Of a DNA stretch of 64,000 nucleotides, positions 1 through 64,000 are shown piece after piece. The DNA comes from Comamonas sp. (lineage in GTDB: Bacteria > Pseudomonadota > Gammaproteobacteria > Burkholderiales > Burkholderiaceae_C): NCBI GenBank assembly GCA_028690035.1, contig JAQVCA010000001.1, forward strand, positions 405,940 through 469,939. The letters are read 5' to 3'. A program made the position numbers and the translations under genes. Below the pieces are notes generated by a model. The model did no database searches, was not told the DNA's origin, and was given only the letters and a program-made list of their open reading frames with translations. Numbering within the stretch: position 1 is the first letter of the stretch; each line of letters begins with the position of its first letter.

Positions 1-159
1 TTGCACCATCAGGTCGAAAAAGCTGTCCACCACCTGCTTGGCATCGCGCTTGTTCATACCCAGCTGCTCAAACAGCATATCCACCAGCTCGGCTTTGGTC
101 AGCGCAGCTTCTTCCAAGCCTTGTGCAGCGGGGAGCGATGTTTCGGTCATAGTGGACAT
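1..159 (-). CDS. ihfA: Integration host factor alpha subunit, N-terminal part (cut by window edge)
   Basis: Only the first 53 codons are inside the window. The translation starts [20 protein letters not shown] and continues with [20 protein letters not shown], the usual N-terminal helices of the HU/IHF fold. IHF-alpha pairs with IHF-beta to bend DNA in transcription, recombination and replication. The start is the ATG three bases past the pheT stop, so the gene is co-transcribed with pheST as in Escherichia coli; a second in-frame ATG lies three codons further in. The short extension before TKAELV is usual for burkholderial IhfA. Family certain, exact start fairly sure. Confidence 0.93.
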
Positions 160-162
160 CCG

Positions 163-2607
163 TTATCCACGCAGCTTGGCGCCCAAGGCACTGGCCAGCG
201 CAGCAATGGCTGCCTGCATGGCAGCATCAATTTGCGCATCGGTCAAGGCTTCGGTGCCACTGCCAAGCGTCAGACGCACGGCCAGACTTTTCTCGTCCTG
301 CGCCAAAGCACCAGGCGCAGCCTGCTCGCCCGCTTTGAGTTTTTTGGGGCGGAATACATCGAACAGCACCGCCGTGCGCAGCTGCGGCACCGCAGCGTGC
401 AGCACCTCCATCACCTGCGCATGGGTCACCGCCTCTTTCACGACCACGGCAATGTCGCGCTCCACCAGCTGGTGCTTGGGCACCGGCTGGAACTGGGGCA
501 CCGCACGCCGCTGTACCGCATCCAGCTCCAACTCGAACAACACCGGGGCCTGGGGCAAATCCCACTGCTGACGCCATTGGGGATGCAACTCCCCCACGTA
601 GCCGATGGCCTTGCCGCCCACCAGCACACGTGCGCAGCGACCAGGGTGCATGGCCGGGTGCTGCGCAGGCTCAAAAACAGCGGCCAGAGGGGCCAACAAA
701 GCCTCTACGTCGCCCTTGGCATCGTAAAAGTCGACCTTGCTTTCTGTGCGCCCCCACTGCAACTGCTCGGCTGCACCATAGGCCAGCCCGGCCACGCGCA
801 TCGGCTGGTGAAAGCCCTGCACCGTCGTGTTGGAGTTGGCGACCGACGCATCTTTCAAGAACACACGTCCCAGCTCAAACACGCGCACGCGCGCTGCCTT
901 GCGATCCAGATTGAACTTCAACACCTGCAGCAACGACCCCAGCAGAGACGAGCGCATCACACTCAAGTGGCTGGCAATCGGGTTGAGCAACTGCACCGGC
1001 TGGGGATTGCCCGCCAGGGTGTGCTCCCACTGCTCCTGCACGAAACTGAAGTTGATCGTTTCTTGGTAGCCCAGACCCGCCAGCGCATGGCGCACGGCAA
1101 ACGCACTGCGACGGTTTTCTGCGCCCAGTTTGGGGGCAATCGGCGCCAGCGGCTTGGTGGCAGGCAGGTTTTCATAGCCCACCATGCGCGCCACCTCTTC
1201 GATCAAGTCCTCTTCCAGGTTGATGTCAAAACGCAACGTCGGCGCCGTCACTTCCAGCACACCATCGGCCACAGCCTTGGCAGGCAGACCCAGACCATTC
1301 AACGCATCCAGGCATTGTTGCTGCGTCACCGGCATACCAATCACCTTGGCAGCACGCGCTACGCGCAGCTGCACCTGCTTGGGCGCTGGCATATTGGGCT
1401 GCAGATCGGTGATCGGCCCGCACGCAGTGTGCGGCGTGCCACAAATTTGCAGCACCAGCTCGGTAATGCGCTCCAGCACCTGCACCGTCTGGGCAGGATC
1501 GACGCCGCGTTCAAAACGGTGCCCCGCATCGGTCGAAAAATTGAAGCGGCGCGAGCGCCCGGCTACCGCTTTGGGCCACCAGAAAGCGGCCTCAATATAG
1601 ATATTCTGCGTGCCATCGGATACCGCCGTCGCAGCGCCGCCCATGATGCCGGCCAGCGACTCCAGCCCACGCCCATCGGCAATCACGCCCACCTGCTCAT
1701 CCACGATCACCGTGTTGCCATTGAGCAGCTCCAGCTGCTCGCCACCCTTGCCCCAGCCCACTTGCAAACCACCGCTGATCTTGTCCAGATCAAAAATATG
1801 CGAAGGCTGGCCCAGTTCAAACATCACATAGTTAGAGATGTCCACCAAAGGCGACACGGTACGCTGACCACAGCGCGCCAGACGATCGGCCATCCACTGC
1901 GGCGTGGCCACCTGCGTATTCACACCGCGCACGATGCGCCCCGAAAAACGCCCGCACAGGTCAGGTGCCAGCACCTGGACGGGCAGCACGTCTGCGCTGG
2001 CGACAGGGTTGGCAGGGAATGCCAGAGGTTTCAGCGGCACACCGGTCAGGGCCGACAGCTCGCGCGCAATGCCGTACACGCTCAGGCAGTGGGCCAGATT
2101 GGGCGTGAGCTTGAGGGTGAACAGCGTATCGTCCAGATTCAGGTACTGGCGAATGTTCTGGCCCAGCGGCGCATCCAAGGGCAGCTCCAGCAGACCACCG
2201 TGGTCGTCGGCAATACCCAGCTCCTTGGCCGAGCACAACATGCCAAAGCTTTGCACACCGCGCAGCTTGCCCACCTTGATCTGGAACGGTTTGCCATCGG
2301 GGCCCGGCGGCAACAACGCCCCCACCGTGGCACACGGCACACGAATGCCCACGCGCGCATTGGGCGCACCGCACACGATATTGAGCAGCTCTGGGCCACC
2401 GACATCCACTTGGCACACACGCAAGCGATCGGCATCGGGGTGCTGCACCGCCTCTTTGATCTCACCGACCACAATGCCGGTAAAGGGCGGGGCCACAGGC
2501 TCCAGCTCTTCCACCTCCAAACCAGCCATAGTCAAAGTATCGGCCAGCTCCTGGGTAGAGAGCGCAGGGTTGCAGTACTGACGCAACCAAGATTCGGGAA
2601 ATTGCAT
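163..2607 (-). CDS. pheT: Phenylalanine-tRNA ligase beta subunit
   Basis: Full-length 814-residue PheT, which with PheS forms the cytoplasmic alpha2beta2 enzyme that charges tRNA-Phe. It begins MQFPESWLRQYCNPALSTQE. The order seen fits the family: N-terminal EMAP-like tRNA-binding domain (about 40-155), B3/B4 editing region (about 210-380), B5 domain (about 400-480), the catalytic-like core (from about 490), and a C-terminal ferredoxin-fold anticodon-binding domain ending LASALGAKLRG. It lies between pheS and ihfA. The 179-bp gap from pheS is long for this operon and is mostly filled by an inserted repeat. Confidence 0.97.
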   Translation of the reverse strand: MQFPESWLRQYCNPALSTQELADTLTMAGLEVEELEPVAPPFTGIVVGEIKEAVQHPDADRLRVCQVDVGGPELLNIVCGAPNARVGIRVPCATVGALLPPGPDGKPFQIKVGKLRGVQSFGMLCSAKELGIADDHGGLLELPLDAPLGQNIRQYLNLDDTLFTLKLTPNLAHCLSVYGIARELSALTGVPLKPLAFPANPVASADVLPVQVLAPDLCGRFSGRIVRGVNTQVATPQWMADRLARCGQRTVSPLVDISNYVMFELGQPSHIFDLDKISGGLQVGWGKGGEQLELLNGNTVIVDEQVGVIADGRGLESLAGIMGGAATAVSDGTQNIYIEAAFWWPKAVAGRSRRFNFSTDAGHRFERGVDPAQTVQVLERITELVLQICGTPHTACGPITDLQPNMPAPKQVQLRVARAAKVIGMPVTQQQCLDALNGLGLPAKAVADGVLEVTAPTLRFDINLEEDLIEEVARMVGYENLPATKPLAPIAPKLGAENRRSAFAVRHALAGLGYQETINFSFVQEQWEHTLAGNPQPVQLLNPIASHLSVMRSSLLGSLLQVLKFNLDRKAARVRVFELGRVFLKDASVANSNTTVQGFHQPMRVAGLAYGAAEQLQWGRTESKVDFYDAKGDVEALLAPLAAVFEPAQHPAMHPGRCARVLVGGKAIGYVGELHPQWRQQWDLPQAPVLFELELDAVQRRAVPQFQPVPKHQLVERDIAVVVKEAVTHAQVMEVLHAAVPQLRTAVLFDVFRPKKLKAGEQAAPGALAQDEKSLAVRLTLGSGTEALTDAQIDAAMQAAIAALASALGAKLRG

Positions 2608-2670
2608 GGTGATTCCATCTCAGGCAACACGCTGGGCCACCTGTGGCCCGGGCATTGCTATTTAAAAAAA

Positions 2671-2748
2671 GAGCTGCTCGCGCTTTACAGACAAGGTTTT
2701 CAGAAAACATTCATTATGAAAACTACGTGGAATAAGCGGTATCAGCTC
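2671..2748. repeat. Dispersed Comamonadaceae-type inverted-arm repeat, copy A
   Basis: Two imperfect 17-base arms, GAGCTGCTCGCGCTTTA at 2671-2687 and ATAAGCGGTATCAGCTC at 2732-2748, flank an AT-richer core containing ACAAGG and TTTTCAGA. The same left arm and core motif recur at 22176. It occupies most of the pheS-pheT spacer, so it is transcribed with the operon and could fold into a stem-loop between the two cistrons. The element carries no gene. Whether it changes the pheS:pheT ratio is unknown. Confidence 0.7.
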
Positions 2749-2786
2749 ACTTTTTAGACATTCATTGTTCTTTGAAGGCGCCGCAC

Positions 2787-3839
2787 TTACTGGAACTGCG
2801 ACAAAAAGCGAATATCGCCATCAAAGAACAGGCGCAAATCGTTCACGCCATAGCGCAGCATAGTCAGGCGGTCTGGCCCCATTCCAAAAGCAAAACCGAT
2901 GTAGCGCTCAGGATCCAGGCCCATATTGCGCACCACGTTGGGGTGGACTTGGCCGCTACCCGCCACTTCCAGCCACTTGCCCGCCAGCGGGCCGCTTTGG
3001 AACTGGATGTCCACTTCAGCCGAAGGCTCGGTGAACGGGAAAAAGCTTGGGCGAAAGCGCAGCACCAAGTCTTCGCTTTCAAAAAACGTCTTGCAAAAGT
3101 CGGTAAATACGACCTTCAAATCTTTAAAACTCACGTTCTCGCCAATCCACAGGCCTTCGCACTGGTGGAACATGGGCGAGTGTGTGGCGTCCGAGTCCAC
3201 GCGGTACGTGCGCCCGGGGGCGATCACACGAATCTCAGGCATGCTTTGCCCAGCATCAAGTAGGCTGCGATAGCGCTGCACATGCTGCACGGCATGGCGC
3301 ACCTGCATCGGACTGGTGTGCGTGCGCAGCAAATTGGGCGCTTCGGGCGTACCGCCTTCGACGTAAAAGGTGTCGTGCATCGAGCGCGCGGGATGGTCCT
3401 CGGGCGTGTTGAGTGCTGTGAAGTTGAACCAATCGGACTCGATCTCTGGGCCTTCGGCCACTTCAAAGCCCATGGAGGAAAAAATACCCTCAATGCGCTC
3501 CAGCGTCAGCGATACGGGATGCAGCCCCCCGGTGCCACGTCGGCGCCCGGGCAGACTCACGTCCAGGCGTTCGGCCTGCAATTGCTGCTGCAGCTCGGCA
3601 TCGGCCAAGGCTTGGCGACGTGCAGTCAAGGCAGCCTCAATGGCCTGCTTGGCCACATTGATGGCCGCACCACGCGTCTTTTTTTCTTGCACGCTGAGCT
3701 GGGCCATGCCCTTCATCAGCTCGGTCATCTTGCCGGATTTACCCAAAAACTGGGCTTTGGCGTTTTCCAGATCAGCAGGGGTGGCGGCCTGCGCAAACAG
3801 CTGCTGCGCGCTGGCAACCAGAGAATCCAACTCGTTCAT
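2787..3839 (-). CDS. pheS: Phenylalanine-tRNA ligase alpha subunit
   Basis: 350-residue catalytic subunit of phenylalanyl-tRNA synthetase. It starts [20 protein letters not shown], with an N-terminal coiled-coil arm (about 1-85) that binds tRNA, followed by the class II core: motif 2 in the stretch [15 protein letters not shown] and motif 3 near [15 protein letters not shown] close to the C-terminus. I chose this ATG over a GTG ten codons upstream because MNELD is the usual N-terminus and AAAGAG lies at ribosome-binding distance. It is downstream of rplT and upstream of pheT. Confidence 0.97.
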
Positions 3840-3868
3840 AACGACTCTTTTTCGAGCTTTAAATAACA

Positions 3869-3901
3869 CAAGGGCTAGTGCCTTTTCAAGCCCTAGCCCT
3901 T
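3869..3901 (-). promoter_or_regulatory. Inverted repeat in the rplT-pheS spacer
   Basis: AAGGGCTAG and CTAGCCCTT form a perfect 9-bp stem around a 15-base loop, ahead of the pheS start. In Escherichia coli this position holds the pheM leader and attenuator. Here no U-run follows the stem on the transcribed strand and I see no Phe-rich peptide, so it is not a classic attenuator. It could be an RNA processing or stabilising stem, or a degenerate copy of the dispersed repeat family. Confidence 0.45.
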
Positions 3902-3953
3902 GCTGATAGTGCGCCAGAAGCTACTAAATCAATAGTAACTACCGATCGTGAAC

Positions 3954-4313
3954 TCAAGCAGCCAGCTTGGCCTTGACTTGCTCCACGATGCTGCTGAAGG
4001 CAGCCTTGTCATGCACAGCAATATCGGCCAGCATCTTGCGGTCGATCTCGATGGCAGCCTTCTTCAGACCGTTGGTGAACTGGCTGTAGGTCAGGCCAAG
4101 TTCACGTGCAGCAGCGTTGATACGAGTGATCCACAGACGGCGGAACACGCGCTTCTTGTTGCGGCGGTCACGGTAAGCGTATTGACCAGCCTTCATCACC
4201 GCCTGTTTGGCGACGCGGAAGACATTACCGCGGCGACCGCGGAAACCCTTAGCTTGGGCAAGAACTTTTTTGTGACGGGCGCGGGCCGTTACACCACGTT
4301 TGACGCGAGGCAT
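3954..4313 (-). CDS. rplT: 50S ribosomal protein L20
   Basis: 119-residue L20, starting [20 protein letters not shown], with the very basic N-terminal extension that threads into 23S rRNA and the conserved [20 protein letters not shown] region. L20 is an early assembly protein and, in enterobacteria, the repressor of rpmI-rplT translation. It lies 27 bp after rpmI in the usual order. The length matches the family. Confidence 0.98.
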
Positions 4314-4340
4314 GTGTTTACTCCTTGTTCGTCAGTGAAA

Positions 4341-4544
4341 TTACAGCCCAGCCATGGGCAGCATCTTGGCAATAGAGCCCAGATCGGCCTCATGCACGTT
4401 CACGATGCCACGCAGGTTACGCTTGTTCTTGGTGGTCTTCTTGGTCAAGATGTGACGCTTGAAGGCCTGACCGCGCTTAACGGTGCCACCGGGACGAACG
4501 CGAAAACGTTTCTTCGCGCTGCTCTTGGTTTTCATTTTGGGCAT
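4341..4544 (-). CDS. rpmI: 50S ribosomal protein L35
   Basis: 67-residue L35, starting [20 protein letters not shown], highly basic and of standard length. It lies between infC and rplT as in most bacteria. The hairpins just upstream (4620-4676) sit where the L20 autoregulatory operator is found in other bacteria. Confidence 0.98.
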
Positions 4545-4619
4545 TGGAATGCTCCTGTTACTTGTGCTCGCAAGGCGTTTGCCACCACAGCAAAACTTGT
4601 TGGCCCCGAGACACTTTTC

Positions 4620-4676
4620 ATTGCTGGGACACTAGGCCAGCAATACAAAAGCTTGCCGAGTCAACCCGGCAAGCTT
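4620..4676 (-). promoter_or_regulatory. Two consecutive stem-loops in the infC-rpmI spacer, possible L20 operator or attenuator
   Basis: Read on the transcribed strand, the first stem is AAGCTTGCCG paired with CGGCAAGCTT (4649-4676, 10 bp perfect, 8-base loop) followed by TTTTG. The second is ATTGCTGG paired with CCAGCAAT (4620-4644, 8 bp). The first resembles a weak intrinsic terminator. The position matches the leader through which L20 represses rpmI-rplT in enterobacteria and Bacillus (established for those groups). Assigning that role here is inference. Confidence 0.5.
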
Positions 4677-4692
4677 CTGCATGGGGGGAAAA

Positions 4693-5289
4693 TTATTCCG
4701 TTTTTTCAGCAGTGGTTGCGTCAGCAGCTTTTGTCACACTAGGCTTTTTACGCGCTGGCGCGATCATCATGATCATCTGGCGGCCTTCTAGCTTGGGGAA
4801 CTGCTCCACTTGAATGCTGTCTGCCAAGTCGTCGCGCAAGCGGTTGAGCAAATCCAGACCCAGTTGCTGGTGCGTGATTTCACGGCCACGGAAGCGAAGC
4901 GTAATTTTACACTTATCGCCCTCCGCTAGGAAGCGTCGGATATTGCGCAGCTTGATGTTGTAGTCACCATCGTCGGTACCAGGACGGAATTTCACTTCCT
5001 TGATTTCGACTACCGTCTGCTTGGCCTTGGCCTCTGCAGCTTTTTTCTGCTCTTGGTACTTGAACTTACCGTAGTCCATCAGCCGACACACAGGCGGGCT
5101 GGCGGTGGCAGCAATCTCGACCAAATCTACGTCCAACTCGCCAGCAGCACGCAGCGCCTCTTGCAAGGAAACAATGCCTAAAGGCTCATTATCTGGACCA
5201 GATAGACGCACTTCAGGCGCCGTAATCTCACGGTTCAGGCGGTGCTTGCGCTCTTCACGCTGGCGACGATCACGAAATTCTGTAGCTAT
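4693..5289 (-). CDS. infC: Translation initiation factor IF-3, with an apparent ATA start
   Basis: 198-residue IF-3, with N-domain signature [20 protein letters not shown] and a C-domain ending in an Ala/Thr-rich tail. It keeps initiator tRNA selection accurate and prevents subunit reassociation. An in-frame GTG exists three codons upstream, but the AGG of the ribosome-binding site abuts it with no spacing. The ATA codon at 5287-5289 has AGGG eight bases ahead, and the following residues ATEFRDRR match the usual N-terminus. Rare AUU/AUC/AUA starts in infC let IF-3 repress its own translation. The gene is third-cistron distance from thrS, as in the conserved operon. Confidence 0.92.
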
Positions 5290-5312
5290 GGCTCTCACCC
5301 TAAAATCAAAAC

Positions 5313-5329
5313 GCTACGAAAAGCGTAGC
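5313..5329 (-). promoter_or_regulatory. Short hairpin just ahead of infC
   Basis: GCTACG and CGTAGC form a perfect 6-bp stem with a 5-base loop. On the transcribed strand it is followed by GTTTTGATTTT, then the infC ribosome-binding site. It could be a weak terminator or attenuator between thrS and infC, or a structure that tunes infC initiation. The sequence alone does not decide. Confidence 0.4.
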
Positions 5330-5387
5330 TGCTTGGATGCACGGCATGCGGCCATCAGACCGCACTGTGCTGGATCTCTTTCAACGT

Positions 5388-7307
5388 CTAGACTTTGGTA
5401 GCGATGTCGTTGGTCAGCAATTCAATGAATGCATCCACCCCCATCACACCCAGATCTTTATTACCCCGAGCACGCACCGCAACGGTGCCAGCTGCTTTCT
5501 CTTTGTCGCCTGCGACCAAGATATAAGGTAGTTTCTGCAATGCATGCTCTCGTATTTTATACGTTATCTTCTCATTGCGCAGATCAGCAGACACCTTCAA
5601 GGCGTGATAAGGCAAGGATTTTTGCACTTTTGCCACAACTTCTTGCACATAGTCAGACTGGGCGTCGGTGATGTTAAGGATAGCCACCTGCTGCGGAGCA
5701 AGCCACACGGGTAACGCCCCTGCATGCTGCTCCATCAAGATGCCGATAAAGCGCTCCATCGACCCGACAATAGCCCGGTGCAGCATCACCGGACGGTGGC
5801 GATTCCCATCCTCACCGACGTACTCGGCATCCAGGCGCTCAGGCATGGAAAAATCCACCTGAATCGTGCCACACTGCCATTGACGCCCCAAAGCATCCTT
5901 CAGGGTGTATTCAATTTTCGGCCCGTAAAAAGCACCATCGCCATCGGCTACAAGGTACTCACATCCCGAGGTTTTCAGGCTATCGAACAAAGCAGCCTCT
6001 GCCTTGTCCCAACTTTCGTCCGAGCCAATGCGTGCCTCTGGACGTGTCGCCACCTTGTAGATGATGTCAGTAAAGCCAAAATCTTGGTACACCTGTTGCA
6101 GCAGGCGCGTAAAGTTAAGCACCTCCTGCTGAATCTGGTCTTCGGTACAGAAAATGTGACCATCATCCTGCGTGAAGGCGCGCACGCGCATGATGCCGTG
6201 CAACCCACCCGTAGGTTCATTGCGATGACACTGACCAAACTCACCCATGCGCAGAGGCAGCTCACGGTAGCTCTTGATTCCTTGCTTGAATATCAGAATA
6301 TGGCCCGGACAGTTCATGGGCTTGAGCGCAAAGTCGTGCTTTTCACTCTCTGTGGTGAACATGTTGTCACGGTACTTATCCCAGTGGCCAGTCTTCTCCC
6401 ACAGGGTGCGATCCAAAATTTGTGGTGCTTTGACTTCTTGGTACCCATTGTCGCGGTACACACGACGCATGTACTGCTCTACTTCTTGCCAAATGCGCCA
6501 GCCCTTGGGATGCCAAAACACGGTACCAGGCGAGCATTCATCAATGTGAAATAGATCCAGTTCACGCCCAAGTCGGCGGTGATCGCGTTTTTCGGCCTCT
6601 TCAATACGTGTGATATAGGCCTGCAGATCCTTTTTCTCAGCCCAGGCTGTGCCATACACACGCTGCAGTTGTTCATTTTTAGCATCGCCGCGCCAGTAAG
6701 CACCTGCCAACTTGGTGAGCTTAAACACCTTCAAGAAACGGGTGTTGGGCACATGAGGACCACGACACATGTCCACATACTCTTGGTGGTAGTAAAGGCC
6801 CATCTGTGTTTCATTGGGCATATCTTCCACCAAGCGCAGTTTGTAGTCTTCACCTCGATTCTGGAAGAGCTCGATCACCTGGGCACGAGGTGTCATCTTC
6901 TTGATGACATCGTAGTCCTGCGCGATCAATTCTTTCATGCGTGCCTCAATGGCAGCCACATCATCTGGGGTGAAAGGACGCTCGTAGGCGATGTCGTAGT
7001 AAAAGCCCTCTTCAATGACCGGACCAATCACCATCTTGGCTGTTGGGTACAGCTGCTTCACAGCATGCCCCACCAAGTGGGCACAAGAATGGCGAATGAT
7101 CTCTACACCTTCTGGATCTTTGGGCGTGATGATCTGCAGTCGCGCATCGCGCTCAATTACATCGCAGGCATCCACCAAGCGACCATTGACACGGCCTGCC
7201 ACGGTATTTTTCGCGAGGCCAGCACCGATGGACTGAGCCACTTGAAGCACGGTCACTGGGCCGTCGAACTCGCGCAAAGAACCATCGGGAAGGGTAATTT
7301 TCAACAT
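5388..7307 (-). CDS. thrS: Threonine-tRNA ligase
   Basis: 639-residue ThrRS. An N-terminal TGS domain (about 1-62, starting [16 protein letters not shown]) is followed by the editing domain with the [10 protein letters not shown] zinc/hydrolysis motif (about 75-85), the class II catalytic core with the [10 protein letters not shown] motif (about 333-342), and an anticodon-binding C-terminus ending [10 protein letters not shown]. It charges tRNA-Thr in the cytoplasm and heads the thrS-infC-rpmI-rplT-pheST-ihfA operon. Its leader (7348-7496) contains a Thr-codon-rich peptide and competing hairpins ending in an intrinsic terminator, so transcription is probably controlled by threonyl-tRNA charging. 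Confidence 0.98.
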
Positions 7308-7347
7308 AGCTAACTTTTATTCAAAAAAAGAGGGCCGCGCGAGCAAC

Positions 7348-7454
7348 AAAAAAGCGCGGAACCAGTCCGCGCCGAGCAAAGCAACAAAAATCTATCGTAC
7401 AAGCGCGAACGTACAGGCTTTAGCAGCCAGTGGAGGTAGTTGGTGTCGTTCGCG
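7348..7454 (-). promoter_or_regulatory. Ribosome-mediated transcription attenuator of thrS
   Basis: Transcribed-strand segments: 1, CGCGAACG (7454-7447, inside the leader peptide); 2, CGTTCGCGC (7411-7403); 3, GCGCGGA (7372-7366); 4, TCCGCGC (7360-7354), followed by six T. Segments 1:2 pair perfectly over 8 bp; 2:3 pair over 7 bp with one G-U (antiterminator); 3:4 form a perfect 7-bp terminator stem. A ribosome finishing the leader peptide would cover segment 2 and let 3:4 terminate; one stalled on Thr codons would cover segment 1 and free segment 2. This is the trp/thr attenuation logic. The terminator ends 40 bp before thrS. A TAGAAT -10-like box lies at 7507-7512. Confidence 0.85.
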
Positions 7455-7461
7455 GTGTCAT
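7420..7461 (-). CDS. Threonine-rich leader peptide of thrS
   Basis: The 13-codon frame reads MTPRTTPTTSTGC, with six threonines using ACA, ACG, ACT and ACC, then TAA. It ends nine bases before antiterminator segment 2 of the thrS attenuator, the spacing expected for a sensor peptide. Its ATG overlaps the TGA of an upstream 12-codon mini-frame (start 7496, MHLQGRERHHRL) in an ATGA arrangement, suggesting coupling. The ribosome-binding site is weak: AAAGG lies about 12 bases upstream. Too short for ordinary gene finding; the call rests on composition and position. Confidence 0.78.
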   Translation of the reverse strand: MTPRTTPTTSTGC

Positions 7462-7520
7462 AACCGATGATGCCTTTCTCGCCCTTGTAAATGCATGAAG
7501 CTACCGATTCTAACCGCAGC

Positions 7521-7555
7521 AAAAATCAAAGGGCTTGCCAGATTGCAAGCCCTTT
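7521..7555 (-). terminator. Intrinsic terminator downstream of aceA
   Basis: AAAGGGCTTGC and GCAAGCCCTTT form an 11-bp perfect stem with a 6-base loop, followed on the aceA-sense strand by GATTTTTG. It separates aceA from the thrS leader and probably ends aceA transcription. Confidence 0.8.
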
Positions 7556-7568
7556 TGGGTTCCTAGGC

Positions 7569-7606
7569 AGGGTCGCTGTACGGCATGAAAGACGTACAGC
7601 GACCCT
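7569..7606. repeat. 13-bp perfect inverted repeat after aceA
   Basis: AGGGTCGCTGTAC (7569-7581) and GTACAGCGACCCT (7594-7606) are exact reverse complements around a 12-base spacer. It sits between the aceA stop and the intrinsic terminator, with no T-run of its own. It probably forms an mRNA 3'-end stem that protects the transcript; a protein-binding site is possible. Confidence 0.6.
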
Positions 7607-7621
7607 AACCGCATGTTGTGC

Positions 7622-8947
7622 TTAGTGGAACTGCTCTTCTTCGGTGGAACCCGTCAGGGCCTTGACGCTGGAGGAGCCGCCTTGGATCACCGTGGTCACG
7701 TCGTCGAAGTAGCCTGCGCCCACTTCTTGCTGGTGCGACACGAAGGTGTAGCCCTTCTCGCGAGCAGCAAATTCAGGCTCTTGCACCATTTCGGTGTAGT
7801 GCTTCATGCCTTCGCCGCGGGCGTAAGCGTGGGCGAATTGGAAGGTGTTGAACCAGTTGATATGGATACCGGCCAGCGTAATGAACTGGTACTTGTAACC
7901 CAGCGCCGACAGCTCTTCTTGGAAGGAAGCGATCTGCGAGTCGTTGAGGTTCTTCTTCCAGTTGAACGATGGCGAGCAGTTGTACGACAGCAGCTTGCCA
8001 GGGCAGGCAGCGTGTACGGCTTGGGCGAACTCACGGGCAAAGCCGATGTCTGGCACGCCGGTTTCGCACCACACCAGGTCGGCGTAGGGAGCGTAAGCCA
8101 CACCACGGCTGATGGCTTGCTCCAAGCCGTTCTTCACGCGGAAGAAACCTTCTTGGGTGCGCTCACCGGTCAGGAAAGGCTTGTCGTTGGCGTCGTGGTC
8201 AGAGGTGATCAGGTTAGCGGCTTCGGCGTCGGTACGGGCCAGCACGATGGTGGGCACGCCCATTACGTCGGCGGCAAAGCGGGCCGAGATCAGCTTTTCA
8301 ATGGCTTCTTGCGTAGGCACCAGCACCTTGCCACCCATGTGGCCGCACTTCTTCACAGCAGCCAGTTGGTCTTCGAAGTGAACGCCAGCGGCACCCGAGG
8401 CGATCATGTTCTTCATCAGCTCGAAAGCATTGAGCACGCCGCCGAAACCGGCTTCCGCATCGGCCACGATGGGCAGGAAGTAGTCCACAAAACCTTCGTC
8501 GCCGGGGTTGATGCCACGGCTCCACTGGATTTCGTCAGCGCGCTTGAAGGTGTTGTTGATGCGGCGCACCATGGTGGGCACCGAATCGTAGGCGTACAGC
8601 GACTGGTCGGGGTACATGGTTTCGGAAGTGTTGCCGTCAGCGGCCACTTGCCAGCCCGACAGGTACACGGCTTCCAGACCGGCCTTGGCTTGCTGCATGG
8701 CTTGGCCGGCAGTGATGGCGCCGAAAGCGTTCACATAGCCCTTTTTGGCACCGCCGTTGACCTTTTCCCACAGCTTTTCTGCGCCGTTCTTGGCCAGGGT
8801 GTACTCAGGCTGCAGGCTGCCGCGCAGGCGCACCACGTCAGCGGCGCTGTAGCCGCGCTTGACCAGCTTCCAGCGGGGATTTTCAGCCCAGTCTTTTTCC
8901 AGGGCGGCAATTTGTTGTTCGCGGCTCAGACGCTGATTTTGGGACAT
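7622..8947 (-). CDS. aceA: Isocitrate lyase
   Basis: 441-residue enzyme that splits isocitrate to glyoxylate and succinate in the glyoxylate shunt, needed for growth on acetate or fatty acids. It starts [20 protein letters not shown]. The signature [14 protein letters not shown] is at about 199-212 with the catalytic Cys and Lys, and the substrate-binding stretch [12 protein letters not shown] is near 320. The length is that of the short bacterial class. It is monocistronic between a promoter with phased palindromes (8981-9056) and a terminator (7521-7555). Confidence 0.97.
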
Positions 8948-8980
8948 GTAGCTCTCTCCAGTTGGTAAGTAAAAACGTGA

Positions 8981-9056
8981 CGCTTATGTAAGCTTCTTAG
9001 GCTCTACTCTAAGTCTTATAGAAGAGTTACTCAAGCTCTTATGTCTTATATAAGAC
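8981..9056. promoter_or_regulatory. Phased array of CTTATA/TATAAG palindromes upstream of aceA
   Basis: A perfect 14-bp palindrome, GTCTTATATAAGAC, lies at 9043-9056. A 12/14 match, GTCTTATAGAAGAG, is at 9013-9026, and a shorter palindrome, CTTATGTAAG, at 8983-8992. Aligned starts are 8981, 9013 and 9043, so the spacings of 32 and 30 bp place all three on about the same helical face, 34-110 bp before the aceA start. This looks like an operator cluster for a dimeric regulator of the glyoxylate shunt; the regulator is not identified and is not in the window. Confidence 0.65.
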
Positions 9057-9121
9057 AATATTTTTACATTTAAAAATCAATGACTTAAGATCACTAAGTG
9101 GGAATTTCACGCTACCACCCC

Positions 9122-9150
9122 CCCAGAATGCTGCTATGCAACATTCTGGG
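9122..9150. terminator. Stem-loop between aceA promoter and the RraA-like gene
   Basis: CCCAGAATG and CATTCTGGG form a perfect 9-bp stem with an 11-base loop, about 50 bp after the end of the RraA-like gene. There is no T-run on that strand, so it is at best a Rho-assisted or processing terminator. The rest of the 8948-9197 intergenic stretch is AT-rich and includes the aceA control region. Confidence 0.45.
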
Positions 9151-9197
9151 ATTTCGCTAGATGATTTTATATTTTCATAATATGAAATAAACAAGCA

Positions 9198-9707
9198 TTA
9201 TGAGTGCATAGGCAATGTACTGATAACCACGCCATCGGCATCGGCATACAGCCAGTCGCCGGGGCGTACACGCACACCTGCAATATCCACATCCACCTCG
9301 ATTTGCCCCTGACCGCGTTTCTCGGTAGGCAAAGGCATCAAACCCAGTGCGCGGATACCTATGGGCTCGGCGTTGAGCTCGGCCACATCGCGCACACAAC
9401 CCCAGACCACCAACCCGGCCCAACCATTGCGCGCAGCAGCCGCTGCCAGATTCCCTCCGACCAGCGCTTTGCGCAAAGATCCCCCCCCATCCACCACAAG
9501 TACCCGACCTTGCCCCGGACTGTCCACAGCCTGCTTAACCAATGTGTTGTCTTCAAAGCATTTAACGGTACTCACTGGCCCCGCAAATTTCTGCTTTTGC
9601 CCATAGTGCTGGAAAACTGGGGGAAACACACGAAAGCCATCAGAGGTGTCACTCTTATGGGCATCGCACAAATCGCAGGTTGCAAACGCTGGTTGGGCGA
9701 TCGTCAT
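9198..9707 (-). CDS. RraA family protein (RNase E regulator or oxaloacetate/HMG aldolase type)
   Basis: 169-residue protein starting MTIAQPAFATCDLCDAHKSD. It shows the RraA/MenG fold: GPVSTVKCFEDNTLVKQAVD, the glycine-rich VLVVDGGGSLRKALVGGNLA loop and GWAGLVVWGCVRDVAEL, where the G-x20-R-D pair binds metal in the aldolase branch. Members either inhibit RNase E or act as 4-hydroxy-4-methyl-2-oxoglutarate aldolase / oxaloacetate decarboxylase. The retained R and D favour catalytic ability, but sequence alone does not settle which. It is transcribed alone, divergent from the SWIB gene. Confidence 0.85.
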   Translation of the reverse strand: MTIAQPAFATCDLCDAHKSDTSDGFRVFPPVFQHYGQKQKFAGPVSTVKCFEDNTLVKQAVDSPGQGRVLVVDGGGSLRKALVGGNLAAAAARNGWAGLVVWGCVRDVAELNAEPIGIRALGLMPLPTEKRGQGQIEVDVDIAGVRVRPGDWLYADADGVVISTLPMHS

Positions 9708-9934
9708 TTACTTACTCCTTTTGCATCAGAAAAAGGCCACAATTGGACACCGCTCCGAGCCATCCTGCCAAGCCTCTGACCAACAAAACTGTTGCAATCT
9801 GACTGCAGGGCACAGTTCCAGACAAAAAACCTCGGTGCAAGCTTGTAAAGGGTTTTTTTCGCATTAGCATCAGCACCACCCTGGGGAGCCCACTGGGCTG
9901 TCCCCTACACCCGAGCACCCACAAGGAAATACAC

Positions 9935-10240
9935 ATGGCAACTGCAAAAAAGGCCACCACCGCAGCCGCTGCGGCAGCACCTGAAAAAAAACGTGCACCC
10001 AACCCCGCTTTCATGAAGCCCTTGACCCCTAGCGCAGCCTTGGCGGCCGTAGTGGGAAAAGACCCCTTACCACGCACAGAAATCATCAGTAAGCTGTGGG
10101 TGTACATCAAAGCCAACAACCTGCAAGACCCTGCCAACAAGCGCAACATCAACGCCGATGCCAAGCTCGAAAAAATCTTTGGTAAACCCCAAGTCTCGAT
10201 GTTTGAGATGGCGGGCCTCATCGGCAAGCACGTCAAATAA
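9935..10240 (+). CDS. Stand-alone SWIB/MDM2-domain protein
   Basis: 101 residues. A basic Ala/Lys N-terminus (MATAKKATTAAAAAAPEKKR) precedes a single SWIB domain (about 25-101) with FMKPLTPSAALAAVVGKDPL, KLWVYIKANNLQDPANKRNI and a C-terminal MFEMAGLIGKHVK. SWIB domains are best known in eukaryotic chromatin remodellers; short bacterial versions occur in chlamydiae and betaproteobacteria with unknown or nucleoid-related roles. AAGGAAA precedes the ATG. The 227-bp stretch 9708-9934 before it holds a plausible promoter but no other gene that I can support. Confidence 0.88.
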   Translation: MATAKKATTAAAAAAPEKKRAPNPAFMKPLTPSAALAAVVGKDPLPRTEIISKLWVYIKANNLQDPANKRNINADAKLEKIFGKPQVSMFEMAGLIGKHVK

Positions 10241-10263
10241 AATAGCGCACTGCGCACACCAAG

Positions 10264-10285
10264 AACCGGCTCAGGCCGGTTTTTT
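10264..10285 (+). terminator. Intrinsic terminator after the SWIB gene
   Basis: ACCGGC and GCCGGT stem with a 4-base loop, followed by a run of T, starting about 25 bp after the stop codon. Confidence 0.85.
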
Positions 10286-10311
10286 CATGGCTGCCTCTAT
10301 CAGGCTATACA

Positions 10312-10335
10312 AATAAGATAGATTCTCATTTATAC
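10312..10335. promoter_or_regulatory. Fur-box-like sequence upstream of bfd
   Basis: The AT-rich stretch AATAAGATAGATTCTCATT, continuing TATAC, resembles the Fur 19-mer (GATAATGATAATCATTATC) at about two thirds of positions. It lies 30-55 bp before the ATG of the bacterioferritin-associated ferredoxin, a gene commonly repressed by Fur. The tonB-exbBD genes that follow are also iron-uptake genes, so one iron-responsive unit is likely. Confidence 0.6.
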
Positions 10336-10367
10336 TCATGCCGTTCCTACTTTGAGAGTCAAGCGCC

Positions 10368-10583
10368 ATGATTGTCTGTGTCTGCCATCGCATCTCTGAC
10401 CGTGAAATTGCCCGCCATGCCCACGCGGGCATGAGTTTTGACGACATCCAGTTTGAGTTGGGCGTAGCCACCCAATGCGGCTGTTGCGAGGCTGTGGCAC
10501 GCGATGTAGTGGCGCAGTGCTGTCGCAGTCAGCCAGTGGCAGCCCTGCATCCTGAATCTGCCAATCCTGCCAGCAGGACATAA
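10368..10583 (+). CDS. bfd: Bacterioferritin-associated ferredoxin
   Basis: 71-residue (2Fe-2S) protein starting MIVCVCHRISDREIARHAHA. Four cysteines are in the family spacing: CVC at residues 4 and 6, and CGCC near 42-45, in TQCGCCEAVARD. It donates electrons to bacterioferritin to release stored iron. A Fur-like box precedes it and tonB follows 66 bp downstream. Confidence 0.92.
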   Translation: MIVCVCHRISDREIARHAHAGMSFDDIQFELGVATQCGCCEAVARDVVAQCCRSQPVAALHPESANPASRT

Positions 10584-10649
10584 CCCCCCACAGGCCCTGG
10601 CACAGGCCATCGACTTCCCCCTAGCTTTTGCGCTAGTGCCTTAATTTTT

Positions 10650-11420
10650 ATGCTGCTTTTCCACCCACTTGCTGTCGATCGTGTTGGTCACAAGGTTGCC
10701 ATTTACCTTGCGGTACTGCTGGCTCACTTGACTGCGCTGTGGGCCTTACAACAACTGCCCAACCCCAGCACACCACCGAAAATCGTGCCAGTTACCGTAT
10801 TGGCGTCCCTGATCACGCCAGAGCCGGAACCCATCGTTGCCGCCCCACCAGTGGCACCGGCCACGCCAAAACCGGCACCACAGTCCAAGCCACAGCCAGC
10901 GCCAAAGCCCCTGCCCAACCCCACCCCCAAGCCGCTACCTAAGCCTAAGCCTAAGCCTGAGCTACAGCCTTTACCCAAGGCCGTGGCCGATCCGTCCCCC
11001 GTGTCCAGCAGCGCACCCACAGGCACCCTCGATCCAGCACCACCGACTTCTATCCCGACAGATTCAGCCTCTGCACCCAGCGCACCAAGCAGCACTTCTG
11101 CCCGCACATCAGCTACCACCACAGACAGCGGCCCCACAGTGGTCATGCCCTCCAGCAATGCGGGCTACCTGAACAACCCACGCCCGGCCTACCCCTCCAT
11201 CAGCCGTCGCATGGGCGAGGAAGGCAAAGTCATGCTGCGCGTGTACGTCAATACCCAAGGCCTACCCGAGCAGATCGAACTGCAGCAATCCAGCGGCTTT
11301 GAGCGACTGGACAAGGCAGCCATGGACGCAGTGCGCCGCTGGAAGTTCGTCCCGGGCACACGCAATGGTGTGCCAGAGGCTATGTGGAACATCGTGCCCA
11401 TCAATTTCGTACTTGAATAA
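10650..11420 (+). CDS. tonB: TonB energy transducer
   Basis: 256 residues. One N-terminal membrane anchor (about 14-34, HKVAIYLAVLLAHLTALWAL) precedes a long periplasmic Pro/Lys/Ala spacer with PKPKPKP-type repeats (about 60-120) and a C-terminal TonB domain (about 170-256) containing RPAYPSISRRMGEEGKVMLR and a WKFVPGTRNGVPEAMWNIVP end. It carries proton-motive energy from ExbBD to outer-membrane siderophore receptors. The start is the first ATG, with no strong ribosome-binding site. It forms an operon with exbB and exbD. Confidence 0.95.
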   Translation: MLLFHPLAVDRVGHKVAIYLAVLLAHLTALWALQQLPNPSTPPKIVPVTVLASLITPEPEPIVAAPPVAPATPKPAPQSKPQPAPKPLPNPTPKPLPKPKPKPELQPLPKAVADPSPVSSSAPTGTLDPAPPTSIPTDSASAPSAPSSTSARTSATTTDSGPTVVMPSSNAGYLNNPRPAYPSISRRMGEEGKVMLRVYVNTQGLPEQIELQQSSGFERLDKAAMDAVRRWKFVPGTRNGVPEAMWNIVPINFVLE

Positions 11421-11438
11421 AAACCCTCTGGAGTTTTC

Positions 11439-12170
11439 ATGGAATCTCAATTTGGCATCGCCCATGTCTGGGCACAAGGCGACTTCGTTACCCGCAGCGT
11501 TGCCATCCTGCTGCTGCTCATGTCGGTGGCCTCCTGGGCCGTCATCGTCATCAAAACCCTGGCGCTCATTCGCCTGACCCAGCAAACCCGCCGCGCCCAG
11601 GATTTCTGGCACAGCGAAGACTTTGCCGTGGCCCTGAATAAACTGGGCCCGGAGCCAGACAATCCATTTCGCACCATCGCCTTGGAAGGTCGCGAAGCCG
11701 TAGCCCACCACCGCAAGAGCTCCGACCATCTGCACGATGCGCTGGACATCAGCGACTGGGTAACGCGCACCCTGCGCTATTGCGTGGAGGGCTGCACCCA
11801 ACGCCTGCAATCGGGGCTGGCGATTTTGGCCTCGGTGGGTTCCACCGCACCCTTCATTGGTCTGTTTGGCACCGTCTGGGGCATTTACCACGCGCTGGTG
11901 GCCATCGGCATGTCGGGGCAATCGTCCATCGACAAGGTGGCGGGCCCGATTGGCGAAGCGCTGATCATGACCGCTTTCGGCTTGGCCGTGGCCATCCCCG
12001 CCGTGCTGGGCTACAACGCTTTGGTGCGCGGCAACAAAAAAATCATTAACGCCTTGAACAGCTTTGCGCACGATCTGCACGCTTACTTCATCACCGGTGC
12101 CCGCGTCAGTGCCGAAAAAGCGCAGGAGAGTCCCTCCAACAAGGTTCTGCCCCTGAAAAAAGGAGCCTAA
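11439..12170 (+). CDS. exbB: ExbB/TolQ-type proton channel subunit
   Basis: 243 residues with three membrane segments: about 18-38 (ILLLMSVASWAVIVIKTLAL), about 128-150 (LASVGSTAPFIGLFGTVWGI, the conserved MotA/TolQ/ExbB signature) and about 175-200. It couples proton flow to TonB with ExbD. It begins 18 bp after tonB, behind a CTGGAG ribosome-binding site. Confidence 0.96.
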   Translation: MESQFGIAHVWAQGDFVTRSVAILLLLMSVASWAVIVIKTLALIRLTQQTRRAQDFWHSEDFAVALNKLGPEPDNPFRTIALEGREAVAHHRKSSDHLHDALDISDWVTRTLRYCVEGCTQRLQSGLAILASVGSTAPFIGLFGTVWGIYHALVAIGMSGQSSIDKVAGPIGEALIMTAFGLAVAIPAVLGYNALVRGNKKIINALNSFAHDLHAYFITGARVSAEKAQESPSNKVLPLKKGA

Positions 12171-12173
12171 GTC

Positions 12174-12587
12174 ATGTCCTTTGGGAGCCAAGACGACAGC
12201 GACGAGGTGATGAACGAGATCAACATGACGCCCCTGGTGGACGTTATGCTGGTGCTGCTGATCATCTTCATCATCACCGTGCCCGTCATGAAAGACTCGG
12301 TCAATGTCGATCTGCCACGCGCCAGCAACGAGCCCGAGCTGATCCTGCCCGAAACCGTCAACCTGAGCATCACCGCCGATGGCCAGTACCACTGGAACCA
12401 AGAAGCCATCTCCGACGAGGAACTGAAAAACCGCCTGCGCACTGCAGGCAGCAAAGCCAAGCCACCCGACCTGCACATCCGGGGCCACAAAGATGTGCGC
12501 TATGAGCGTGTGGCCCAGGCCATGGCTGCAGCACAAACGGCTGGAGTGCGCAAAATCGGCTTTATCACCGACCCGGCACAGCCGTAA
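12174..12587 (+). CDS. exbD: ExbD/TolR-type proton channel subunit
   Basis: 137 residues, with one membrane segment (about 18-38, PLVDVMLVLLIIFIITVPVM) containing the essential Asp in LVDVML, and a periplasmic domain with DLPRASNEPELILPETVNLS. It begins 3 bp after the exbB stop. Confidence 0.96.
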   Translation: MSFGSQDDSDEVMNEINMTPLVDVMLVLLIIFIITVPVMKDSVNVDLPRASNEPELILPETVNLSITADGQYHWNQEAISDEELKNRLRTAGSKAKPPDLHIRGHKDVRYERVAQAMAAAQTAGVRKIGFITDPAQP

Positions 12588-12617
12588 AGCGCACCACACA
12601 CATCACACACGGGGCAT

Positions 12618-12655
12618 AAAAAAAGCCCGCTGCTTTTCAGGCAGCGGGCTTTTTT
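12618..12655. terminator. Bidirectional terminator between exbD and typA
   Basis: AGCCCGCTGC and GCAGCGGGCT form a 10-bp stem with a short loop, flanked by A-run and T-run, so it can end transcription from both converging genes. Confidence 0.9.
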
Positions 12656-12694
12656 GCATGGCGGGGCACAGTGGCCACCACCACGGCATCGGAG

Positions 12695-14521
12695 TTACGC
12701 CTCGCGCGAAGCACGCTTGCGCTCGTGCTCTTTCAGGTGGCGCTTGCGCACGCGCAAGCTGGTCGGGGTGATTTCCAGCAACTCATCGTCGTCGATGAAC
12801 TCCACGCCGTATTCCAGCGTCAGCTCAATCGGGGGCGTGATCTTGACGGCATCTTCCTTACCGCTGACGCGGAAGTTGGTCAGCTGCTTGGTGCGGGTGG
12901 CATTCACCACCAGATCGTTGTCGCGGCTGTGGATACCGATCACCATGCCTTCGTACACGGGATCGCCCGCTTTCACAAACATGCGGCCACGGTCGTCCAG
13001 CTTGCCCAGGGCATAGGTGAAAATTTCACCGTCGTCCATCGAAATCAGCACACCATTCTTGCGGCCACCGATCTCGCCCTTGTAAGGCTCGTAGCTATCA
13101 AAAATGTTGCTGATCATGCCGGTACCACGGGTCAAATTCAAGAACTCGTTGGTAAAGCCAATCAGACCACGCGCCGGAATGCGGTACTCCAGACGCACAC
13201 GGCCACGGCCATCGGGCTCCATATTCACCAGCTCGCCCTTGCGCTCGCCCAGGGCCTGCATCACGCCGCCCTGGTGGCCTTCTTCGATATCGGCTGTCAC
13301 CATCTCAATGGGTTCGCAGCGCTCGCCATCGATCTCGCGGAACACCACGCGCGGCTTGGACACGGCCAGCTCATAGCCTTCGCGGCGCATTTCTTCCAGC
13401 AAGATGGTCAGGTGCAATTCGCCACGACCGGACACTTCAAAAATGCCGTCCTCGTCGGTTTCCTTGACGCGCAGGGCCACGTTGGAGCGCAGCTCTTTTT
13501 GCAGACGATCCCAAATTTGGCGGCTGGTCACAAACTTGCCTTCACGACCGGCCAGGGGCGAGGTGTTCACGCAGAAGTTCATGGTCAACGTCGGCTCGTC
13601 GATTTTCAGCATCGGCAGCGGCTGGGGATTGGCCGGATCGGTGATGGTCTCGCCAATGCCGATGTTTTCAATGCCGCTGATGAGCACGATTTCTGAGGGG
13701 CCTGCCTCGGTCACTTGCACGCGATCCAGACCCTGGAACTTGTGGATCTGGTTGATGCGGCCCTTGTAGCTCTTGCCATCGGGCCCGGCCATAACCAGCA
13801 CATCCTGACCCGCCTTGAGCGTGCCCTGGTTGATGCGGCCCACGCCGATACGGCCCACAAACGTGGAGTAATCCAGCGCCGAAATCTGCATCTGCAAGGG
13901 CGCCGTCGCATCCGCCTTCACCGCGGGCACATGCTCCAAGATGGTGTCGAACAGCGCCGACATATCCGGCCCCCACTGCTCACCGGGCGCGCCTTCGGTC
14001 TTGGACGACCAGCCATTGATGCCCGAGGCGTACACCACCGGGAAATCCAGCTGCTCGTCGGTGGCGCCCAGCTTGTCGAACAGGTCGAAAGCGGCGTTGA
14101 TCACCTTGTCGGGGTTGGCGCCGGGCTTGTCCACCTTGTTCACCACCACGATGGGTTTCAGACCCAGAGCCAGGGCCTTCTTGGTCACGAAACGCGTCTG
14201 GGGCATGGGGCCTTCTTGCGAGTCGATCAGCAGCACCACGCCATCGACCATGGACAGCGCGCGCTCCACCTCACCACCAAAGTCCGCGTGGCCGGGGGTG
14301 TCCAGAATGTTGATGTGGGTGTCTTTCCAAGACACGGCGCAGTTTTTGGCCAAGATGGTGATGCCGCGCTCACGCTCAATGGCGTGGTTGTCCATGACGG
14401 TGTCCACGACTTTCTCGTGGGCCGCGAAAGTGCCCGAGGAGCGCAGCAGCTGGTCCACCATGGTGGTTTTGCCATGGTCCACGTGGGCAATGATGGCGAT
14501 GTTACGGATTTGTATGCTCAT
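12695..14521 (-). CDS. typA: Ribosome-associated GTPase TypA/BipA
   Basis: 608-residue translational GTPase. It starts MSIQIRNIAIIAHVDHGKTT with the G1 loop at about 13-20, followed by the other G motifs (DTPGHADFGGEV, NKVDKPGA), elongation-factor-like domains II, III and V, and a basic C-terminus KRHLKEHERKRASREA. It affects 50S assembly at low temperature and under stress. The ATG with GGGAAA ahead was preferred to a TTG four codons upstream. It is the last gene of the rimP-to-typA run. Confidence 0.96.
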   Translation of the reverse strand: MSIQIRNIAIIAHVDHGKTTMVDQLLRSSGTFAAHEKVVDTVMDNHAIERERGITILAKNCAVSWKDTHINILDTPGHADFGGEVERALSMVDGVVLLIDSQEGPMPQTRFVTKKALALGLKPIVVVNKVDKPGANPDKVINAAFDLFDKLGATDEQLDFPVVYASGINGWSSKTEGAPGEQWGPDMSALFDTILEHVPAVKADATAPLQMQISALDYSTFVGRIGVGRINQGTLKAGQDVLVMAGPDGKSYKGRINQIHKFQGLDRVQVTEAGPSEIVLISGIENIGIGETITDPANPQPLPMLKIDEPTLTMNFCVNTSPLAGREGKFVTSRQIWDRLQKELRSNVALRVKETDEDGIFEVSGRGELHLTILLEEMRREGYELAVSKPRVVFREIDGERCEPIEMVTADIEEGHQGGVMQALGERKGELVNMEPDGRGRVRLEYRIPARGLIGFTNEFLNLTRGTGMISNIFDSYEPYKGEIGGRKNGVLISMDDGEIFTYALGKLDDRGRMFVKAGDPVYEGMVIGIHSRDNDLVVNATRTKQLTNFRVSGKEDAVKITPPIELTLEYGVEFIDDDELLEITPTSLRVRKRHLKEHERKRASREA

Positions 14522-14541
14522 AAGATTTCCCAATGCCGCGT

Positions 14542-15510
14542 TTATGAGGGGCGCGACTTCCCTTCTAAAATTTGTTGAATTTCCAGGGGACTGAGCAGCC
14601 GATCCGGTATCAGCTCCCCGGCATGGATATGGCCCACGCCCAACAGCGCATGGGGCGTCTGGCCATAGACGGCCACAGCGGGCGCATCGGGCCAGGTGCC
14701 GCGACGGCGCAAGCCGGTCAGAAAACGCGCCGCATCTTCAGGGCCCAGGGTGACAGGGGTGTGTCCTTGCAGCAGATGGTCGGCAGGCAGCACCTGCGCC
14801 AGGCGCTGCTCTTCGGGCAAGGCCTCCAGCTGCGCCAGGGTGATGCACCCCTGCAGCCCCATGCCGCCCGTGGCCGTGCGGCGCAGGCTGCGCAGGTGGG
14901 CGCCGCAACCCAGCGCCGCGCCGATGTCTTCGGCCAGGGTGCGAATGTAGGTACCCTTGCTGCAGGTCACTTCTATTTCGATAGCTGGTAGCGCTTCACT
15001 GTCTTGCGTTAGCGAGAGCTTTAGTGCGTAAATGACCACGTCGCGTGCGGGACGTGCTACGGTTTCTCCAGCACGAGCGTACTCGTAGAGCGCCTTGCCG
15101 TCTTTTTTCAAGGCACTGTGCATGGGCGGCACCTGCTGGATGGCGCCGGTAAATTGCGCGGCCACAGCCGCTAGGCGCTCAGGCGTCAGTTGTGCGTCAT
15201 CGACGGGGCGCTCTTGCACGACATCCCCTTCGGCATCGGCGGTGGTCGTCGTCTGGCCCAGACGGGCCACGGCGAGGTAGGTTTTGGACGCTTCCAGCTG
15301 CAAGGCACTGAACTTGGTCGCCGCGCCAAAGCACAGCGGCAGCACGCCAGTGGCCAGCGGATCGAGCGTGCCGGTGTGCCCGGCTTTTTCGGCGCGCAGC
15401 AGCCACTTGGCTTTTTGCAAAGCGTCGTTGCTGGACAGGCCCAGCGGTTTATCGAGCAGCAACACCCCATGCACAGGGCGCCGCTGCACCCGTGTGCGAG
15501 GGGCGTTCAT
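14542..15510 (-). CDS. truB: tRNA pseudouridine(55) synthase
   Basis: 322 residues. The catalytic motif is GHTGTLDPLATGVLPLCFGA with the nucleophilic Asp at about residue 47, and CSKGTYIRTLAEDIGAALGC follows. It isomerises U55 in the T-loop of tRNAs. The segment LKLSLTQDSEALPAIEIEV (about 170-190) is encoded by a copy of the dispersed repeat, in a loop that varies in the family. It sits 5 bp after rbfA. Confidence 0.96.
   Translation of the reverse strand: MNAPRTRVQRRPVHGVLLLDKPLGLSSNDALQKAKWLLRAEKAGHTGTLDPLATGVLPLCFGAATKFSALQLEASKTYLAVARLGQTTTTADAEGDVVQERPVDDAQLTPERLAAVAAQFTGAIQQVPPMHSALKKDGKALYEYARAGETVARPARDVVIYALKLSLTQDSEALPAIEIEVTCSKGTYIRTLAEDIGAALGCGAHLRSLRRTATGGMGLQGCITLAQLEALPEEQRLAQVLPADHLLQGHTPVTLGPEDAARFLTGLRRRGTWPDAPAVAVYGQTPHALLGVGHIHAGELIPDRLLSPLEIQQILEGKSRPS
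14981..15022. repeat. Dispersed inverted-arm repeat, copy C, inside truB
   Basis: The left arm ATAGCTGGTAGCGCTT (14981-14996) and a degenerate right arm GCGTTAGCGAGAGCTT (15007-15022) keep the truB frame open. This is a compact form lacking the long core of copies A, B and D. Confidence 0.55.
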
Positions 15511-15515
15511 CGGGC

Positions 15516-15893
15516 TTATTCCTGTTCAGGGCCACGCGACGCCACGGCTTTGGCGATCAAAGCGTTCATGTCGGCGGCGCGTTCCTGGGTGCGGTCGTAC
15601 ACAAAGTGCAGCGTGGGCACGGTGTGGATGTGCAGGCGCTTGAACAGGGCGTTGCGCAGAAAGCCTGCGCCCTGGTTGAGCGCGTCCTGCGTGGCCACAG
15701 GATCGCCCACCAGCAGGCTGAAATACACCTTGGCGTGGGCGTAGTCGGGGGTGACTTCCACCGACTGCAAGGTCACCATGCCAACGCGCGGGTCTTTCAA
15801 CTCGCGCGCGATCAGCTCCGACAAATCACGGCGGATCTGGTCGGCAACCTGGTAACTGCGATGGGCCACAGCGGGCTTACGGGAACGGGGCAT
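15516..15893 (-). CDS. rbfA: Ribosome-binding factor A
   Basis: 125 residues starting [20 protein letters not shown], a KH-like fold with the family stretch [20 protein letters not shown]. It aids 16S rRNA 5'-end maturation and 30S assembly in the cold. The frame stays open 25 codons upstream, but that part is encoded by a dispersed repeat, so the ATG at MPRSR is the likely start. Confidence 0.95.
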
Positions 15894-15907
15894 CTTGTAA
15901 ATAAAGT

Positions 15908-15984
15908 GAGCTGCAGGCGCTGATCCAGCAAGGGTTTCAGATACTTTTAAACCTTGAAGCCTTGCCAAATCAGCGGGAGCAGCT
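15908..15984. repeat. Dispersed inverted-arm repeat, copy D, infB-rbfA spacer
   Basis: The arms GAGCTGCAGGCGCTGAT (15908-15924) and ATCAGCGGGAGCAGCT (15969-15984) pair over most of their length, around a core with CAGCAAGGGTTTCAGATA that matches the cores of copies A and B. It fills the 108-bp spacer between infB and rbfA. Confidence 0.68.
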
Positions 15985-16001
15985 ATCGTTTTTATCAGGC
16001 T

Positions 16002-18869
16002 TTACAGCGTACGGGCGATCTCGCGGATCTCGAACACTTCCAACTGGTCGCCTTCGCGGATGTCGTTGTAGTTCTTGAGCTTGATACCGCACTCAAAGCC
16101 TTCCTTGACTTCCTTGACGTCGTCCTTCATGCGGCGCAGCGATTCGATCTCTCCGGTGTAGATGACCACGTTGTCGCGCAGCAGACGGAAGTGGGCGTGG
16201 CGCGTGACCTGACCTTGCAGGATGTACGAACCGGCCACGGTGCCGATCTTGGAAGCAACGAACACGGTGCGGATCTCGGCCAGACCGATGATCTCTTCGC
16301 GCTGCTCGGGCGCCAGCATGCCGGACATGGCCGACTTCACCTCTTCGACCGCGTCGTAGATGATGTTGTAGTAGCGCAGGTCCACATCGTTGGCCTCGGC
16401 GGTCTTGCGTGCCTGGGCATCGGCACGCACGTTGAAGCCGATGATGATGGCCTTGGAAGCCAGCGCCAGGTTCACGTCCGATTCGCTGATGCCGCCCACG
16501 CCGGAGTACACCACCTGCACTTTGATCTCGTCGGTCGAGAGCTTGAGCAGCGAGGCCGACAGCGCTTCTTGCGAGCCCTGCATATCGGCCTTGATGATCA
16601 GCGGCAGCGTCTGCACGTCGCCCGCGGTCATGTCGGCAAACATGTTTTCCAGCTTGGCCGCTTGCTGCTTGGCCAGTTTGGTGTTGCGGAACTTGCCTGC
16701 GCGGTAGGTGGCCACTTCACGGGCACGGCGCTCGTCGGCCATGACCATGAAGTCGTCGCCCGCCTGCGGCACGTCGGACAGACCCTGAATTTCCACCGGG
16801 ATCGAGGGGCCAGCCTCTTTGGCGGGCTTACCCACTTCGTCCAGCATGGCACGCACACGGCCATAGGTTTGACCGGCCAAGACGATGTCGCCCACTTTCA
16901 GCGTGCCGGACTGCACCAGCACCGTGGCCACCGGGCCGCGGCCCTTGTCCAGCTGGGCTTCGATGACCAGGCCCTTGGCCATGGCATCCACCGGGGCCTT
17001 GAGTTCCAGCACTTCGGCCTGCAGCAGCACATGCTCGAGCAGCTCGTCGATGCCCATGCCGGTCTTGGACGATACGGCCACAAAGGGCGAATCGCCACCG
17101 TATTCCTCGGGCACCACCTCTTCAGCGACCAGCTCTTGCTTGACCTTTTCGGGGTTGGCTTCGTGCTTGTCGGCCTTGGTCAGTGCGACCACGATCGGTA
17201 CACCAGCCGCCTTGGCGTGCTTGATAGCCTCACGGGTTTGCGGCATGACGCCGTCATCGGCAGCACAGACCAAGATAACGATGTCGGTCGATTTGGCACC
17301 ACGGGCACGCATGGCCGTGAACGCCTCGTGGCCGGGGGTGTCCAGGAAGGTGACGATGCCGCGCGGGGTTTCCACGTGGTAAGCACCAATGTGCTGGGTA
17401 ATGCCACCGGCTTCGCCACTGGCCACTTTGCTGCGGCGGATGTAATCCAGCAGCGAGGTCTTGCCGTGGTCCACGTGGCCCATCACGGTCACCACAGGCG
17501 CACGCGACAGCAGCTCGCCGCTGTACTGCACGGCATCCTCTTCGCTGAAAGCTTCCGGATCGTCCAGGGCCGCAATCTTGGCGGTGTGGCCCATTTCCTC
17601 CACCACGATCATGGCGGTGTCCTGGTCCAGCGGCTGGTTGATGGTGACCATCTGGCCCATCTTCATCAGCACCTTGATCAGCTCGGAAGCCTTAACGGCC
17701 ATCTTGTGCGCCAGTTCGGCCACGGTGATGGTCTCTGGCACCGAGATTTCCAGTGCGCGGAATTCCTGCTGCTGGGGCTGCTGCTGGCGCTGATCGCCAC
17801 GGTCGTTGCCACGGCGGCCACCTTTGCCACCAGCGCGCCAAGCGTTACCGCCACGGCCTGCGCCCACGCCACCAGTGCTGTCGCCACGGGTTTTGATGCC
17901 TTTTTTCTTGTTGGCATCGTCATTGGCCCAGCTGGAGGACAGCTTGGCCGACTTGACTTCCTTGGTGTCTTTGCCTGGGGCATCCTTGCGACCCGCCACT
18001 GCCCCCGGCTTGTCGCCCGGCTTGGCAGGAGCGGCTTTTTTGGCTTGGGCCGCCGCAGTAGCGGGGGTGGCAGCTTTTTTGGTCTCTTCGGGTTTTTCCG
18101 GCTTTTTGGCCACCAGCACCTTCTTGGGAGCGGCCATCATGGCGCGGATGGCTTCGGCCTCAGCCAACGCCTTGCGGCGGCGGTCTTCCAGGTCCTTGGC
18201 GCGCTCAGCCTCTTCGCGGGCGCGCTCCTGTGCTTCCTGCTGGGCCTGCAGGCGCGCTGCTTCCTGCTCTTTGACGCGCTGCGCGGCGGCAGCTGCAGCC
18301 TCGGCAGCAGCTTCCTTCTTGGCTTCTTTTTCTTGGCGCTGCTTGGCGGCCTCAGAGGCAGCGTAGGCGCGGGCGCGCTCTTCAGCCTCGCGCTCCTTGC
18401 GCTCGCGCTCTTGGCGCTCTTCACGCTCCTGGCGCTCTTGGGCCAGCTGCGCCTCCTGGGAGGCAATGTTCTCGACTTGCTGCAGCACTTCTTCCTCGCG
18501 GCGCACCAGTTCCTTGTTTTCTTCGACCGCCTGCGCCACCTGGGCGGCGCGCGCGGCCACTTCAGCGGGGTCTTCGCGCTGGATGAAGGTGCGCTTCTTG
18601 CGCACCTCCACCTGAATGGTGCGCGCCTTGCCTGTAGCGTCGGCCTGCTTGATTTCGCTGGTCGAACGCTTGGTCAAGGTGATTTTCTTGCGCTCACCAC
18701 CCACGCCGGTATTGGCCTGCAGGTGGTTGAGCAGCTGTTGCTTGTCGCCCTCGGTCAGCTCATCGCTGGCGCTGCGTTTGGGCACGCCAGCGGCCTGCAG
18801 CTGCTCCAGCAAAGTGTCGGGGGTTCTTTTGAGTTCAGCCGCAAAATCGGCAACGGTATTCAATGACAT
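16002..18869 (-). CDS. infB: Translation initiation factor IF-2
   Basis: 955 residues, the long form. The N-terminal region (about 1-330) is highly charged coiled coil rich in Glu, Arg, Ala and Lys. The IF2 N-terminal motif region follows, then the GTPase (from about 455, [18 protein letters not shown], with [15 protein letters not shown] and TKADK), and the C-terminal domains that bind fMet-tRNA, ending [13 protein letters not shown]. It delivers initiator tRNA to the 30S subunit. It lies 23 bp after nusA. Confidence 0.97.
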
Positions 18870-18892
18870 ATCTCGGTTCTACCTCCCTACAC

Positions 18893-20380
18893 TTATTCCT
18901 GATCCTGCGAGAACCAGTGGGCACGCGCACGGATGATGAGTTCCTTGGCTGCTTCGGGCGACTGGCCAGTCAGCTCGGTCAGCTCATCGATGGCCAGATC
19001 GGCCAGGTCGTCGCGGTTGAGTACACCGCCCTCGACCAACTTGGCCAACAGCTCGGGGGTCATGCCCTCCAGCGTGCGCAAATCTTCTTCCACCTGCCCC
19101 AGGGTTTCCTGTTGGGCAATTTCCTGTGTCAGCAGCGCATCCTTGGCGCGCGTACGCAGTTCGGTGACAGTTTCCTCGTCGAAGGCTTCAATTTCCAGCA
19201 TTTCGGCCAGCGGCACGTAGGCCACCTCCTCCAAGCTGGCAAAGCCTTCTGCGACCAAAATGTCGGCCAGCTCGGCATCGACATCCAGTTTTTCCATGAA
19301 CAACTTGCGCGCCGAATCGGTTTCTTCGGCTTGCTTTTGCGCCGATTCGGTGGCGTCCATGATGTTGATTTTCCAGCCGGTCAGGTCAGATGCCAAGCGC
19401 ACGTTCTGACCACCACGACCAATGGCGATGGCCAAGTTTTCCTCATCGACCACCACATCCATGGCATGGCGCTCTTCATCGACCACGATGGACTGCACGT
19501 TGGCCGGGGCCAGCGCACCGATGACAAATTGCGCCGGGTCTTCGCTCCACAGCACGATGTCCACGCGCTCGCCAGCCAGCTCGTTGGTGACGGCGTTGAC
19601 CCGCGAACCACGCACCCCCACGCAGGTGCCGATGGGATCCACGCGCTTGTCGTGGCTGACCACGGCGATCTTGGCGCGGCTGCCCGCGTCGCGCGCGCAG
19701 CTCTTGATGGTTAGCAGACCCTGTTCGATCTCCGGCACTTCGTTGCGAAACAGCTCGATCATGAACTCGGGCGCCGAACGCGACAGCAAAATCGGCGCAC
19801 CGCGCAGCGTCAAATCCACCTCCATGATCATGGCACGCACGCGGTCGCCGGTGCGCAGGTTTTCTTTGGGGATCATCTCGCTGCGCTTGAGGCGCCCTTC
19901 CACCCGGCCTGACTCGACAATGATGTCGCCCTTGTCCAGACGCTTGACGGTGCCCGAGAAAATTTTCTCGCCACGCGCCATGTATTCGTTGAGCAGCTGC
20001 TCGCGCTCGGCATCGCGAATTTTTTGCAGGATGACTTGCTTGGCCGTCATCGCGCCAATACGGCCAATGGGCAGCGATTCGATCTGCTCTTCAATGTAGT
20101 CGCCCACCTGCACATCGGCCTGGCGCTCAACGGCATCCATGAGCAGCTCTTCAGCGGCCGGATTTTGCAGACCGGCATCGTCTGGCACCACCAGCCAACG
20201 GCGGAAAGTGTCGTAATCGCCCGATTCGCGGTCAATGGCCACGCGGATGTCGGCCTCACCCTCAAACAGCTTTTTCGTAGCCTGGGCCAAGGCCAGCTCT
20301 ACCGCACCGAATACCACGTCGCGCTCGACGTTCTTTTCGCGCGAAATAGCTTCTACCAACATCAGTAACTCGCGATTCAT
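18893..20380 (-). CDS. nusA: Transcription termination/antitermination factor NusA
   Basis: 495 residues: N-terminal RNA-polymerase-binding domain ([20 protein letters not shown]), S1 domain (about 135-200), two KH domains (with [18 protein letters not shown] and [17 protein letters not shown]), and two acidic C-terminal repeats that contact RNAP alpha or lambda N in other species. It controls pausing, termination and antitermination. It lies between rimP and infB. Confidence 0.97.
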
Positions 20381-20496
20381 GCGACCACACTCCTCATTTC
20401 ATCCTTTGACGGCACCAGCCGCTGTGCCCCACCAGCAACAAGCTCGGGGGGCGCACACCACTGGCGTCTTCTTGCTTTACTCGTACGACCGACCAC

Positions 20497-21114
20497 TTAG
20501 GCCTGCAACGGTTTGGCTGCACGGCCTTTGAAATTGACCACCGGCGCCAGGCGCGCCTCCTTGAGCTCATCCAGGGTGAACACCATGGCTTGCAAGGGCG
20601 GTGGAACATGTTTTTTGCTGATTTTTTGCCCCGGCTTGCGCTCGGGCTCATCGCTCCAGACGATCTGCCAGCTGCCGTCACTGCCTTCCAAGCGCTCCAG
20701 CGTGCCACGAAATTTTTTGCGGTTGGCGTTCACCTGGCCTTGCGCTGCAGCACCGATGGGCTCTTTGAGAGTGACGTCGATGAGCTCGCCCGTAAAACGC
20801 ACGAAATCCATTTCGTGGCGCAGCAGGCGGTCGATGCCAGGCGAAGACACCTCCAGGCGCTGGTAGTCCACGCCATCGACTTCCAGCGCAAACTGCAGCT
20901 GGCGCGTGACCTTTTCGCAGTCTTCCACGGTGATGAAGGCTTCAGGCTGGGGAAATTGCTGCGCTGGCTCTTGCGCCGGTGCCTCTCCTGCTTGGGGGGG
21001 CTGCCAGGGCAAATCGATGGTGATCCGCAAAAGTCCCCCGGCAGAGCGCTCGATCTCTACCAAGTCGTAACCCAAGCCTGTTACGGTTTGCTCAACGATT
21101 TGCTGCAATGCCAC
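20497..21114 (-). CDS. rimP: Ribosome maturation factor RimP
   Basis: 205 residues starting at GTG (MALQQIVEQTVTGLGYDLVE), with AGG seven bases upstream. The open frame runs further upstream, but that part is unlike the family. The N-domain contains a Pro/Gln-rich insertion (about 40-60) often present in Comamonadaceae; the family core SSPGIDRLLRHEMDFVRFTG follows. It helps 30S maturation. The 116-bp gap to nusA holds nothing recognisable. Confidence 0.93.
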   Translation of the reverse strand: MALQQIVEQTVTGLGYDLVEIERSAGGLLRITIDLPWQPPQAGEAPAQEPAQQFPQPEAFITVEDCEKVTRQLQFALEVDGVDYQRLEVSSPGIDRLLRHEMDFVRFTGELIDVTLKEPIGAAAQGQVNANRKKFRGTLERLEGSDGSWQIVWSDEPERKPGQKISKKHVPPPLQAMVFTLDELKEARLAPVVNFKGRAAKPLQA

Positions 21115-21222
21115 TTTGCCTGCTCTTATCTTTCCGAAGGGGGGAACACAGGCAACCGGCCACAGCAAGCACCGATTTTGTAGGGGCATCTTGCTTGCAG
21201 GCGGCTGCCAACCACTTGCAAA

Positions 21223-21264
21223 CGACCAAAAAAAACGGGCGGTTGTTACCCGCCCGTTTGGTCG
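21223..21264. terminator. Strong terminator between the thioredoxin-like gene and rimP
   Basis: An inner stem ACGGGCGG/CCGCCCGT with loop TTGTTA is extended outward by CGACCAAA/TTTGGTCG. It ends the thioredoxin-like transcript and insulates rimP, whose promoter must lie between 21115 and 21222. Confidence 0.85.
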
Positions 21265-21328
21265 TGAACTGCGGATTATAGCGGGTAAACGCTTGAAAAG
21301 CCAAGCGCCCACTGTGTGTTACGCGCCA

Positions 21329-21730
21329 CTAGAGGGCGCGTTGCGCCAGCCAAGGCTGCAGGCGCTGCCACAGCTGCTGGGCCTGCGCATCCACGCCCAT
21401 GCTCTGGGGCGATGTCGCCTCTTGCAGCGATTGCAGCAAGCGCTGCAGCACCGCCGCCTGCGGCACCAGTGGCCCCATAAAGCGCACCACATCGCCCTGG
21501 GCAATCAGCAGCGTGGGGAAAGTTTGCACCTCCACATCGCCCACGACCTCTTCTTCGTCTTCCACATCGACCCAGGCCCATTGCCACTGCGGGTACGGAT
21601 ACTGGGCCTGCAGCGTGGTGAAGGTGTCCTGGTAGGCGCGGCAGGTGGCGCACCACTGGGCGCACAGGCACACCACGCTCCAGTCGGGGCGCAGCGATGG
21701 CGATGGGCATTGGGGCTGGGCCAGGCTCAT
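21329..21730 (-). CDS. Thioredoxin-family protein with a CATC active site
   Basis: 133 residues. The thioredoxin fold is clear: VVCLCAQWCATCRAYQDTFT puts a CxxC (CATC) after the first strand at about residue 28, and VQTFPTLLIAQGDVVRFMGP contains the cis-Pro loop. A short helical C-terminal extension (about 95-133) follows. There is no signal peptide, so it is probably a cytoplasmic disulfide reductase; the partner is unknown. Confidence 0.85.
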   Translation of the reverse strand: MSLAQPQCPSPSLRPDWSVVCLCAQWCATCRAYQDTFTTLQAQYPYPQWQWAWVDVEDEEEVVGDVEVQTFPTLLIAQGDVVRFMGPLVPQAAVLQRLLQSLQEATSPQSMGVDAQAQQLWQRLQPWLAQRAL

Positions 21731-21756
21731 GCGGTACCAATCCTTGTGTCACACAT

Positions 21757-21783
21757 AAAAAAACCCCGGGCTTGCACACGGGG
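21757..21783 (-). terminator. Intrinsic terminator after the 53-residue protein gene
   Basis: CCCCG and CGGGG pair around a 10-base loop, and the transcribed strand continues with seven T. It starts about 40 bp after the small gene's stop. Confidence 0.7.
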
Positions 21784-21823
21784 CTGTCGGCGGCCAGGGG
21801 CACGCCACCTAGGCGGTCAGGGC

Positions 21824-21985
21824 TTAGCCGTGGCGCTTGCCTGGGTTTTTCTTGAAACGGGTGTGCACGCCACGCTCCAGGCTCACGCGCTGGCCACGGC
21901 CACCGGTGGGCACGCTGTAGCCATTGACGGGAACGGGACGGGGGGTGCGTTTGCGATCGGCTTCGGTAACGATTTTGTTGCCCAT
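21824..21985 (-). CDS. Small basic protein of 53 residues, function unknown
   Basis: The translation is MGNKIVTEADRKRTPRPVPV, then NGYSVPTGGRGQRVSLERGV, then HTRFKKNPGKRHG. It has a strong AGGAG site eight bases before the ATG and its own terminator. It is very basic and Gly/Arg-rich, with no membrane segment and no motif I recognise; composition suggests nucleic-acid or ribosome binding (inference). Real-gene evidence is the ribosome-binding site, the clean stop and the codon bias. Confidence 0.75.
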   Translation of the reverse strand: MGNKIVTEADRKRTPRPVPVNGYSVPTGGRGQRVSLERGVHTRFKKNPGKRHG

Positions 21986-22175
21986 GTTGATTGCTCCTGA
22001 GGGAATGGGGTCGGTGAAAAACCTCGCATTCTTTCATATCCAGCCCCCCACGGCAGGCAAACCGACAAAATTACCCCGGTGGGACACCCTTGCGCCTGGC
22101 GAAAGTGATCGCTGCGGCAGAGAGAAGAACTTGCAGATGCCGTGCCTGCGTCTGGGCAAATTTCATCAATAAGTA

Positions 22176-22252
22176 GAGCTGCTCGCGCTTGATATACAAG
22201 GATTTCAGATAGATTTCTACCCAAAACCCTGGTAATTCAAGCGCTAACAGCT
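22176..22252. repeat. Dispersed inverted-arm repeat, copy B, after yejF
   Basis: GAGCTGCTCGCGCTTGA (22176-22192) and TCAAGCGCTAACAGCT (22237-22252) form a long imperfect stem around a core with ACAAGGATTTCAGA. It starts 8 bp past the yejF stop and may act as the transcript's 3' stem. The rest of the 21986-22259 intergenic stretch shows no gene. Confidence 0.7.
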
Positions 22253-22259
22253 TTGATTT

Positions 22260-23879
22260 TCAGAGCATGGCCTGCACCAGCTGCTGCGTGTAGGGATGCT
22301 GGGGCGCATCGAGCACGGCGTCCACGCCACCGGCCTCCACCACCGCGCCATCCTTCATCACCAGCACCTCATGCGCCATAGCACGCACCACGTCCATATC
22401 GTGGGTGATGAGCAAATAGGCCAGGCCGTGCTCGCGCTGCAGCTGCTGCAACAACGCCAGCACCTGCTTTTGGATGCGCGCATCCAGGGCGCTGGTGGGT
22501 TCATCCAGCACCAGCACCTGCGGCTGCAAGATCAACGCGCGCGCAATCGCCAGGCGCTGGCGCTGCCCGCCCGAGAACGCATGCGGGTAGCGCTGCAGCA
22601 GGCCGGGGAACTGGTGGCTGTGCAGCCCCACCTCGGCCAGCGCCTGCACCACCCGGTGGCGCCGTGCGCTGGCATCGAGCTGCGGCGCATGCACCAACAA
22701 GCCCTCGCCGACAATTTCTTCCACCGTCAGGCGTGGCGACAGCGCCGAGAACGGGTCTTGGAACACCACCTGCACCACGCGGCGCAGCGCCCGGTTGTCT
22801 GCCGTGTTGCGCGTGGCCGGTTGCTGCCAGCTGTGCCCGGCAATCTGCAACTGCCCCTGGCTGGGCAGCAGCCCCAGCACCGCCTGCGCCAAGGTGGATT
22901 TGCCCGAGCCCGATTCGCCCACCACGGCCAGCGTTTGCCCTTGGCGCAGCGCAAAGCTGGCGCCCTGCACGGCGACAAACTCGCCCTTTTTGAACCAGCC
23001 GCGCAGCCCCGGCAGCGCTGTGGGGTAGGTCACGCGCAGCTGCTCGGCAGCGATTTGCAGCGGCGCATCGTCCGCCGCCGGGTGCACATGGCGCTGCGGC
23101 GTGCTGTCGAGCAACTGGCGCGTGTAGGGGTGCTGCGGGTTGGCAAACAGGTGCGCGGTGTGGGCCTGCTCAACGATGTGGCCGTGCTGCATCACCGCCA
23201 CGCGGTCGGCAAAGCGGCGCACCAAATGCAGGTCGTGGGTGATAAGCAGCACGGCCATGCCGGTCTGGCGCTGCAAGTCGGAGAGCAGCTCCAGCATCTG
23301 CGTGCGCAGCGCCACATCCAGCGCGGTGGTCGGTTCATCGGCCAGCAGCAGCTTGGGGCGACTGGCCAGCGCCATGGCCAGCATGGCGCGCTGGCGCTGC
23401 CCGCCCGAGAGCTGATGCGGCCAAGCCTTGGCGCGCTGCTGCGGCTGCGGGATGCCGGTAGCGGCCAGCAGCTCGATGGCCTGCGCCCAGGCCGCCTGCG
23501 CGCCCAAACCTTGCTTGAGTTGCAGCACCTCAGCAATCTGCTGGCCCATGCGCATCAGCGGGTTGAGCGCGGTCATGGGCTCTTGAAAAATCATGGCCAC
23601 GTCGCTGCCGCGTACGCCCAGCAATTCGCGCTCAGATAAAGTGAGCAGGTCACGCCCATCCAGTAAGGCTGAACCGCTGATTTTGGCGTCATCAAGCAAG
23701 CGCAGCAGGCTGAGCGCCGTGACCGACTTGCCCGAGCCAGACTCGCCCACCAGGGCCAGTTTTTCGCCCGCGTGCAGGGCAAAACTCACGCCTTGCACCA
23801 CGGGCTTGCCACCAAACGCAACGTGCAGGTCTTGCACCTGCAGCAGGGGGGGGATTGCGGTAGAGATCGTTTCCGACAT
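22260..23879 (-). CDS. yejF: Peptide ABC transporter ATP-binding protein, double-domain YejF type
   Basis: 539 residues with two complete ATPase domains: first Walker A VGESGSGKSVTALSLL (about 41-56) and signature LSGGQRQRAMLAMALA; second Walker A VGESGSGKSTLAQAVL (about 320) and signature FSGGQRQRLAIARALI; both Walker B lines are intact. It powers uptake of peptides (microcin C-type substrates in the Escherichia coli homologue). Its permeases YejB and YejE are 5 kb upstream, separated by unrelated genes. It starts 2 bp after the stop of the helicase gene, so it now depends on read-through from the inserted block or a local promoter. Confidence 0.93.
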   Translation of the reverse strand: MSETISTAIPPLLQVQDLHVAFGGKPVVQGVSFALHAGEKLALVGESGSGKSVTALSLLRLLDDAKISGSALLDGRDLLTLSERELLGVRGSDVAMIFQEPMTALNPLMRMGQQIAEVLQLKQGLGAQAAWAQAIELLAATGIPQPQQRAKAWPHQLSGGQRQRAMLAMALASRPKLLLADEPTTALDVALRTQMLELLSDLQRQTGMAVLLITHDLHLVRRFADRVAVMQHGHIVEQAHTAHLFANPQHPYTRQLLDSTPQRHVHPAADDAPLQIAAEQLRVTYPTALPGLRGWFKKGEFVAVQGASFALRQGQTLAVVGESGSGKSTLAQAVLGLLPSQGQLQIAGHSWQQPATRNTADNRALRRVVQVVFQDPFSALSPRLTVEEIVGEGLLVHAPQLDASARRHRVVQALAEVGLHSHQFPGLLQRYPHAFSGGQRQRLAIARALILQPQVLVLDEPTSALDARIQKQVLALLQQLQREHGLAYLLITHDMDVVRAMAHEVLVMKDGAVVEAGGVDAVLDAPQHPYTQQLVQAML

Positions 23880-23881
23880 AG

Positions 23882-26408
<2,527 letters not shown>

Positions 26409-26416
<8 letters not shown>

Positions 26417-27506
26417 CCTCGCCCTCATCGGCAGCGTTCTCGTCAAACAGTTCCGCGTCGTGCTCGGCGACTTGGGATTCAATGAAGGCGATTTCTTCGG
26501 TCGTCAGGCCGTAACGCTGGTAGAGCTTGGCGTCTGTCCATTCCTGGTCGAGTGGTAGTTCTGGAACAAAGCCGTAAACACCACGGGCAGCATCTTGGGT
26601 GGGCTTACGCAGCGACACAAGGAATCGCACGAATCGAGTGCGCAAGTAGCTGGCGTAGTGCTTCGCCTCCGCTTCAGACTCGAAATGCCCAGCCACGATG
26701 TAACTCTCCGTGCATGCCGTGCCGGGTTCGGCAATGATCGGCTTGCTCAAAAATTTGGTTTCGATAGCTGCGCTGGTTCCCTGAACCCGAGTCATCAGAA
26801 TCTTCCACTTGTCGATCCAGGCGGTATTCGTTGGGATATCCGAACGCTCGACCCAGGTAACTTTTTGAGAGCCGAAAAGTTTTACGGGGTTTTTTAGGCC
26901 CTTGGAGTTCGGTTTGCCGTGGAAAAAAGTTCGCAGTCCGAATGGCTTTTGGCTGGAAACCCGATTACTCAGGGTTGCTTTGTCTTTTGTGAGCACCTTT
27001 TCCAAGATCGGCACCGCTTCATTGCGCCGCACCAAGATGTCATACGCATCCAAATGGCGCGCAACCGCTGGGCCTGTGGGCTGTCCGTCCCACATCGTCT
27101 GCACAGAGCACGGCCCGCTGTGCTGGCGGTCCCACAAGAAGTAGGAAACACCGCCGCGAATCTTCACACCCGGAAAACCCTCGTACAGCTTGGGAAAGTC
27201 CACGATGTTGCGCAGGTGCTTGTCGGAGAGCATTTTTGCCCTGAAGCCATCAAGGCCTTTGCCGCCCGCCATCCAGCGCGATGGCGTCACAAACACCGCG
27301 TAGTGCGGGTCTAGTTCCAAGGCCTTTTCTACAAACAATTGGTAAATGGGCGCGGCGCTAGAGCCATAGCCGCCATCGCTTAACTGGTACGGCGGGTTGC
27401 CAATGATCACGTCGAATTGCATGTCTGCTCCAAATAACTCGGCCATGCGAGCCTTGATGTGGTCGGTATGGATAAAGGCGAAAGACTCCGATTTCTGGCC
27501 ACCTGG
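26409..27506 (-). pseudogene. Eco57I-type adenine methyltransferase, 5'-truncated
   Basis: The remaining frame begins PGGQKSESFAFIHTDHIKAR directly after the EamA stop and runs through FDVIIGNPPYQLSDGG (catalytic NPPY), the VTPSRWMAGGKGLDGFR and GVKIRGGVSYFLWDR blocks, to the acidic C-terminus. Everything before NPPY that holds the SAM-binding FxGxG motif, roughly 170-200 residues in relatives, is absent. A possible internal start is ATG 27446. As it stands it should not methylate DNA. The break coincides exactly with the EamA stop codon, in the same frame, which points to a deletion fusion. It overlaps the helicase start. Confidence 0.82.
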
Positions 27507-28424
27507 CTACCGTGCTTTTTTGTAATTCACCAACACAATGCCTGCGGCCACCAACGCCAGCGCGCCCAGCAGGCCGGGGGTGATGGGCTCGCCCAGCCAG
27601 CCTGCGCCAAACAGCAAGGCGAAGACGGGCGTCAGGAACACAAACGCGGAAATCTTCGTTGCCGGGTAGTGGGCCAGCATCCACACCCAGGCCAGGTAGC
27701 TGGCAAAAGCGCCCACCAGCCCCTGGATGAGCAGCGACATCCAGGCAAAGGCGCTGAGTTGCCCGAGCGCAGGCCAGGACTCGCCCAGCGCGAGCGACAC
27801 GCCCGGCAACAGCAGGCTGCTGACGCTCACCTGGAACAGCAGTTGCTGCTCCGGCGCCATGTGGCCAACCCGGGTGCTGCGGATCACCACCGTGGTCAGC
27901 GCCCAAAACAGGCTGCCGCCCAGGGCCAGCAAATCGCCCCACCAGCCATAGGGCAGGGCGGCTTGGGCGCGGCCTGCCAGGCTATCGGTAAGTGCCCACG
28001 CCACACCCACAAAAGCGCAGGCCAGACCCGCCCACTGCAACGCACGCAAACCCTCGCCGGGCACAAAGCGTGGTAGCAGCAAGGCCACCCAGAAGGGCGC
28101 AGCGTACAAAAACACCGTCAGCCGCGAGGCCGAGGTGTACTGCAGCCCGAGGTACAGGCAAATGAATTCAGCCGTGAACAGCAGACCTACCAGCAGCCCT
28201 GCACCCCAGGCCTGGGGCCGCGCCAGCACCGCGATGCCGCGCCACAAGCACCAGGCCAGCAGCGCCAGCGTAGCGATGCCAAAACGCACGGCGGCCTGAA
28301 ACACCGGGGGCAGCTCGGCCATGGTGGCTTTGGTCAGCACCTGCTGAAAGCCCCAAAACAGGCAACAGGCCAGCAGCAGGCCCATGGCCAAGGTATCAAG
28401 GTGGTCTTTACGGGCGTGGGGCAT
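27507..28424 (-). CDS. EamA-family drug/metabolite permease
   Basis: 305 residues with about ten hydrophobic segments in two EamA repeats (for example LDTLAMGLLLACCLFWGFQQ near 10-30, and FLTPVFALLFGAGWLGEPIT near 260-280). It is an inner-membrane exporter of unknown substrate. The start chosen is ATG 28424 (MPHARKDHLDTLAMG); a longer frame upstream is unlike the family. It sits between two decayed genes inside the block that splits the yej operon, and may be cargo or a displaced native gene. Confidence 0.87.
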   Translation of the reverse strand: MPHARKDHLDTLAMGLLLACCLFWGFQQVLTKATMAELPPVFQAAVRFGIATLALLAWCLWRGIAVLARPQAWGAGLLVGLLFTAEFICLYLGLQYTSASRLTVFLYAAPFWVALLLPRFVPGEGLRALQWAGLACAFVGVAWALTDSLAGRAQAALPYGWWGDLLALGGSLFWALTTVVIRSTRVGHMAPEQQLLFQVSVSSLLLPGVSLALGESWPALGQLSAFAWMSLLIQGLVGAFASYLAWVWMLAHYPATKISAFVFLTPVFALLFGAGWLGEPITPGLLGALALVAAGIVLVNYKKAR

Positions 28425-28525
28425 GGGCGCGATTATGGGCAGCTGGTGTGGCTCTACCGTGTTCGCTTCACGCGTGGCCTCTCCATGCCAACGGTTTTCC
28501 CCCGTACCCACAGCGGTTTCTGCTC

Positions 28526-28875
28526 CTAAGACCCAGGCAGCTTGCCCGATTGCTTTTCGATTTTCTTGTCCTCGGCTTTCACCCGGCGCTCCAGCTTTTT
28601 GATGTCTTCTTCTGGTGGCAGCTGCTCTGGTGACCTGTCTCGATCATTTTCGTGACGCCACGAAAATGATCGACCTCTATGTAACCCGTTGACTTGCAAG
28701 ACGCTATCGCCCGATGGATGGCCGTAGTGAAGTTCTCCCAGCGGGCATAGCCCAGAGGCTCCATCAGGTCGCGGGCAAACCAGAACTCAATGCCCTCGTC
28801 GGGCAGTTGCTGGCTGAGTTCATCAAAGCGTGCGGTGAGCTGGGGAACGATGGTGTCGGTCATATGCAGTCTCAT
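28526..28875 (-). pseudogene. dinD-like (BRO-N) gene with a large internal deletion
   Basis: The 5' part encodes FDELSQQLPDEGIEFWFARD, LMEPLGYARWENFTTAIHRA and HFRGVTKMIETG, the BRO-type N-terminus of DinD proteins. At about 28640 the frame shifts directly into the family's C-terminus, PEQLPPEEDIKKLERRVKAE then DKKIEKQSGKLPGS and a stop at 28526. The middle, roughly 180 residues, is gone. The candidate first ATG at 28875 overlaps the yejE stop (ATGA); a second ATG is at 28863. DinD proteins are often found in genomic islands. Confidence 0.8.
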
Positions 28876-29945
28876 TGCGCCTTTCTGGGATCGAGCGCAT
28901 CGCGCAGGGCATCGCCCATAAAGGTCAGCAGCAGCAGCGTCAGCGCCAGCACGACAAAGGTGGAGAGCGAAATCCACCACGCATCGATGTTGTTCTTGCC
29001 CTGGGCCAGCAGCTCGCCCAGACTGGGGGTGCCCGGCGGCACGCCCAGGCCGAGAAAGTCCAGCGAAGTGAGCGCCAAAATCGCCGCACTCATACGAAAC
29101 GGCAAGAAGGTGACCACGGGCGTCAAGCTGTTGGGCAGGATGTGGCGCCAGATGATGGCGCCATTGGACACGCCCAGCGCGCGCGCGGCTTTGACGTAAT
29201 CGAGCTGGCGGTTGCGCAAAAACTCGGCGCGCACGTAGTCCGACAGGCCCATCCAGCCAAACAGCGACAGCAGCACCAGCAGCAAGCCAATGCTGGGCGC
29301 GAGCACGGCGCTGAAGATGATGAGCAGGTACAGCTCGGGCATGGAGCCCCAGATTTCAATAAAGCGCTGAAAGGCCAAGTCGGTCTTGCCACCAAAAAAG
29401 CCCTGGATGGCCCCAGCGAGCACGCCCAGCACCACGCCCACGGTGGTCAGTGCCAGGGCAAACAGGGCGCTGACGCGAAAGCCATACAGCAGCTGCGCGG
29501 CCATGTCGCGCCCGCGCTCGTCGGTGCCCAGCCAGTTGGCCCGCGACGGCGGCGCCGGGTTGGGCTGCTCGGCAAAGTAGTGGATGGTGTTGGCACCGTA
29601 GCGATTGGGGGCAAACAGCGCCCAGTTGCCATCGCGGCCCAGTTGCGCTTGGATGAAGGGGTCGAGGTAGTCGGTGGGCGTTTGGAAGTCGCCGCCGAAG
29701 GTGGTTTCCGGGTAGTCGTGCCACAGCGGGGTGTAAAGCTGCCCTTGATAGCGCACCAGCAACGGGCGATCGTTGCTCAGCAGCTCGGCCCCCAGACTGG
29801 CCACCAGCAGCGCCACAAACAACCACAAGCTCCACAGCCCCAGCCGATGGCGCGCAAAACGCTGCCAGGCGCGGCGGGCGGGAGAAGCTCCTACTTCAGT
29901 AGCTGCTAGCGCTTGCTGGGCAAGCGTTTCAGTCGAATTTGACAC
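28872..29945 (-). CDS. yejE: Peptide ABC transporter permease, YejE type
   Basis: 357 residues, with a long cytoplasmic N-terminus, a first membrane segment at about 33-53 (LGLWSLWLFVALLVASLGAE), a large periplasmic loop, and a permease core with the EAA-like loop ARALGVSNGAIIWRHILPNS. The first 18 or so codons after MSN are encoded by a dispersed repeat (29899-29926). It overlaps yejB by 17 bp, so the pair is translationally coupled. Confidence 0.92.
   Translation of the reverse strand: MSNSTETLAQQALAATEVGASPARRAWQRFARHRLGLWSLWLFVALLVASLGAELLSNDRPLLVRYQGQLYTPLWHDYPETTFGGDFQTPTDYLDPFIQAQLGRDGNWALFAPNRYGANTIHYFAEQPNPAPPSRANWLGTDERGRDMAAQLLYGFRVSALFALALTTVGVVLGVLAGAIQGFFGGKTDLAFQRFIEIWGSMPELYLLIIFSAVLAPSIGLLLVLLSLFGWMGLSDYVRAEFLRNRQLDYVKAARALGVSNGAIIWRHILPNSLTPVVTFLPFRMSAAILALTSLDFLGLGVPPGTPSLGELLAQGKNNIDAWWISLSTFVVLALTLLLLTFMGDALRDALDPRKAQ
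29899..29926. repeat. Dispersed repeat copy E, encoding the YejE N-terminus
   Basis: AGTAGCTGCTAGCGCTTGCT followed by GGGCAAGCG matches the repeat arm consensus and itself contains the hairpin CGCTTG/CAAGCG. Read on the minus strand it codes for TLAQQALAAT near the YejE N-terminus, ahead of the first membrane segment. Confidence 0.6.
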
Positions 29946-30960
29946 GAGGATCCACCCAGACGTAACACAGGTCAGAAATCAGCTTGGTCACCAGCCCGAT
30001 TAAGGTGAACAGGTACAGCGTGCCCAGCACCACCGGGTAATCGCGGCGGATGACGCTCTCGTAGCTGAGCAGGCCCAGGCCGTCGAGCGAGAACAGCGTC
30101 TCAATGAGCAGCGAGCCGGTAAAAAACGCCCCGATAAAGGCCGCCGGAAAGCCGGTCACGATGGGCAGCAGCGCATTGCGAAACACGTGGCGGTAGAGCA
30201 CCTGCCGGTCGCTCAAGCCCTTGGCGCGCGCGGTGAGTACGTACTGCTTGCGAATCTCTTCCAGAAAGGCATTTTTGGTGAGCATGGCCGTCACCGCAAA
30301 GCTGCCCGCCACCATGGCCAGCACCGGCAAGGTGATGTGCCACAGGTAATCGACCACTTTGCCCATCAGACTCAGCTGCTCCCAATTGGGCGAGGTCAGC
30401 CCGCGCAGCGGAAACCACTGCAACTGCCCACCAAACACCACCAGCAGCGCCAGCCCGAGCACAAAGCCAGGGATGGCATAGCCCACCAAAATCACCAGCG
30501 TGGTCACCAGATCAAAGCTGGAGCCTGCGCGCACCGCTTTGGCAATGCCCAGCGGGACGGCCACCAGGTAGCTGATGAAAAACGTCCACAGCCCCAAGCT
30601 GATGGAAACGGGCAGCTTTTCCACGATGAGCTGCCACACATCTTTGTTTTGAAAGAAGCTGCGCCCCAAGTCAAAGTGGGCAAACTGGCCCAGCATCTGC
30701 AGGAAACGCTCGGGCGCAGGTTTGTCAAAACCGTACAGCGCCTTGATCTCTTGCAGGCGCTGTGCGTCCACGCCTTGCGCGCCCCGGTAGGCCAGACCGG
30801 CACCCTCCCCGCCTGCACCGGCTGCGCCGGCTTTGGCCTCGGCCAGGTACTGCTCCACCGGCCCACCGGGCACAAACTGGATCACGATGAAAGTGAGCAG
30901 CAGCACGCCCAGCAAGGTGGGCAGCATGAGCAAAATGCGTTTGAGTACGTAGGCCAGCAT
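29929..30960 (-). CDS. yejB: Peptide ABC transporter permease, YejB type
   Basis: 343 residues with six membrane segments, the first at about 9-29 (ILLMLPTLLGVLLLTFIVIQ) followed by FVPGGPVEQYLAEAKAGAAG, and the loop YVLTARAKGLSDRQVLYRHV that docks the ATPase. It heads the local yejBE pair. The usual upstream gene for the periplasmic binding protein, yejA, is not here; a photolyase gene lies upstream instead. Confidence 0.93.
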   Translation of the reverse strand: MLAYVLKRILLMLPTLLGVLLLTFIVIQFVPGGPVEQYLAEAKAGAAGAGGEGAGLAYRGAQGVDAQRLQEIKALYGFDKPAPERFLQMLGQFAHFDLGRSFFQNKDVWQLIVEKLPVSISLGLWTFFISYLVAVPLGIAKAVRAGSSFDLVTTLVILVGYAIPGFVLGLALLVVFGGQLQWFPLRGLTSPNWEQLSLMGKVVDYLWHITLPVLAMVAGSFAVTAMLTKNAFLEEIRKQYVLTARAKGLSDRQVLYRHVFRNALLPIVTGFPAAFIGAFFTGSLLIETLFSLDGLGLLSYESVIRRDYPVVLGTLYLFTLIGLVTKLISDLCYVWVDPRVKFD

Positions 30961-31019
30961 GGGGCGATTATGGCGGTGGCATGTACGCCTCTTTGGGGAC
31001 GCACGCCGTGCGCTGTTGG

Positions 31020-32483
31020 TCAGCTTTCTGCCGCTTGCCCCAGCACCCCAAAGCGCTGCAAAGTGCGCTCACGGGCCTGGGCATGGTCCACCACCGGCAG
31101 CGGGTAGTCCTGCCCCAGGCGCAGGCCACAGGCTTGCAGCTCCAGCGGTTTCATGGCGGCGGGAAAGTGCAGGTGCTTGTCCGGCACGCGCGCCAGCTCG
31201 GGCACGTAGCGGCGGATGAACTTGCCCTCGGGATCAAATTTTTGCGACTGTGTGATGGGGTTGAAGATGCGAAACCACGGCTGGGCGTCGCAGCCCGTGG
31301 AGGCGGCCCACTGCCAGCCGCCGTTGTTGGCGGCCAGGTCGTAGTCGTTGAGGTGCTGGGCAAAAAAGCGCTCGCCCCGGCGCCAGTCGATGCCCAGGTC
31401 TTTGGTCAAAAAGCTGGCCACCACCATGCGCAGGCGGTTGTGCATGTAGCCCGTTTGCAGCAGTTGGCGCATGGCCGCGTCCACCAGCGGGTAGCCGGTG
31501 CGCGCCTCGCACCAGGCTTGCCACAGTGCGGGCGCATCGTCCCACTGCACGCGGTCGTAGGCGGGGCGAAACGACTGCGTGACCACATGCGGGTGGTGGC
31601 GCAAGATCATGAAATAAAAGTCGCGCCACGCCAGCTCGGAGAGCCACGTTTGCGCGCCCGCGCAGCCCTGCGCGGCCTGCGCCGCTGCCAATGCCGCCAG
31701 CTGGCGAATGGACACCGTGCCAAAGCGCAAATGCACCGACAGGTAGGACACGCCCTTGCGTGCCGGAAAATCGCGCGCGTCTTTGTAGCCTTTGAGGCGC
31801 GGCACGAAGTTGCTCCATAGCTGCTGCGCGCCCTGCATGCCCGGCGGCAAGGGCAGCGTGCCCAGGTTGGTGGCGCTAAAGCCCAGGTCGGCCAAGCTGG
31901 GCAGCCGCTCCCCTGCGGGCGGTGGCGCCAGGTGGCGGGCGTAGCGCTCCACTGGGTAGGGCGTGAGCTGAAAGGCATCGAGCTTTTGCAGCCAGGCACG
32001 TTTGTAGGGGGTGAACACGCTGTAAGGCTGTCCCTGCTGGGTGAGCACTTCGCTTTTTTCCAGCAGTACCTGGTCTTTGTAGTCGCTGAAGGCCATGCCT
32101 GCGGCCTGCAGCGCCTGCGCAACCTGCTGGTCGCGGGCGATGGCCTCGGGTTCGTAGTCGCGGTTGGTCAGCACTTCCTGCACCCCCAGGCTGCGCGCCA
32201 GCTGCACGATGGTCGCCGCCGCCGGGCCATGGCGCACGATCAGACCGCCACCGGGGGCGCCGCTGCGCGCGGCGAGCTGGCGCAGCCCCTCATCCAGCGC
32301 CACGACGCTGGCGTGAATGAACTCAACACGCCGGTCGCTGCGCGTGGGCAGGGCATCCAAGATGTCGGTATCGAACACGAAAGCGCAATACACGCGCTCG
32401 AAGCGGCGCAGTGCGTGGTACAGGGCGGCGTGGTCGTCGCAGCGCAGATCGCGGCGCATCCACACCAGGGCAGTACGGGGCAT
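31020..32483 (-). CDS. phrB: Class I CPD photolyase
   Basis: 487 residues. The N-terminal antenna domain starts MPRTALVWMRRDLRCDDHAA; the C-terminal FAD domain has WRDFYFMILRHHPHV, the [20 protein letters not shown] motif and the W-x-x-S-TG-D signature in GGWQWAASTGCDAQPWFRIF. It repairs cyclobutane pyrimidine dimers using blue light. ATG 32483 was chosen over a TTG five codons upstream because MPRTALVWMRRDLR is the natural N-terminus. It is near, but not adjacent to, the DASH cryptochrome of the same window, so the strain has two photolyase-family proteins here. Confidence 0.94.
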   Translation of the reverse strand: MPRTALVWMRRDLRCDDHAALYHALRRFERVYCAFVFDTDILDALPTRSDRRVEFIHASVVALDEGLRQLAARSGAPGGGLIVRHGPAAATIVQLARSLGVQEVLTNRDYEPEAIARDQQVAQALQAAGMAFSDYKDQVLLEKSEVLTQQGQPYSVFTPYKRAWLQKLDAFQLTPYPVERYARHLAPPPAGERLPSLADLGFSATNLGTLPLPPGMQGAQQLWSNFVPRLKGYKDARDFPARKGVSYLSVHLRFGTVSIRQLAALAAAQAAQGCAGAQTWLSELAWRDFYFMILRHHPHVVTQSFRPAYDRVQWDDAPALWQAWCEARTGYPLVDAAMRQLLQTGYMHNRLRMVVASFLTKDLGIDWRRGERFFAQHLNDYDLAANNGGWQWAASTGCDAQPWFRIFNPITQSQKFDPEGKFIRRYVPELARVPDKHLHFPAAMKPLELQACGLRLGQDYPLPVVDHAQARERTLQRFGVLGQAAES

Positions 32484-32537
32484 GGGCAAACCTGTCAAAA
32501 CAAGGCCAGGATGGGCAGAGAAAAAGCCAAGCTTGGT

Positions 32538-33866
32538 ATGCTAGCACCCCGCCCCATGCCGCTTATGAACCACACCCCCATCGTGAACTCGCTGCCTGCC
32601 CTACCCGCAACCACTTGCCCCGATCTGGCGCAGCTGCTGCAAACCGCTGTGGAGCAGGCATTCAATGCGGTGGTCATTACCAATGCCGGTTTGCACGATG
32701 GTGGCCCGTGCATCACCTATTGCAACTCCGCGTTTTGCCGCATGACGGGCTACGCCCTCACCGAGTTGCTAGGCCGCTCGCCGCGCCTGCTGCAAGGCCC
32801 CAAAACCGACCCGCAGGTGCTGCAACGGCTGCGCGAATGCTTGCAGCAAGGGCGGTTTTTTCAGGGTTCCACGGTGAACTACCGCAAGGACGGCAGCAGC
32901 TATCTGGTGGAATGGAACATTTCCCCCGTGCGCGATGCCCAGGGTCAGGTGCAGGCCTATGTGTCGGTGCAGCAGGACATCACAGCACGGGTACGGGCCG
33001 AGCAGCGCCAGGCCTTGCTGGCACGCGCACTGAACGCCACGCAAGATGCCGTGCTGATCGCCGATGAGCAGGCGCAGATTTTGTTCGTCAACCAGGCTTT
33101 TGAAGACCTGACGGGCTACCGCAGCGACGAAGTGCAGGGGCGCACGCCCAAATTTTTGCAATCGGGCGAGCACACGCCTGCTTTCTACGCCCAACTGCGC
33201 GAAGCGCTGGAGCGCGGCGAAAGCTACCAAACCACCTTTGCCAACCGGCGCAAAGACGGCAGCCTGTACCACGCGGCGCAAACCATCACGCCGCTCAAAG
33301 ACAAGGCCGGGGCCACGCAGCACTATGTCAGCGTGACCAAGGATGTGACCGAGCTGGTGACGCGCACCCAGGAGCTGCGCGAGCAGGCCCACCACGACGC
33401 ACTGACCGGCCTGCTCAACCGCCGCGCCGGCGAGCAGCAGCTCCAGCGCTGCCAACGGGCAGCGCAACTGGAGTGCCAGGACTACGCGCTGATCTTGGCC
33501 GACATTGACAACTTCAAGTCCATCAACGACCGCTTTGGCCACGATGAGGGCGACCGCGTGCTGCAGCGCTGCGCGGCGCTGCTCAGCCGCACGGTGCGCA
33601 GCGGCGATGCGCTGATCCGCTGGGGGGGAGAGGAATTTTTGATTGTGTTGCCCGGTTGCAAGCTGGCTGCGGCGCAGGAGCTGGCAGAACGCATCCGCCG
33701 CACCATGGCCTGCGAGCAAGATGCCGTGGTGGGCACCATCACCCTGTCGCTGGGCGTGGGCGCCTGGCAGCCGGGCGAATGCAGCTCCACGCTGCTGCGG
33801 CGCACCGACCAGGCGCTGTACCGCGCCAAAACCAGCGGCCGCAACCAAGTCGCCGTCGCACCGTAG
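32538..33866 (+). CDS. PAS-PAS-GGDEF diguanylate cyclase
   Basis: 442 residues from the first plausible ATG; later ATGs at 32556 and 32565 are possible and no ribosome-binding site decides. PAS1 (about 35-150) contains GRSPRLLQGPKTD, a LOV-like loop lacking the photoactive cysteine. PAS2 spans about 160-275. The cyclase domain (about 285-442) has RWGGEEF with an RSGD product-inhibition site five residues earlier, so it should make c-di-GMP and be feedback inhibited. It is convergent with an EAL gene 24 bp away. Confidence 0.9.
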   Translation: MLAPRPMPLMNHTPIVNSLPALPATTCPDLAQLLQTAVEQAFNAVVITNAGLHDGGPCITYCNSAFCRMTGYALTELLGRSPRLLQGPKTDPQVLQRLRECLQQGRFFQGSTVNYRKDGSSYLVEWNISPVRDAQGQVQAYVSVQQDITARVRAEQRQALLARALNATQDAVLIADEQAQILFVNQAFEDLTGYRSDEVQGRTPKFLQSGEHTPAFYAQLREALERGESYQTTFANRRKDGSLYHAAQTITPLKDKAGATQHYVSVTKDVTELVTRTQELREQAHHDALTGLLNRRAGEQQLQRCQRAAQLECQDYALILADIDNFKSINDRFGHDEGDRVLQRCAALLSRTVRSGDALIRWGGEEFLIVLPGCKLAAAQELAERIRRTMACEQDAVVGTITLSLGVGAWQPGECSSTLLRRTDQALYRAKTSGRNQVAVAP

Positions 33867-33889
33867 CGTTGGCGCCAGCGCGTGCGGCT

Positions 33890-34654
33890 TCAGTCCTCAG
33901 GCCAGTGGATGGCGGGCAGCTGCTCGAACGCAGGCTTGGCAAACAGGTAGCCCTGAAAGTAGTGAATGCCCAGGGCCCGCAGGGCGCGGTATTCGGCCAG
34001 CGTTTCCACGCCTTCGGCAATCACCTCGATCGACAGCGCCTTGCACACGCCCAAAATGCCCTGCACGATGGCGTGGCGCACCGGGTTGGTGTCGATCTGG
34101 CGCACCAGCTCCATGTCGAGCTTGATGATGTCAGGCTGAAACTCGGCCAACAGGTTCAGGCCCGCGTAACCCGCGCCAAAGTCGTCAATGGCGGTTTTAA
34201 AGCCCCGGCGCCGGTACTCTTGCAAGATGCGCTTGAGGTGGTCTTTGTCCACCACACGCTCGTTTTCGGTGATTTCAAAAATTAAGCGGTCGGTGGGGAA
34301 TTGGTGCTGCTGCGCGGCTTCCAGCGTGGTGCGAATGCAGGCGGCAGGCTCGTACACCGCATTGGGCAAAAAGTTGATGCTGACGTGGCAGCCCATGCCC
34401 AGCTGGGCCGCCAGGCGCACGGCTTTGACGCGGCAAGCCTGGTCGAACTGGTAACGGTTGTCATCGTTCACCTGGCCCAGGATGTGGGCGGCGCCACTGC
34501 CGTCCAGGCCACGTACCAGCGCCTCATAGGCAAACACCTCGCGGCTGCGCACATCGACAATGGGCTGAAACGCCATGCTGAAATCGATCGTCAGCGGCGG
34601 GCGATCCTGGCAGGCTTTGCAAGGGGCAATGGAGGATGTGCTGTGTATGGCCAT
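33890..34654 (-). CDS. EAL-domain c-di-GMP phosphodiesterase
   Basis: 254 residues. The EAL signature EVFAYEALVRG, metal ligands in HVSINFLPN, IFEITENE and AIDDFGAGYAGL, the IKLDMELV lysine and AEGVET are all present, so it should hydrolyse c-di-GMP. A short N-terminal PCKACQD CxxC could bind metal or be redox-sensitive (inference). It converges with the diguanylate cyclase, suggesting a paired local circuit. Confidence 0.92.
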   Translation of the reverse strand: MAIHSTSSIAPCKACQDRPPLTIDFSMAFQPIVDVRSREVFAYEALVRGLDGSGAAHILGQVNDDNRYQFDQACRVKAVRLAAQLGMGCHVSINFLPNAVYEPAACIRTTLEAAQQHQFPTDRLIFEITENERVVDKDHLKRILQEYRRRGFKTAIDDFGAGYAGLNLLAEFQPDIIKLDMELVRQIDTNPVRHAIVQGILGVCKALSIEVIAEGVETLAEYRALRALGIHYFQGYLFAKPAFEQLPAIHWPED

Positions 34655-34719
34655 GGGCGCATTTTACTTGAGCCCCCCATGCCCAGATGGGCAGGATGGT
34701 GCCACAAGATGGAGCAGGG

Positions 34720-35190
34720 TCAGCGGGGTGTTGAAGGTGGCACGGGGGTGGCGCCAGCGCGGCGCAGCCAGCGCATCAAGCGCCCGAGCACGGGCAGCTT
34801 TTCATAGAGTTCTTCGGCGGTGTCCCAGTAATCGCGGTGCAGCGTCACACGGCCTTGGGCGTCGAAATGCACCAGTGTGCCGCCGTGGATGCATTGCGGC
34901 ACCTGCGCGCGCCAGCGCTTCATGCGAAAGTGAAATTCCCACTGCAAAAAAGCCTGCTGCCCCTGCGCCACGTGCTGGGTGACGACAAAGCGCGGCTGCT
35001 CCAGGCTTTCAAACATATGGGCAAAGATGGCGCGGATGGCGTGTACGCCCTGCACGTCGTTGAACGGGTCTTTGAAGCGTGCATCGGGGGCGTAGTAATC
35101 GTCCAGCTGCGCCAGCCGGGCGGGGGTGAGCTGCTCGTAGAGCTGGGCCAGGCGGGTGGCAGCGGCTTGGGCATCGGGCAAGTGCGTCAT
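34720..35190 (-). CDS. NTF2/SnoaL-like protein
   Basis: 156 residues starting MTHLPDAQAAATRLAQLYEQ. The family pattern is seen in LDDYYAPDARFKDPFNDVQG and LQWEFHFRMKRWRAQVPQCI; the fold is a cone-shaped alpha/beta barrel. No catalytic role can be assigned. It is the last gene of the minus-strand lipid/light run, 3 bp after the SDR gene; this pairing is recurrent near cyclopropane synthase and DUF1365 genes. Confidence 0.83.
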   Translation of the reverse strand: MTHLPDAQAAATRLAQLYEQLTPARLAQLDDYYAPDARFKDPFNDVQGVHAIRAIFAHMFESLEQPRFVVTQHVAQGQQAFLQWEFHFRMKRWRAQVPQCIHGGTLVHFDAQGRVTLHRDYWDTAEELYEKLPVLGRLMRWLRRAGATPVPPSTPR

Positions 35191-35193
35191 GCG

Positions 35194-35976
35194 TTACAGC
35201 CCCGTCATGCGATGAACCAAAGGAAAGTACCAACGGTACGGCAGCACGCGCAGCAGCTTGAGCCACAGCGTGAAGCGGCGCGGAAAGTGCAGCTCAAAGT
35301 CGCCCCGCTCCCAGCCGCGCAGCATGGCCTGGGCCGCTTGCTCCGGGGTGAGCAAGGCGGGCATGGTGAAATCGTTTTGGCGCGTCAGCGGGGTATCAAC
35401 AAACCCAGGGTTCACCACACTCACCCCCACCCCTTGCGGGCGCAAGTCCAAAAACAAGGTTTCTGCCAGGTTGATGAGCGCGGCCTTGGTCGGGCCATAG
35501 GCCAAGCTTTGGGGCAGGCCACGCCAGCCCGCCACACTGGCCACCAAACTCAAATGCGGCGTGCGCCCGGCCTGGGCCGAGGCCCGCAGGCCCGGCACCA
35601 CAGCGGCCAACAGGTGCAGCGCACCAGTCAGGTTCACTTGCTGGTGGCGCAGCAGCTCGGGCAGGGCCAGCGCGTCGGCGCGCATGGGGCTGTAATGGCC
35701 CGCGCAGTAGCACACCAAATCGAGCGGCGCCTGCGCCTGCAGGTGATGGGCGGCGTGCTGCACCGCCTGGGCGTCGGTCACGTCCAGCACCAGCGCCTGG
35801 CTGCCGGGGTGCTGCTGCACAAACGCATCCAGCAGCGCCTGCTGGCGTGCCGAAACGATCACCTGCGCACCCTGGGCGTGCAATTGCACGGCCACGGCGC
35901 GGCCAATGCCGCTGGAGGCACCTACCAGCCACACACGCTTGCCGCGCCAGTCAGCAATGGCAGGGTTCAAAGGCAT
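35194..35976 (-). CDS. Short-chain dehydrogenase/reductase
   Basis: 260 residues. The nucleotide loop VWLVGASSGIGRAVAVQLHA (TGxxxGIG type with A for T), and the catalytic pair YGPTKAAL after a conserved Ser in SLVASVAG, are present. The C-terminal part is hydrophobic and basic, suggesting membrane association. It belongs to the DUF3833-MFS-CHI run. Substrate unknown. Confidence 0.88.
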   Translation of the reverse strand: MPLNPAIADWRGKRVWLVGASSGIGRAVAVQLHAQGAQVIVSARQQALLDAFVQQHPGSQALVLDVTDAQAVQHAAHHLQAQAPLDLVCYCAGHYSPMRADALALPELLRHQQVNLTGALHLLAAVVPGLRASAQAGRTPHLSLVASVAGWRGLPQSLAYGPTKAALINLAETLFLDLRPQGVGVSVVNPGFVDTPLTRQNDFTMPALLTPEQAAQAMLRGWERGDFELHFPRRFTLWLKLLRVLPYRWYFPLVHRMTGL

Positions 35977-35987
35977 GGCACCCCTCC

Positions 35988-36524
35988 TTACTGTTTGGTG
36001 AACGAGAGCAGCACCTCGCCCAGGGTGACGCCAAATTTGCTCATGGTGGCGCGGTTGAGCATCACCCGGTCATCGACCAAGAACATCCAGTCATCGAACT
36101 GCACTTCGTACTCCTTGCCGTCCACCGGCAGGCGCAAGGTGTAGTTCCAGCGAAAGGCATTGCCCGAGGTCTGGCCCTGGGCCTCGCCCACCACATCGCC
36201 CGCGGTGCCGGTGTAGCGCCCGTCGGCGTGCTTGGTCAGGCGCCAAATGCGCCGCTCGGTGCTGCCATCCGAATACGTGAAAGCCTCGTCGAGCACGCCC
36301 TGGTTGCCTTCCCAGTGGCAGTCCATCACCACGGTAAAGCGGCGCGCCACGGCGCCACTGCGCTTTTGAAACACCCCATGCGCCAGGATGCGGCCATTGA
36401 AATAGCGGTCCAGCTCCAGCAGCGGGCGCTCTTGGGCGTAGTCGGTCACTTGGGGGCTGGCACAGCCGGTGAGCACGGCCGTACCGGCAAGCAAGGTGAG
36501 TAAAGCGTGGCGGCGGGTTTTCAT
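35988..36524 (-). CDS. DUF3833 lipoprotein
   Basis: 178 residues. Signal and lipobox LLTLLAGTAVLTGCASPQ put the lipidated Cys at about 21, and the DUF3833 core includes RFTVVMDCHWEGNQGVLDEA and FDDWMFLVDDRVMLNRATMS. Probably periplasmic or outer-membrane; lipocalin-like beta structure is likely (inference). It overlaps the MFS gene by 4 bp (ATGA). Confidence 0.88.
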   Translation of the reverse strand: MKTRRHALLTLLAGTAVLTGCASPQVTDYAQERPLLELDRYFNGRILAHGVFQKRSGAVARRFTVVMDCHWEGNQGVLDEAFTYSDGSTERRIWRLTKHADGRYTGTAGDVVGEAQGQTSGNAFRWNYTLRLPVDGKEYEVQFDDWMFLVDDRVMLNRATMSKFGVTLGEVLLSFTKQ

Positions 36525-37840
36525 GGGGAAACTCCTGGGTCAGGCAACAGCGGAAAAGGGCGAATCAGCAAGCGGTACAGCAGACCAGCGGCCAGCAGCT
36601 TGAGGGCGCAAGGCAGCACGGCGTAGGCCCAAGCCAGGCGCTGCAGCCCCTGGGCATCGAGGGTGCCGGGGCTGTAGCCACCCCACTGCAACATCGGCAG
36701 CGCGGCCCCGGCGGCCAGGGCCAAATTCAGCTTGGTGGCCAAATTCCACCAGCCCAGGTAAGCGCCTTCACTGCGGCCCTGGGCGCCGTGGTGCTCCACC
36801 AGCCGCGCCAGCAAAGCCCCCGGCAAAGCCAAATCGGCCCCCAGGGCGATGCCCGAGAGCGCGCAAATCAGCGCAAAGGCGGCAATTTGCCCGCTGCTTA
36901 AAAACGTCGTCCAGCCGAAACAGGCCACCGCCAGCAACATACCGCCCAGCCAGGCACGCTCCAGCCCCCAGCGGCGCACCACGCGCAACCAGCCCGGCAT
37001 AGACAGCGCCCCACTGACAAAGTACAGCACCAGAAACAGCGCAATCTGCTCTTGTGTGGCCTGCAGACGGTCCTGGGCAAAAAACAACATCAACGCGGCC
37101 GGAATGGCGCTGGCAATGCCGTTGCAGACAAACACCGCCAGCAAACGGCGAAACGCCATTTCGCGCAGCGGCTGCCAGATGGCCGACCAGGGCAAGCGGG
37201 CCGACACGCCCTGCGCCAGCGCAGCCACCGGGCGCGGTGCCCACCACAGTGCCAGCCACCCCATCCACAACGCCAGGGCAAACACCCACAGCATGGGCTC
37301 AGCCCCCCAGGCCACCGACAGCGCACTGGCCGTGACCACGCCGATCAGCCCCGGCCCTTCGCGCCAAGCCACCACATGGCCGCGCTGCACGGCATCGCCA
37401 CCCAGGCGCACGCCCCAGGCCTGGTGGGCAATGACCAACTGGCTGTGCGCCAGGCAGGTCAGCAGCAGGCCCGCCACCATCCACACGGCCAGCGCCTGCG
37501 CGCCCTGCACCCGTGGAAAAAACAGCGCAGCCAAGCCCAGCAGCTGCACCAGGGCCGAGGCCCCGGCCACCCACAGCACCACCGGCAGCGGCCCTTGGTA
37601 CAGGCGGTCGCTCCAGCGGCCCAGCAGGGGTTCTGCCGCAGCGTCGAGCAGGCGCACCAGCATCAACAAGGCCCCCACGCTGGCCAGCGGCAAACCCAAG
37701 GTGGTGGCGTAGTGGTGCGGCAGCACTACGTACAGCGGCAAGGCCACAAAGGCCAACGGCAACCCCAGCAAGCCATAGGCCGGGCCCGACCACCAGCGTG
37801 GCAGCGGCCCGGTGTGTGCGGGGGTGGCCGAGGCAGTCAT
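36521..37840 (-). CDS. MFS transporter, MFS_2/GPH-like
   Basis: 439 residues with about twelve membrane segments. The motif-A-like loop DAAAEPLLGRWSDR follows the second segment. Members of this cluster type are annotated as MFS transporters of unknown, possibly lipid, substrate. It overlaps the genes on both sides by 4 bp, showing tight coupling. Confidence 0.88.
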   Translation of the reverse strand: MTASATPAHTGPLPRWWSGPAYGLLGLPLAFVALPLYVVLPHHYATTLGLPLASVGALLMLVRLLDAAAEPLLGRWSDRLYQGPLPVVLWVAGASALVQLLGLAALFFPRVQGAQALAVWMVAGLLLTCLAHSQLVIAHQAWGVRLGGDAVQRGHVVAWREGPGLIGVVTASALSVAWGAEPMLWVFALALWMGWLALWWAPRPVAALAQGVSARLPWSAIWQPLREMAFRRLLAVFVCNGIASAIPAALMLFFAQDRLQATQEQIALFLVLYFVSGALSMPGWLRVVRRWGLERAWLGGMLLAVACFGWTTFLSSGQIAAFALICALSGIALGADLALPGALLARLVEHHGAQGRSEGAYLGWWNLATKLNLALAAGAALPMLQWGGYSPGTLDAQGLQRLAWAYAVLPCALKLLAAGLLYRLLIRPFPLLPDPGVSP

Positions 37841-38436
37841 GGCGCTGTGGCTGCCTGGCTGCGCGCCAGCAAGGCACTGCGCAAGGCGGGCTCAGAGGTC
37901 TGTGGCGAGAGCCAAATGCCAAAAAACAGGCGGGCCAGTTCAGCGTCGTCAATGGCGGCCAGCTCCTGGTTGCCCCGCCACAAGCGCATCCCCTGGCCCG
38001 GCTGGTACAGGCCCGTGAGCCGGTCGCCCGGCTGCACATCGGGAACCACCTCCGTCAGGCGCTGCTGCCAACGCTGTGCCTGGGTGGGTGGCACGCTGGC
38101 CTGGCGCTGCATCTCTTCGACCGAACGCTGGGCAATCGCCGCGCCGGTGAAAGCCCGGTGGTAGGTCAGCTCCAGTGCCAGCGGATGCGCGCCAAAGCGG
38201 CTGGCCTCAAAACCGGGGGTGACCCACAGCCGCGCGTCATAAATGCGCAAACCGAAAAAGCGCATCTGCCCCTCGCCCGCCAGCGTGGCACCGGCCAGCG
38301 ACTGGTACAGCCACTGTGGCGCGGCACCGCTGCCTTCTTGCGCAGCCACGGGGTGCAGCAACGCCAGGGCCAGCACCCCGCTGGCGGCGACTGCACGCAG
38401 CCAAGGTTTTAAGCTTAAAAATGGGCTGAAAGGCAT
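37837..38436 (-). CDS. Chalcone-isomerase-like periplasmic protein
   Basis: 199 residues. A signal peptide ends LALALLHPVAAQEGSGAAPQ. The mature part shows the CHI-like pattern: FFGLRIYDARLWVTPGFEAS, LELTYHRAFTGAAIAQRSVE, and FFGIWLSPQTSEPALRSALL at the end. Bacterial members bind fatty acids or are of unknown function. The start ATG 38436 and the first ten or so codons (MPFSPFLSLK) lie inside a dispersed repeat. An upstream TTG at 38451 is less likely. Confidence 0.82.
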   Translation of the reverse strand: MPFSPFLSLKPWLRAVAASGVLALALLHPVAAQEGSGAAPQWLYQSLAGATLAGEGQMRFFGLRIYDARLWVTPGFEASRFGAHPLALELTYHRAFTGAAIAQRSVEEMQRQASVPPTQAQRWQQRLTEVVPDVQPGDRLTGLYQPGQGMRLWRGNQELAAIDDAELARLFFGIWLSPQTSEPALRSALLARSQAATAP

Positions 38437-38463
38437 ATACAGAAAGCGCAAGCAGCTATTACT
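38405..38463. repeat. Dispersed repeat copy F, spanning the start of the CHI-like gene
   Basis: On the minus strand it reads TAATAGCTGCTTGCGCTT followed by a middle and ATTTTTAAGCTTAAAA. Copy H at 52023-52079 has the same order with near-identical ends. The CHI-like start codon and N-terminal codons are inside it. Confidence 0.65.
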
Positions 38464-38477
38464 TCAAGAGCATCAAC

Positions 38478-40139
38478 TCACACCCCAGGCAAGCGTGGTG
38501 CAGCACTTGCAGCACGGTCTGGCAGGGCATGGCTGCGCCGTGGGCTGCTGTGGGCACTGCTGCTGGCTGCGGCGTCAAAGCCCAGGCGGAACACGCTCAC
38601 GGTTTCGGCCAGTTGCGCCGCCTGCTGCTTGAGGGTCTGCGCGGCGGCGGCGCTTTCTTCCACCAGGGCAGCGTTTTGCTGGGTGGAGCGGTCCAGGTGC
38701 GCCACGGCCTCACCCACCTGGGCAATGCCATCGGTTTGCTCGGCAGTGGCGGTGCTGATTTCAGCAATCAAACCGGCCACACGCTGGGCCTGCTGCACGA
38801 TGTCGGTCATGGTCGATCCAGCATCGCCCACCAGGCGCGCGCCCTGCTCTACCTTGGCCACGCTGCTGTCGATCAGGCCCTTGATTTCCTTGGCCGCATC
38901 GGCGCTGCGCTGCGCCAGGGCGCGCACTTCACCGGCCACCACGGCAAAGCCCCGGCCTTGCTCACCGGCGCGCGCCGCTTCCACGGCGGCGTTGAGCGCC
39001 AGGATGTTGGTCTGGAAAGCAATCGAATCGATCACGCCAATGATGTCGGACATCTTGTGGCTGCTGGCGGTGATCTCCTGCATGGTGCTGACCACCTGCT
39101 CCACCACGGCGCCGCCTTTGTGCGCGGCTTCGCTGGCCAAAGTGGCCACCTGGGTGGCCTGACGGGCTGAATCGGCATTGTTTTTCACCGAAGCGGTCAT
39201 TTGCTCCATGGACGAGGCCGCATGTTGCAAATTGGAGGCCTGCTCTTCCGTGCGCTGCAACAGACCGATGTTGCCGGCAGCGATTTCCTCCGAGCCCAGC
39301 GTGACGGCGTTCGATGCCTGGCGCACCTGCCCCACGACACGCGCCAGACTGGCCTGCATGGCCCCCAGCGAGGCCAGCACGCTGCCCGGCTCGGCCTGGC
39401 CCGTACCGGCCACCGGTTGCAAATCGCCCTGGGCCACCTGGCTGGCCACTTCGGCCAGCGCCACGGGCTCGGCACCCAGCTGGCGCACGATGCTGCGCGC
39501 CACCAACCAGGCCACCGTGGCACTCAAGACCAGCGCCAATCCCAAAGCGATGAACATCACGCCCAGAAAACTGTCGGCCTCGTACATCGCGCTCTGGTTG
39601 GTTTTCTGGATGCGCCCTTCCTTGAAGTCGATGAGCTTGTTGATCGCTGCCAGCCATTGCACGTACTGGGGCTTGGCCTGGGTCCACAGCGTCTGGGCGG
39701 CGGCGGTGTCGCCCGCCTTGACCTGGGCAATGATGGCCTGGGTGGTGGCCACAGCCTGGGCTTCGGCGCTGCGGATGCCTTCGTACAGGGGCGCCAGCTC
39801 GGGCGGCGCGCCCACACGGTGCACCAGTTTTTCCAGCGGCGCGCCCGACTGGGCGTAAAAGTCGGCCAGCGCGGCAATGGTGGCAATTTCTTTGTCGCGC
39901 TCGGCCGGCGTGGGGCTGAGCACCACGTCGCGCACGGCAATCGAGCGGTCGTGCGCCGAACCACGGAAGTTGATGGCGTAGCGCTGCACCTGCACATGGA
40001 TGTCGCTGTTGTCGCGCAGCGCCTGGTCGATGCGGTGCACCTTGACCACCGCCACGGCCGTGACCACCACCAGCAGCGCCAGCATCAAACCAAAACCGAT
40101 GTACAGCCGCGTGGCCACGGTCATGCGAGAAAAAGACAT
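38478..40139 (-). CDS. Methyl-accepting chemotaxis protein
   Basis: 553 residues: first membrane segment about 9-31 ([20 protein letters not shown]), a periplasmic four-helix-bundle sensor (about 32-185), second membrane segment about 190-212, HAMP, and a signalling domain whose hairpin [20 protein letters not shown] and [20 protein letters not shown] is near perfect. No C-terminal CheR-binding pentapeptide is seen. It interrupts the cfa-to-CHI run of a lipid-related cluster. Its 102-bp upstream stretch is AT-rich, probably its promoter. Confidence 0.94.
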
Positions 40140-40241
40140 AGGAAACCCCTACGGAAAAATCTGAGATAAAAGTATTGTGCTATCGCCAACAACGCATCAG
40201 ATTAACAGGCGCTTACACTTCGCACAAAAAAACTATATTTT

Positions 40242-41468
40242 TCACATTTCTTTAACCAGCGTGTACTGCACCACGTCGATACTGCGCGCATCAAAGCCTG
40301 CTTCGCAGTAGGCCAAATAGAACTCCCAGGTGCGCTGAAAGCGCGCATCAAAGCCCTGGGCCTGTACCTTTCTGCGCTGCTGGGCAAAGCGCTGGTGCCA
40401 GCGGCGCAGGGTTTCGGCGTAGTCACGGCCAAAGGCAAACTCCTCCACCACGCGCAGGCCCGCCGCTTGGGCAGCCGCACGAAAACGTGCCGGGCTGGGC
40501 AGGCAGCCGCCGGGGAAGATGTACTGCTGAATGAAGTCGCTGCCCTGTACGTAGCGCTCGAACAGCGCGTCGTCAATGACGATGCTTTGAATGCACGCGC
40601 GCCCGCCTGGTTTCAGCAAACGCGCCACGGTGCCAAAGTAGCTGGGCCAGTAGGCCTGGCCCACGGCCTCGACCATTTCAATGGAGCAAATGGCGTCGAA
40701 CGGGGCGTCTTGAATGTCGCGGTAGTCCTGCAGGCGCAAATCCACCTGGGGAGCCACACCGGCGGCCTGCATACGCTGGCGGCCCCAGGCCAGTTGTTCG
40801 GTGGACAGCGTCACCCCCGTCACCTGGGCCTGGAATTGGCCCGCCGCCATTTCCGCCAGGGCGCCCCAGCCACAGCCAATTTCCAGCACGCGCTGGCCGG
40901 GCTGCACACCGGCGCTGTGCAGGGCGCGGCGCACTTTGGCGTGCTGCGCCTCGGTCAAGTCGCCCTGCAAATCGCCCTGGAACCAGGCGCTGGAGTAATT
41001 CATGCTCGGGTCGAGCCAGAGCCGGTAGAAATCGTTGCCCAGGTCGTAGTGGGCGTGGATGTTGCGGCGGCTGCCCGCGCGGGTGTTGCGGTTGAGCAAG
41101 TGGCGCAGGCGGTAGGCCAGCCGCCCCCACCAGCCGCCATAGACCAGCGATTCGAGCGCCGCGCGGTTGGCTATGAGCAGGCCCAGCAGCTCGGCCAGAT
41201 GGGGGGTGCTCCAGTCCTGGGCGATATAGCCTTCGGCCAGGCCAATGTCGCCCGAGCGCAGCACCGCAGCAAACACCTGCCAATTGTGCAAACGCATGCT
41301 GGCGTGTGGGTGCTGGCCGCTGCCCAGCTGCAACACCTGGCTATCGGGCAATTCCAGGTGCAGCGTGCCATGCTGCAAGCGCTGCAGCAGGCGCAGGCCC
41401 TGGCGTGCCGCAGCGGGCATGTTGGCAGGCAGCGAAAGCGCGGACGGTGAGGCGGTAGTGGTGTTCAT
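40242..41468 (-). CDS. cfa: Cyclopropane-fatty-acyl-phospholipid synthase family
   Basis: 408 residues starting MNTTTASPSALSLPANMPAA. The SAM-binding loop VLEIGCGWGALAEMAAGQFQ is near 195, and the active-site regions DPSMNYSSAWFQGD and FPGGCLPSP are conserved. It methylenates unsaturated acyl chains of membrane lipids; related enzymes make other acyl modifications. Start chosen because the frame upstream is unlike the family. It is 2 bp after the DUF1365 gene and belongs to the light/singlet-oxygen type cluster. Confidence 0.93.
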   Translation of the reverse strand: MNTTTASPSALSLPANMPAAARQGLRLLQRLQHGTLHLELPDSQVLQLGSGQHPHASMRLHNWQVFAAVLRSGDIGLAEGYIAQDWSTPHLAELLGLLIANRAALESLVYGGWWGRLAYRLRHLLNRNTRAGSRRNIHAHYDLGNDFYRLWLDPSMNYSSAWFQGDLQGDLTEAQHAKVRRALHSAGVQPGQRVLEIGCGWGALAEMAAGQFQAQVTGVTLSTEQLAWGRQRMQAAGVAPQVDLRLQDYRDIQDAPFDAICSIEMVEAVGQAYWPSYFGTVARLLKPGGRACIQSIVIDDALFERYVQGSDFIQQYIFPGGCLPSPARFRAAAQAAGLRVVEEFAFGRDYAETLRRWHQRFAQQRRKVQAQGFDARFQRTWEFYLAYCEAGFDARSIDVVQYTLVKEM

Positions 41469-41470
41469 GG

Positions 41471-42298
41471 TCAAAGGCTCGGCGTAGAAGGCGTAGAAGA
41501 TCGGGTTACGGGCTGGGTGGGCGGCGCAGGCTTGCGGTGAAACGGCGCACGCTTGGCCCACAGCAGCAGCGCGTGCCAATGGATGCGGGCCATCACGCCC
41601 AGGGTGAGCAAGGGGTAATGCCACAGCGCGCGGCGGCGGCTGGCCGCATCCAGCGGCTGCAAGCGCCCAGCCACGCCGGTGAGCACCAGCGGGCCTTGGG
41701 CATCGTCAAAATCAATGCGCACGCGTGTGGAGTGCAGGCCCTGGGCACCGCTGCGCTTGAACTCAAAGCGGTAGCCGCCTTCCACCGGGCAAAACGGCGA
41801 CACATGGAACACCTTGCGCGCGCGCAGCTCCTGGCCGTACTGCGGTGCATCGAGCAAGTAGGCATGGCGCTCGCCAAACGTGTTGTTCACCTCGGCCACA
41901 ATGGCGCGCAGGCTGCCATCGGCGCGGTGGCAGTACCAAAAGCTCACCGGCTTGAAGCTATAGCCCAGCACGCGCGGGTAGCAATGCAGCCAGATTTCTC
42001 CATCCACGCCGTCGATACCCTCGCTGTGCAGCAGCTCTTCCAGCCAGGCCAGCGCGCCGCCCGCTTGGGGGCTGCGGCCATCGCCGTGGTCGGCATCGCG
42101 AAAGGCCAGCGCACCGGGCCGGTTCAGCGCCAGCACGCCGGCCGCTTTGGGTTGTGCGCGCAGCGTGCGCATGGGCAGCAGCAGAAAAAATGTTGGCACG
42201 ATAAAGCGGTGGCGGCGTGGGCGCAGTCGGGTGTGCCACACATGGCCAAAGCCAATGTGGGGCCGGTGGGCGGCCAGCGCAGGGGCAGGGGCGGTCAT
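41471..42298 (-). CDS. DUF1365 family protein
   Basis: 275 residues. GFGHVWHTRLRPRRHRFIVP and the central VLGYSFKPVSFWYCHRADGS then HAYLL and KVFHVSPFCPVEGGYRF are DUF1365 hallmarks. It almost always accompanies the FAD oxidoreductase and cyclopropane synthase found on either side; function not established. It overlaps the FAD gene by 4 bp. Confidence 0.92.
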   Translation of the reverse strand: MTAPAPALAAHRPHIGFGHVWHTRLRPRRHRFIVPTFFLLLPMRTLRAQPKAAGVLALNRPGALAFRDADHGDGRSPQAGGALAWLEELLHSEGIDGVDGEIWLHCYPRVLGYSFKPVSFWYCHRADGSLRAIVAEVNNTFGERHAYLLDAPQYGQELRARKVFHVSPFCPVEGGYRFEFKRSGAQGLHSTRVRIDFDDAQGPLVLTGVAGRLQPLDAASRRRALWHYPLLTLGVMARIHWHALLLWAKRAPFHRKPAPPTQPVTRSSTPSTPSL

Positions 42299-43599
42299 GC
42301 GGCCTCCCGGCGGTGCAGCTGCTGCAGCAACAAATCGGCCGCGCGGTAGCCCGACTGCAAGCCATCTTCATGAAAGCCATAGCCCGTCCAGGCACCGCAG
42401 TACCAGGTGCGCTGTGTGCCTTGCAGCAGTGGCACATGGTCTTGCGCAGCAATCGCAGGCAGGTCGAACACGGGGTGGTCGTAGTCGAATTCGGCCAGCA
42501 CTTTGTCGCGCGCAATCGGGCGTGCCGGGTTGAGCGACACCAGCACCGGGTCGGCAAACGGCAAGGGCTGCAGGCGGTTGAGCCAGTAGTGCAGGCACAC
42601 ACGCGCCGATTCCTGCTGGCTGCTGGCGGCACGCTCGTAGTTCCAGGCCGCCCAGGCGCTGCGCCGGCGCGGCATCACGCTGTCATCGGTGTGCAGCACG
42701 GCGCGGTTGGGCTGGTAGCGGATGGCACCCAGCACCTGGCTTTCCTGCGCGGTGGGTTGGGCCAGCAATTGCAGCGCCTGGTCGCTGTGGACGGCCAGCA
42801 CCACGGCGTCGAAACGCTCGCTGTGGCCCTTGGTATGCACCTGCACGCCAGCGGCATCGCGCACGATGCGCTGCACCGGCACGCCCAAACGTGCATCCAA
42901 GCCGCGCAGCAATTTATCGACGTACTGGCGCGCACCACCGGCCACGGTGAACCATTGCGGACGGTTGCTCACCTGAATGAGGCCGTGGTTGTGGCAAAAA
43001 CGGATCATGGTGGCCACCGGAAAGCGCAGCATTTGGTCGGTCGGGCAGCTCCAGATGCAGCCCAGCATGGGCAGGAAATACCAATCGCGAAACGCGCCGC
43101 CAAAGCCGTGCTGCACCAAAAAATCGCCCAAGGGCTGGGCCAGCGCCGCCTCTTCGCCCGCCTCGGCCAGGGTGGTACACAGTTGGTTAAAGCGCAGCAG
43201 CTCGCGCAACATGCCCCAAAAGCGCGGGCGCAGCAGGTTGCGGCGCTGGGCGAACACCGTGGCCAAGTTGGAGCCACTCCACTCCAGCGCCTGGGCCCCC
43301 AGCGCCCCTGCGCCGGGCACCTGCACAGAAAACGACATATCCGAATGGGCGCTGGGCACCTGCAGCTCATCGAGTAAAGCGATCAGGCCGGGATACGTGC
43401 GTTCGTTGAACACCAGAAAGCCGGTGTCCACACCATGGGTGACTGGGTGCCCCTGCGCATTGGGCAGCGTCACATCCACCGTGTGCGTATGGCCACCAAA
43501 GTAGTTGCCGGCTTCAAACACGCTGACGCGCGCATGCTGGCGCAAACGGTGCGCAGCGGCCAAACCCGAAATTCCCGAACCAATGACAGCAATTTTCAT
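42295..43599 (-). CDS. FAD-dependent amine-oxidase-like protein (COG2907 type)
   Basis: 434 residues. The dinucleotide motif KIAVIGSGISGLAAAHRL is at 2-19, YFGGHTHTVDVTLPNAQGHP follows, and a C-terminal WCGAWTGYGFHEDGLQSGYR closes the FAD site. It resembles lipid desaturase or isomerase-like flavoproteins paired with DUF1365 and Cfa. It is the promoter-proximal gene of the minus-strand run, divergent from the light-sensing regulator. Confidence 0.9.
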   Translation of the reverse strand: MKIAVIGSGISGLAAAHRLRQHARVSVFEAGNYFGGHTHTVDVTLPNAQGHPVTHGVDTGFLVFNERTYPGLIALLDELQVPSAHSDMSFSVQVPGAGALGAQALEWSGSNLATVFAQRRNLLRPRFWGMLRELLRFNQLCTTLAEAGEEAALAQPLGDFLVQHGFGGAFRDWYFLPMLGCIWSCPTDQMLRFPVATMIRFCHNHGLIQVSNRPQWFTVAGGARQYVDKLLRGLDARLGVPVQRIVRDAAGVQVHTKGHSERFDAVVLAVHSDQALQLLAQPTAQESQVLGAIRYQPNRAVLHTDDSVMPRRRSAWAAWNYERAASSQQESARVCLHYWLNRLQPLPFADPVLVSLNPARPIARDKVLAEFDYDHPVFDLPAIAAQDHVPLLQGTQRTWYCGAWTGYGFHEDGLQSGYRAADLLLQQLHRREAA

Positions 43600-43659
43600 A
43601 GCGACTCGCAATCTGCCAACGCCCAGCAGGCGCTGTGTGCAGGGCTGATAAGATCGCTA

Positions 43660-43723
43660 CTGTACTAGACAAACATAATTTTGTCCTAGACAATTTTAAA
43701 AATTACGATTTTGTCCATGACCA
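43660..43723. promoter_or_regulatory. Three TTGTC-N3-GACAA operators in the divergent promoter
   Basis: A perfect site, TTGTCCTAGACAA, is at 43681-43693. Flanking degenerate copies CTGTACTAGACAA (43660-43672) and TTGTCCATGACCA (43711-43723) are 21 and 30 bp away, about two and three helical turns. They sit between the start codons of the FAD oxidoreductase and the MerR-type regulator. Such palindromes with AT-rich flanks suit a tetrameric MerR-B12 repressor; binding is inferred. Confidence 0.7.
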
Positions 43724-43775
43724 TGCCTGATCAGGTTTCACCCTTTCTCCATCCGCTTTACCTGGAGGCTGCCGC

Positions 43776-44751
43776 ATGAACGCCCCCCCCTATCCCCTCT
43801 AGCGAAACTGGCCTGCCCATTGCCGCTGTCGAACGCGAGACCGGATTGGCCAAAGACACCCTGCGCGTCTGGGAGAAGCGCTATGGTTTTCCACAACCTT
43901 TGCGCGATGCCAGTGGCAACCGCCTCTACCCTGCAGAGCAGGTGCAGCGGCTGCTGCTGGTGCGCCGCCTGCTCGATGCTGGCCTGCGCCCCAACAAAGT
44001 GGTTGGGCTGGATGCGGCAGCACTGACCCAGCTTTTGTCCCAACACAGCCAGGCCAGCAGCGCAATTTTGTCTAAGACAAACAGCACCACCCTGCCCTCC
44101 CACCCTGCCGAGCTGTCGGCCCTGTTGGACACGATTGCCGCCCACGACCCCCAGGGACTGCGCCATGCCCTGCACCATGCACAAATGCGCATGGGCCTGG
44201 GGCCGTTCATCACCGAGTTGGTGGCCCCGCTGACGGTGGCCGTGGGCGAGGCGTGGGTGCAGGGGCGGTTTGAAATTTTTGAAGAGCACCTGTACACCGA
44301 GGTCATCACCGGCGTGCTGCGCCAGGCGATTGCCTCGCTCGCTCCGCTGCATGGTTCGCCCCCGGCCTTGGGGCCCAAAGTGCTGCTCACCACCTTGCCG
44401 CAGGAGCTTCATGGCCTGGGCCTACTGATGGTGGAGGCGATGCTGGTGCTGGAGGGCTGCACCTGTGTGTCCCTGGGCACCCAAACGCCTTTGCTGGACG
44501 TGGTGCAGGCCGCCCAAGCGCACCGGGTGGATGTGGTGCTGCTGAGTTTTTCCGCCGCGCAAAACGGCACCGTGGTGCTGGCCAACCTGCGCGAACTGCG
44601 CGCGCAGCTGCCCTCCCGGATCGCGCTGTGGGTGGGTGGCTCCTGCCCCGCGCTGTACCACAAACCGCTGGAAGGCATCACCGCTACGCTGCCACTGTCG
44701 GCGCTCAAGCCCCTGGTTCTGCAGTGGCGCAGCACCCATTCTTCCCTTTGA
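43776..44751 (+). CDS. litR: B12-binding MerR light regulator (LitR/CarH type), frameshifted at a C8 tract
   Basis: The gene has a strong GGAGG site before ATG 43776, but eight C at 43783-43790 put the start out of frame with the rest, giving a stop after eight codons. With seven C it would read MNAPPIPSSETGLPIAAVER onward into the MerR helix-turn-helix (ETGLAKDTLRVWEKRYGFPQ). The C-terminal half has W-x9-EH (WVQGRFEIFEEH), the photosensor motif of adenosylcobalamin repressors, the ELHGLG cobalamin ligand region and a GG loop. About 325 residues when in frame. A TTG at 43846 would lose part of the DNA-binding helix. It should repress or control the divergent clusters in the dark. Confidence 0.85.
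44068..44080. promoter_or_regulatory. Intragenic operator copy inside litR
   Basis: TTGTCTAAGACAA is a perfect palindrome of the same TTGTC-N3-GACAA type found in the litR promoter, about 290 bp into the coding sequence. AT-rich flanks match those of the promoter site. It could support looping by the regulator. Confidence 0.6.
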
Positions 44752-44765
44752 CCCAGGAGACCACC

Positions 44766-45395
44766 ATGGCCACTGCGCACCCCCCTGCCCCCTTTGCCAT
44801 CGCCCCTCTGGCCCCGCCGCGCAAGCAAGCGCGGCCCTGGCTGGCGTGGTGCCTCAAGCGGCCCCTGCTGGCGTTGGCCCTGGCCCTGCTGGCGGGCTGT
44901 GGCAGCACCACGCCGCCCGCAGGGGTGACGGCGGTCACGCCGTTTTCGCTGGAGCGCTACCAGGGCCGTTGGTACGAAATTGCGCGGCTGGACCACGCGT
45001 TTGAACGCGGCATGACCGACGTATCCGCCTTCTACACACCCCAGGCCGATGGCAGCGTGCGCGTGGTCAATCGTGGCTTTCACCCCAAACAAAACCGCTG
45101 GAGTGAAGCCGTGGGCAAGGCCCTGTTCACGGGTACCCCCACCACCGGCTCGCTCAAGGTGTCGTTTTTTGGCCCGTTCTATGGTGGTTACCACGTGGCT
45201 GCACTCGACCCCGATTACCGCTGGGCCTTGGTGCTGGGGCCTGATACCAGCTACGCCTGGATTTTGGCGCGCGACAAGACCCTCCCCCCCGACACCCAAG
45301 CCGCCATCGTGCAACGTGCCCAGGCCCTGGGCGTGAACACCGAGGCCTTCATCTGGGTGACGCACACGCGCACCGACCCTGCGGATGCCCGCTAA
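44766..45395 (+). CDS. blc: Lipocalin family lipoprotein (Blc type)
   Basis: 209 residues. A long N-terminal leader with lipobox LALALLAGCGSTTP puts the lipidated Cys at about 46. The lipocalin motif FSLERYQGRWYEIARLDHAF follows, then the second conserved strand with YRWALVLGPDTSYAWILARD. It binds lysophospholipids or hydrophobic ligands at the outer membrane. AGGAGA precedes the ATG, 15 bp after the regulator stop, so it is in the regulator's operon. Confidence 0.92.
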   Translation: MATAHPPAPFAIAPLAPPRKQARPWLAWCLKRPLLALALALLAGCGSTTPPAGVTAVTPFSLERYQGRWYEIARLDHAFERGMTDVSAFYTPQADGSVRVVNRGFHPKQNRWSEAVGKALFTGTPTTGSLKVSFFGPFYGGYHVAALDPDYRWALVLGPDTSYAWILARDKTLPPDTQAAIVQRAQALGVNTEAFIWVTHTRTDPADAR

Positions 45396-46485
45396 CCCCA
45401 CAGCCATGACCACCACCATGACCATGACCATGACCCACTCCCTCCCCCCAGCGGGCCTGCCGATTGCCATCGTGGGCGCAGGCCTGGCCGGGCTGACGTG
45501 TGCGCAGTTTCTGGCCCAGGCGGGCCACCGCGTGCACGTGTTTGACAAAAGCCGTGGCCCTTCGGGGCGCATGAGCACACGCCGCAGCAGCGATGGCAGC
45601 ACCGAGTGGCAGTGCGACCACGGCGCCCAGTACTTCACCGCGCGGGATACGCACTTTCGCGCCCAGGTGGCCGAGTGGGAGCACACCGGCGCAGCCGCGC
45701 TGTGGCAAGGCCGCATCGGCACGCACGATGGCCAAGGCTTTGTGCTGCACGACAGCGCGTTGCAGCGCTTTGTCGGCACCCCGCGCATGACCTCGCCCGC
45801 CGCGCATCTGGTGTGCCGCATGGAGCAGCTGCCCCTGCCCGTGCGCTTTCAGTGGCAGACCACCGTCCAACCGCTGCAAGCCCCGGCAGGCGCTGGCTGG
45901 CAGCTGCACAGCCCCGAGCACGGCCCCGAAGCGCAGCGCTACCAAGCTGTGCTGCTGGCCGTGCCCGCACCCCAAGCCGCGCCCCTGCTGGACGCAGTAG
46001 CCCCCGAGGCCGCCACCCTGGCACGCAGCGCCCCCATGCGCGCCTGCTGGTCGGTCATGGTGCGCTGCCCGCAGCCCGTAGCGCTGCCCGTGGACGGCTG
46101 CTTTGTCGAGCACAGCTCCCTGCGCTGGATCGCACGCGACAGCAGCAAACCCGGGCGCAGCGGCCCCGAAACCTGGCTGCTGCACGCCAGCCACGCCTGG
46201 AGCGAGGCGCACGTACACGACGATGCCGCCGCCGTCACCACCGCCCTGCTGCAGGCGTTTGCCCAGCTGGGCGGCCCCGATCCGGGCAGCGTGCAGGCCA
46301 CCGCCCACCGCTGGCTGTATGCCGACACCGCACCGCCACTGAATGTGAACAGCTGGTGGCAACCTGAGGCAGGCCTGGGCCTGTGCGGCGACTGGCTGCA
46401 CAACGGCACCGTAGAAGGCGCCTGGCTCAGTGGCCGCCATCTGGCCCAGCGCGTGCACGCCACGCTGGCAACGTGCACGGCATAA
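45385..46485 (+). CDS. NAD(P)/FAD-dependent oxidoreductase, renalase-like
   Basis: 366 residues. The FAD motif [20 protein letters not shown] is near 28-47, [16 protein letters not shown] follows, and the C-terminus has [20 protein letters not shown]. The start is uncertain: ATG 45385 overlaps the lipocalin stop, and ATG codons at 45406, 45418, 45424 and 45430 lie in a short ATGACC repeat that codes for [11 protein letters not shown]. Members occur beside photolyases and lipocalins. Confidence 0.88.
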
Positions 46486-46507
46486 ACCACGCCCCAGGAC
46501 ACACACC

Positions 46508-46678
46508 ATGCACCGCAAACCCTACCTGCCCGAAAAGCCCTGCCAGTGCTGCGGCCGCCCCTTCACCTGGCGCAAAAAATGGGCCAAGGTGTGGGACGAG
46601 GTGAAGTACTGCTCCGAGCGCTGCCGCCGCCAGCGCAGTGCCGCCCCCACGGCTGGCAGCACCGGAGCGCAGCCATGA
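46508..46678 (+). CDS. DUF2256 zinc-ribbon-like small protein
   Basis: 56 residues starting [20 protein letters not shown]. CxCC and a downstream [10 protein letters not shown] give four cysteines in the DUF2256 pattern, likely zinc-binding. Members are typically located beside, or fused to, cryptochrome or photolyase genes. The stop overlaps the cryptochrome ATG (ATGA). Confidence 0.9.
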
Positions 46679-47982
46679 GCACCGTGCTGTTCTGGTTTCG
46701 CAACGACCTGCGCCTGCACGACCAGAGCGCACTGCACGCCGCCTGCCAGCTAGGCGCGCAGCACCTGCTGCCCGTGGTCTGCCTGCCCGATGTGCAAGCC
46801 ACCACCGCCTGGGGCTTTGCCCGCATCGGCCCACACCGGCGCGCCTGGCTGGCAAATACCCTTCAAAACCTGCTCCAAGGCTTATCCAGCAAGCGCAGCC
46901 AGCTATTGATTTTGAATCAACCGGCAGCCACCGCCCTGCCTGCCCTGGCGCGTGCCGTGGGTGCCACCACCCTTGTCTGTGAAGACGTTGCCGCGCCCGA
47001 AGAACAGGCGCAAGTGGCTGCCCTGCGTGCCGCTGGGCTGCAGGTGCATACCGTGTGGCACAGCAGCCTGCTGCACCCGCAGCAACTGCCCTGGCCGGTG
47101 CAGCGCCTGCCTGCGGTGTTCACGCCGTTTCGCCAGCAGATTGAACAGGCAGGGCTACAACCCGCCGCGCCCCTGCCATCGCCTGCAGCGTTGCCCCCAG
47201 CGCCACCTAATGTGCCCAACGACTGGCTGGGCGATCCCACACAGACCCTGGCAGCGTTGGCAGGAAGTCCAACCGCTGCCGATGCACGCAGCGCCTTCCC
47301 CTATTTGCAAGGTGCTCTGCACGGCGGTGAAGCAGCGGCGCTGGCCCACCTGCAGCAGTATTTGGCACGCGGCCTGCCCCACAGCTACAAGCGCACGCGC
47401 AACGATCTGCTGGGGCTGGACTACTCCAGCAAATGGTCGCCCTGGCTGGCCACAGGGGCGCTGTCGCCGCGCCAGGCCATGGCCCAACTGCGGCAGTTTG
47501 AAGCGGAGCACGGTGCCAGCGATGGCAGCTACTGGCTGTGGTTTGAACTGCTGTGGCGCGACTATTTCCGCTTTTTGCACCTCCAGCACGGCCCCGCGCT
47601 GTACCGGGCGCGGGGTTTAGGCCCCCAACGGGCCACGCCGCACGACGCGCAGCGCTTTGCCGCCTGGTGCGCCGGGCGCACCGGCCAACCGCTGGTAGAT
47701 GCCGCCATGCGCGAACTGGCCGCCACCGGCTACCTGAGCAACCGCCTGCGCCAGGTGGCAGCCAGCTATTTGATCCACGACCTGGCCTGCGACTGGCGCG
47801 CCGGTGCCGCCTGGTTTGAGGCGCAGTTGCTGGACTACGACGTGTACAGCAACCAGGGCAACTGGCTCTACATCGCTGGCCGGGGCACCGACCCACGCGG
47901 GGGCCGCCGCTTTGACCCCATCCAGCAGGCCGCCACCTACGACCCGGGCGGCACCTACCAACGCCTGTGGAGCAGCCCATGA
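46675..47982 (+). CDS. DASH-family cryptochrome
   Basis: 435 residues starting [20 protein letters not shown]. The FAD domain has [33 protein letters not shown] and [20 protein letters not shown], typical of cryptochrome DASH, and ends GGTYQRLW. It repairs dimers in single-stranded DNA or acts as a blue-light sensor. In the N-terminal domain, [20 protein letters not shown] is encoded by a repeat copy. Translationally coupled to DUF2256. Confidence 0.92.
46866..46914. repeat. Dispersed repeat copy J inside the cryptochrome gene
   Basis: Read on the minus strand: AATAGCTGGCTGCGCTTGCT followed by GGATAAGCCTTGGAGCAGG, matching the arm and centre of the family. The copy keeps the frame open and encodes about 16 residues in the antenna domain. 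Confidence 0.6.
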
Positions 47983-48719
47983 GCCCCACCACAACCCCGG
48001 CGGCGCAGCTGCCACCCACCCTGCCCTCGCTGGCCACGGCTTACCGCGCCCTGGTGGTGGGTGCCACGGGGGCCATCGGTGGGGCCATCGCCGCACAACT
48101 GCAGGCCGACCCACGCTGTGCCCAGGTCTGCACCCTGAGCCGCCAAAGCACGCCTGCTATTGATTTTGATAAGCCCGACAGCATTGCCGCAGCCGCCGAG
48201 GCGCTGCGCGCACAAGGCCCCTGGCACCTGATCGTGGTGGCCACCGGCATGCTCACCGGCCCCACCGGCGGCCCCGAAAAACGCCTGGCCGACCTGAACG
48301 CCGCCCACCTGGCCGCCAGCTTTGCCACCAACACCATCGGCCCGGCGCTGGTGCTGGGGCATTTCGCACCGCAGCTGGCCAAGGGGGAGCGCAGCCTGCT
48401 GGCGGTGCTGTCGGCCAAGGTGGGCAGCATCGGCGACAACCGCCTGGGCGGCTGGTACAGCTACCGCGCCTCCAAGGCGGCGCTGAACATGCTGCTCAAA
48501 ACCGCTGCTATTGAGGTGGCACGCACCCACCCCCAGGCCGTGCTGGCGGCGCTGCACCCCGGCACGGTGGATTCGGCGCTGTCGGCACCGTTTCGCGGGG
48601 CGCTGATCGGCCGTCCCGCCCCGGATGCCGCGCGCGACCTGCTCGCCGTGCTGGACACACTGCAGCCCGCAGACAGCGGCGGCTTCTGGGCCTACGATGG
48701 CCAGCGTCTGCCCTGGTAA
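47979..48719 (+). CDS. SDR-family oxidoreductase, C-factor-like
   Basis: 246 residues. The nucleotide loop ALVVGATGAIGGAIAAQLQA, and WYSYRASKAALNMLLKTAAI with the YxxxK catalytic pair, are present. The ATG overlaps the cryptochrome stop (ATGA). The segment STPAIDFDKPDSIAAAAEAL includes a short stretch resembling the repeat arm. Its role in the light cluster is unknown. Confidence 0.87.
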   Translation: MSPTTTPAAQLPPTLPSLATAYRALVVGATGAIGGAIAAQLQADPRCAQVCTLSRQSTPAIDFDKPDSIAAAAEALRAQGPWHLIVVATGMLTGPTGGPEKRLADLNAAHLAASFATNTIGPALVLGHFAPQLAKGERSLLAVLSAKVGSIGDNRLGGWYSYRASKAALNMLLKTAAIEVARTHPQAVLAALHPGTVDSALSAPFRGALIGRPAPDAARDLLAVLDTLQPADSGGFWAYDGQRLPW

Positions 48720-48781
48720 TTTTTTTGTCTCCCTTTCCCCACTTTTTCCCACCTTTTGCCCACCGTACCAAGGAGAACCCC

Positions 48782-49678
48782 ATGCGCATCCTGCTTACCG
48801 GCGGCACCGGCCTGATTGGTCAGGCCCTGTGCCAGCACTGGCAACGCCAAGGCCACGAGCTGTGGGTCTGGAGCCGCGACCCACACAAAGTCCAGCGCCT
48901 GTGCAGCGGCGCACGCAGCGTGCAGCGGCTGGGCGACCTCGACCCCGCCCAGCCCTTTGACGCCGTGGTGAACCTGGCTGGCGCGCCCATTGCCGACCGC
49001 CCCTGGACGGCGGCGCGCCGCGCACTGCTGTGGCGCAGCCGTGTGGAGCTAACGCGCCAGTTGGTGGACTGGATGGGCCAGCAGCCCGCTACACCGCGCG
49101 TGCTGCTGTCGGCCTCGGCCATCGGCTGGTATGGCGATCAGGGCGATACGCCGCTCACCGAAGCCAGCCCCCCTGGCGGCACAGACTTTGGCAGCACCCT
49201 GTGCATGGCCTGGGAGCAAGAGGCCGAACGCGCCAGCACCCACGGCGTGCGCGTGGTACGGCTGCGCATCGCCCCCGTGCTGGCCCCTAAGGGCGGCATG
49301 CTGGCCCGCCTGCTGCCCCCGTTCAAACTGGGCCTGGGCGGACGCCTGGGCACAGGCCAGCAGTGGATGCCGTGGATTCATCTGGACGATCTGGTGGCCC
49401 TGTTCGAGCACCTGCTGCAGCGCGACGATGCCCAGGGTGCCTTCAACGCCTGCGCCCCTGAGGTGGTGCGCAACAGCGACTTCACCCTCACACTGGGCAA
49501 AGTGCTGCGCCGCCCCACCCTGCTGCCCGCCCCAGCCTGGGCGCTGCGCCTGGCGCTGGGCGAGATGTCGGTACTGCTGCTGGGCGGCCAGCACCTGCAG
49601 CCCCAACGCACACAGGCCAGCGGCTTTGACTGGCGCTACCCGCGCCTGGAGCCCGCGCTGGTGGCGCTGCTGCGCTAG
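48782..49678 (+). CDS. TIGR01777-type NAD-dependent epimerase (YfcH-like)
   Basis: 298 residues starting MRILLTGGTGLIGQALCQHW, with VNLAGAPIADRPWTAARRAL and SASAIGWYGDQGD, hallmarks of the TIGR01777 group. AAGGAGAA precedes the ATG. It is the last gene of the plus-strand light cluster. Substrate not established for the family. Confidence 0.92.
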   Translation: MRILLTGGTGLIGQALCQHWQRQGHELWVWSRDPHKVQRLCSGARSVQRLGDLDPAQPFDAVVNLAGAPIADRPWTAARRALLWRSRVELTRQLVDWMGQQPATPRVLLSASAIGWYGDQGDTPLTEASPPGGTDFGSTLCMAWEQEAERASTHGVRVVRLRIAPVLAPKGGMLARLLPPFKLGLGGRLGTGQQWMPWIHLDDLVALFEHLLQRDDAQGAFNACAPEVVRNSDFTLTLGKVLRRPTLLPAPAWALRLALGEMSVLLLGGQHLQPQRTQASGFDWRYPRLEPALVALLR

Positions 49679-49715
49679 GCCCATCAGAGCGGCCACCTGG
49701 CCACAGTGCCCTTAC

Positions 49716-51134
49716 CAAATGCGCGAAAAGCCTCGGCGTTCAGGCCGAGGATGGATAGCGCTGGCCGCGTAAGCGGCCATGGCCCGGCGGGCGGATGTTT
49801 GAATTTGGGTGTTTCTCGGCGGCAAGCTAAAATCTAATTTATGCAACGATTGCAAGCCTTTAAATTTGAACTCATGCCTAACGGCCAGCAAATGCGCAAA
49901 ATGAGCCAATTTGCCGGCATGTGCCGCTTTGTCTTCAATCAAGCACTTGCTCTCCAGAAAGAAAATCACGAAGCCGGCAATAAGTTTTTGAACTATGCCG
50001 CGCTGACCAAGAATTTAACTGTTTGGCGAAATTCCCCTGAGACAGCTTGGCTGTCTCAGGGGCCATCTCAATCTCAACAACAAACGCTTAAAGACCTCGA
50101 AAAAGCCTATAAAAACTTCTTCGAAAAACGCGCAGCTTTTCCGCAATTTAAGCGCAAAGGTGATAACTGCTCATTCAGATTTCCAGATCCCAAGCAGTTT
50201 AAATTAGACGAACCCAATGCCCGTATTTTCTTGCCAAAATTAGGCTGGATTCGATACAGAAAATCGCGCAATATCCTGGGCGAGCTGCGCAATATCACCG
50301 TATCGCTTCGCGCTGGCAAATGGTATTTCAGTGTGCAAACGCAGCGTGAAGTGCAAGCGACTGTGCCGCTTGGCACTCAAGCGATTGGCCTAGACGTTGG
50401 AATTGCGAGCTTTGCGACAGACTCAGGCGGCAAACACATCGAAGCCTTGCATAGTTTTAAGCGCCATGAAGCAAGGCTTCGGCGCTATCAAAAAAGCATG
50501 AGTCGCAAGTGCAAGGGCAGCAAGAATTGGAAAAAATCCAAGGCCCGCTTGCAGCGCATGCATGCTCGCATAGCGAACGTGCGCCAAGATTTTTTGCACA
50601 AGACCAGCAGCGAAATCTGCAGCATTAATGCGATGGTTGTGGTGGAAGATTTGCGCATTAAAAATATGAGCAAATCTGCACGTGGCAACGCGCAAGCGCC
50701 TGGAAAAAATGTCAAAGCAAAATCGGGTTTAAACAAGTCGATTTTGGATCAAGGTTGGGGCGAGTTTCGCCGACAGCTTGAATACAAGATGCAGTGGTCT
50801 GGCGGCATATTTGTCGCTGTAGATCCAAAAAATACCAGTAGAGAATGTCCGCGCTGCGGTCATATTCATGCTGATAATCGCAAAACTCAGGCGGTATTTT
50901 GCTGCGTGGCCTGTGACCACACAGCACATGCTGACCATGTTGGTGCGATCAATATTTTAGCGCGAGGACATCGCGTTTTAGCCTGTGGAGAAAATGTCAG
51001 TCGCGCCAAGCCTGCAAAGGCAAGGTGTGCAATTTCTAAGAAGCAGGAACCCGCCGAGGCGATTAATGGAGCGCTCAACGCGCTCCATTAACGCAGTAGG
51101 AATCCCCGTCTCTTCAGGGCGGGGAGGATGTCAA
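49716..51134 (+). mobile_element. Solo TnpB element of the IS200/IS605 group
   Basis: The left boundary is placed after TTAC (49712-49715), the usual target-side tetranucleotide. A left-end hairpin CCTCGGC/GCCGAGG is at 49731-49750. The right end has hairpins at 51067-51087 (overlapping the tnpB 3' end) and 51104-51124 (CCCCG/CGGGG), then ends AGGATGTCAA at 51134. No tnpA is present, so it is non-autonomous for transposition. The element is visibly AT-richer than its neighbours. Boundaries are by family pattern; the empty site was not compared. Confidence 0.75.
49841..51091 (+). CDS. tnpB: TnpB RNA-guided nuclease
   Basis: 416 residues. An N-terminal helix-turn-helix-like region (MQRLQAFKFELMPNGQQMRK) is followed by a RuvC core split into GLDVGIASFATDSGG (Asp), VVVEDLRIKNMS (Glu) and HADHVGAINIL (Asp). 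The zinc finger CPRCGH...CCVACDH lies between the second and third. All catalytic residues are present, so it could be active. The guide RNA is expected to overlap the gene's 3' end and run through 51134, with the guide taken from the flank beginning at 51135 (inference from characterised TnpBs). Confidence 0.92.
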   Translation: MQRLQAFKFELMPNGQQMRKMSQFAGMCRFVFNQALALQKENHEAGNKFLNYAALTKNLTVWRNSPETAWLSQGPSQSQQQTLKDLEKAYKNFFEKRAAFPQFKRKGDNCSFRFPDPKQFKLDEPNARIFLPKLGWIRYRKSRNILGELRNITVSLRAGKWYFSVQTQREVQATVPLGTQAIGLDVGIASFATDSGGKHIEALHSFKRHEARLRRYQKSMSRKCKGSKNWKKSKARLQRMHARIANVRQDFLHKTSSEICSINAMVVVEDLRIKNMSKSARGNAQAPGKNVKAKSGLNKSILDQGWGEFRRQLEYKMQWSGGIFVAVDPKNTSRECPRCGHIHADNRKTQAVFCCVACDHTAHADHVGAINILARGHRVLACGENVSRAKPAKARCAISKKQEPAEAINGALNALH

Positions 51135-51959
51135 CATTGCCGCCCCACCACACCAACAGCCTGACGATGGTTTTCAACCGGCGTGTAGTACAGGCGGCGT
51201 TGGACAAAGGCACCCATCTGGAAATGGCGATTTCTGACCACCCGTGGGTGGACAGCGCCAATGGCGCTGCCGTGCGCATCACCATGACGGTGCTTGCATC
51301 AAGCACAGGTGAAGGCACTGCTTATGCAGTTACGCACGAACTACCTGGCGAACACGGTGAAGTCGCGGTCACGTCTCACCCTCACCGGCCTGTACAACGT
51401 CCTCGCCGCGCTGCGCGCAGGCCGTGCCCTCACGGCCAAAGAAAAAACCATCCACACCCAGGGCTTGGTGGGCGTGCTGCGCGAGCTGCACGACGAGCTG
51501 GACGCGGCAGTCCTCACCGCCTACAGCTTGAGCGCCGATGCCGATACCGATGCCGTGCTGCACCGGCTGGTGGCGCTGAACGCCGAACGCGCCCGCGAAG
51601 AAGCGCAAGGCCACATCCGCTGGCTGCGCCCCAGCTTCCAAAATCCGCAAAAATCGCTCTCAAAACAAGAGCTTGTACCGCTCAATACACCTACGCAAGA
51701 GGCCGATTCGGTAGAGCAAAAAACGCTATCAAAAGAGAAGCAAACCCAGCCCTGGCCCGCCACCTTGCCCGAACAGGTGCGCGCCGTGGCCAACGTGGTG
51801 GCCGCCAGCCCCGTGCCCTTGGGGGTGGAGGCCTTGGCGGCCCACTTCAAAGGCCGTGGCCCGTGGAAGAAAGGCTTGCCCACGCTGCTGCACACCCTGG
51901 AAGCCCTGGGCCGCGTGCGCGCTTTGCAGGTCGATGGCGTCACCGCCTGGTCTGCCTAA
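51135..51959 (+). pseudogene. MmeI-like (type IIL) restriction-modification gene, deletion remnant
   Basis: Two fragments of one large family remain. The first (about 51150-51300) encodes NSLTMVFNRRVVQAALDKGT and AISDHPWVDSANGAAVRITM, from just after the catalytic motif of the methyltransferase. The second, in another frame from about 51294, encodes YLANTVKSRSRLTLTGLYNV, ALTAKEKTIHTQGLVGVLRE and a C-terminal PWPATLPEQVRAVA and FKGRGPWKKGLPTLLHTLEA. The target-recognition region between them is missing and the frames differ. The 5' part is absent, replaced by the TnpB element. Not functional. Confidence 0.75.
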
Positions 51960-52022
51960 GCCCACGGCGGTTGGGTCTGCCCCACGTCCAGAGGACAGCG
52001 GGGCAGGTTTGTTCATTTTTTA

Positions 52023-52079
52023 AGCATAAAAAGTGGCTTTTACCCTTATGGGGTAAGCGCAAGCAGCTATTATTTTTAT
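52023..52079. repeat. Dispersed repeat copy H
   Basis: On the minus strand: AATAATAGCTGCTTGCGCTT, then a TACCCC/GGGTA hairpin, ending TTTTTATGCTTAAAAA-like. Nearly collinear with copy F. Its left edge supplies the stop codon of the open stretch that follows ppa. Confidence 0.65.
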
Positions 52080-52162
52080 TGACCGCCCGCCTCTAGGAAG
52101 GCTTTGCGCGCTTCCTTGCTGATTGCTTTCAGCGTTTCTAGGTAGTCGCTGGCAAAGCCGGA

Positions 52163-52690
52163 TCAGCCTTGGTAGTTGGCGATGCCGTCGGTGATTTCTT
52201 TCTTGGCCTCGTCCACACCCTTCCAGCCCAGCACCTTGACCCATTTGCCCTTTTCCAGGTCTTTGTAGTGCTCGAAAAAGTGGGCGATCTGCTGCAGCGT
52301 CAGCTCATGCACATCGTCCAGGCTCTCGATTTTTTCGTAGGCAGGCAGGATTTTCTTGGTAGGCACCGCCAGCACCTTGCCGTCCACGCCACCTTCGTCT
52401 TCCATGTGCAGGATGCCGATGGCACGGCAAGGCACGACCACGCCGCTGGGCAGCGGGAAGGGCGTCAGCACCAACACGTCCACGGGGTCACCGTCGCCCG
52501 CCAGGGTCTGGGGCACATAACCGTAGTTGCAGGGGTAGTGCATGGCCGTGCCCATGAAGCGGTCCACAAATACGCAGCCGGTTTCTTTGTCCACTTCGTA
52601 CTTGACGGGATCGGAGTTGGCGGCGATTTCAATCACCACGTTGAAGGTTTCGGGGGCGTTCTTGCCAGGGGTAACTTTTTCAAAGGACAT
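52163..52690 (-). CDS. ppa: Inorganic pyrophosphatase
   Basis: 175-residue family I enzyme that hydrolyses pyrophosphate. It begins MSFEKVTPGKNAPETFNVVI, has the catalytic PGDGDPVDVLVLTP-type motif as LAGDGDPVDVLVLTPFPLPS, and ends GIANYQG. The ATG was chosen over a long unlike upstream frame. After the TGA the same frame stays open for 28 codons (to 52076). Confidence 0.96.
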   Translation of the reverse strand: MSFEKVTPGKNAPETFNVVIEIAANSDPVKYEVDKETGCVFVDRFMGTAMHYPCNYGYVPQTLAGDGDPVDVLVLTPFPLPSGVVVPCRAIGILHMEDEGGVDGKVLAVPTKKILPAYEKIESLDDVHELTLQQIAHFFEHYKDLEKGKWVKVLGWKGVDEAKKEITDGIANYQG

Positions 52691-52825
52691 GCTGTGCTTG
52701 CCAAGAGTGCTAAAAAACCTCAGGCCCGCGTGCCAGGCCTGAACGAAAAAACAGCGCATTCTAGGCCCAGCCATCTTGCAGCAGCCTTGCAAACAGGCTG
52801 CTGTGGCGATAGAACATTTAAAATT

Positions 52826-52866
52826 GATAGCTGCTACCGCTTATCTATTCTGCGTTTAAGCGTTTT
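52826..52866. repeat. Dispersed repeat copy I
   Basis: ATAGCTGCTACCGCTTATCT followed by a centre and GTTTAAGCG: one clear left arm and a short right arm. It lies in the intergenic stretch 52691-53006 between ppa and the DUF2889 gene, which shows no other feature except the likely divergent promoters. Confidence 0.55.
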
Positions 52867-53006
52867 TTTATTCAAAACACTTCTCCCCACCAGTCGATGC
52901 TGGCATGCACGTTCTTGCACAATGGGTGCCGTTTTTGCTTTTGCTATCCACCGACCTTCGACTTGTCCACCTGGTGCATACCAGGTTTTTTTCTTTTGCG
53001 ATTGCC

Positions 53007-53573
53007 ATGCCCCTGCCTCCTGCACCTGTTGAGCGCCAAGCGCGCCATATCCGTCAAGTCCATTACCGCAGCTTTGAGCGCAGCGATGGCCTATGGGACG
53101 TGGAAGGTGAACTCATCGACACCAAAGCTGTGGATCTGCCACGCCTGGATGGCGGCATGTTCAGAGCGGGCGAGCCCATCCACCACATGCACATCCGGGT
53201 GACCATCGACACCGATCTGGTGGTGCATGCCATCGACGCTGTGATGGATGCCTTCCCCCTGCAACCCTGCCCGGGCGCCTTGGCAGCCATGCAACGCATG
53301 GTCGGCTGCAGCATGGCGCGTGGCTGGCGCAAGGCCATCGACACCCATCTGCATGGTGTGGCCGGCTGCACCCATATGCGCGAACTGCTGCTGAACATGG
53401 GGACGGCTGCTTTCCAAAGTATTTCCGAGGCGTTTCAAGGCCGTGACGACCAGCCGCCCGGTTTTTTGGGCCGCTGCACGGGTTGGGACAGCAACGGCGC
53501 AGCGGTGCTGCAGTTTTTCCCGCGCTTTGTCGGCTATGAGCCACCCAAGCGCCGTGAGCACCAACCCGAGTGA
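53007..53573 (+). CDS. DUF2889 family protein
   Basis: 188 residues. RQVHYRSFERSDGLWDVEGE, IHHMHIRVTIDTDLVVHAID and a GCTHMRELLLNMGTAAFQSI core are the DUF2889 pattern. Cys and His residues are conserved but the function is unknown. An ATG with no upstream family match was chosen at MPLPPAPVERQ; the longer upstream frame is unlikely. Confidence 0.88.
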   Translation: MPLPPAPVERQARHIRQVHYRSFERSDGLWDVEGELIDTKAVDLPRLDGGMFRAGEPIHHMHIRVTIDTDLVVHAIDAVMDAFPLQPCPGALAAMQRMVGCSMARGWRKAIDTHLHGVAGCTHMRELLLNMGTAAFQSISEAFQGRDDQPPGFLGRCTGWDSNGAAVLQFFPRFVGYEPPKRREHQPE

Positions 53574-53600
53574 ATCCACTCTACGCCCCCAACGACGAGC

Positions 53601-56600
53601 ATGCCCGTACCTCCCCCGGCCTCCAACCCGGCCTTTTTTAGCCAGCATTTGCGTACCCAATGGCTCACCCTGATGGCCGCTTGGCTCATTTTGGCGCTGG
53701 CGGGGTTCGTGTTCCTCTTTGAAGACCGCAAGGGCGTGTACCTGCGCGAACAGGAGCAGCTGGAAAAACATTCGGAAGTGATCCAGGGCTATGTGAAGCA
53801 GCAACTGGGCAGCATCCAGCGTGTACTGCTGGCCATGCGCAGTGAGTGGATCCATTGGCAGGCCAATGGCGGCAGGTTGGGCGCGGCAGCGACGCTGGCT
53901 TCCATCAACCACCATTTGTATGGTTTGACGCAGCACATCAATGCCGTACAAATGATGCATGTGGTGGACAAGCAGGGCTTGGTGCAGGCTTCGAGCATGC
54001 CTGAGCTGATTGGTCGTCCATTTCCCGCTTTTGCCCAATACCAGGCCCAGGCGGCCCTGGGCAACGGTCAACGCGACACGCTGTACGTGATCGCCCCCTA
54101 CCGCAATCTGCTGGGGCAACATGCCCAGGCCTTTGCCATGACGCTGTTCGATGCCCAAGGTCAGCCCAACGGCTTGGTGGTGGCTAGCATCACGCCCCAC
54201 AATGCACAGACACTGTTTGACGCCATACGCTACACCCCAGACATGCTGGCAGCCATCGTGCATAGCAATGGCGATCTGTTTGTGACCACGCCGCAGTCCA
54301 TGCGCCAGCAGCGTGCCAATCTGCTCAAGCCAGAGCCCAGCCCTCTGTTTGTGAACCACTTGCGCAGCCAACAAAGCAAAACTATCAGCACCGGCATCCT
54401 GCGCACCACGGGGCACCACAGCCTGCTGGTGCAGTACTCGGTACAGCCCCCCGAGCTGCACATGAGCCACCCGCTGGTGGTGGTGGTCGGGCGGCAAACG
54501 GATGCCATCTTTGCAGCTTGGCGCGTGCGGGCCTGGAATATGGGCCTGCTGTATCTGTTGATCGTGGGCTCATCCTCGGCGCTGCTGTGGTGGCTGCAGC
54601 GGCGCGAAAAAGTGGTATACCGTCAATTGCTCGCCACCGATGCTGCACTGCATCTACAGCAAACCCGTTTAGACAATCTGGCGCAAAACGTACCAGGCAT
54701 GCTGTACCAGTACGTGCTGCATGCCGATGGGCGCAGCTCGTTTCAGTACAGCTCCGAAGGCATTCGCGATGTCTATGAGGCGGCACCACAGGATGCCCTG
54801 CACGATGCCCGTGTGGTGCTGGAGCGCATTCACCCCGACGATTACGCACGGGTGGTGGAAAACATTAGCCTTTCCGCCCAGCAACTCAGCATCTGGTCCG
54901 ATGAGTACCGCGTCATCCTGCCGCGTCGGGGTGAGCGCTGGCTGGCCGGGGTGGCTCGCCCACAGGCGCTGGACCATGGCGATGTGCTCTGGCATGGCTA
55001 CATCCAAGATGTGACATTGGCCAAGCAGCAGCGCCAAGAGCTGCAGCGTGCCAAAGAAGCAGCCGACAGTGCCAACGCCGCCAAGAGTGCATTTGTGGCC
55101 AACATGAGCCACGAAATCCGCACACCCATGAACGCCGTGCTGGGCATGCTGCAGCTGCTGCAGGGCACTGCCTTGCAGCCTCAGCAGGCCGACTACTGCT
55201 TCAAGGCGCGTGGGGCAGCACAGTCGCTGTTGTCTCTGCTCAACGATGTGCTCGACTTTTCCAAAATCGAAGCCGGGCGACTGGAAATCGAGAACGCGCC
55301 ATTTGCCCTAGACGATTTGCTACGCAACCTCGCCGTGGTGCTGGCCACCGGCGTGGGCAACAAGCCCATTGAGTTGCTGTTTGAGATCGATCCCTCCATT
55401 CCTCGCCAGCTGCGCGGCGATGCCCTGCGGTTGCAGCAGGTACTCCTCAACCTGGGCAGCAATGCGCTGAAGTTCACCCACAGCGGCGAGGTGGTGCTGT
55501 GCCTCAAACGTCTGGATGCCAACACCAGCGCTGTACCCGACCATGTGGAGATTGAGTTCTCGGTCAGTGATACCGGCATCGGTATTGCACCCCAGCGTTT
55601 GGATGCGGTGTTTGACAGTTTTACCCAAGCCGAAACCAGCACCACCCGCGAGTACGGCGGTAGCGGCCTGGGGTTGTCCATCAGCCGCGCGCTGGTGCAT
55701 CTGATGGGTGGCGAGCTCCAAGTGCAAAGCACCCTGCACCAAGGCAGCCATTTTGTCTTTCGCCTGCGCATGGCCTGTTTGTCTGAGCCCCAAGCCACCA
55801 TCGGTCAGCCCAACGGGGGCGAGCAGCATCCCGAGCTGGGCACCCTGCGGGTGCTGATCGTGGAAGACCACGCGCCTACACGCAACGTACTGCTACATAT
55901 GGCACAGAACTTTCGCTGGCACTGTATGGCCGTGGCCGACAGCACGCAGGCCATCCAGCAGCTCACCTTGGCACAAAAGCAGCAGCAGCCTTTTGATGTG
56001 GTGTGCGTGGACAGCGCTTTACCCAGCCCCCACAACGAGGAGCTGGAGCAGTTCATGCTGGCGCACTGCATTCCGTGGCCCTCCATCGTGCTGATGAGCA
56101 CGCTCTACCACCAGGAACAAAATCGCCTGCAGCAGCCCTCCACATGGAGCAGCATGCTGGCGGTGCAGCACCTTATCAAACCCATTACGCCTTCGGCACT
56201 GTTTGATGCGGTGGCGCTGGCCACCGGCGGGCAATCCATCCACTACCCCCACCTCTTGGGGGGCACAGGCCAGGCACACCTGCGGGGGTTGCGGGTTTTA
56301 CTGGTGGAAGACAACCCCCTCAACCAGCAAGTGGCCCAGGGGTTGCTGCAACAGGCAGGTGCCCAGGTCAGTCTGGCCCACAACGGTCTGGAGGCTGTCA
56401 CCTTGCTGCAAGCACACCAGAGCAACTGGGATGTGGTGCTGATGGACATCCAGATGCCGGTGATGGACGGCTACGAAGCCACGCGCCGCATCCGCGCCAT
56501 GGCACTGGCGCCACAACCCCCCATCATCGCCATGACCGCCAATGCCAGCTCAGACGATAAGCAGGCCTGTTTGCAAGCTGGCATGAATGACCACCTGGCC

Positions 56601-57341
56601 AAGCCCATCGATGCACGGCAGCTGCTCGAGGCCTTGCAGCCGTATGCGCCACTGGCTGCACCTCAGCAGGAGGATGCCGCACCCTTGCCAGAGCCTGCCG
56701 CCCTAGACAGTGACTGCAACAACGACCACCCTCACGCACTGGACGCAGGGAGCTTGGATGCCGCCGTGCAACGGCTGGGCGGCAACCAAGCGCTGTACGC
56801 ACGCCTGCTGCGTGAATTTGTCCAGACACAGCACGCATGCCCACAGCAGATCCGCCAAGCGCTCCAGGCACAAGATATCGCCCAGGCCGAGCGTCTGCTG
56901 CATACCTTCAAGGGTCTGGCAGCCACCGTAGGGGCCATGCCGCTGAGTGCATTGGCCCAGAGCGCCTTGGAAACCCTGCGCCAAGAACGCACCAACCGCA
57001 GTCCTGCGCAGGTGGCTGCTGCGTTGGCACCTGTGCTGCTCTCACTGGAGCAACTGTGGCCTGCCACGATGGAGCCATTGCTGTATGCCAGTGCCACCTG
57101 GGCTAACGCACCAACGCCAACAGAGCCAACCACTGCAGCCGCACCACAGGATGTTCTGGAGTCATTGCGTGCCTTACAGGCTATGCTGCACACGCACAAC
57201 ATGCAGGCCCTGACCTTGCTCGGGCCTTTGGCTGTTCAGCCCCACGCACTAGCCCAGCCCCTGTGCCGTGCCGTCGAAGCACTAGATTTTGAGCAAGCCG
57301 TACACCTCAGTCAGTTATGGATCGACAGTCTCTGCACCTAA
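53601..57341 (+). CDS. Hybrid sensor histidine kinase with two receiver domains and Hpt
   Basis: 1246 residues. First membrane segment about 20-40 (QWLTLMAAWLILALAGFVFL), a periplasmic Cache-like sensor (about 45-305), second membrane segment about 310-332, a PAS domain (about 350-475), HisKA with the phosphoacceptor in MSHEIRTPMNAVLGML (about 507), HATPase, REC1 (from about 750, VLIVEDHAPTRNVLL), REC2 (from about 895, VLLVEDNPLNQQVAQ with VVLMDIQMPVMDG), and a C-terminal Hpt with LLHTFKGLAATVG (about 1097). It overlaps the downstream diguanylate cyclase by 25 bp, its probable output. Confidence 0.93.
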   Translation: MPVPPPASNPAFFSQHLRTQWLTLMAAWLILALAGFVFLFEDRKGVYLREQEQLEKHSEVIQGYVKQQLGSIQRVLLAMRSEWIHWQANGGRLGAAATLASINHHLYGLTQHINAVQMMHVVDKQGLVQASSMPELIGRPFPAFAQYQAQAALGNGQRDTLYVIAPYRNLLGQHAQAFAMTLFDAQGQPNGLVVASITPHNAQTLFDAIRYTPDMLAAIVHSNGDLFVTTPQSMRQQRANLLKPEPSPLFVNHLRSQQSKTISTGILRTTGHHSLLVQYSVQPPELHMSHPLVVVVGRQTDAIFAAWRVRAWNMGLLYLLIVGSSSALLWWLQRREKVVYRQLLATDAALHLQQTRLDNLAQNVPGMLYQYVLHADGRSSFQYSSEGIRDVYEAAPQDALHDARVVLERIHPDDYARVVENISLSAQQLSIWSDEYRVILPRRGERWLAGVARPQALDHGDVLWHGYIQDVTLAKQQRQELQRAKEAADSANAAKSAFVANMSHEIRTPMNAVLGMLQLLQGTALQPQQADYCFKARGAAQSLLSLLNDVLDFSKIEAGRLEIENAPFALDDLLRNLAVVLATGVGNKPIELLFEIDPSIPRQLRGDALRLQQVLLNLGSNALKFTHSGEVVLCLKRLDANTSAVPDHVEIEFSVSDTGIGIAPQRLDAVFDSFTQAETSTTREYGGSGLGLSISRALVHLMGGELQVQSTLHQGSHFVFRLRMACLSEPQATIGQPNGGEQHPELGTLRVLIVEDHAPTRNVLLHMAQNFRWHCMAVADSTQAIQQLTLAQKQQQPFDVVCVDSALPSPHNEELEQFMLAHCIPWPSIVLMSTLYHQEQNRLQQPSTWSSMLAVQHLIKPITPSALFDAVALATGGQSIHYPHLLGGTGQAHLRGLRVLLVEDNPLNQQVAQGLLQQAGAQVSLAHNGLEAVTLLQAHQSNWDVVLMDIQMPVMDGYEATRRIRAMALAPQPPIIAMTANASSDDKQACLQAGMNDHLAKPIDARQLLEALQPYAPLAAPQQEDAAPLPEPAALDSDCNNDHPHALDAGSLDAAVQRLGGNQALYARLLREFVQTQHACPQQIRQALQAQDIAQAERLLHTFKGLAATVGAMPLSALAQSALETLRQERTNRSPAQVAAALAPVLLSLEQLWPATMEPLLYASATWANAPTPTEPTTAAAPQDVLESLRALQAMLHTHNMQALTLLGPLAVQPHALAQPLCRAVEALDFEQAVHLSQLWIDSLCT

Positions 57342-58303
57342 GCCCGCCACCCGCACTAGCCAGCGCCACCTTCCACAACCAATACGAGCTGCGCCGCCCG
57401 CGCTTGCTGGTGGTGGACGACCAGCCGATCAACATCCAGACGCTGTACCAGATTTTTCAGCAGGACCACGAGGTCTTTGCCGCCACCAGCGCCGCCCAAG
57501 CGCTGGAACTGTGTCAACGCCAGCCCCTGCCCGATCTGATCTTGCTGGACATCGTCATGCCCGAAGTGGATGGACTGGCGCTGTGCCAGCAGCTCAAGCA
57601 ACAGCCCTCCACGGCAGACATCCCCATCATCTTTGTCACCGCCCTGTCCAGCTCTGAAGAAGAGGCTGCCGCCTTGCAGGCCGGTGGTGCTGATTTCATT
57701 AGCAAACCGGTCAATCCGGCCGTGGTACGGGCGCGGGTTGCTACCCATTTAACACTTAAGGCACAGACAGACTTTCTGCGCCAGCTGGCCTTTGTCGATG
57801 GGCTGACCGGTATTGCCAACCGACGGCGCTTTGACGATGCACTACAGGCGGCCTGGCGCCATGGAGTGCGCACCCGGGAGCCGCTGGCCTTGGTCATGTT
57901 CGACATTGACCACTTCAAGTACTACAACGACCATTACGGCCACCAGCAGGGTGATCTGTGCCTACAGGCCGTCGCCAGTGCGGTACACCAGCTCATGCAG
58001 CGCCCCTACGATCTGGCAGCACGTTACGGTGGAGAAGAGTTTGTCTGCCTGCTGCCGGGCTGCACTGCTGCCCACCTACCTGCCAAGGCAGAACAGTTGC
58101 GTGCAGCCATTGAGGCACTGCAACTGCCCCATGCAGCCTCCCCAAGCGCACCCTGGCTGACCATCAGTGTGGGCGCCGCCCATCTCCTGCCCCAGGCTGA
58201 CACCAACCCCCACCTGCTGCTCACTCTGGCCGATGCCGCGCTCTACCAAGCCAAGCACCAAGGCCGCAACTGCGTATGCCTGGCACCGTCCACTAGCACA
58301 TAA
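57317..58303 (+). CDS. REC-GGDEF response regulator diguanylate cyclase
   Basis: 328 residues. The receiver (about 28-145) has LLVVDDQPIN, phosphoacceptor LILLDIVMPEVDG and the lysine in FISKPVNP. The cyclase (about 160-325) has FVDGLTGIANRRRFD, RYGGEEF and an RPYD inhibition site five residues earlier. It should make c-di-GMP on phosphorylation. Its start lies within the 3' end of the hybrid kinase, strong evidence for a dedicated pair. Confidence 0.94.
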   Translation: MDRQSLHLSPPPALASATFHNQYELRRPRLLVVDDQPINIQTLYQIFQQDHEVFAATSAAQALELCQRQPLPDLILLDIVMPEVDGLALCQQLKQQPSTADIPIIFVTALSSSEEEAAALQAGGADFISKPVNPAVVRARVATHLTLKAQTDFLRQLAFVDGLTGIANRRRFDDALQAAWRHGVRTREPLALVMFDIDHFKYYNDHYGHQQGDLCLQAVASAVHQLMQRPYDLAARYGGEEFVCLLPGCTAAHLPAKAEQLRAAIEALQLPHAASPSAPWLTISVGAAHLLPQADTNPHLLLTLADAALYQAKHQGRNCVCLAPSTST

Positions 58304-58348
58304 GCCCTGCCCCAACCAGATAGCCGCCTGGGGCACAATCTGCACGCT

Positions 58349-59506
58349 ATGTCTGAGCGCCTTGTCATCCCCTTGCAGTATGAATCCTCGGTACGGCATC
58401 TGCCGCCGCCACCTGTGGATGTTGACGCCCCCCTTGCAGCCACGCCATTTCGAGATGTGCATGGACGGCCCCTCAGCGACCTGCGCATCAGCGTCACCGA
58501 CCGTTGCAACTTTCGTTGCAACTACTGCATGCCCAAAGAGGTGTTTGGCAAGGACTACCCCTATTTGCCGCACCGTGCCCTGCTGAGCTTTGAAGAAATC
58601 ACGCGCCTGGCGCGGCTATTTGTCCAGCATGGGGTGACCAAGATTCGTCTCACAGGCGGCGAACCACTGCTGCGCAAGGATCTGGAACGACTGATTGCCC
58701 AATTGGCTGCACTGCGCACACCACAAGGACAGACACTGGATCTGACCCTGACCACCAACGGCTCACTGCTGCGGCGCAAGGCACAGCAGCTCAAGGATGC
58801 GGGACTCAAACGCCTGACGGTCAGCCTCGATAGCCTGGACGATGCCACCTTCCGCACCATGAACGATGTGGACTTTCCCGTGGCCGAGGTCTTGGCCGGA
58901 ATCGACGCGGCACACGCGGCAGGTTTTGACAACCTCAAGGTCAATATGGTCGTCAAACGCAGCACCAATGCCCACGACATCGTGCCCATGGCACGGCATT
59001 TCCAGGGCACGGGGGTAACACTGCGCTTCATCGAATACATGGACGTGGGTGCCACCAATGGCTGGTGCATGGATGAGGTGTTGCCCTCAGCGCAGGTTAT
59101 AGAGCGCATTCAGCAGGTGCTGCCCATGGTGCCGCTGGAGCCCAACACCCCGAGCGAAACCGCCCAGCGCTGGGGTTATGCCAACGCCCAGGGGCAATAC
59201 GACCCCAGCCTGGGCGAAGTGGGGGTCATCAGCAGCGTGACGCGCGCTTTTTGCCGCAACTGCAGCCGTGCCCGCCTCTCTACCGAAGGGCTGCTGTATC
59301 TGTGTTTGTTTGCCCATCAGGGCTGGGACATCCGCAGCCTGCTGCGTGGTGGCGCCAGCGATGCCCATATCGGTGCCGCTATTGCTGCCATCTGGACGCA
59401 GCGCACCGATCGCTATTCCGAGCTGCGCGCCCAGTTGCCCCCTGCAACGCAGGCGCAGGGCCCGGATGGGCGCAAGCGCATCGAAATGAGCTACATCGGC
59501 GGCTAA
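58349..59506 (+). CDS. moaA: GTP 3',8-cyclase
   Basis: 385 residues. The radical-SAM cluster [10 protein letters not shown] is at about 53-62, [20 protein letters not shown] is next, and the C-terminal second cluster is [20 protein letters not shown]. The GG end MSYIGG is intact. First step of molybdopterin synthesis. Spaced 25 bp before mobA, giving a small molybdenum cofactor unit. Confidence 0.97.
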
Positions 59507-59531
59507 TCCTGCCTGATGCCTGTGCTGCCTG

Positions 59532-60215
59532 ATGCCTGAACACACCCACTCCACTTTGCACGCCCGTGCAGACCTCACCGGCTTGGTGCTGGCTGGGGGC
59601 CAGGGCAGCCGCATGGGTGGTGTGGACAAAGGCCTGCAGCTTCTGCACAACCAACCGCTGGCACTGCACGCAGCGCAGCGCCTGGCGCCGCAGGTGGGGC
59701 CGCTGCTCATCAGCGCCAACCGCCACCACAGCCACTATGCGGCATGGGGCTATCCGGTGCTGGCCGATGACGTGGCATGGTCCGACTTTGCCGGCCCCTT
59801 GGCCGGGTTTGCAACGGGGCTGGCGCATTGCACCACCCCCTGGCTGCTCACGGTGCCCTGCGACAGCCCGCTGTTTCCGCTCGATCTGGCACAACGTATG
59901 CTGGCCTGCGCCACGCAACATGGCGCCTCCCTGGTGCTGGCCGCAGCCCCCGATGCGCAGGGAGTGCTACGCCCCCAGCCGACCTTTGCGCTGCTGCAGC
60001 GCGCGCTGTTGCCCAGTCTGCAGACTTTCTTGGATCAAGGGGGGCGCAAGATCGGCGCTTGGGCAGCCCAGCACAATCGGCTACTGTGCGCGTTTGACCA
60101 GCCGGGAGACGCCTCCCAAGCCTTTTGCAATCTCAATACGCTGGAAGAACTGCAACAGCTGGAGCAGTTGCCAGCGTGGCACGGCGCTACCAGCGGCGTG
60201 TCACCAACGCTGTAG
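59532..60215 (+). CDS. mobA: Molybdenum cofactor guanylyltransferase
   Basis: 227 residues. The nucleotidyltransferase loop LTGLVLAGGQGSRMGGVDKG is at about 16-35, and DDVAWSDFAGPLAGFATGLA with PCDSPLFPLDL follows. It attaches GMP to the cofactor to make the form used by many oxidoreductases. It is convergent with rnhA, 20 bp away. Confidence 0.94.
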   Translation: MPEHTHSTLHARADLTGLVLAGGQGSRMGGVDKGLQLLHNQPLALHAAQRLAPQVGPLLISANRHHSHYAAWGYPVLADDVAWSDFAGPLAGFATGLAHCTTPWLLTVPCDSPLFPLDLAQRMLACATQHGASLVLAAAPDAQGVLRPQPTFALLQRALLPSLQTFLDQGGRKIGAWAAQHNRLLCAFDQPGDASQAFCNLNTLEELQQLEQLPAWHGATSGVSPTL

Positions 60216-60235
60216 TTGTACTGCGGGCAATCTGC

Positions 60236-60697
60236 CTAGGCCATGGAGCGCGCCAAACCCAGCACCTGCTCCACGCCACGATTGGCCAGCGCATCGGCGC
60301 ACTCGTTGCCCGGGTCACCCGCATGGCCTTTGACCCAACGCCAATCGATGCGATGGCCTGCGCCTCCCACCACCGCATCCAGGGCCTGCCAGAGATCGAT
60401 GTTTTTTACGGGTTGCCCAGAGGCGGTGCGCCAGTTCTTGGCTTTCCAGCCAGGCAACCATTCGGTGATGCCCTTGCGCACGTACTGACTGTCCAAATAG
60501 AGCTGAACATCGCACGGGCGCTTGAGCGCCTTGAGCGCCTCGATCACCGCCGTCAGCTCCATGCGGTTGTTGGTGGTATCAGCCTGGCCACCCCACATCT
60601 CTTTGCGGTGTGGCCCCGCCTGCAGCAACACCCCCCAGCCACCCGGGCCAGGGTTGCCCTTGCAGGCTCCGTCGGTGTAAATCACAACATGGTTCAA
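60236..60697 (-). CDS. rnhA: Ribonuclease HI, TTG start
   Basis: 153 residues reading [20 protein letters not shown], with the catalytic Asp in [11 protein letters not shown], Glu in [13 protein letters not shown], Asp in [12 protein letters not shown] and the final Asp near [13 protein letters not shown]. It removes RNA from RNA:DNA hybrids. The start is TTG 60697, with TAGGA eight bases upstream and the family N-terminus directly after. The TTG overlaps the methyltransferase TGA in TTGA. Confidence 0.95.
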
Positions 60698-61491
60698 GTT
60701 TTTTTTCCTAGATGCTTGCGCACTGGCGCGGTCGCCGCCTGCACGGGTGCGGTCTGATAGCGCCAGCTGGGCCCCAGCAGGCGCACGCCCTGCACCCTTT
60801 TGACGGCCAGCACGCAGTATGCACCGCCCAAGACCGGCCAGGCACGTTCGCCCAGCGCATCCAGCCAGTGCCAGCGCTGCTGCCAGAGGGGGCCATCCAG
60901 CGCGGCGCCGTGGCAACCAAAGTCGGCCGCCAGCACCTCCAGCTGCAGCAATTGCAGCCAGTCGCGCAGCCGCCAATACGACAGCGCCCGCGCCGCATTC
61001 AAGCCTGCAGGGCGCTCCAGGGCATGCTGTGCGCCCCAGACGCTCCAGGGGTTGAGGCCAAAGATCAGCACCTTGCCCTCAGGCACCAGCACACGCGCCA
61101 CCTCGCGCAAGGCGGCGTGCGGCTGCTGGCAACGCTCCAGTGTGTGGGGCAGCACCAGCAGATCCAGGCTGGCCTCGCCAAACGGCAGCGCCTCCGGATG
61201 GCAAACCAGGTGGGCACCTGCCGGCGCTTGTGTGGGCAATGCGCCAGGCACTTGGCAAGCGCCGCTTTCGCAGGTCAAATCGACCTCTTGTGCGGCCAGC
61301 CAGCGCCGGGGCATGCGATTACAGCGCAAGGCCTGTAGAGCAGGCCAGCCCACTTGCAGGCTGTGATAACCAAAAATATCGGCCACTGCTTCATCGCAGC
61401 GCTGCTGCTGCCATCGCAACAAACACTGCTGCCAGGCCGAGCGCCCCGACGCCTGCCCTGCGCGGCCCTGACCTTGGATAAAACTGCTCAT
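60694..61491 (-). CDS. Class I SAM-dependent methyltransferase
   Basis: 265 residues. A methyltransferase_11-like core is seen: [20 protein letters not shown] and [20 protein letters not shown] then GLNPWSVWG. The first SAM motif is degenerate ([15 protein letters not shown]). Proteins of this type lie next to rnhA and gloB in many proteobacteria. Substrate unknown. Its ATG overlaps that of gloB on the opposite strand within CATG. Confidence 0.87.
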
Positions 61492-62269
61492 GAATCTGGT
61501 GGTACCCCTGCCCGCGTTTTCTGATAACTACCTCTGGCTGGTACACAACGGCCAGCAGGCCGTGGTGGTGGACCCTGGCGATGCGGCCCCTGTGCTGGTT
61601 GCCTTGGAGCAACTGCAACTGCAGCTGCAGGCCATTGTATTGACCCACCACCACCGCGATCACACCGGTGGCGTGACCCAGCTGCGCCAAGCCCACAACT
61701 GCCCTGTGTACGGCCCAGTGGGCGAAGCGCTGCCCGAGCCGGTCACGCGCGTCGATGCCCACACCACCCTCACGCTGCTGGGCCAGCCCTGGCAGGTGCT
61801 GCAGGTGCCCGGACACACCGCCGGCCACATCGCCTGGTACTGCCCCACTTTGGGCGCACAGCCCGCGCTGTTCTGCGGCGATACGCTGTTTTCTGGCGGG
61901 TGCGGGCGGCTGTTTGAGGGCACAGCCGAGCAAATGCACCACTCGCTCCAACAACTGGCGGCCTTGCCTGCCGACACCCAGGTGTTTTGCGCCCACGAAT
62001 ACACCGTGAGCAATCTGCGCTTTGCCCTGGCCGTTGAGCCCGATAATGCTGCACTGCAGCAGTACCACATGTGGTGCTTGGCACAGCGCGACAGTGGCCA
62101 GCCCACCCTGCCCTCCACCATCGACCGGGAGCGGGAAATCAACCCCTTTTTGCGCTGTGAAATACCCGCCGTCGTGCGCGCTGCCCAGCAGTTCGAACCG
62201 TCAACTTCCCCTACCGACCCCGCCCAGGTGCTGGCTGCGCTGCGCGCCTGGAAAAACGTTTTTGCATGA
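61490..62269 (+). CDS. gloB: Hydroxyacylglutathione hydrolase (glyoxalase II)
   Basis: 259 residues starting [20 protein letters not shown]. The metallo-beta-lactamase motif THHHRDHTGG (about 53-62) and ligands GHTAGHIAW, FCGDTLF and AHEYT are all present. It hydrolyses S-lactoylglutathione in methylglyoxal detoxification. It overlaps mltD by 4 bp (ATGA). Confidence 0.96.
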   Translation: MNLVVPLPAFSDNYLWLVHNGQQAVVVDPGDAAPVLVALEQLQLQLQAIVLTHHHRDHTGGVTQLRQAHNCPVYGPVGEALPEPVTRVDAHTTLTLLGQPWQVLQVPGHTAGHIAWYCPTLGAQPALFCGDTLFSGGCGRLFEGTAEQMHHSLQQLAALPADTQVFCAHEYTVSNLRFALAVEPDNAALQQYHMWCLAQRDSGQPTLPSTIDREREINPFLRCEIPAVVRAAQQFEPSTSPTDPAQVLAALRAWKNVFA

Positions 62270-63759
62270 TTGTTCTACGTCTCCTTCTTGTCTGCAGCTT
62301 GCTGTGGCTGGCCGGTTGCGCCACCCAGCAAGATGCCAGCATGGGCCATGCGTCCCACTCCGACAGCCGCTTAAAACCGCTGGGCACCACACAACTGGCT
62401 TCGGGTAAGGTGGCATCACTGCAGCCCCCACAAGACCTGTGGGAGCGCATCCGCAGCGGCTTTGCCATGCCCGATCTGGAGGACGAGCATGTCACCGACC
62501 GCGAGCAGTGGTACAGCAGCCGCCCGGACTACATCCTGCGCATGACCGAGCGCTCCAAAAAGTACCTGTTTCACATCGTCGAAGAGCTGGAAAAGCGCAA
62601 CATGCCCACCGAGCTGGCGCTGCTGCCCTACATCGAAAGTGCTTTCAACCCGCAGGCCGTCTCCAGCGCCAAAGCAGCGGGCATGTGGCAGTTCATGCCG
62701 GCGACGGGCACCTACTTCGACCTCAAGCAAAACATGCTGCGCGACGACCGGCGCGATGTGCTGGCCTCCACACGCGCCGCGCTGGACTATCTGCAAAAGC
62801 TGCACCACATGTTTGGCGACTGGCACCTGGCCTTGGCCGCCTACAACTGGGGCGAAGGCAGCGTCAGCCGCGCCATCAAACGCAACGAAAAAGCCGGCCT
62901 GGGCACGCGCTACACCGACTTGAACCTGCCCGCTGAAACGCGCCAGTACGTGCCCAAGCTGCAGGCCGTGAAAAACATCATTGCCGATCCAGACAGCTTC
63001 GATACCGAGTTGCCCGTGATCGAAAACCACCCCTTCTTCCAAGTGGTGGACATCGACCGTGACATGGATGCCAAAGTCGTGGCCGAGCTGGCCGACGTCT
63101 CGCTCGACGATTTCAAGGCACTCAACCCCTCGCTGAAAAAGCCGGTGATTTTTGCCGCAGCCACGCCGCAAATCCTGCTGCCCTGGGACAACGCCAAGGT
63201 GTTTGAGCAAAACCTGCGTGAATTCAAAAACGACACCTCCAGCGTGGGCAGGCTGGCCAGCTGGACGGTGTGGACCGTGCCCAAAACCATGAGCGTGGCC
63301 GACGTGGCCGAGCAAGTGGGCATGCCCGAGGCGCAGCTGCGCGAAGCCAACAACATCCCCCCGCGCATGATGATCAAGGCCGGTTCGGCACTGATGGTGA
63401 CGCGCTCGGACAACCTCAACCAGGACGTGGCACTGCACATTGCCAACAACGCCAGCCTGGATTTCACCCCCGAATACAGCCTATCGCCCCCCGGAAAAGG
63501 CAAGGCCGTGCGCGTGCAACGCGGCGATACCCTGCACAGCCTGGCGCGCAAGTACCAGATCAGCGTGGCGCAGCTGGCCAGCTGGAACCAATTGGCCCCC
63601 AAAGCGCAGCTGCGCGCTGGCCAGACGCTGCGCCTGCAAATCACCCCGGCAGCCCCGCGTAGCAGATCCAGCGCCACCGGCACGCCCAGCAAGCGCGCCA
63701 AGGTGGCACAAAACACCCCGAAAAAACGCGGCGGCGCCCCCGCCAAACGCAAGCGCTAA
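62266..63759 (+). CDS. mltD: Membrane-bound lytic transglycosylase D with LysM
   Basis: 497 residues. Lipobox LLWLAGCATQQD puts the lipidated Cys at about 19. The SLT domain has the catalytic Glu in LALLPYIESAFNPQAVSSAK (about 125) and AAGMWQFMPATGTYFDLKQN. LysM-type segments follow (about 330-375 and 415-465, with VQRGDTLHSLARKYQISVAQ), then a basic C-terminal tail. It cleaves peptidoglycan at the outer-membrane side. Confidence 0.95.
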   Translation: MIVLRLLLVCSLLWLAGCATQQDASMGHASHSDSRLKPLGTTQLASGKVASLQPPQDLWERIRSGFAMPDLEDEHVTDREQWYSSRPDYILRMTERSKKYLFHIVEELEKRNMPTELALLPYIESAFNPQAVSSAKAAGMWQFMPATGTYFDLKQNMLRDDRRDVLASTRAALDYLQKLHHMFGDWHLALAAYNWGEGSVSRAIKRNEKAGLGTRYTDLNLPAETRQYVPKLQAVKNIIADPDSFDTELPVIENHPFFQVVDIDRDMDAKVVAELADVSLDDFKALNPSLKKPVIFAAATPQILLPWDNAKVFEQNLREFKNDTSSVGRLASWTVWTVPKTMSVADVAEQVGMPEAQLREANNIPPRMMIKAGSALMVTRSDNLNQDVALHIANNASLDFTPEYSLSPPGKGKAVRVQRGDTLHSLARKYQISVAQLASWNQLAPKAQLRAGQTLRLQITPAAPRSRSSATGTPSKRAKVAQNTPKKRGGAPAKRKR

Positions 63760-63775
63760 ACGGCTCTGGCGCCGT

Positions 63776-64000
63776 TCAGCGCCGCTCTACCAGCGCGTGG
63801 GCAATGGTGCCCAAGTCCACGTACTCCAGCTCACTGCCCACAGGCACACCGCGTGCCAAGCGGGTGACCTGCAGGCCGCGCGCCCTGAGCAGCTCGGCCA
63901 CCAAATGCGCGGTGGCCTCGCCCTCGGTGGTAAAGCTGGTGGCCAAAATCACCTCCTGCACCTGGCCATCGAGCGCGCGCTCGAGCAGCTGCGCCAGGCC
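63776..64000 (-). CDS. recR: Recombination protein RecR, C-terminal part (cut by window edge)
   Basis: 75 codons are inside the window, ending [10 protein letters not shown]. The Toprim part [20 protein letters not shown] and [20 protein letters not shown] are RecR signatures. It works with RecF and RecO to load RecA at gaps. The 5' end lies beyond 64000. Convergent with mltD. Confidence 0.94.

Follow-up and report, generated by a model that had tools for sequence, protein, structure and literature searches.

What controls the threonyl-tRNA synthetase gene, thrS, in Comamonas? In Escherichia coli, thrS is governed by a translational operator that mimics tRNA, and binding of ThrRS acts on translation. 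In Bacillus, a T-box, which binds tRNA directly, senses the charging of tRNA(Thr) and prevents termination before thrS. Both are textbook cases of synthetase control. The enteric thr, trp, his, pheA and pheST attenuators are built from a short ORF rich in cognate codons and four RNA segments (1-4), which form a terminator, an antiterminator and an anti-antiterminator. The question arises at a stretch of 64,000 nucleotides from a Comamonas genome (hereafter, the window), where a first-pass annotation placed a trp/thr-type attenuator with a Thr-rich leader peptide ahead of thrS and judged such an arrangement unusual.

All elements of this putative attenuator are on the minus strand, in the gap between aceA (8947-7622) and thrS (7307-5388), the controlled gene, whose nearest named ThrS protein is that of Comamonas aquatica (89%). 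The gene names used here (aceA, thrS, infC, rpmI, rplT, pheS, and pheT) are presumed ones, given to the ORFs from the protein families to which we take them to belong. A consensus terminator scan places a separate terminator behind the upstream aceA (7555-7528), so the terminator in the leader need not belong to aceA, and its assignment to that gene was rejected. A candidate -10 element of the thrS promoter, TAGAAT, was read from the sequence at 7512-7507; the consensus promoter scan found no promoter ahead of the thrS leader, and a TARAAT string is present 5′ of the terminator in 63 of the 94 leader loci introduced below. A Shine-Dalgarno-like AGAAAGG (7479-7473) and, directly 5′ of the start codon, GGTT (7465-7462) precede the leader ORF, which runs from ATG to TAA (7461-7420) and encodes MTPRTTPTTSTGC. 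Six of its 13 residues are Thr, at codons 2, 5, 6, 8, 9, and 11, exactly the peptide and the position that the annotation had given. A further ORF, which starts upstream at ATG 7496 and runs into the leader start to end in the TGA of ATGA, was rejected because its frame is broken in relatives, among which the spacing from AAAGGCA to GGTT differs by one base.

Three mutually exclusive pairings and a run of six T had been claimed for this leader, and both the pairings and their coordinates are right. Segment 1, CGCGAACG (7454-7447), lies inside leader codons 3-5 and forms 8 bp with CGTTCGCG at 7411-7404 (1:2), in a hairpin that also contains an inner stem, GGCT/AGCC (7428-7425/7419-7416), enclosing the stop codon. 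Segment 2, CGTTCGCGC (7411-7403), is the partner of either segment 1 or segment 3. Its TTCGCGC (7409-7403) pairs with GCGCGGA (7372-7366) over 7 bp, one of them G-U, to give the antiterminator (2:3), and G7410-C7365 would make an eighth pair. Segment 3, GCGCGGAC (7372-7365), serves both as the 3′ arm of the antiterminator and as the 5′ arm of the terminator, in which GCGCGGA pairs with segment 4, TCCGCGC (7360-7354), followed by six T (7353-7348). This intrinsic terminator (3:4) was also found by the consensus scan. A second, weaker hairpin with a T-rich stretch (minus strand, 7347-7334) lies between the attenuator and thrS. The free-RNA fold in the window is 1:2 plus 3:4, the terminating form. 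Single-sequence folding energy is unremarkable (z -1.43, with 14 of 200 shuffles at least as stable), and the case against chance rests on conservation.

To this end thrS loci were collected by their ThrS proteins: L001, 80 named loci, 30 loci from 31 genomes of the genus, and 29 new ones from 200 genomes of the family, a total of 140. An upstream region, short in seven cases, was obtained for 139 of them. Six loci that were gamma-proteobacterial or similar (L038, L049, L051, L065, L072, and L079) were set aside, as were L088, where the start of thrS is missing, and L062, a betaproteobacterium without leader or terminator. An MTPRT leader is present in 94 of the remaining 125 distinct Burkholderiales loci (94 of 126 if L062 is included) and absent in 31, where distinct means not letter-for-letter identical, so that close relatives remain. 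The 94 leader loci, mutually non-identical in sequence, carry ATGACACCNCGNAC, and a Shine-Dalgarno-like string is found in 93 of them. Among the named taxa that have the leader are Comamonas aquatica, Delftia, Acidovorax, Variovorax, Hydrogenophaga, Ottowia, Roseateles, Rubrivivax, and Methylibium. Loci of both kinds occur in Polaromonas and Rhodoferax, and those of Limnohabitans, Hylemonella, Extensimonas, and Tepidimonas are without the leader.

Conservation of leader codons 2-5 is partly built into this set: the patterns by which leaders were collected leave almost no freedom at codon 2, prescribe most of codon 3 and part of codon 4, and set the first two bases of codon 5. In the set collected by ThrS protein, they left GGTT, the third base of codon 3, and every codon from the sixth on unconstrained. 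Across codons 6-11 of 96 non-redundant leaders, ACN makes up 176 of 573 codons in frame, versus 5 and 12 of 573 when either of the other frames is read. At codon 6, 68 of the 96 leaders have Thr, with all four third bases (A 20, G 27, C 19, T 2), the pattern that selection acting on the amino acid would leave. Thr remains common up to codon 11 (22 of 93 leaders) and is rare at codons 12 to 15 (4/88, 0/75, 1/33, and 2/24, respectively). A ribosome covers about 15 nt on either side of its P site and would thus mask segment 1 from codon 2 to about codon 11 and not beyond; Thr is scarce at just those positions where a stalled ribosome would give no further help. The end of the stop codon precedes segment 2 by a median of 8 nt (10-90% range: -1 to 11.6). 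Codon 5 is ACT in 82 of 94 leaders, and ACA at codon 2 and ACT at codon 5 are the two rarer Thr codons (10% and 8%, respectively, in 12 genes of the window), codon 2 being fixed by the selecting pattern. Leaders have between 2 and 7 Thr residues, and only Thr2 and Thr5 are kept in 15 of the 96, which counts against Thr sensing. The comparison with relatives proposed in the first-pass annotation thus bears out the conserved Thr codons, and by this measure of sequence the in-frame Thr codons of the leader are under selection.

Compensatory changes were sought in an alignment of 55 leaders (L057, L081, L069, L039, L047, and rows above 88% identity were left out). RNAalifold recovered only the terminator and a GGU/ACC mini-stem from this alignment, so 1:2 and 2:3 were defined by hand and then counted. 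For 1:2 and 3:4 together, 89.5% of cells are paired versus 84.5% in shuffles. Both-side changes appear in eight pairs (5.9 in shuffles, 11 of 500 of which reach eight) and in 46 cells (18.6, sd 3.2, in shuffles, none of 500 reaching 46). When the partners are shifted by 1-3 columns, pairing drops to 27-52%, a control that favours structures read off the same sequences. All five pairs of the inner stem around the stop codon show both-side changes, and terminator pair 159-167 has 16 double-change cells and 16 unpaired ones. The outer 1:2 stem has 87.3% of its cells paired. Of the 55 relatives, 18 have at least two breaks in that stem, 16 in the inner stem, and 9 in the 2:3 helix. The terminator stem has at most one break in all 55, and with the criteria used here a terminator lies between the leader ORF and thrS in 95 of 96 non-redundant leaders. 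An anti-antiterminator, a terminator and a reading frame enriched in Thr, three of the features expected of a leader-peptide attenuator, are present.

For the antiterminator, which is present in the window, 89.8% of 2:3 cells are paired among the 55 relatives (21-56% when slid), but covariation is not above shuffles (3 double-change cells versus 1.9; 142 of 500 as high), in part because segment 3 is nearly invariant. The 2:3 helix score is 18.2 for matched and 17.0 for mismatched species, a difference reached in 0 of 2000 permutations with relatedness still in, and 14.2 in shuffled regions. Duplex energies for 2:3 range from -11.9 to -24.0 kcal/mol over 94 leaders, values that alone are no test, as a best helix always exists. 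Segment 2 was misplaced in several duplex runs (e.g. L004, L068, L069, L116, and L120) and the terminator misassigned in L057; no general segment 2 could be defined in the distant families, where it is often unclear. The compensatory changes to be looked for in all three stems are thus clear in the stop-codon hairpin and in one terminator pair, and no more frequent than in shuffles in the antiterminator.

The switch itself was examined with a ribosome-state model, in which the transcript is cut before segment 4 and the bases covered by the ribosome are held single-stranded. For the window's own leader, the predicted probability of 2:3 pairing is 0.00 in free RNA, 0.97-0.98 with the ribosome stalled at Thr5 or Thr6, and 0.02 with the ribosome at the stop codon, a good fit to attenuation within this model. 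Across 75 family-type leaders (of 95, the ones numbered below L183), the median values are 0.18, 0.68, and 0.13 for the free, stalled, and stop states. Stalled-state pairing is above free-state pairing in 72 of the 75, with a margin of more than 0.3 in 35, and above stop-state pairing likewise in 72, with such a margin in 45. In a control with shuffled spacers, stalled pairing is 0.55 versus 0.60 in real leaders, stalled minus free is 0.13 versus 0.31, stalled minus stop is 0.20 versus 0.39, and both differences exceed 0.3 in 15% of shuffled versus 40% of real leaders. The model backs the attenuation mechanism moderately, over a sizeable shuffled background.

These data support the claim of trp/thr-type attenuation: Thr codons, terminator, and stop-codon hairpin all show conservation in the family and, in part, outside it. 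The leader is very probably a ribosome-mediated transcription attenuator of thrS that senses charged Thr-tRNA, as judged from comparative sequence evidence. We infer leader translation, stalling, termination, and read-through in the cell as follows. As RNA polymerase transcribes the leader, a ribosome would translate MTPRTT... If Thr-tRNA is plentiful, this ribosome would reach the stop codon and leave, segment 2 would be covered or paired with segment 1, and segments 3 and 4 would form the terminator, ending transcription ahead of thrS. With scarce Thr-tRNA, the ribosome would stall on a Thr codon among codons 2-11 and mask segment 1; segment 2 would then pair with segment 3, blocking the terminator, and thrS would be transcribed. 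The Comamonas leader shares its short Thr-rich ORF and segments 1-4 with the enteric attenuators and differs from them in the gene controlled, thrS, and in the bacterial group. The E. coli operator acts on the same gene, likewise through its leader mRNA, whereas the terminator and the Thr-rich ORF in Comamonas point to transcription and tRNA charging. The Bacillus T-box is alike in controlling termination by tRNA(Thr) charging, but the Comamonas window is without an Rfam T-box match. Indeed, Rfam gave no match in the window at gathering threshold and none in 7300-7560 at E<=1, and a T-box or a known Rfam amino-acid leader was rejected.

One feature has no place in this scheme. GGTT before the leader ATG is identical in 94 of 94 leaders and lies outside both the selecting pattern and the 1:2 and 2:3 pairings; codon 3 is CCG in 94 of 94, its third base being free in the selecting pattern. 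The GGU/ACC mini-stem is kept in 55 of 55 aligned leaders (RNAalifold) and is without covariation because it never varies. GGTT is a candidate protein-binding or initiation element. ThrRS might bind the leader near the invariant GGTTATGAnACCGC and thereby block leader translation or favour termination, an autogenous control acting alone or on top of Thr sensing; GGU is a Thr anticodon, and thrS control in E. coli works by tRNA mimicry. We consider this quite unlikely, as it leaves unaccounted for the in-frame Thr codons with free third bases at codons 6-11, as well as the other Thr-rich leaders that do not have GGTTATGACACC. A loop around GGTT that would resemble tRNA(Thr) was weighed by eye alone and is retained as a rival idea.

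The putative attenuator extends across most of the family sampled. A covariance model built from the 55 leaders, R1, matches 212 of 250 family genomes and 126 of 141 genera (E<=0.01), 193 of the genomes at E<=1e-7 and the other 19 more weakly; at least four of the weak matches (G095, G164, G217, and G218) are to genomes whose thrS locus is without the leader ORF. In 100 of 100 checked R1-matched family genomes, the leader lies 12-76 nt 5′ of thrS on the same strand. Most of the family genomes sampled thus have the element, which has no Rfam match. Within the window's own genome the leader scores 100.9 bits, with a weak opposite-strand match on the leader itself (12.5 bits). Further leader copies there were rejected, since the six other matches reach at most 21.6 bits and are not accompanied by a neighbouring thrS. 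A second thrS-like gene, 65% identical, occurs in one genome of the genus (G027:C1:4724871-4726745).

The 31 leaderless Burkholderiales loci bear on whether the ORF matters at all. A terminator-like hairpin precedes thrS in 26 of them, which would suit a purely structural leader, with an incidental ORF and hairpins that affect mRNA stability or a terminator that sets a low, constant level of thrS. An aceA-like stop codon is nearby in 16 of the 31; for 12 of these, no second hairpin is present, and the single one may therefore end aceA transcription; the other four (L030, L032, L044, and L117) have two hairpins. An incidental ORF would not be expected to show frame-specific Thr enrichment, free wobble bases, a Shine-Dalgarno-like string in 93 of 94 leaders, or a stop codon placed just before segment 2, and a structural leader is accordingly highly improbable. 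In 11 leaderless loci, the hairpin stem starts 25-29 nt past the TARAAT string, a layout that looks as if the sensor had been excised between promoter and terminator. These 11 (L013, L014, L017, L019, L029, L046, L050, L056, L058, L076, and L140) have hairpins of GCGCGG type, and several share a GCGTTT before the hairpin that, by eye, could pair with AAGCGC of the terminator; for many of these loci no other terminator follows aceA. A Polaromonas MAG (L074) shows a decayed motif about 150 nt 5′ of thrS, with the start codon lost and the terminator kept. Natural variants with few Thr codons, a lost leader, or a lost start codon are ready-made comparisons. We also considered, as an unlikely elaboration of the attenuator, a two-input switch in which the Thr codons read tRNA(Thr) charging and the invariant GGUUAUGAnACCGC around the start codon is recognized as an anticodon-like site by ThrRS or another factor, which would gate translation of the leader. 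Such a switch would integrate substrate and enzyme levels and could be the ancestral Burkholderiales control of thrS, reduced to promoter and terminator in lineages such as Limnohabitans.

Beyond the family the signal is thinner. R1 matches 55 of 300 order genomes (E<=1e-4), nine of them from the own family; the best 30 of the 55 were fetched as loci, the weaker ones being mostly left out. All 55 loci from the family and order R1 searches (L149-L203) have thrS just downstream. The pattern GGTTATGASACCGCNNAC matched 32 of 300 order genomes (nine from the own family) and its reversed control 0, with thrS downstream in 29 of 30 fetched loci, L232 being the exception. Spread beyond the order was rejected, as R1 matches 6 of 274 class genomes, three from the own family and three with no thrS within the fetched stretch. 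Leader peptides ahead of thrS in other families include MSFRTTTTGTLNQG (L261), MFKRTTTTRISR (L264), MFFPLARTTTRNFRPMSR (L240), MAPRTLTDTTSERR (L256), and MIMQLNRTTTTS (L294); the ORF listed for L262 ends in MFRTSTTTQS, and L249 encodes MSFRTTTTRER, with no terminator accepted by the criteria used. These peptides share mainly R-T and a T-rich core. An arrest of the ribosome by nascent MTPRT in response to a signal other than tRNA is scarcely credible given this diversity, the Leu or Pro in place of Arg4 in 6 of 96 leaders, and the very short five residues for nascent-chain arrest, even though MTPRT is almost invariant in R1-type leaders (partly through the collecting patterns).

Three leaders from genomes of 6.8-7.8 Mb (L207, L208, and L256) keep MTPRT or MAPRT with a wholly different terminator, GCGGCCCC...GGGGCCGC, and in these CCTCGA of the terminator is matched by a complementary TCGAGG 3′ of the stop codon.

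Regions upstream of thrS were also inspected in 60 of the 300 order genomes, as two sets of 30 with seven genera in common, the second comprising one genome per family picked before upstream inspection. A locus passed if an ORF before the terminator held at least three Thr within six codons. In the first set 20 loci have a terminator and 8 of these pass (2.5% in shuffles); in the second, 19 have a terminator and 7 pass (4.2% in shuffles). L252, L256, and L267 closely resemble the R1 type. Gamma-proteobacterial controls gave a terminator in 3 of 6 and no locus passing for Thr. Val passes as often as Thr (6 of 20 and 7 of 19), which counts against Thr sensing; Arg passes in 3 and 5, Leu in 3 and 1, and Gly in 0 and 3 loci of the first and second sets, respectively. 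The Val-rich peptides inspected are explained by a tRNA-Val gene read as an ORF, such a gene being upstream of thrS in at least 16 of the 30 first-set loci (ARAGORN on 16), and one Thr-passing locus, L270, also reads through a tRNA-Val-type stretch. Thr sensing of thrS may be order-wide, but the case for this is far weaker than that within the family. ARAGORN places a tRNA-Val gene (anticodon GAC) immediately 5′ of the leader region in L237, L239, L243, L245-L247, L249, L251-L253, L257, L258, L260-L262, and L264, so that leader and tRNA may share one transcript in these other Burkholderiales families.

How unusual is such a leader? The judgement in the first-pass annotation is only partly borne out. 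Excerpted text of the sources describes a classical attenuator on the pheST synthetase operon of gamma-proteobacteria and described or predicted leader-peptide attenuation of trpS and leuS in Streptomyces (PMC1262725), as well as of alaS, trpS, leuS, and thrS in Streptomyces lividans (PMC8079986). In bacilli, hisS paralogues have histidine leader peptides instead of a T-box (PMC2965389, excerpts); these are alike in applying leader-peptide attenuation to synthetase-family genes and differ in gene and phylum. The same source names E. coli ThrRS among self-regulating proteins, no more, and the string 'thrs' is absent from its main text. The closest precedent in these excerpts is thrL, proposed ahead of thrS in S. 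lividans TK24, which encodes MKRVRPFLETTPGFVPAR with two Thr and is transcribed leaderless; its authors saw no clear terminator (PMC8079986). It likewise places Thr codons before thrS, only two of them, as far as a comparison by description goes. Among the open-licence matches listed, in the portions of text they offer, no description of a Burkholderiales thrS leader was found, nor any reporter or starvation result for one, and within that literature the element is a probable, undescribed and unusually widespread instance of classical leader-peptide attenuation. If the mechanism holds, one large family, and perhaps much of the order, uses a third solution to thrS control.

The consequences may reach past thrS itself. 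Downstream on the minus strand (163..5298) lie ORFs that we take to be infC, rpmI, rplT, pheS, and pheT, and from gene order alone a co-regulated thrS-infC-rpmI-rplT-pheST operon is possible. Were that so, IF3 (the infC product), L35, L20, and PheRS may be tied to threonine supply. A terminator-like hairpin between thrS and infC (5329-5311, minus strand) argues against full coupling; terminator-like strings in 1-5450 number 11, versus 7.4 (sd 3.3) in shuffles.
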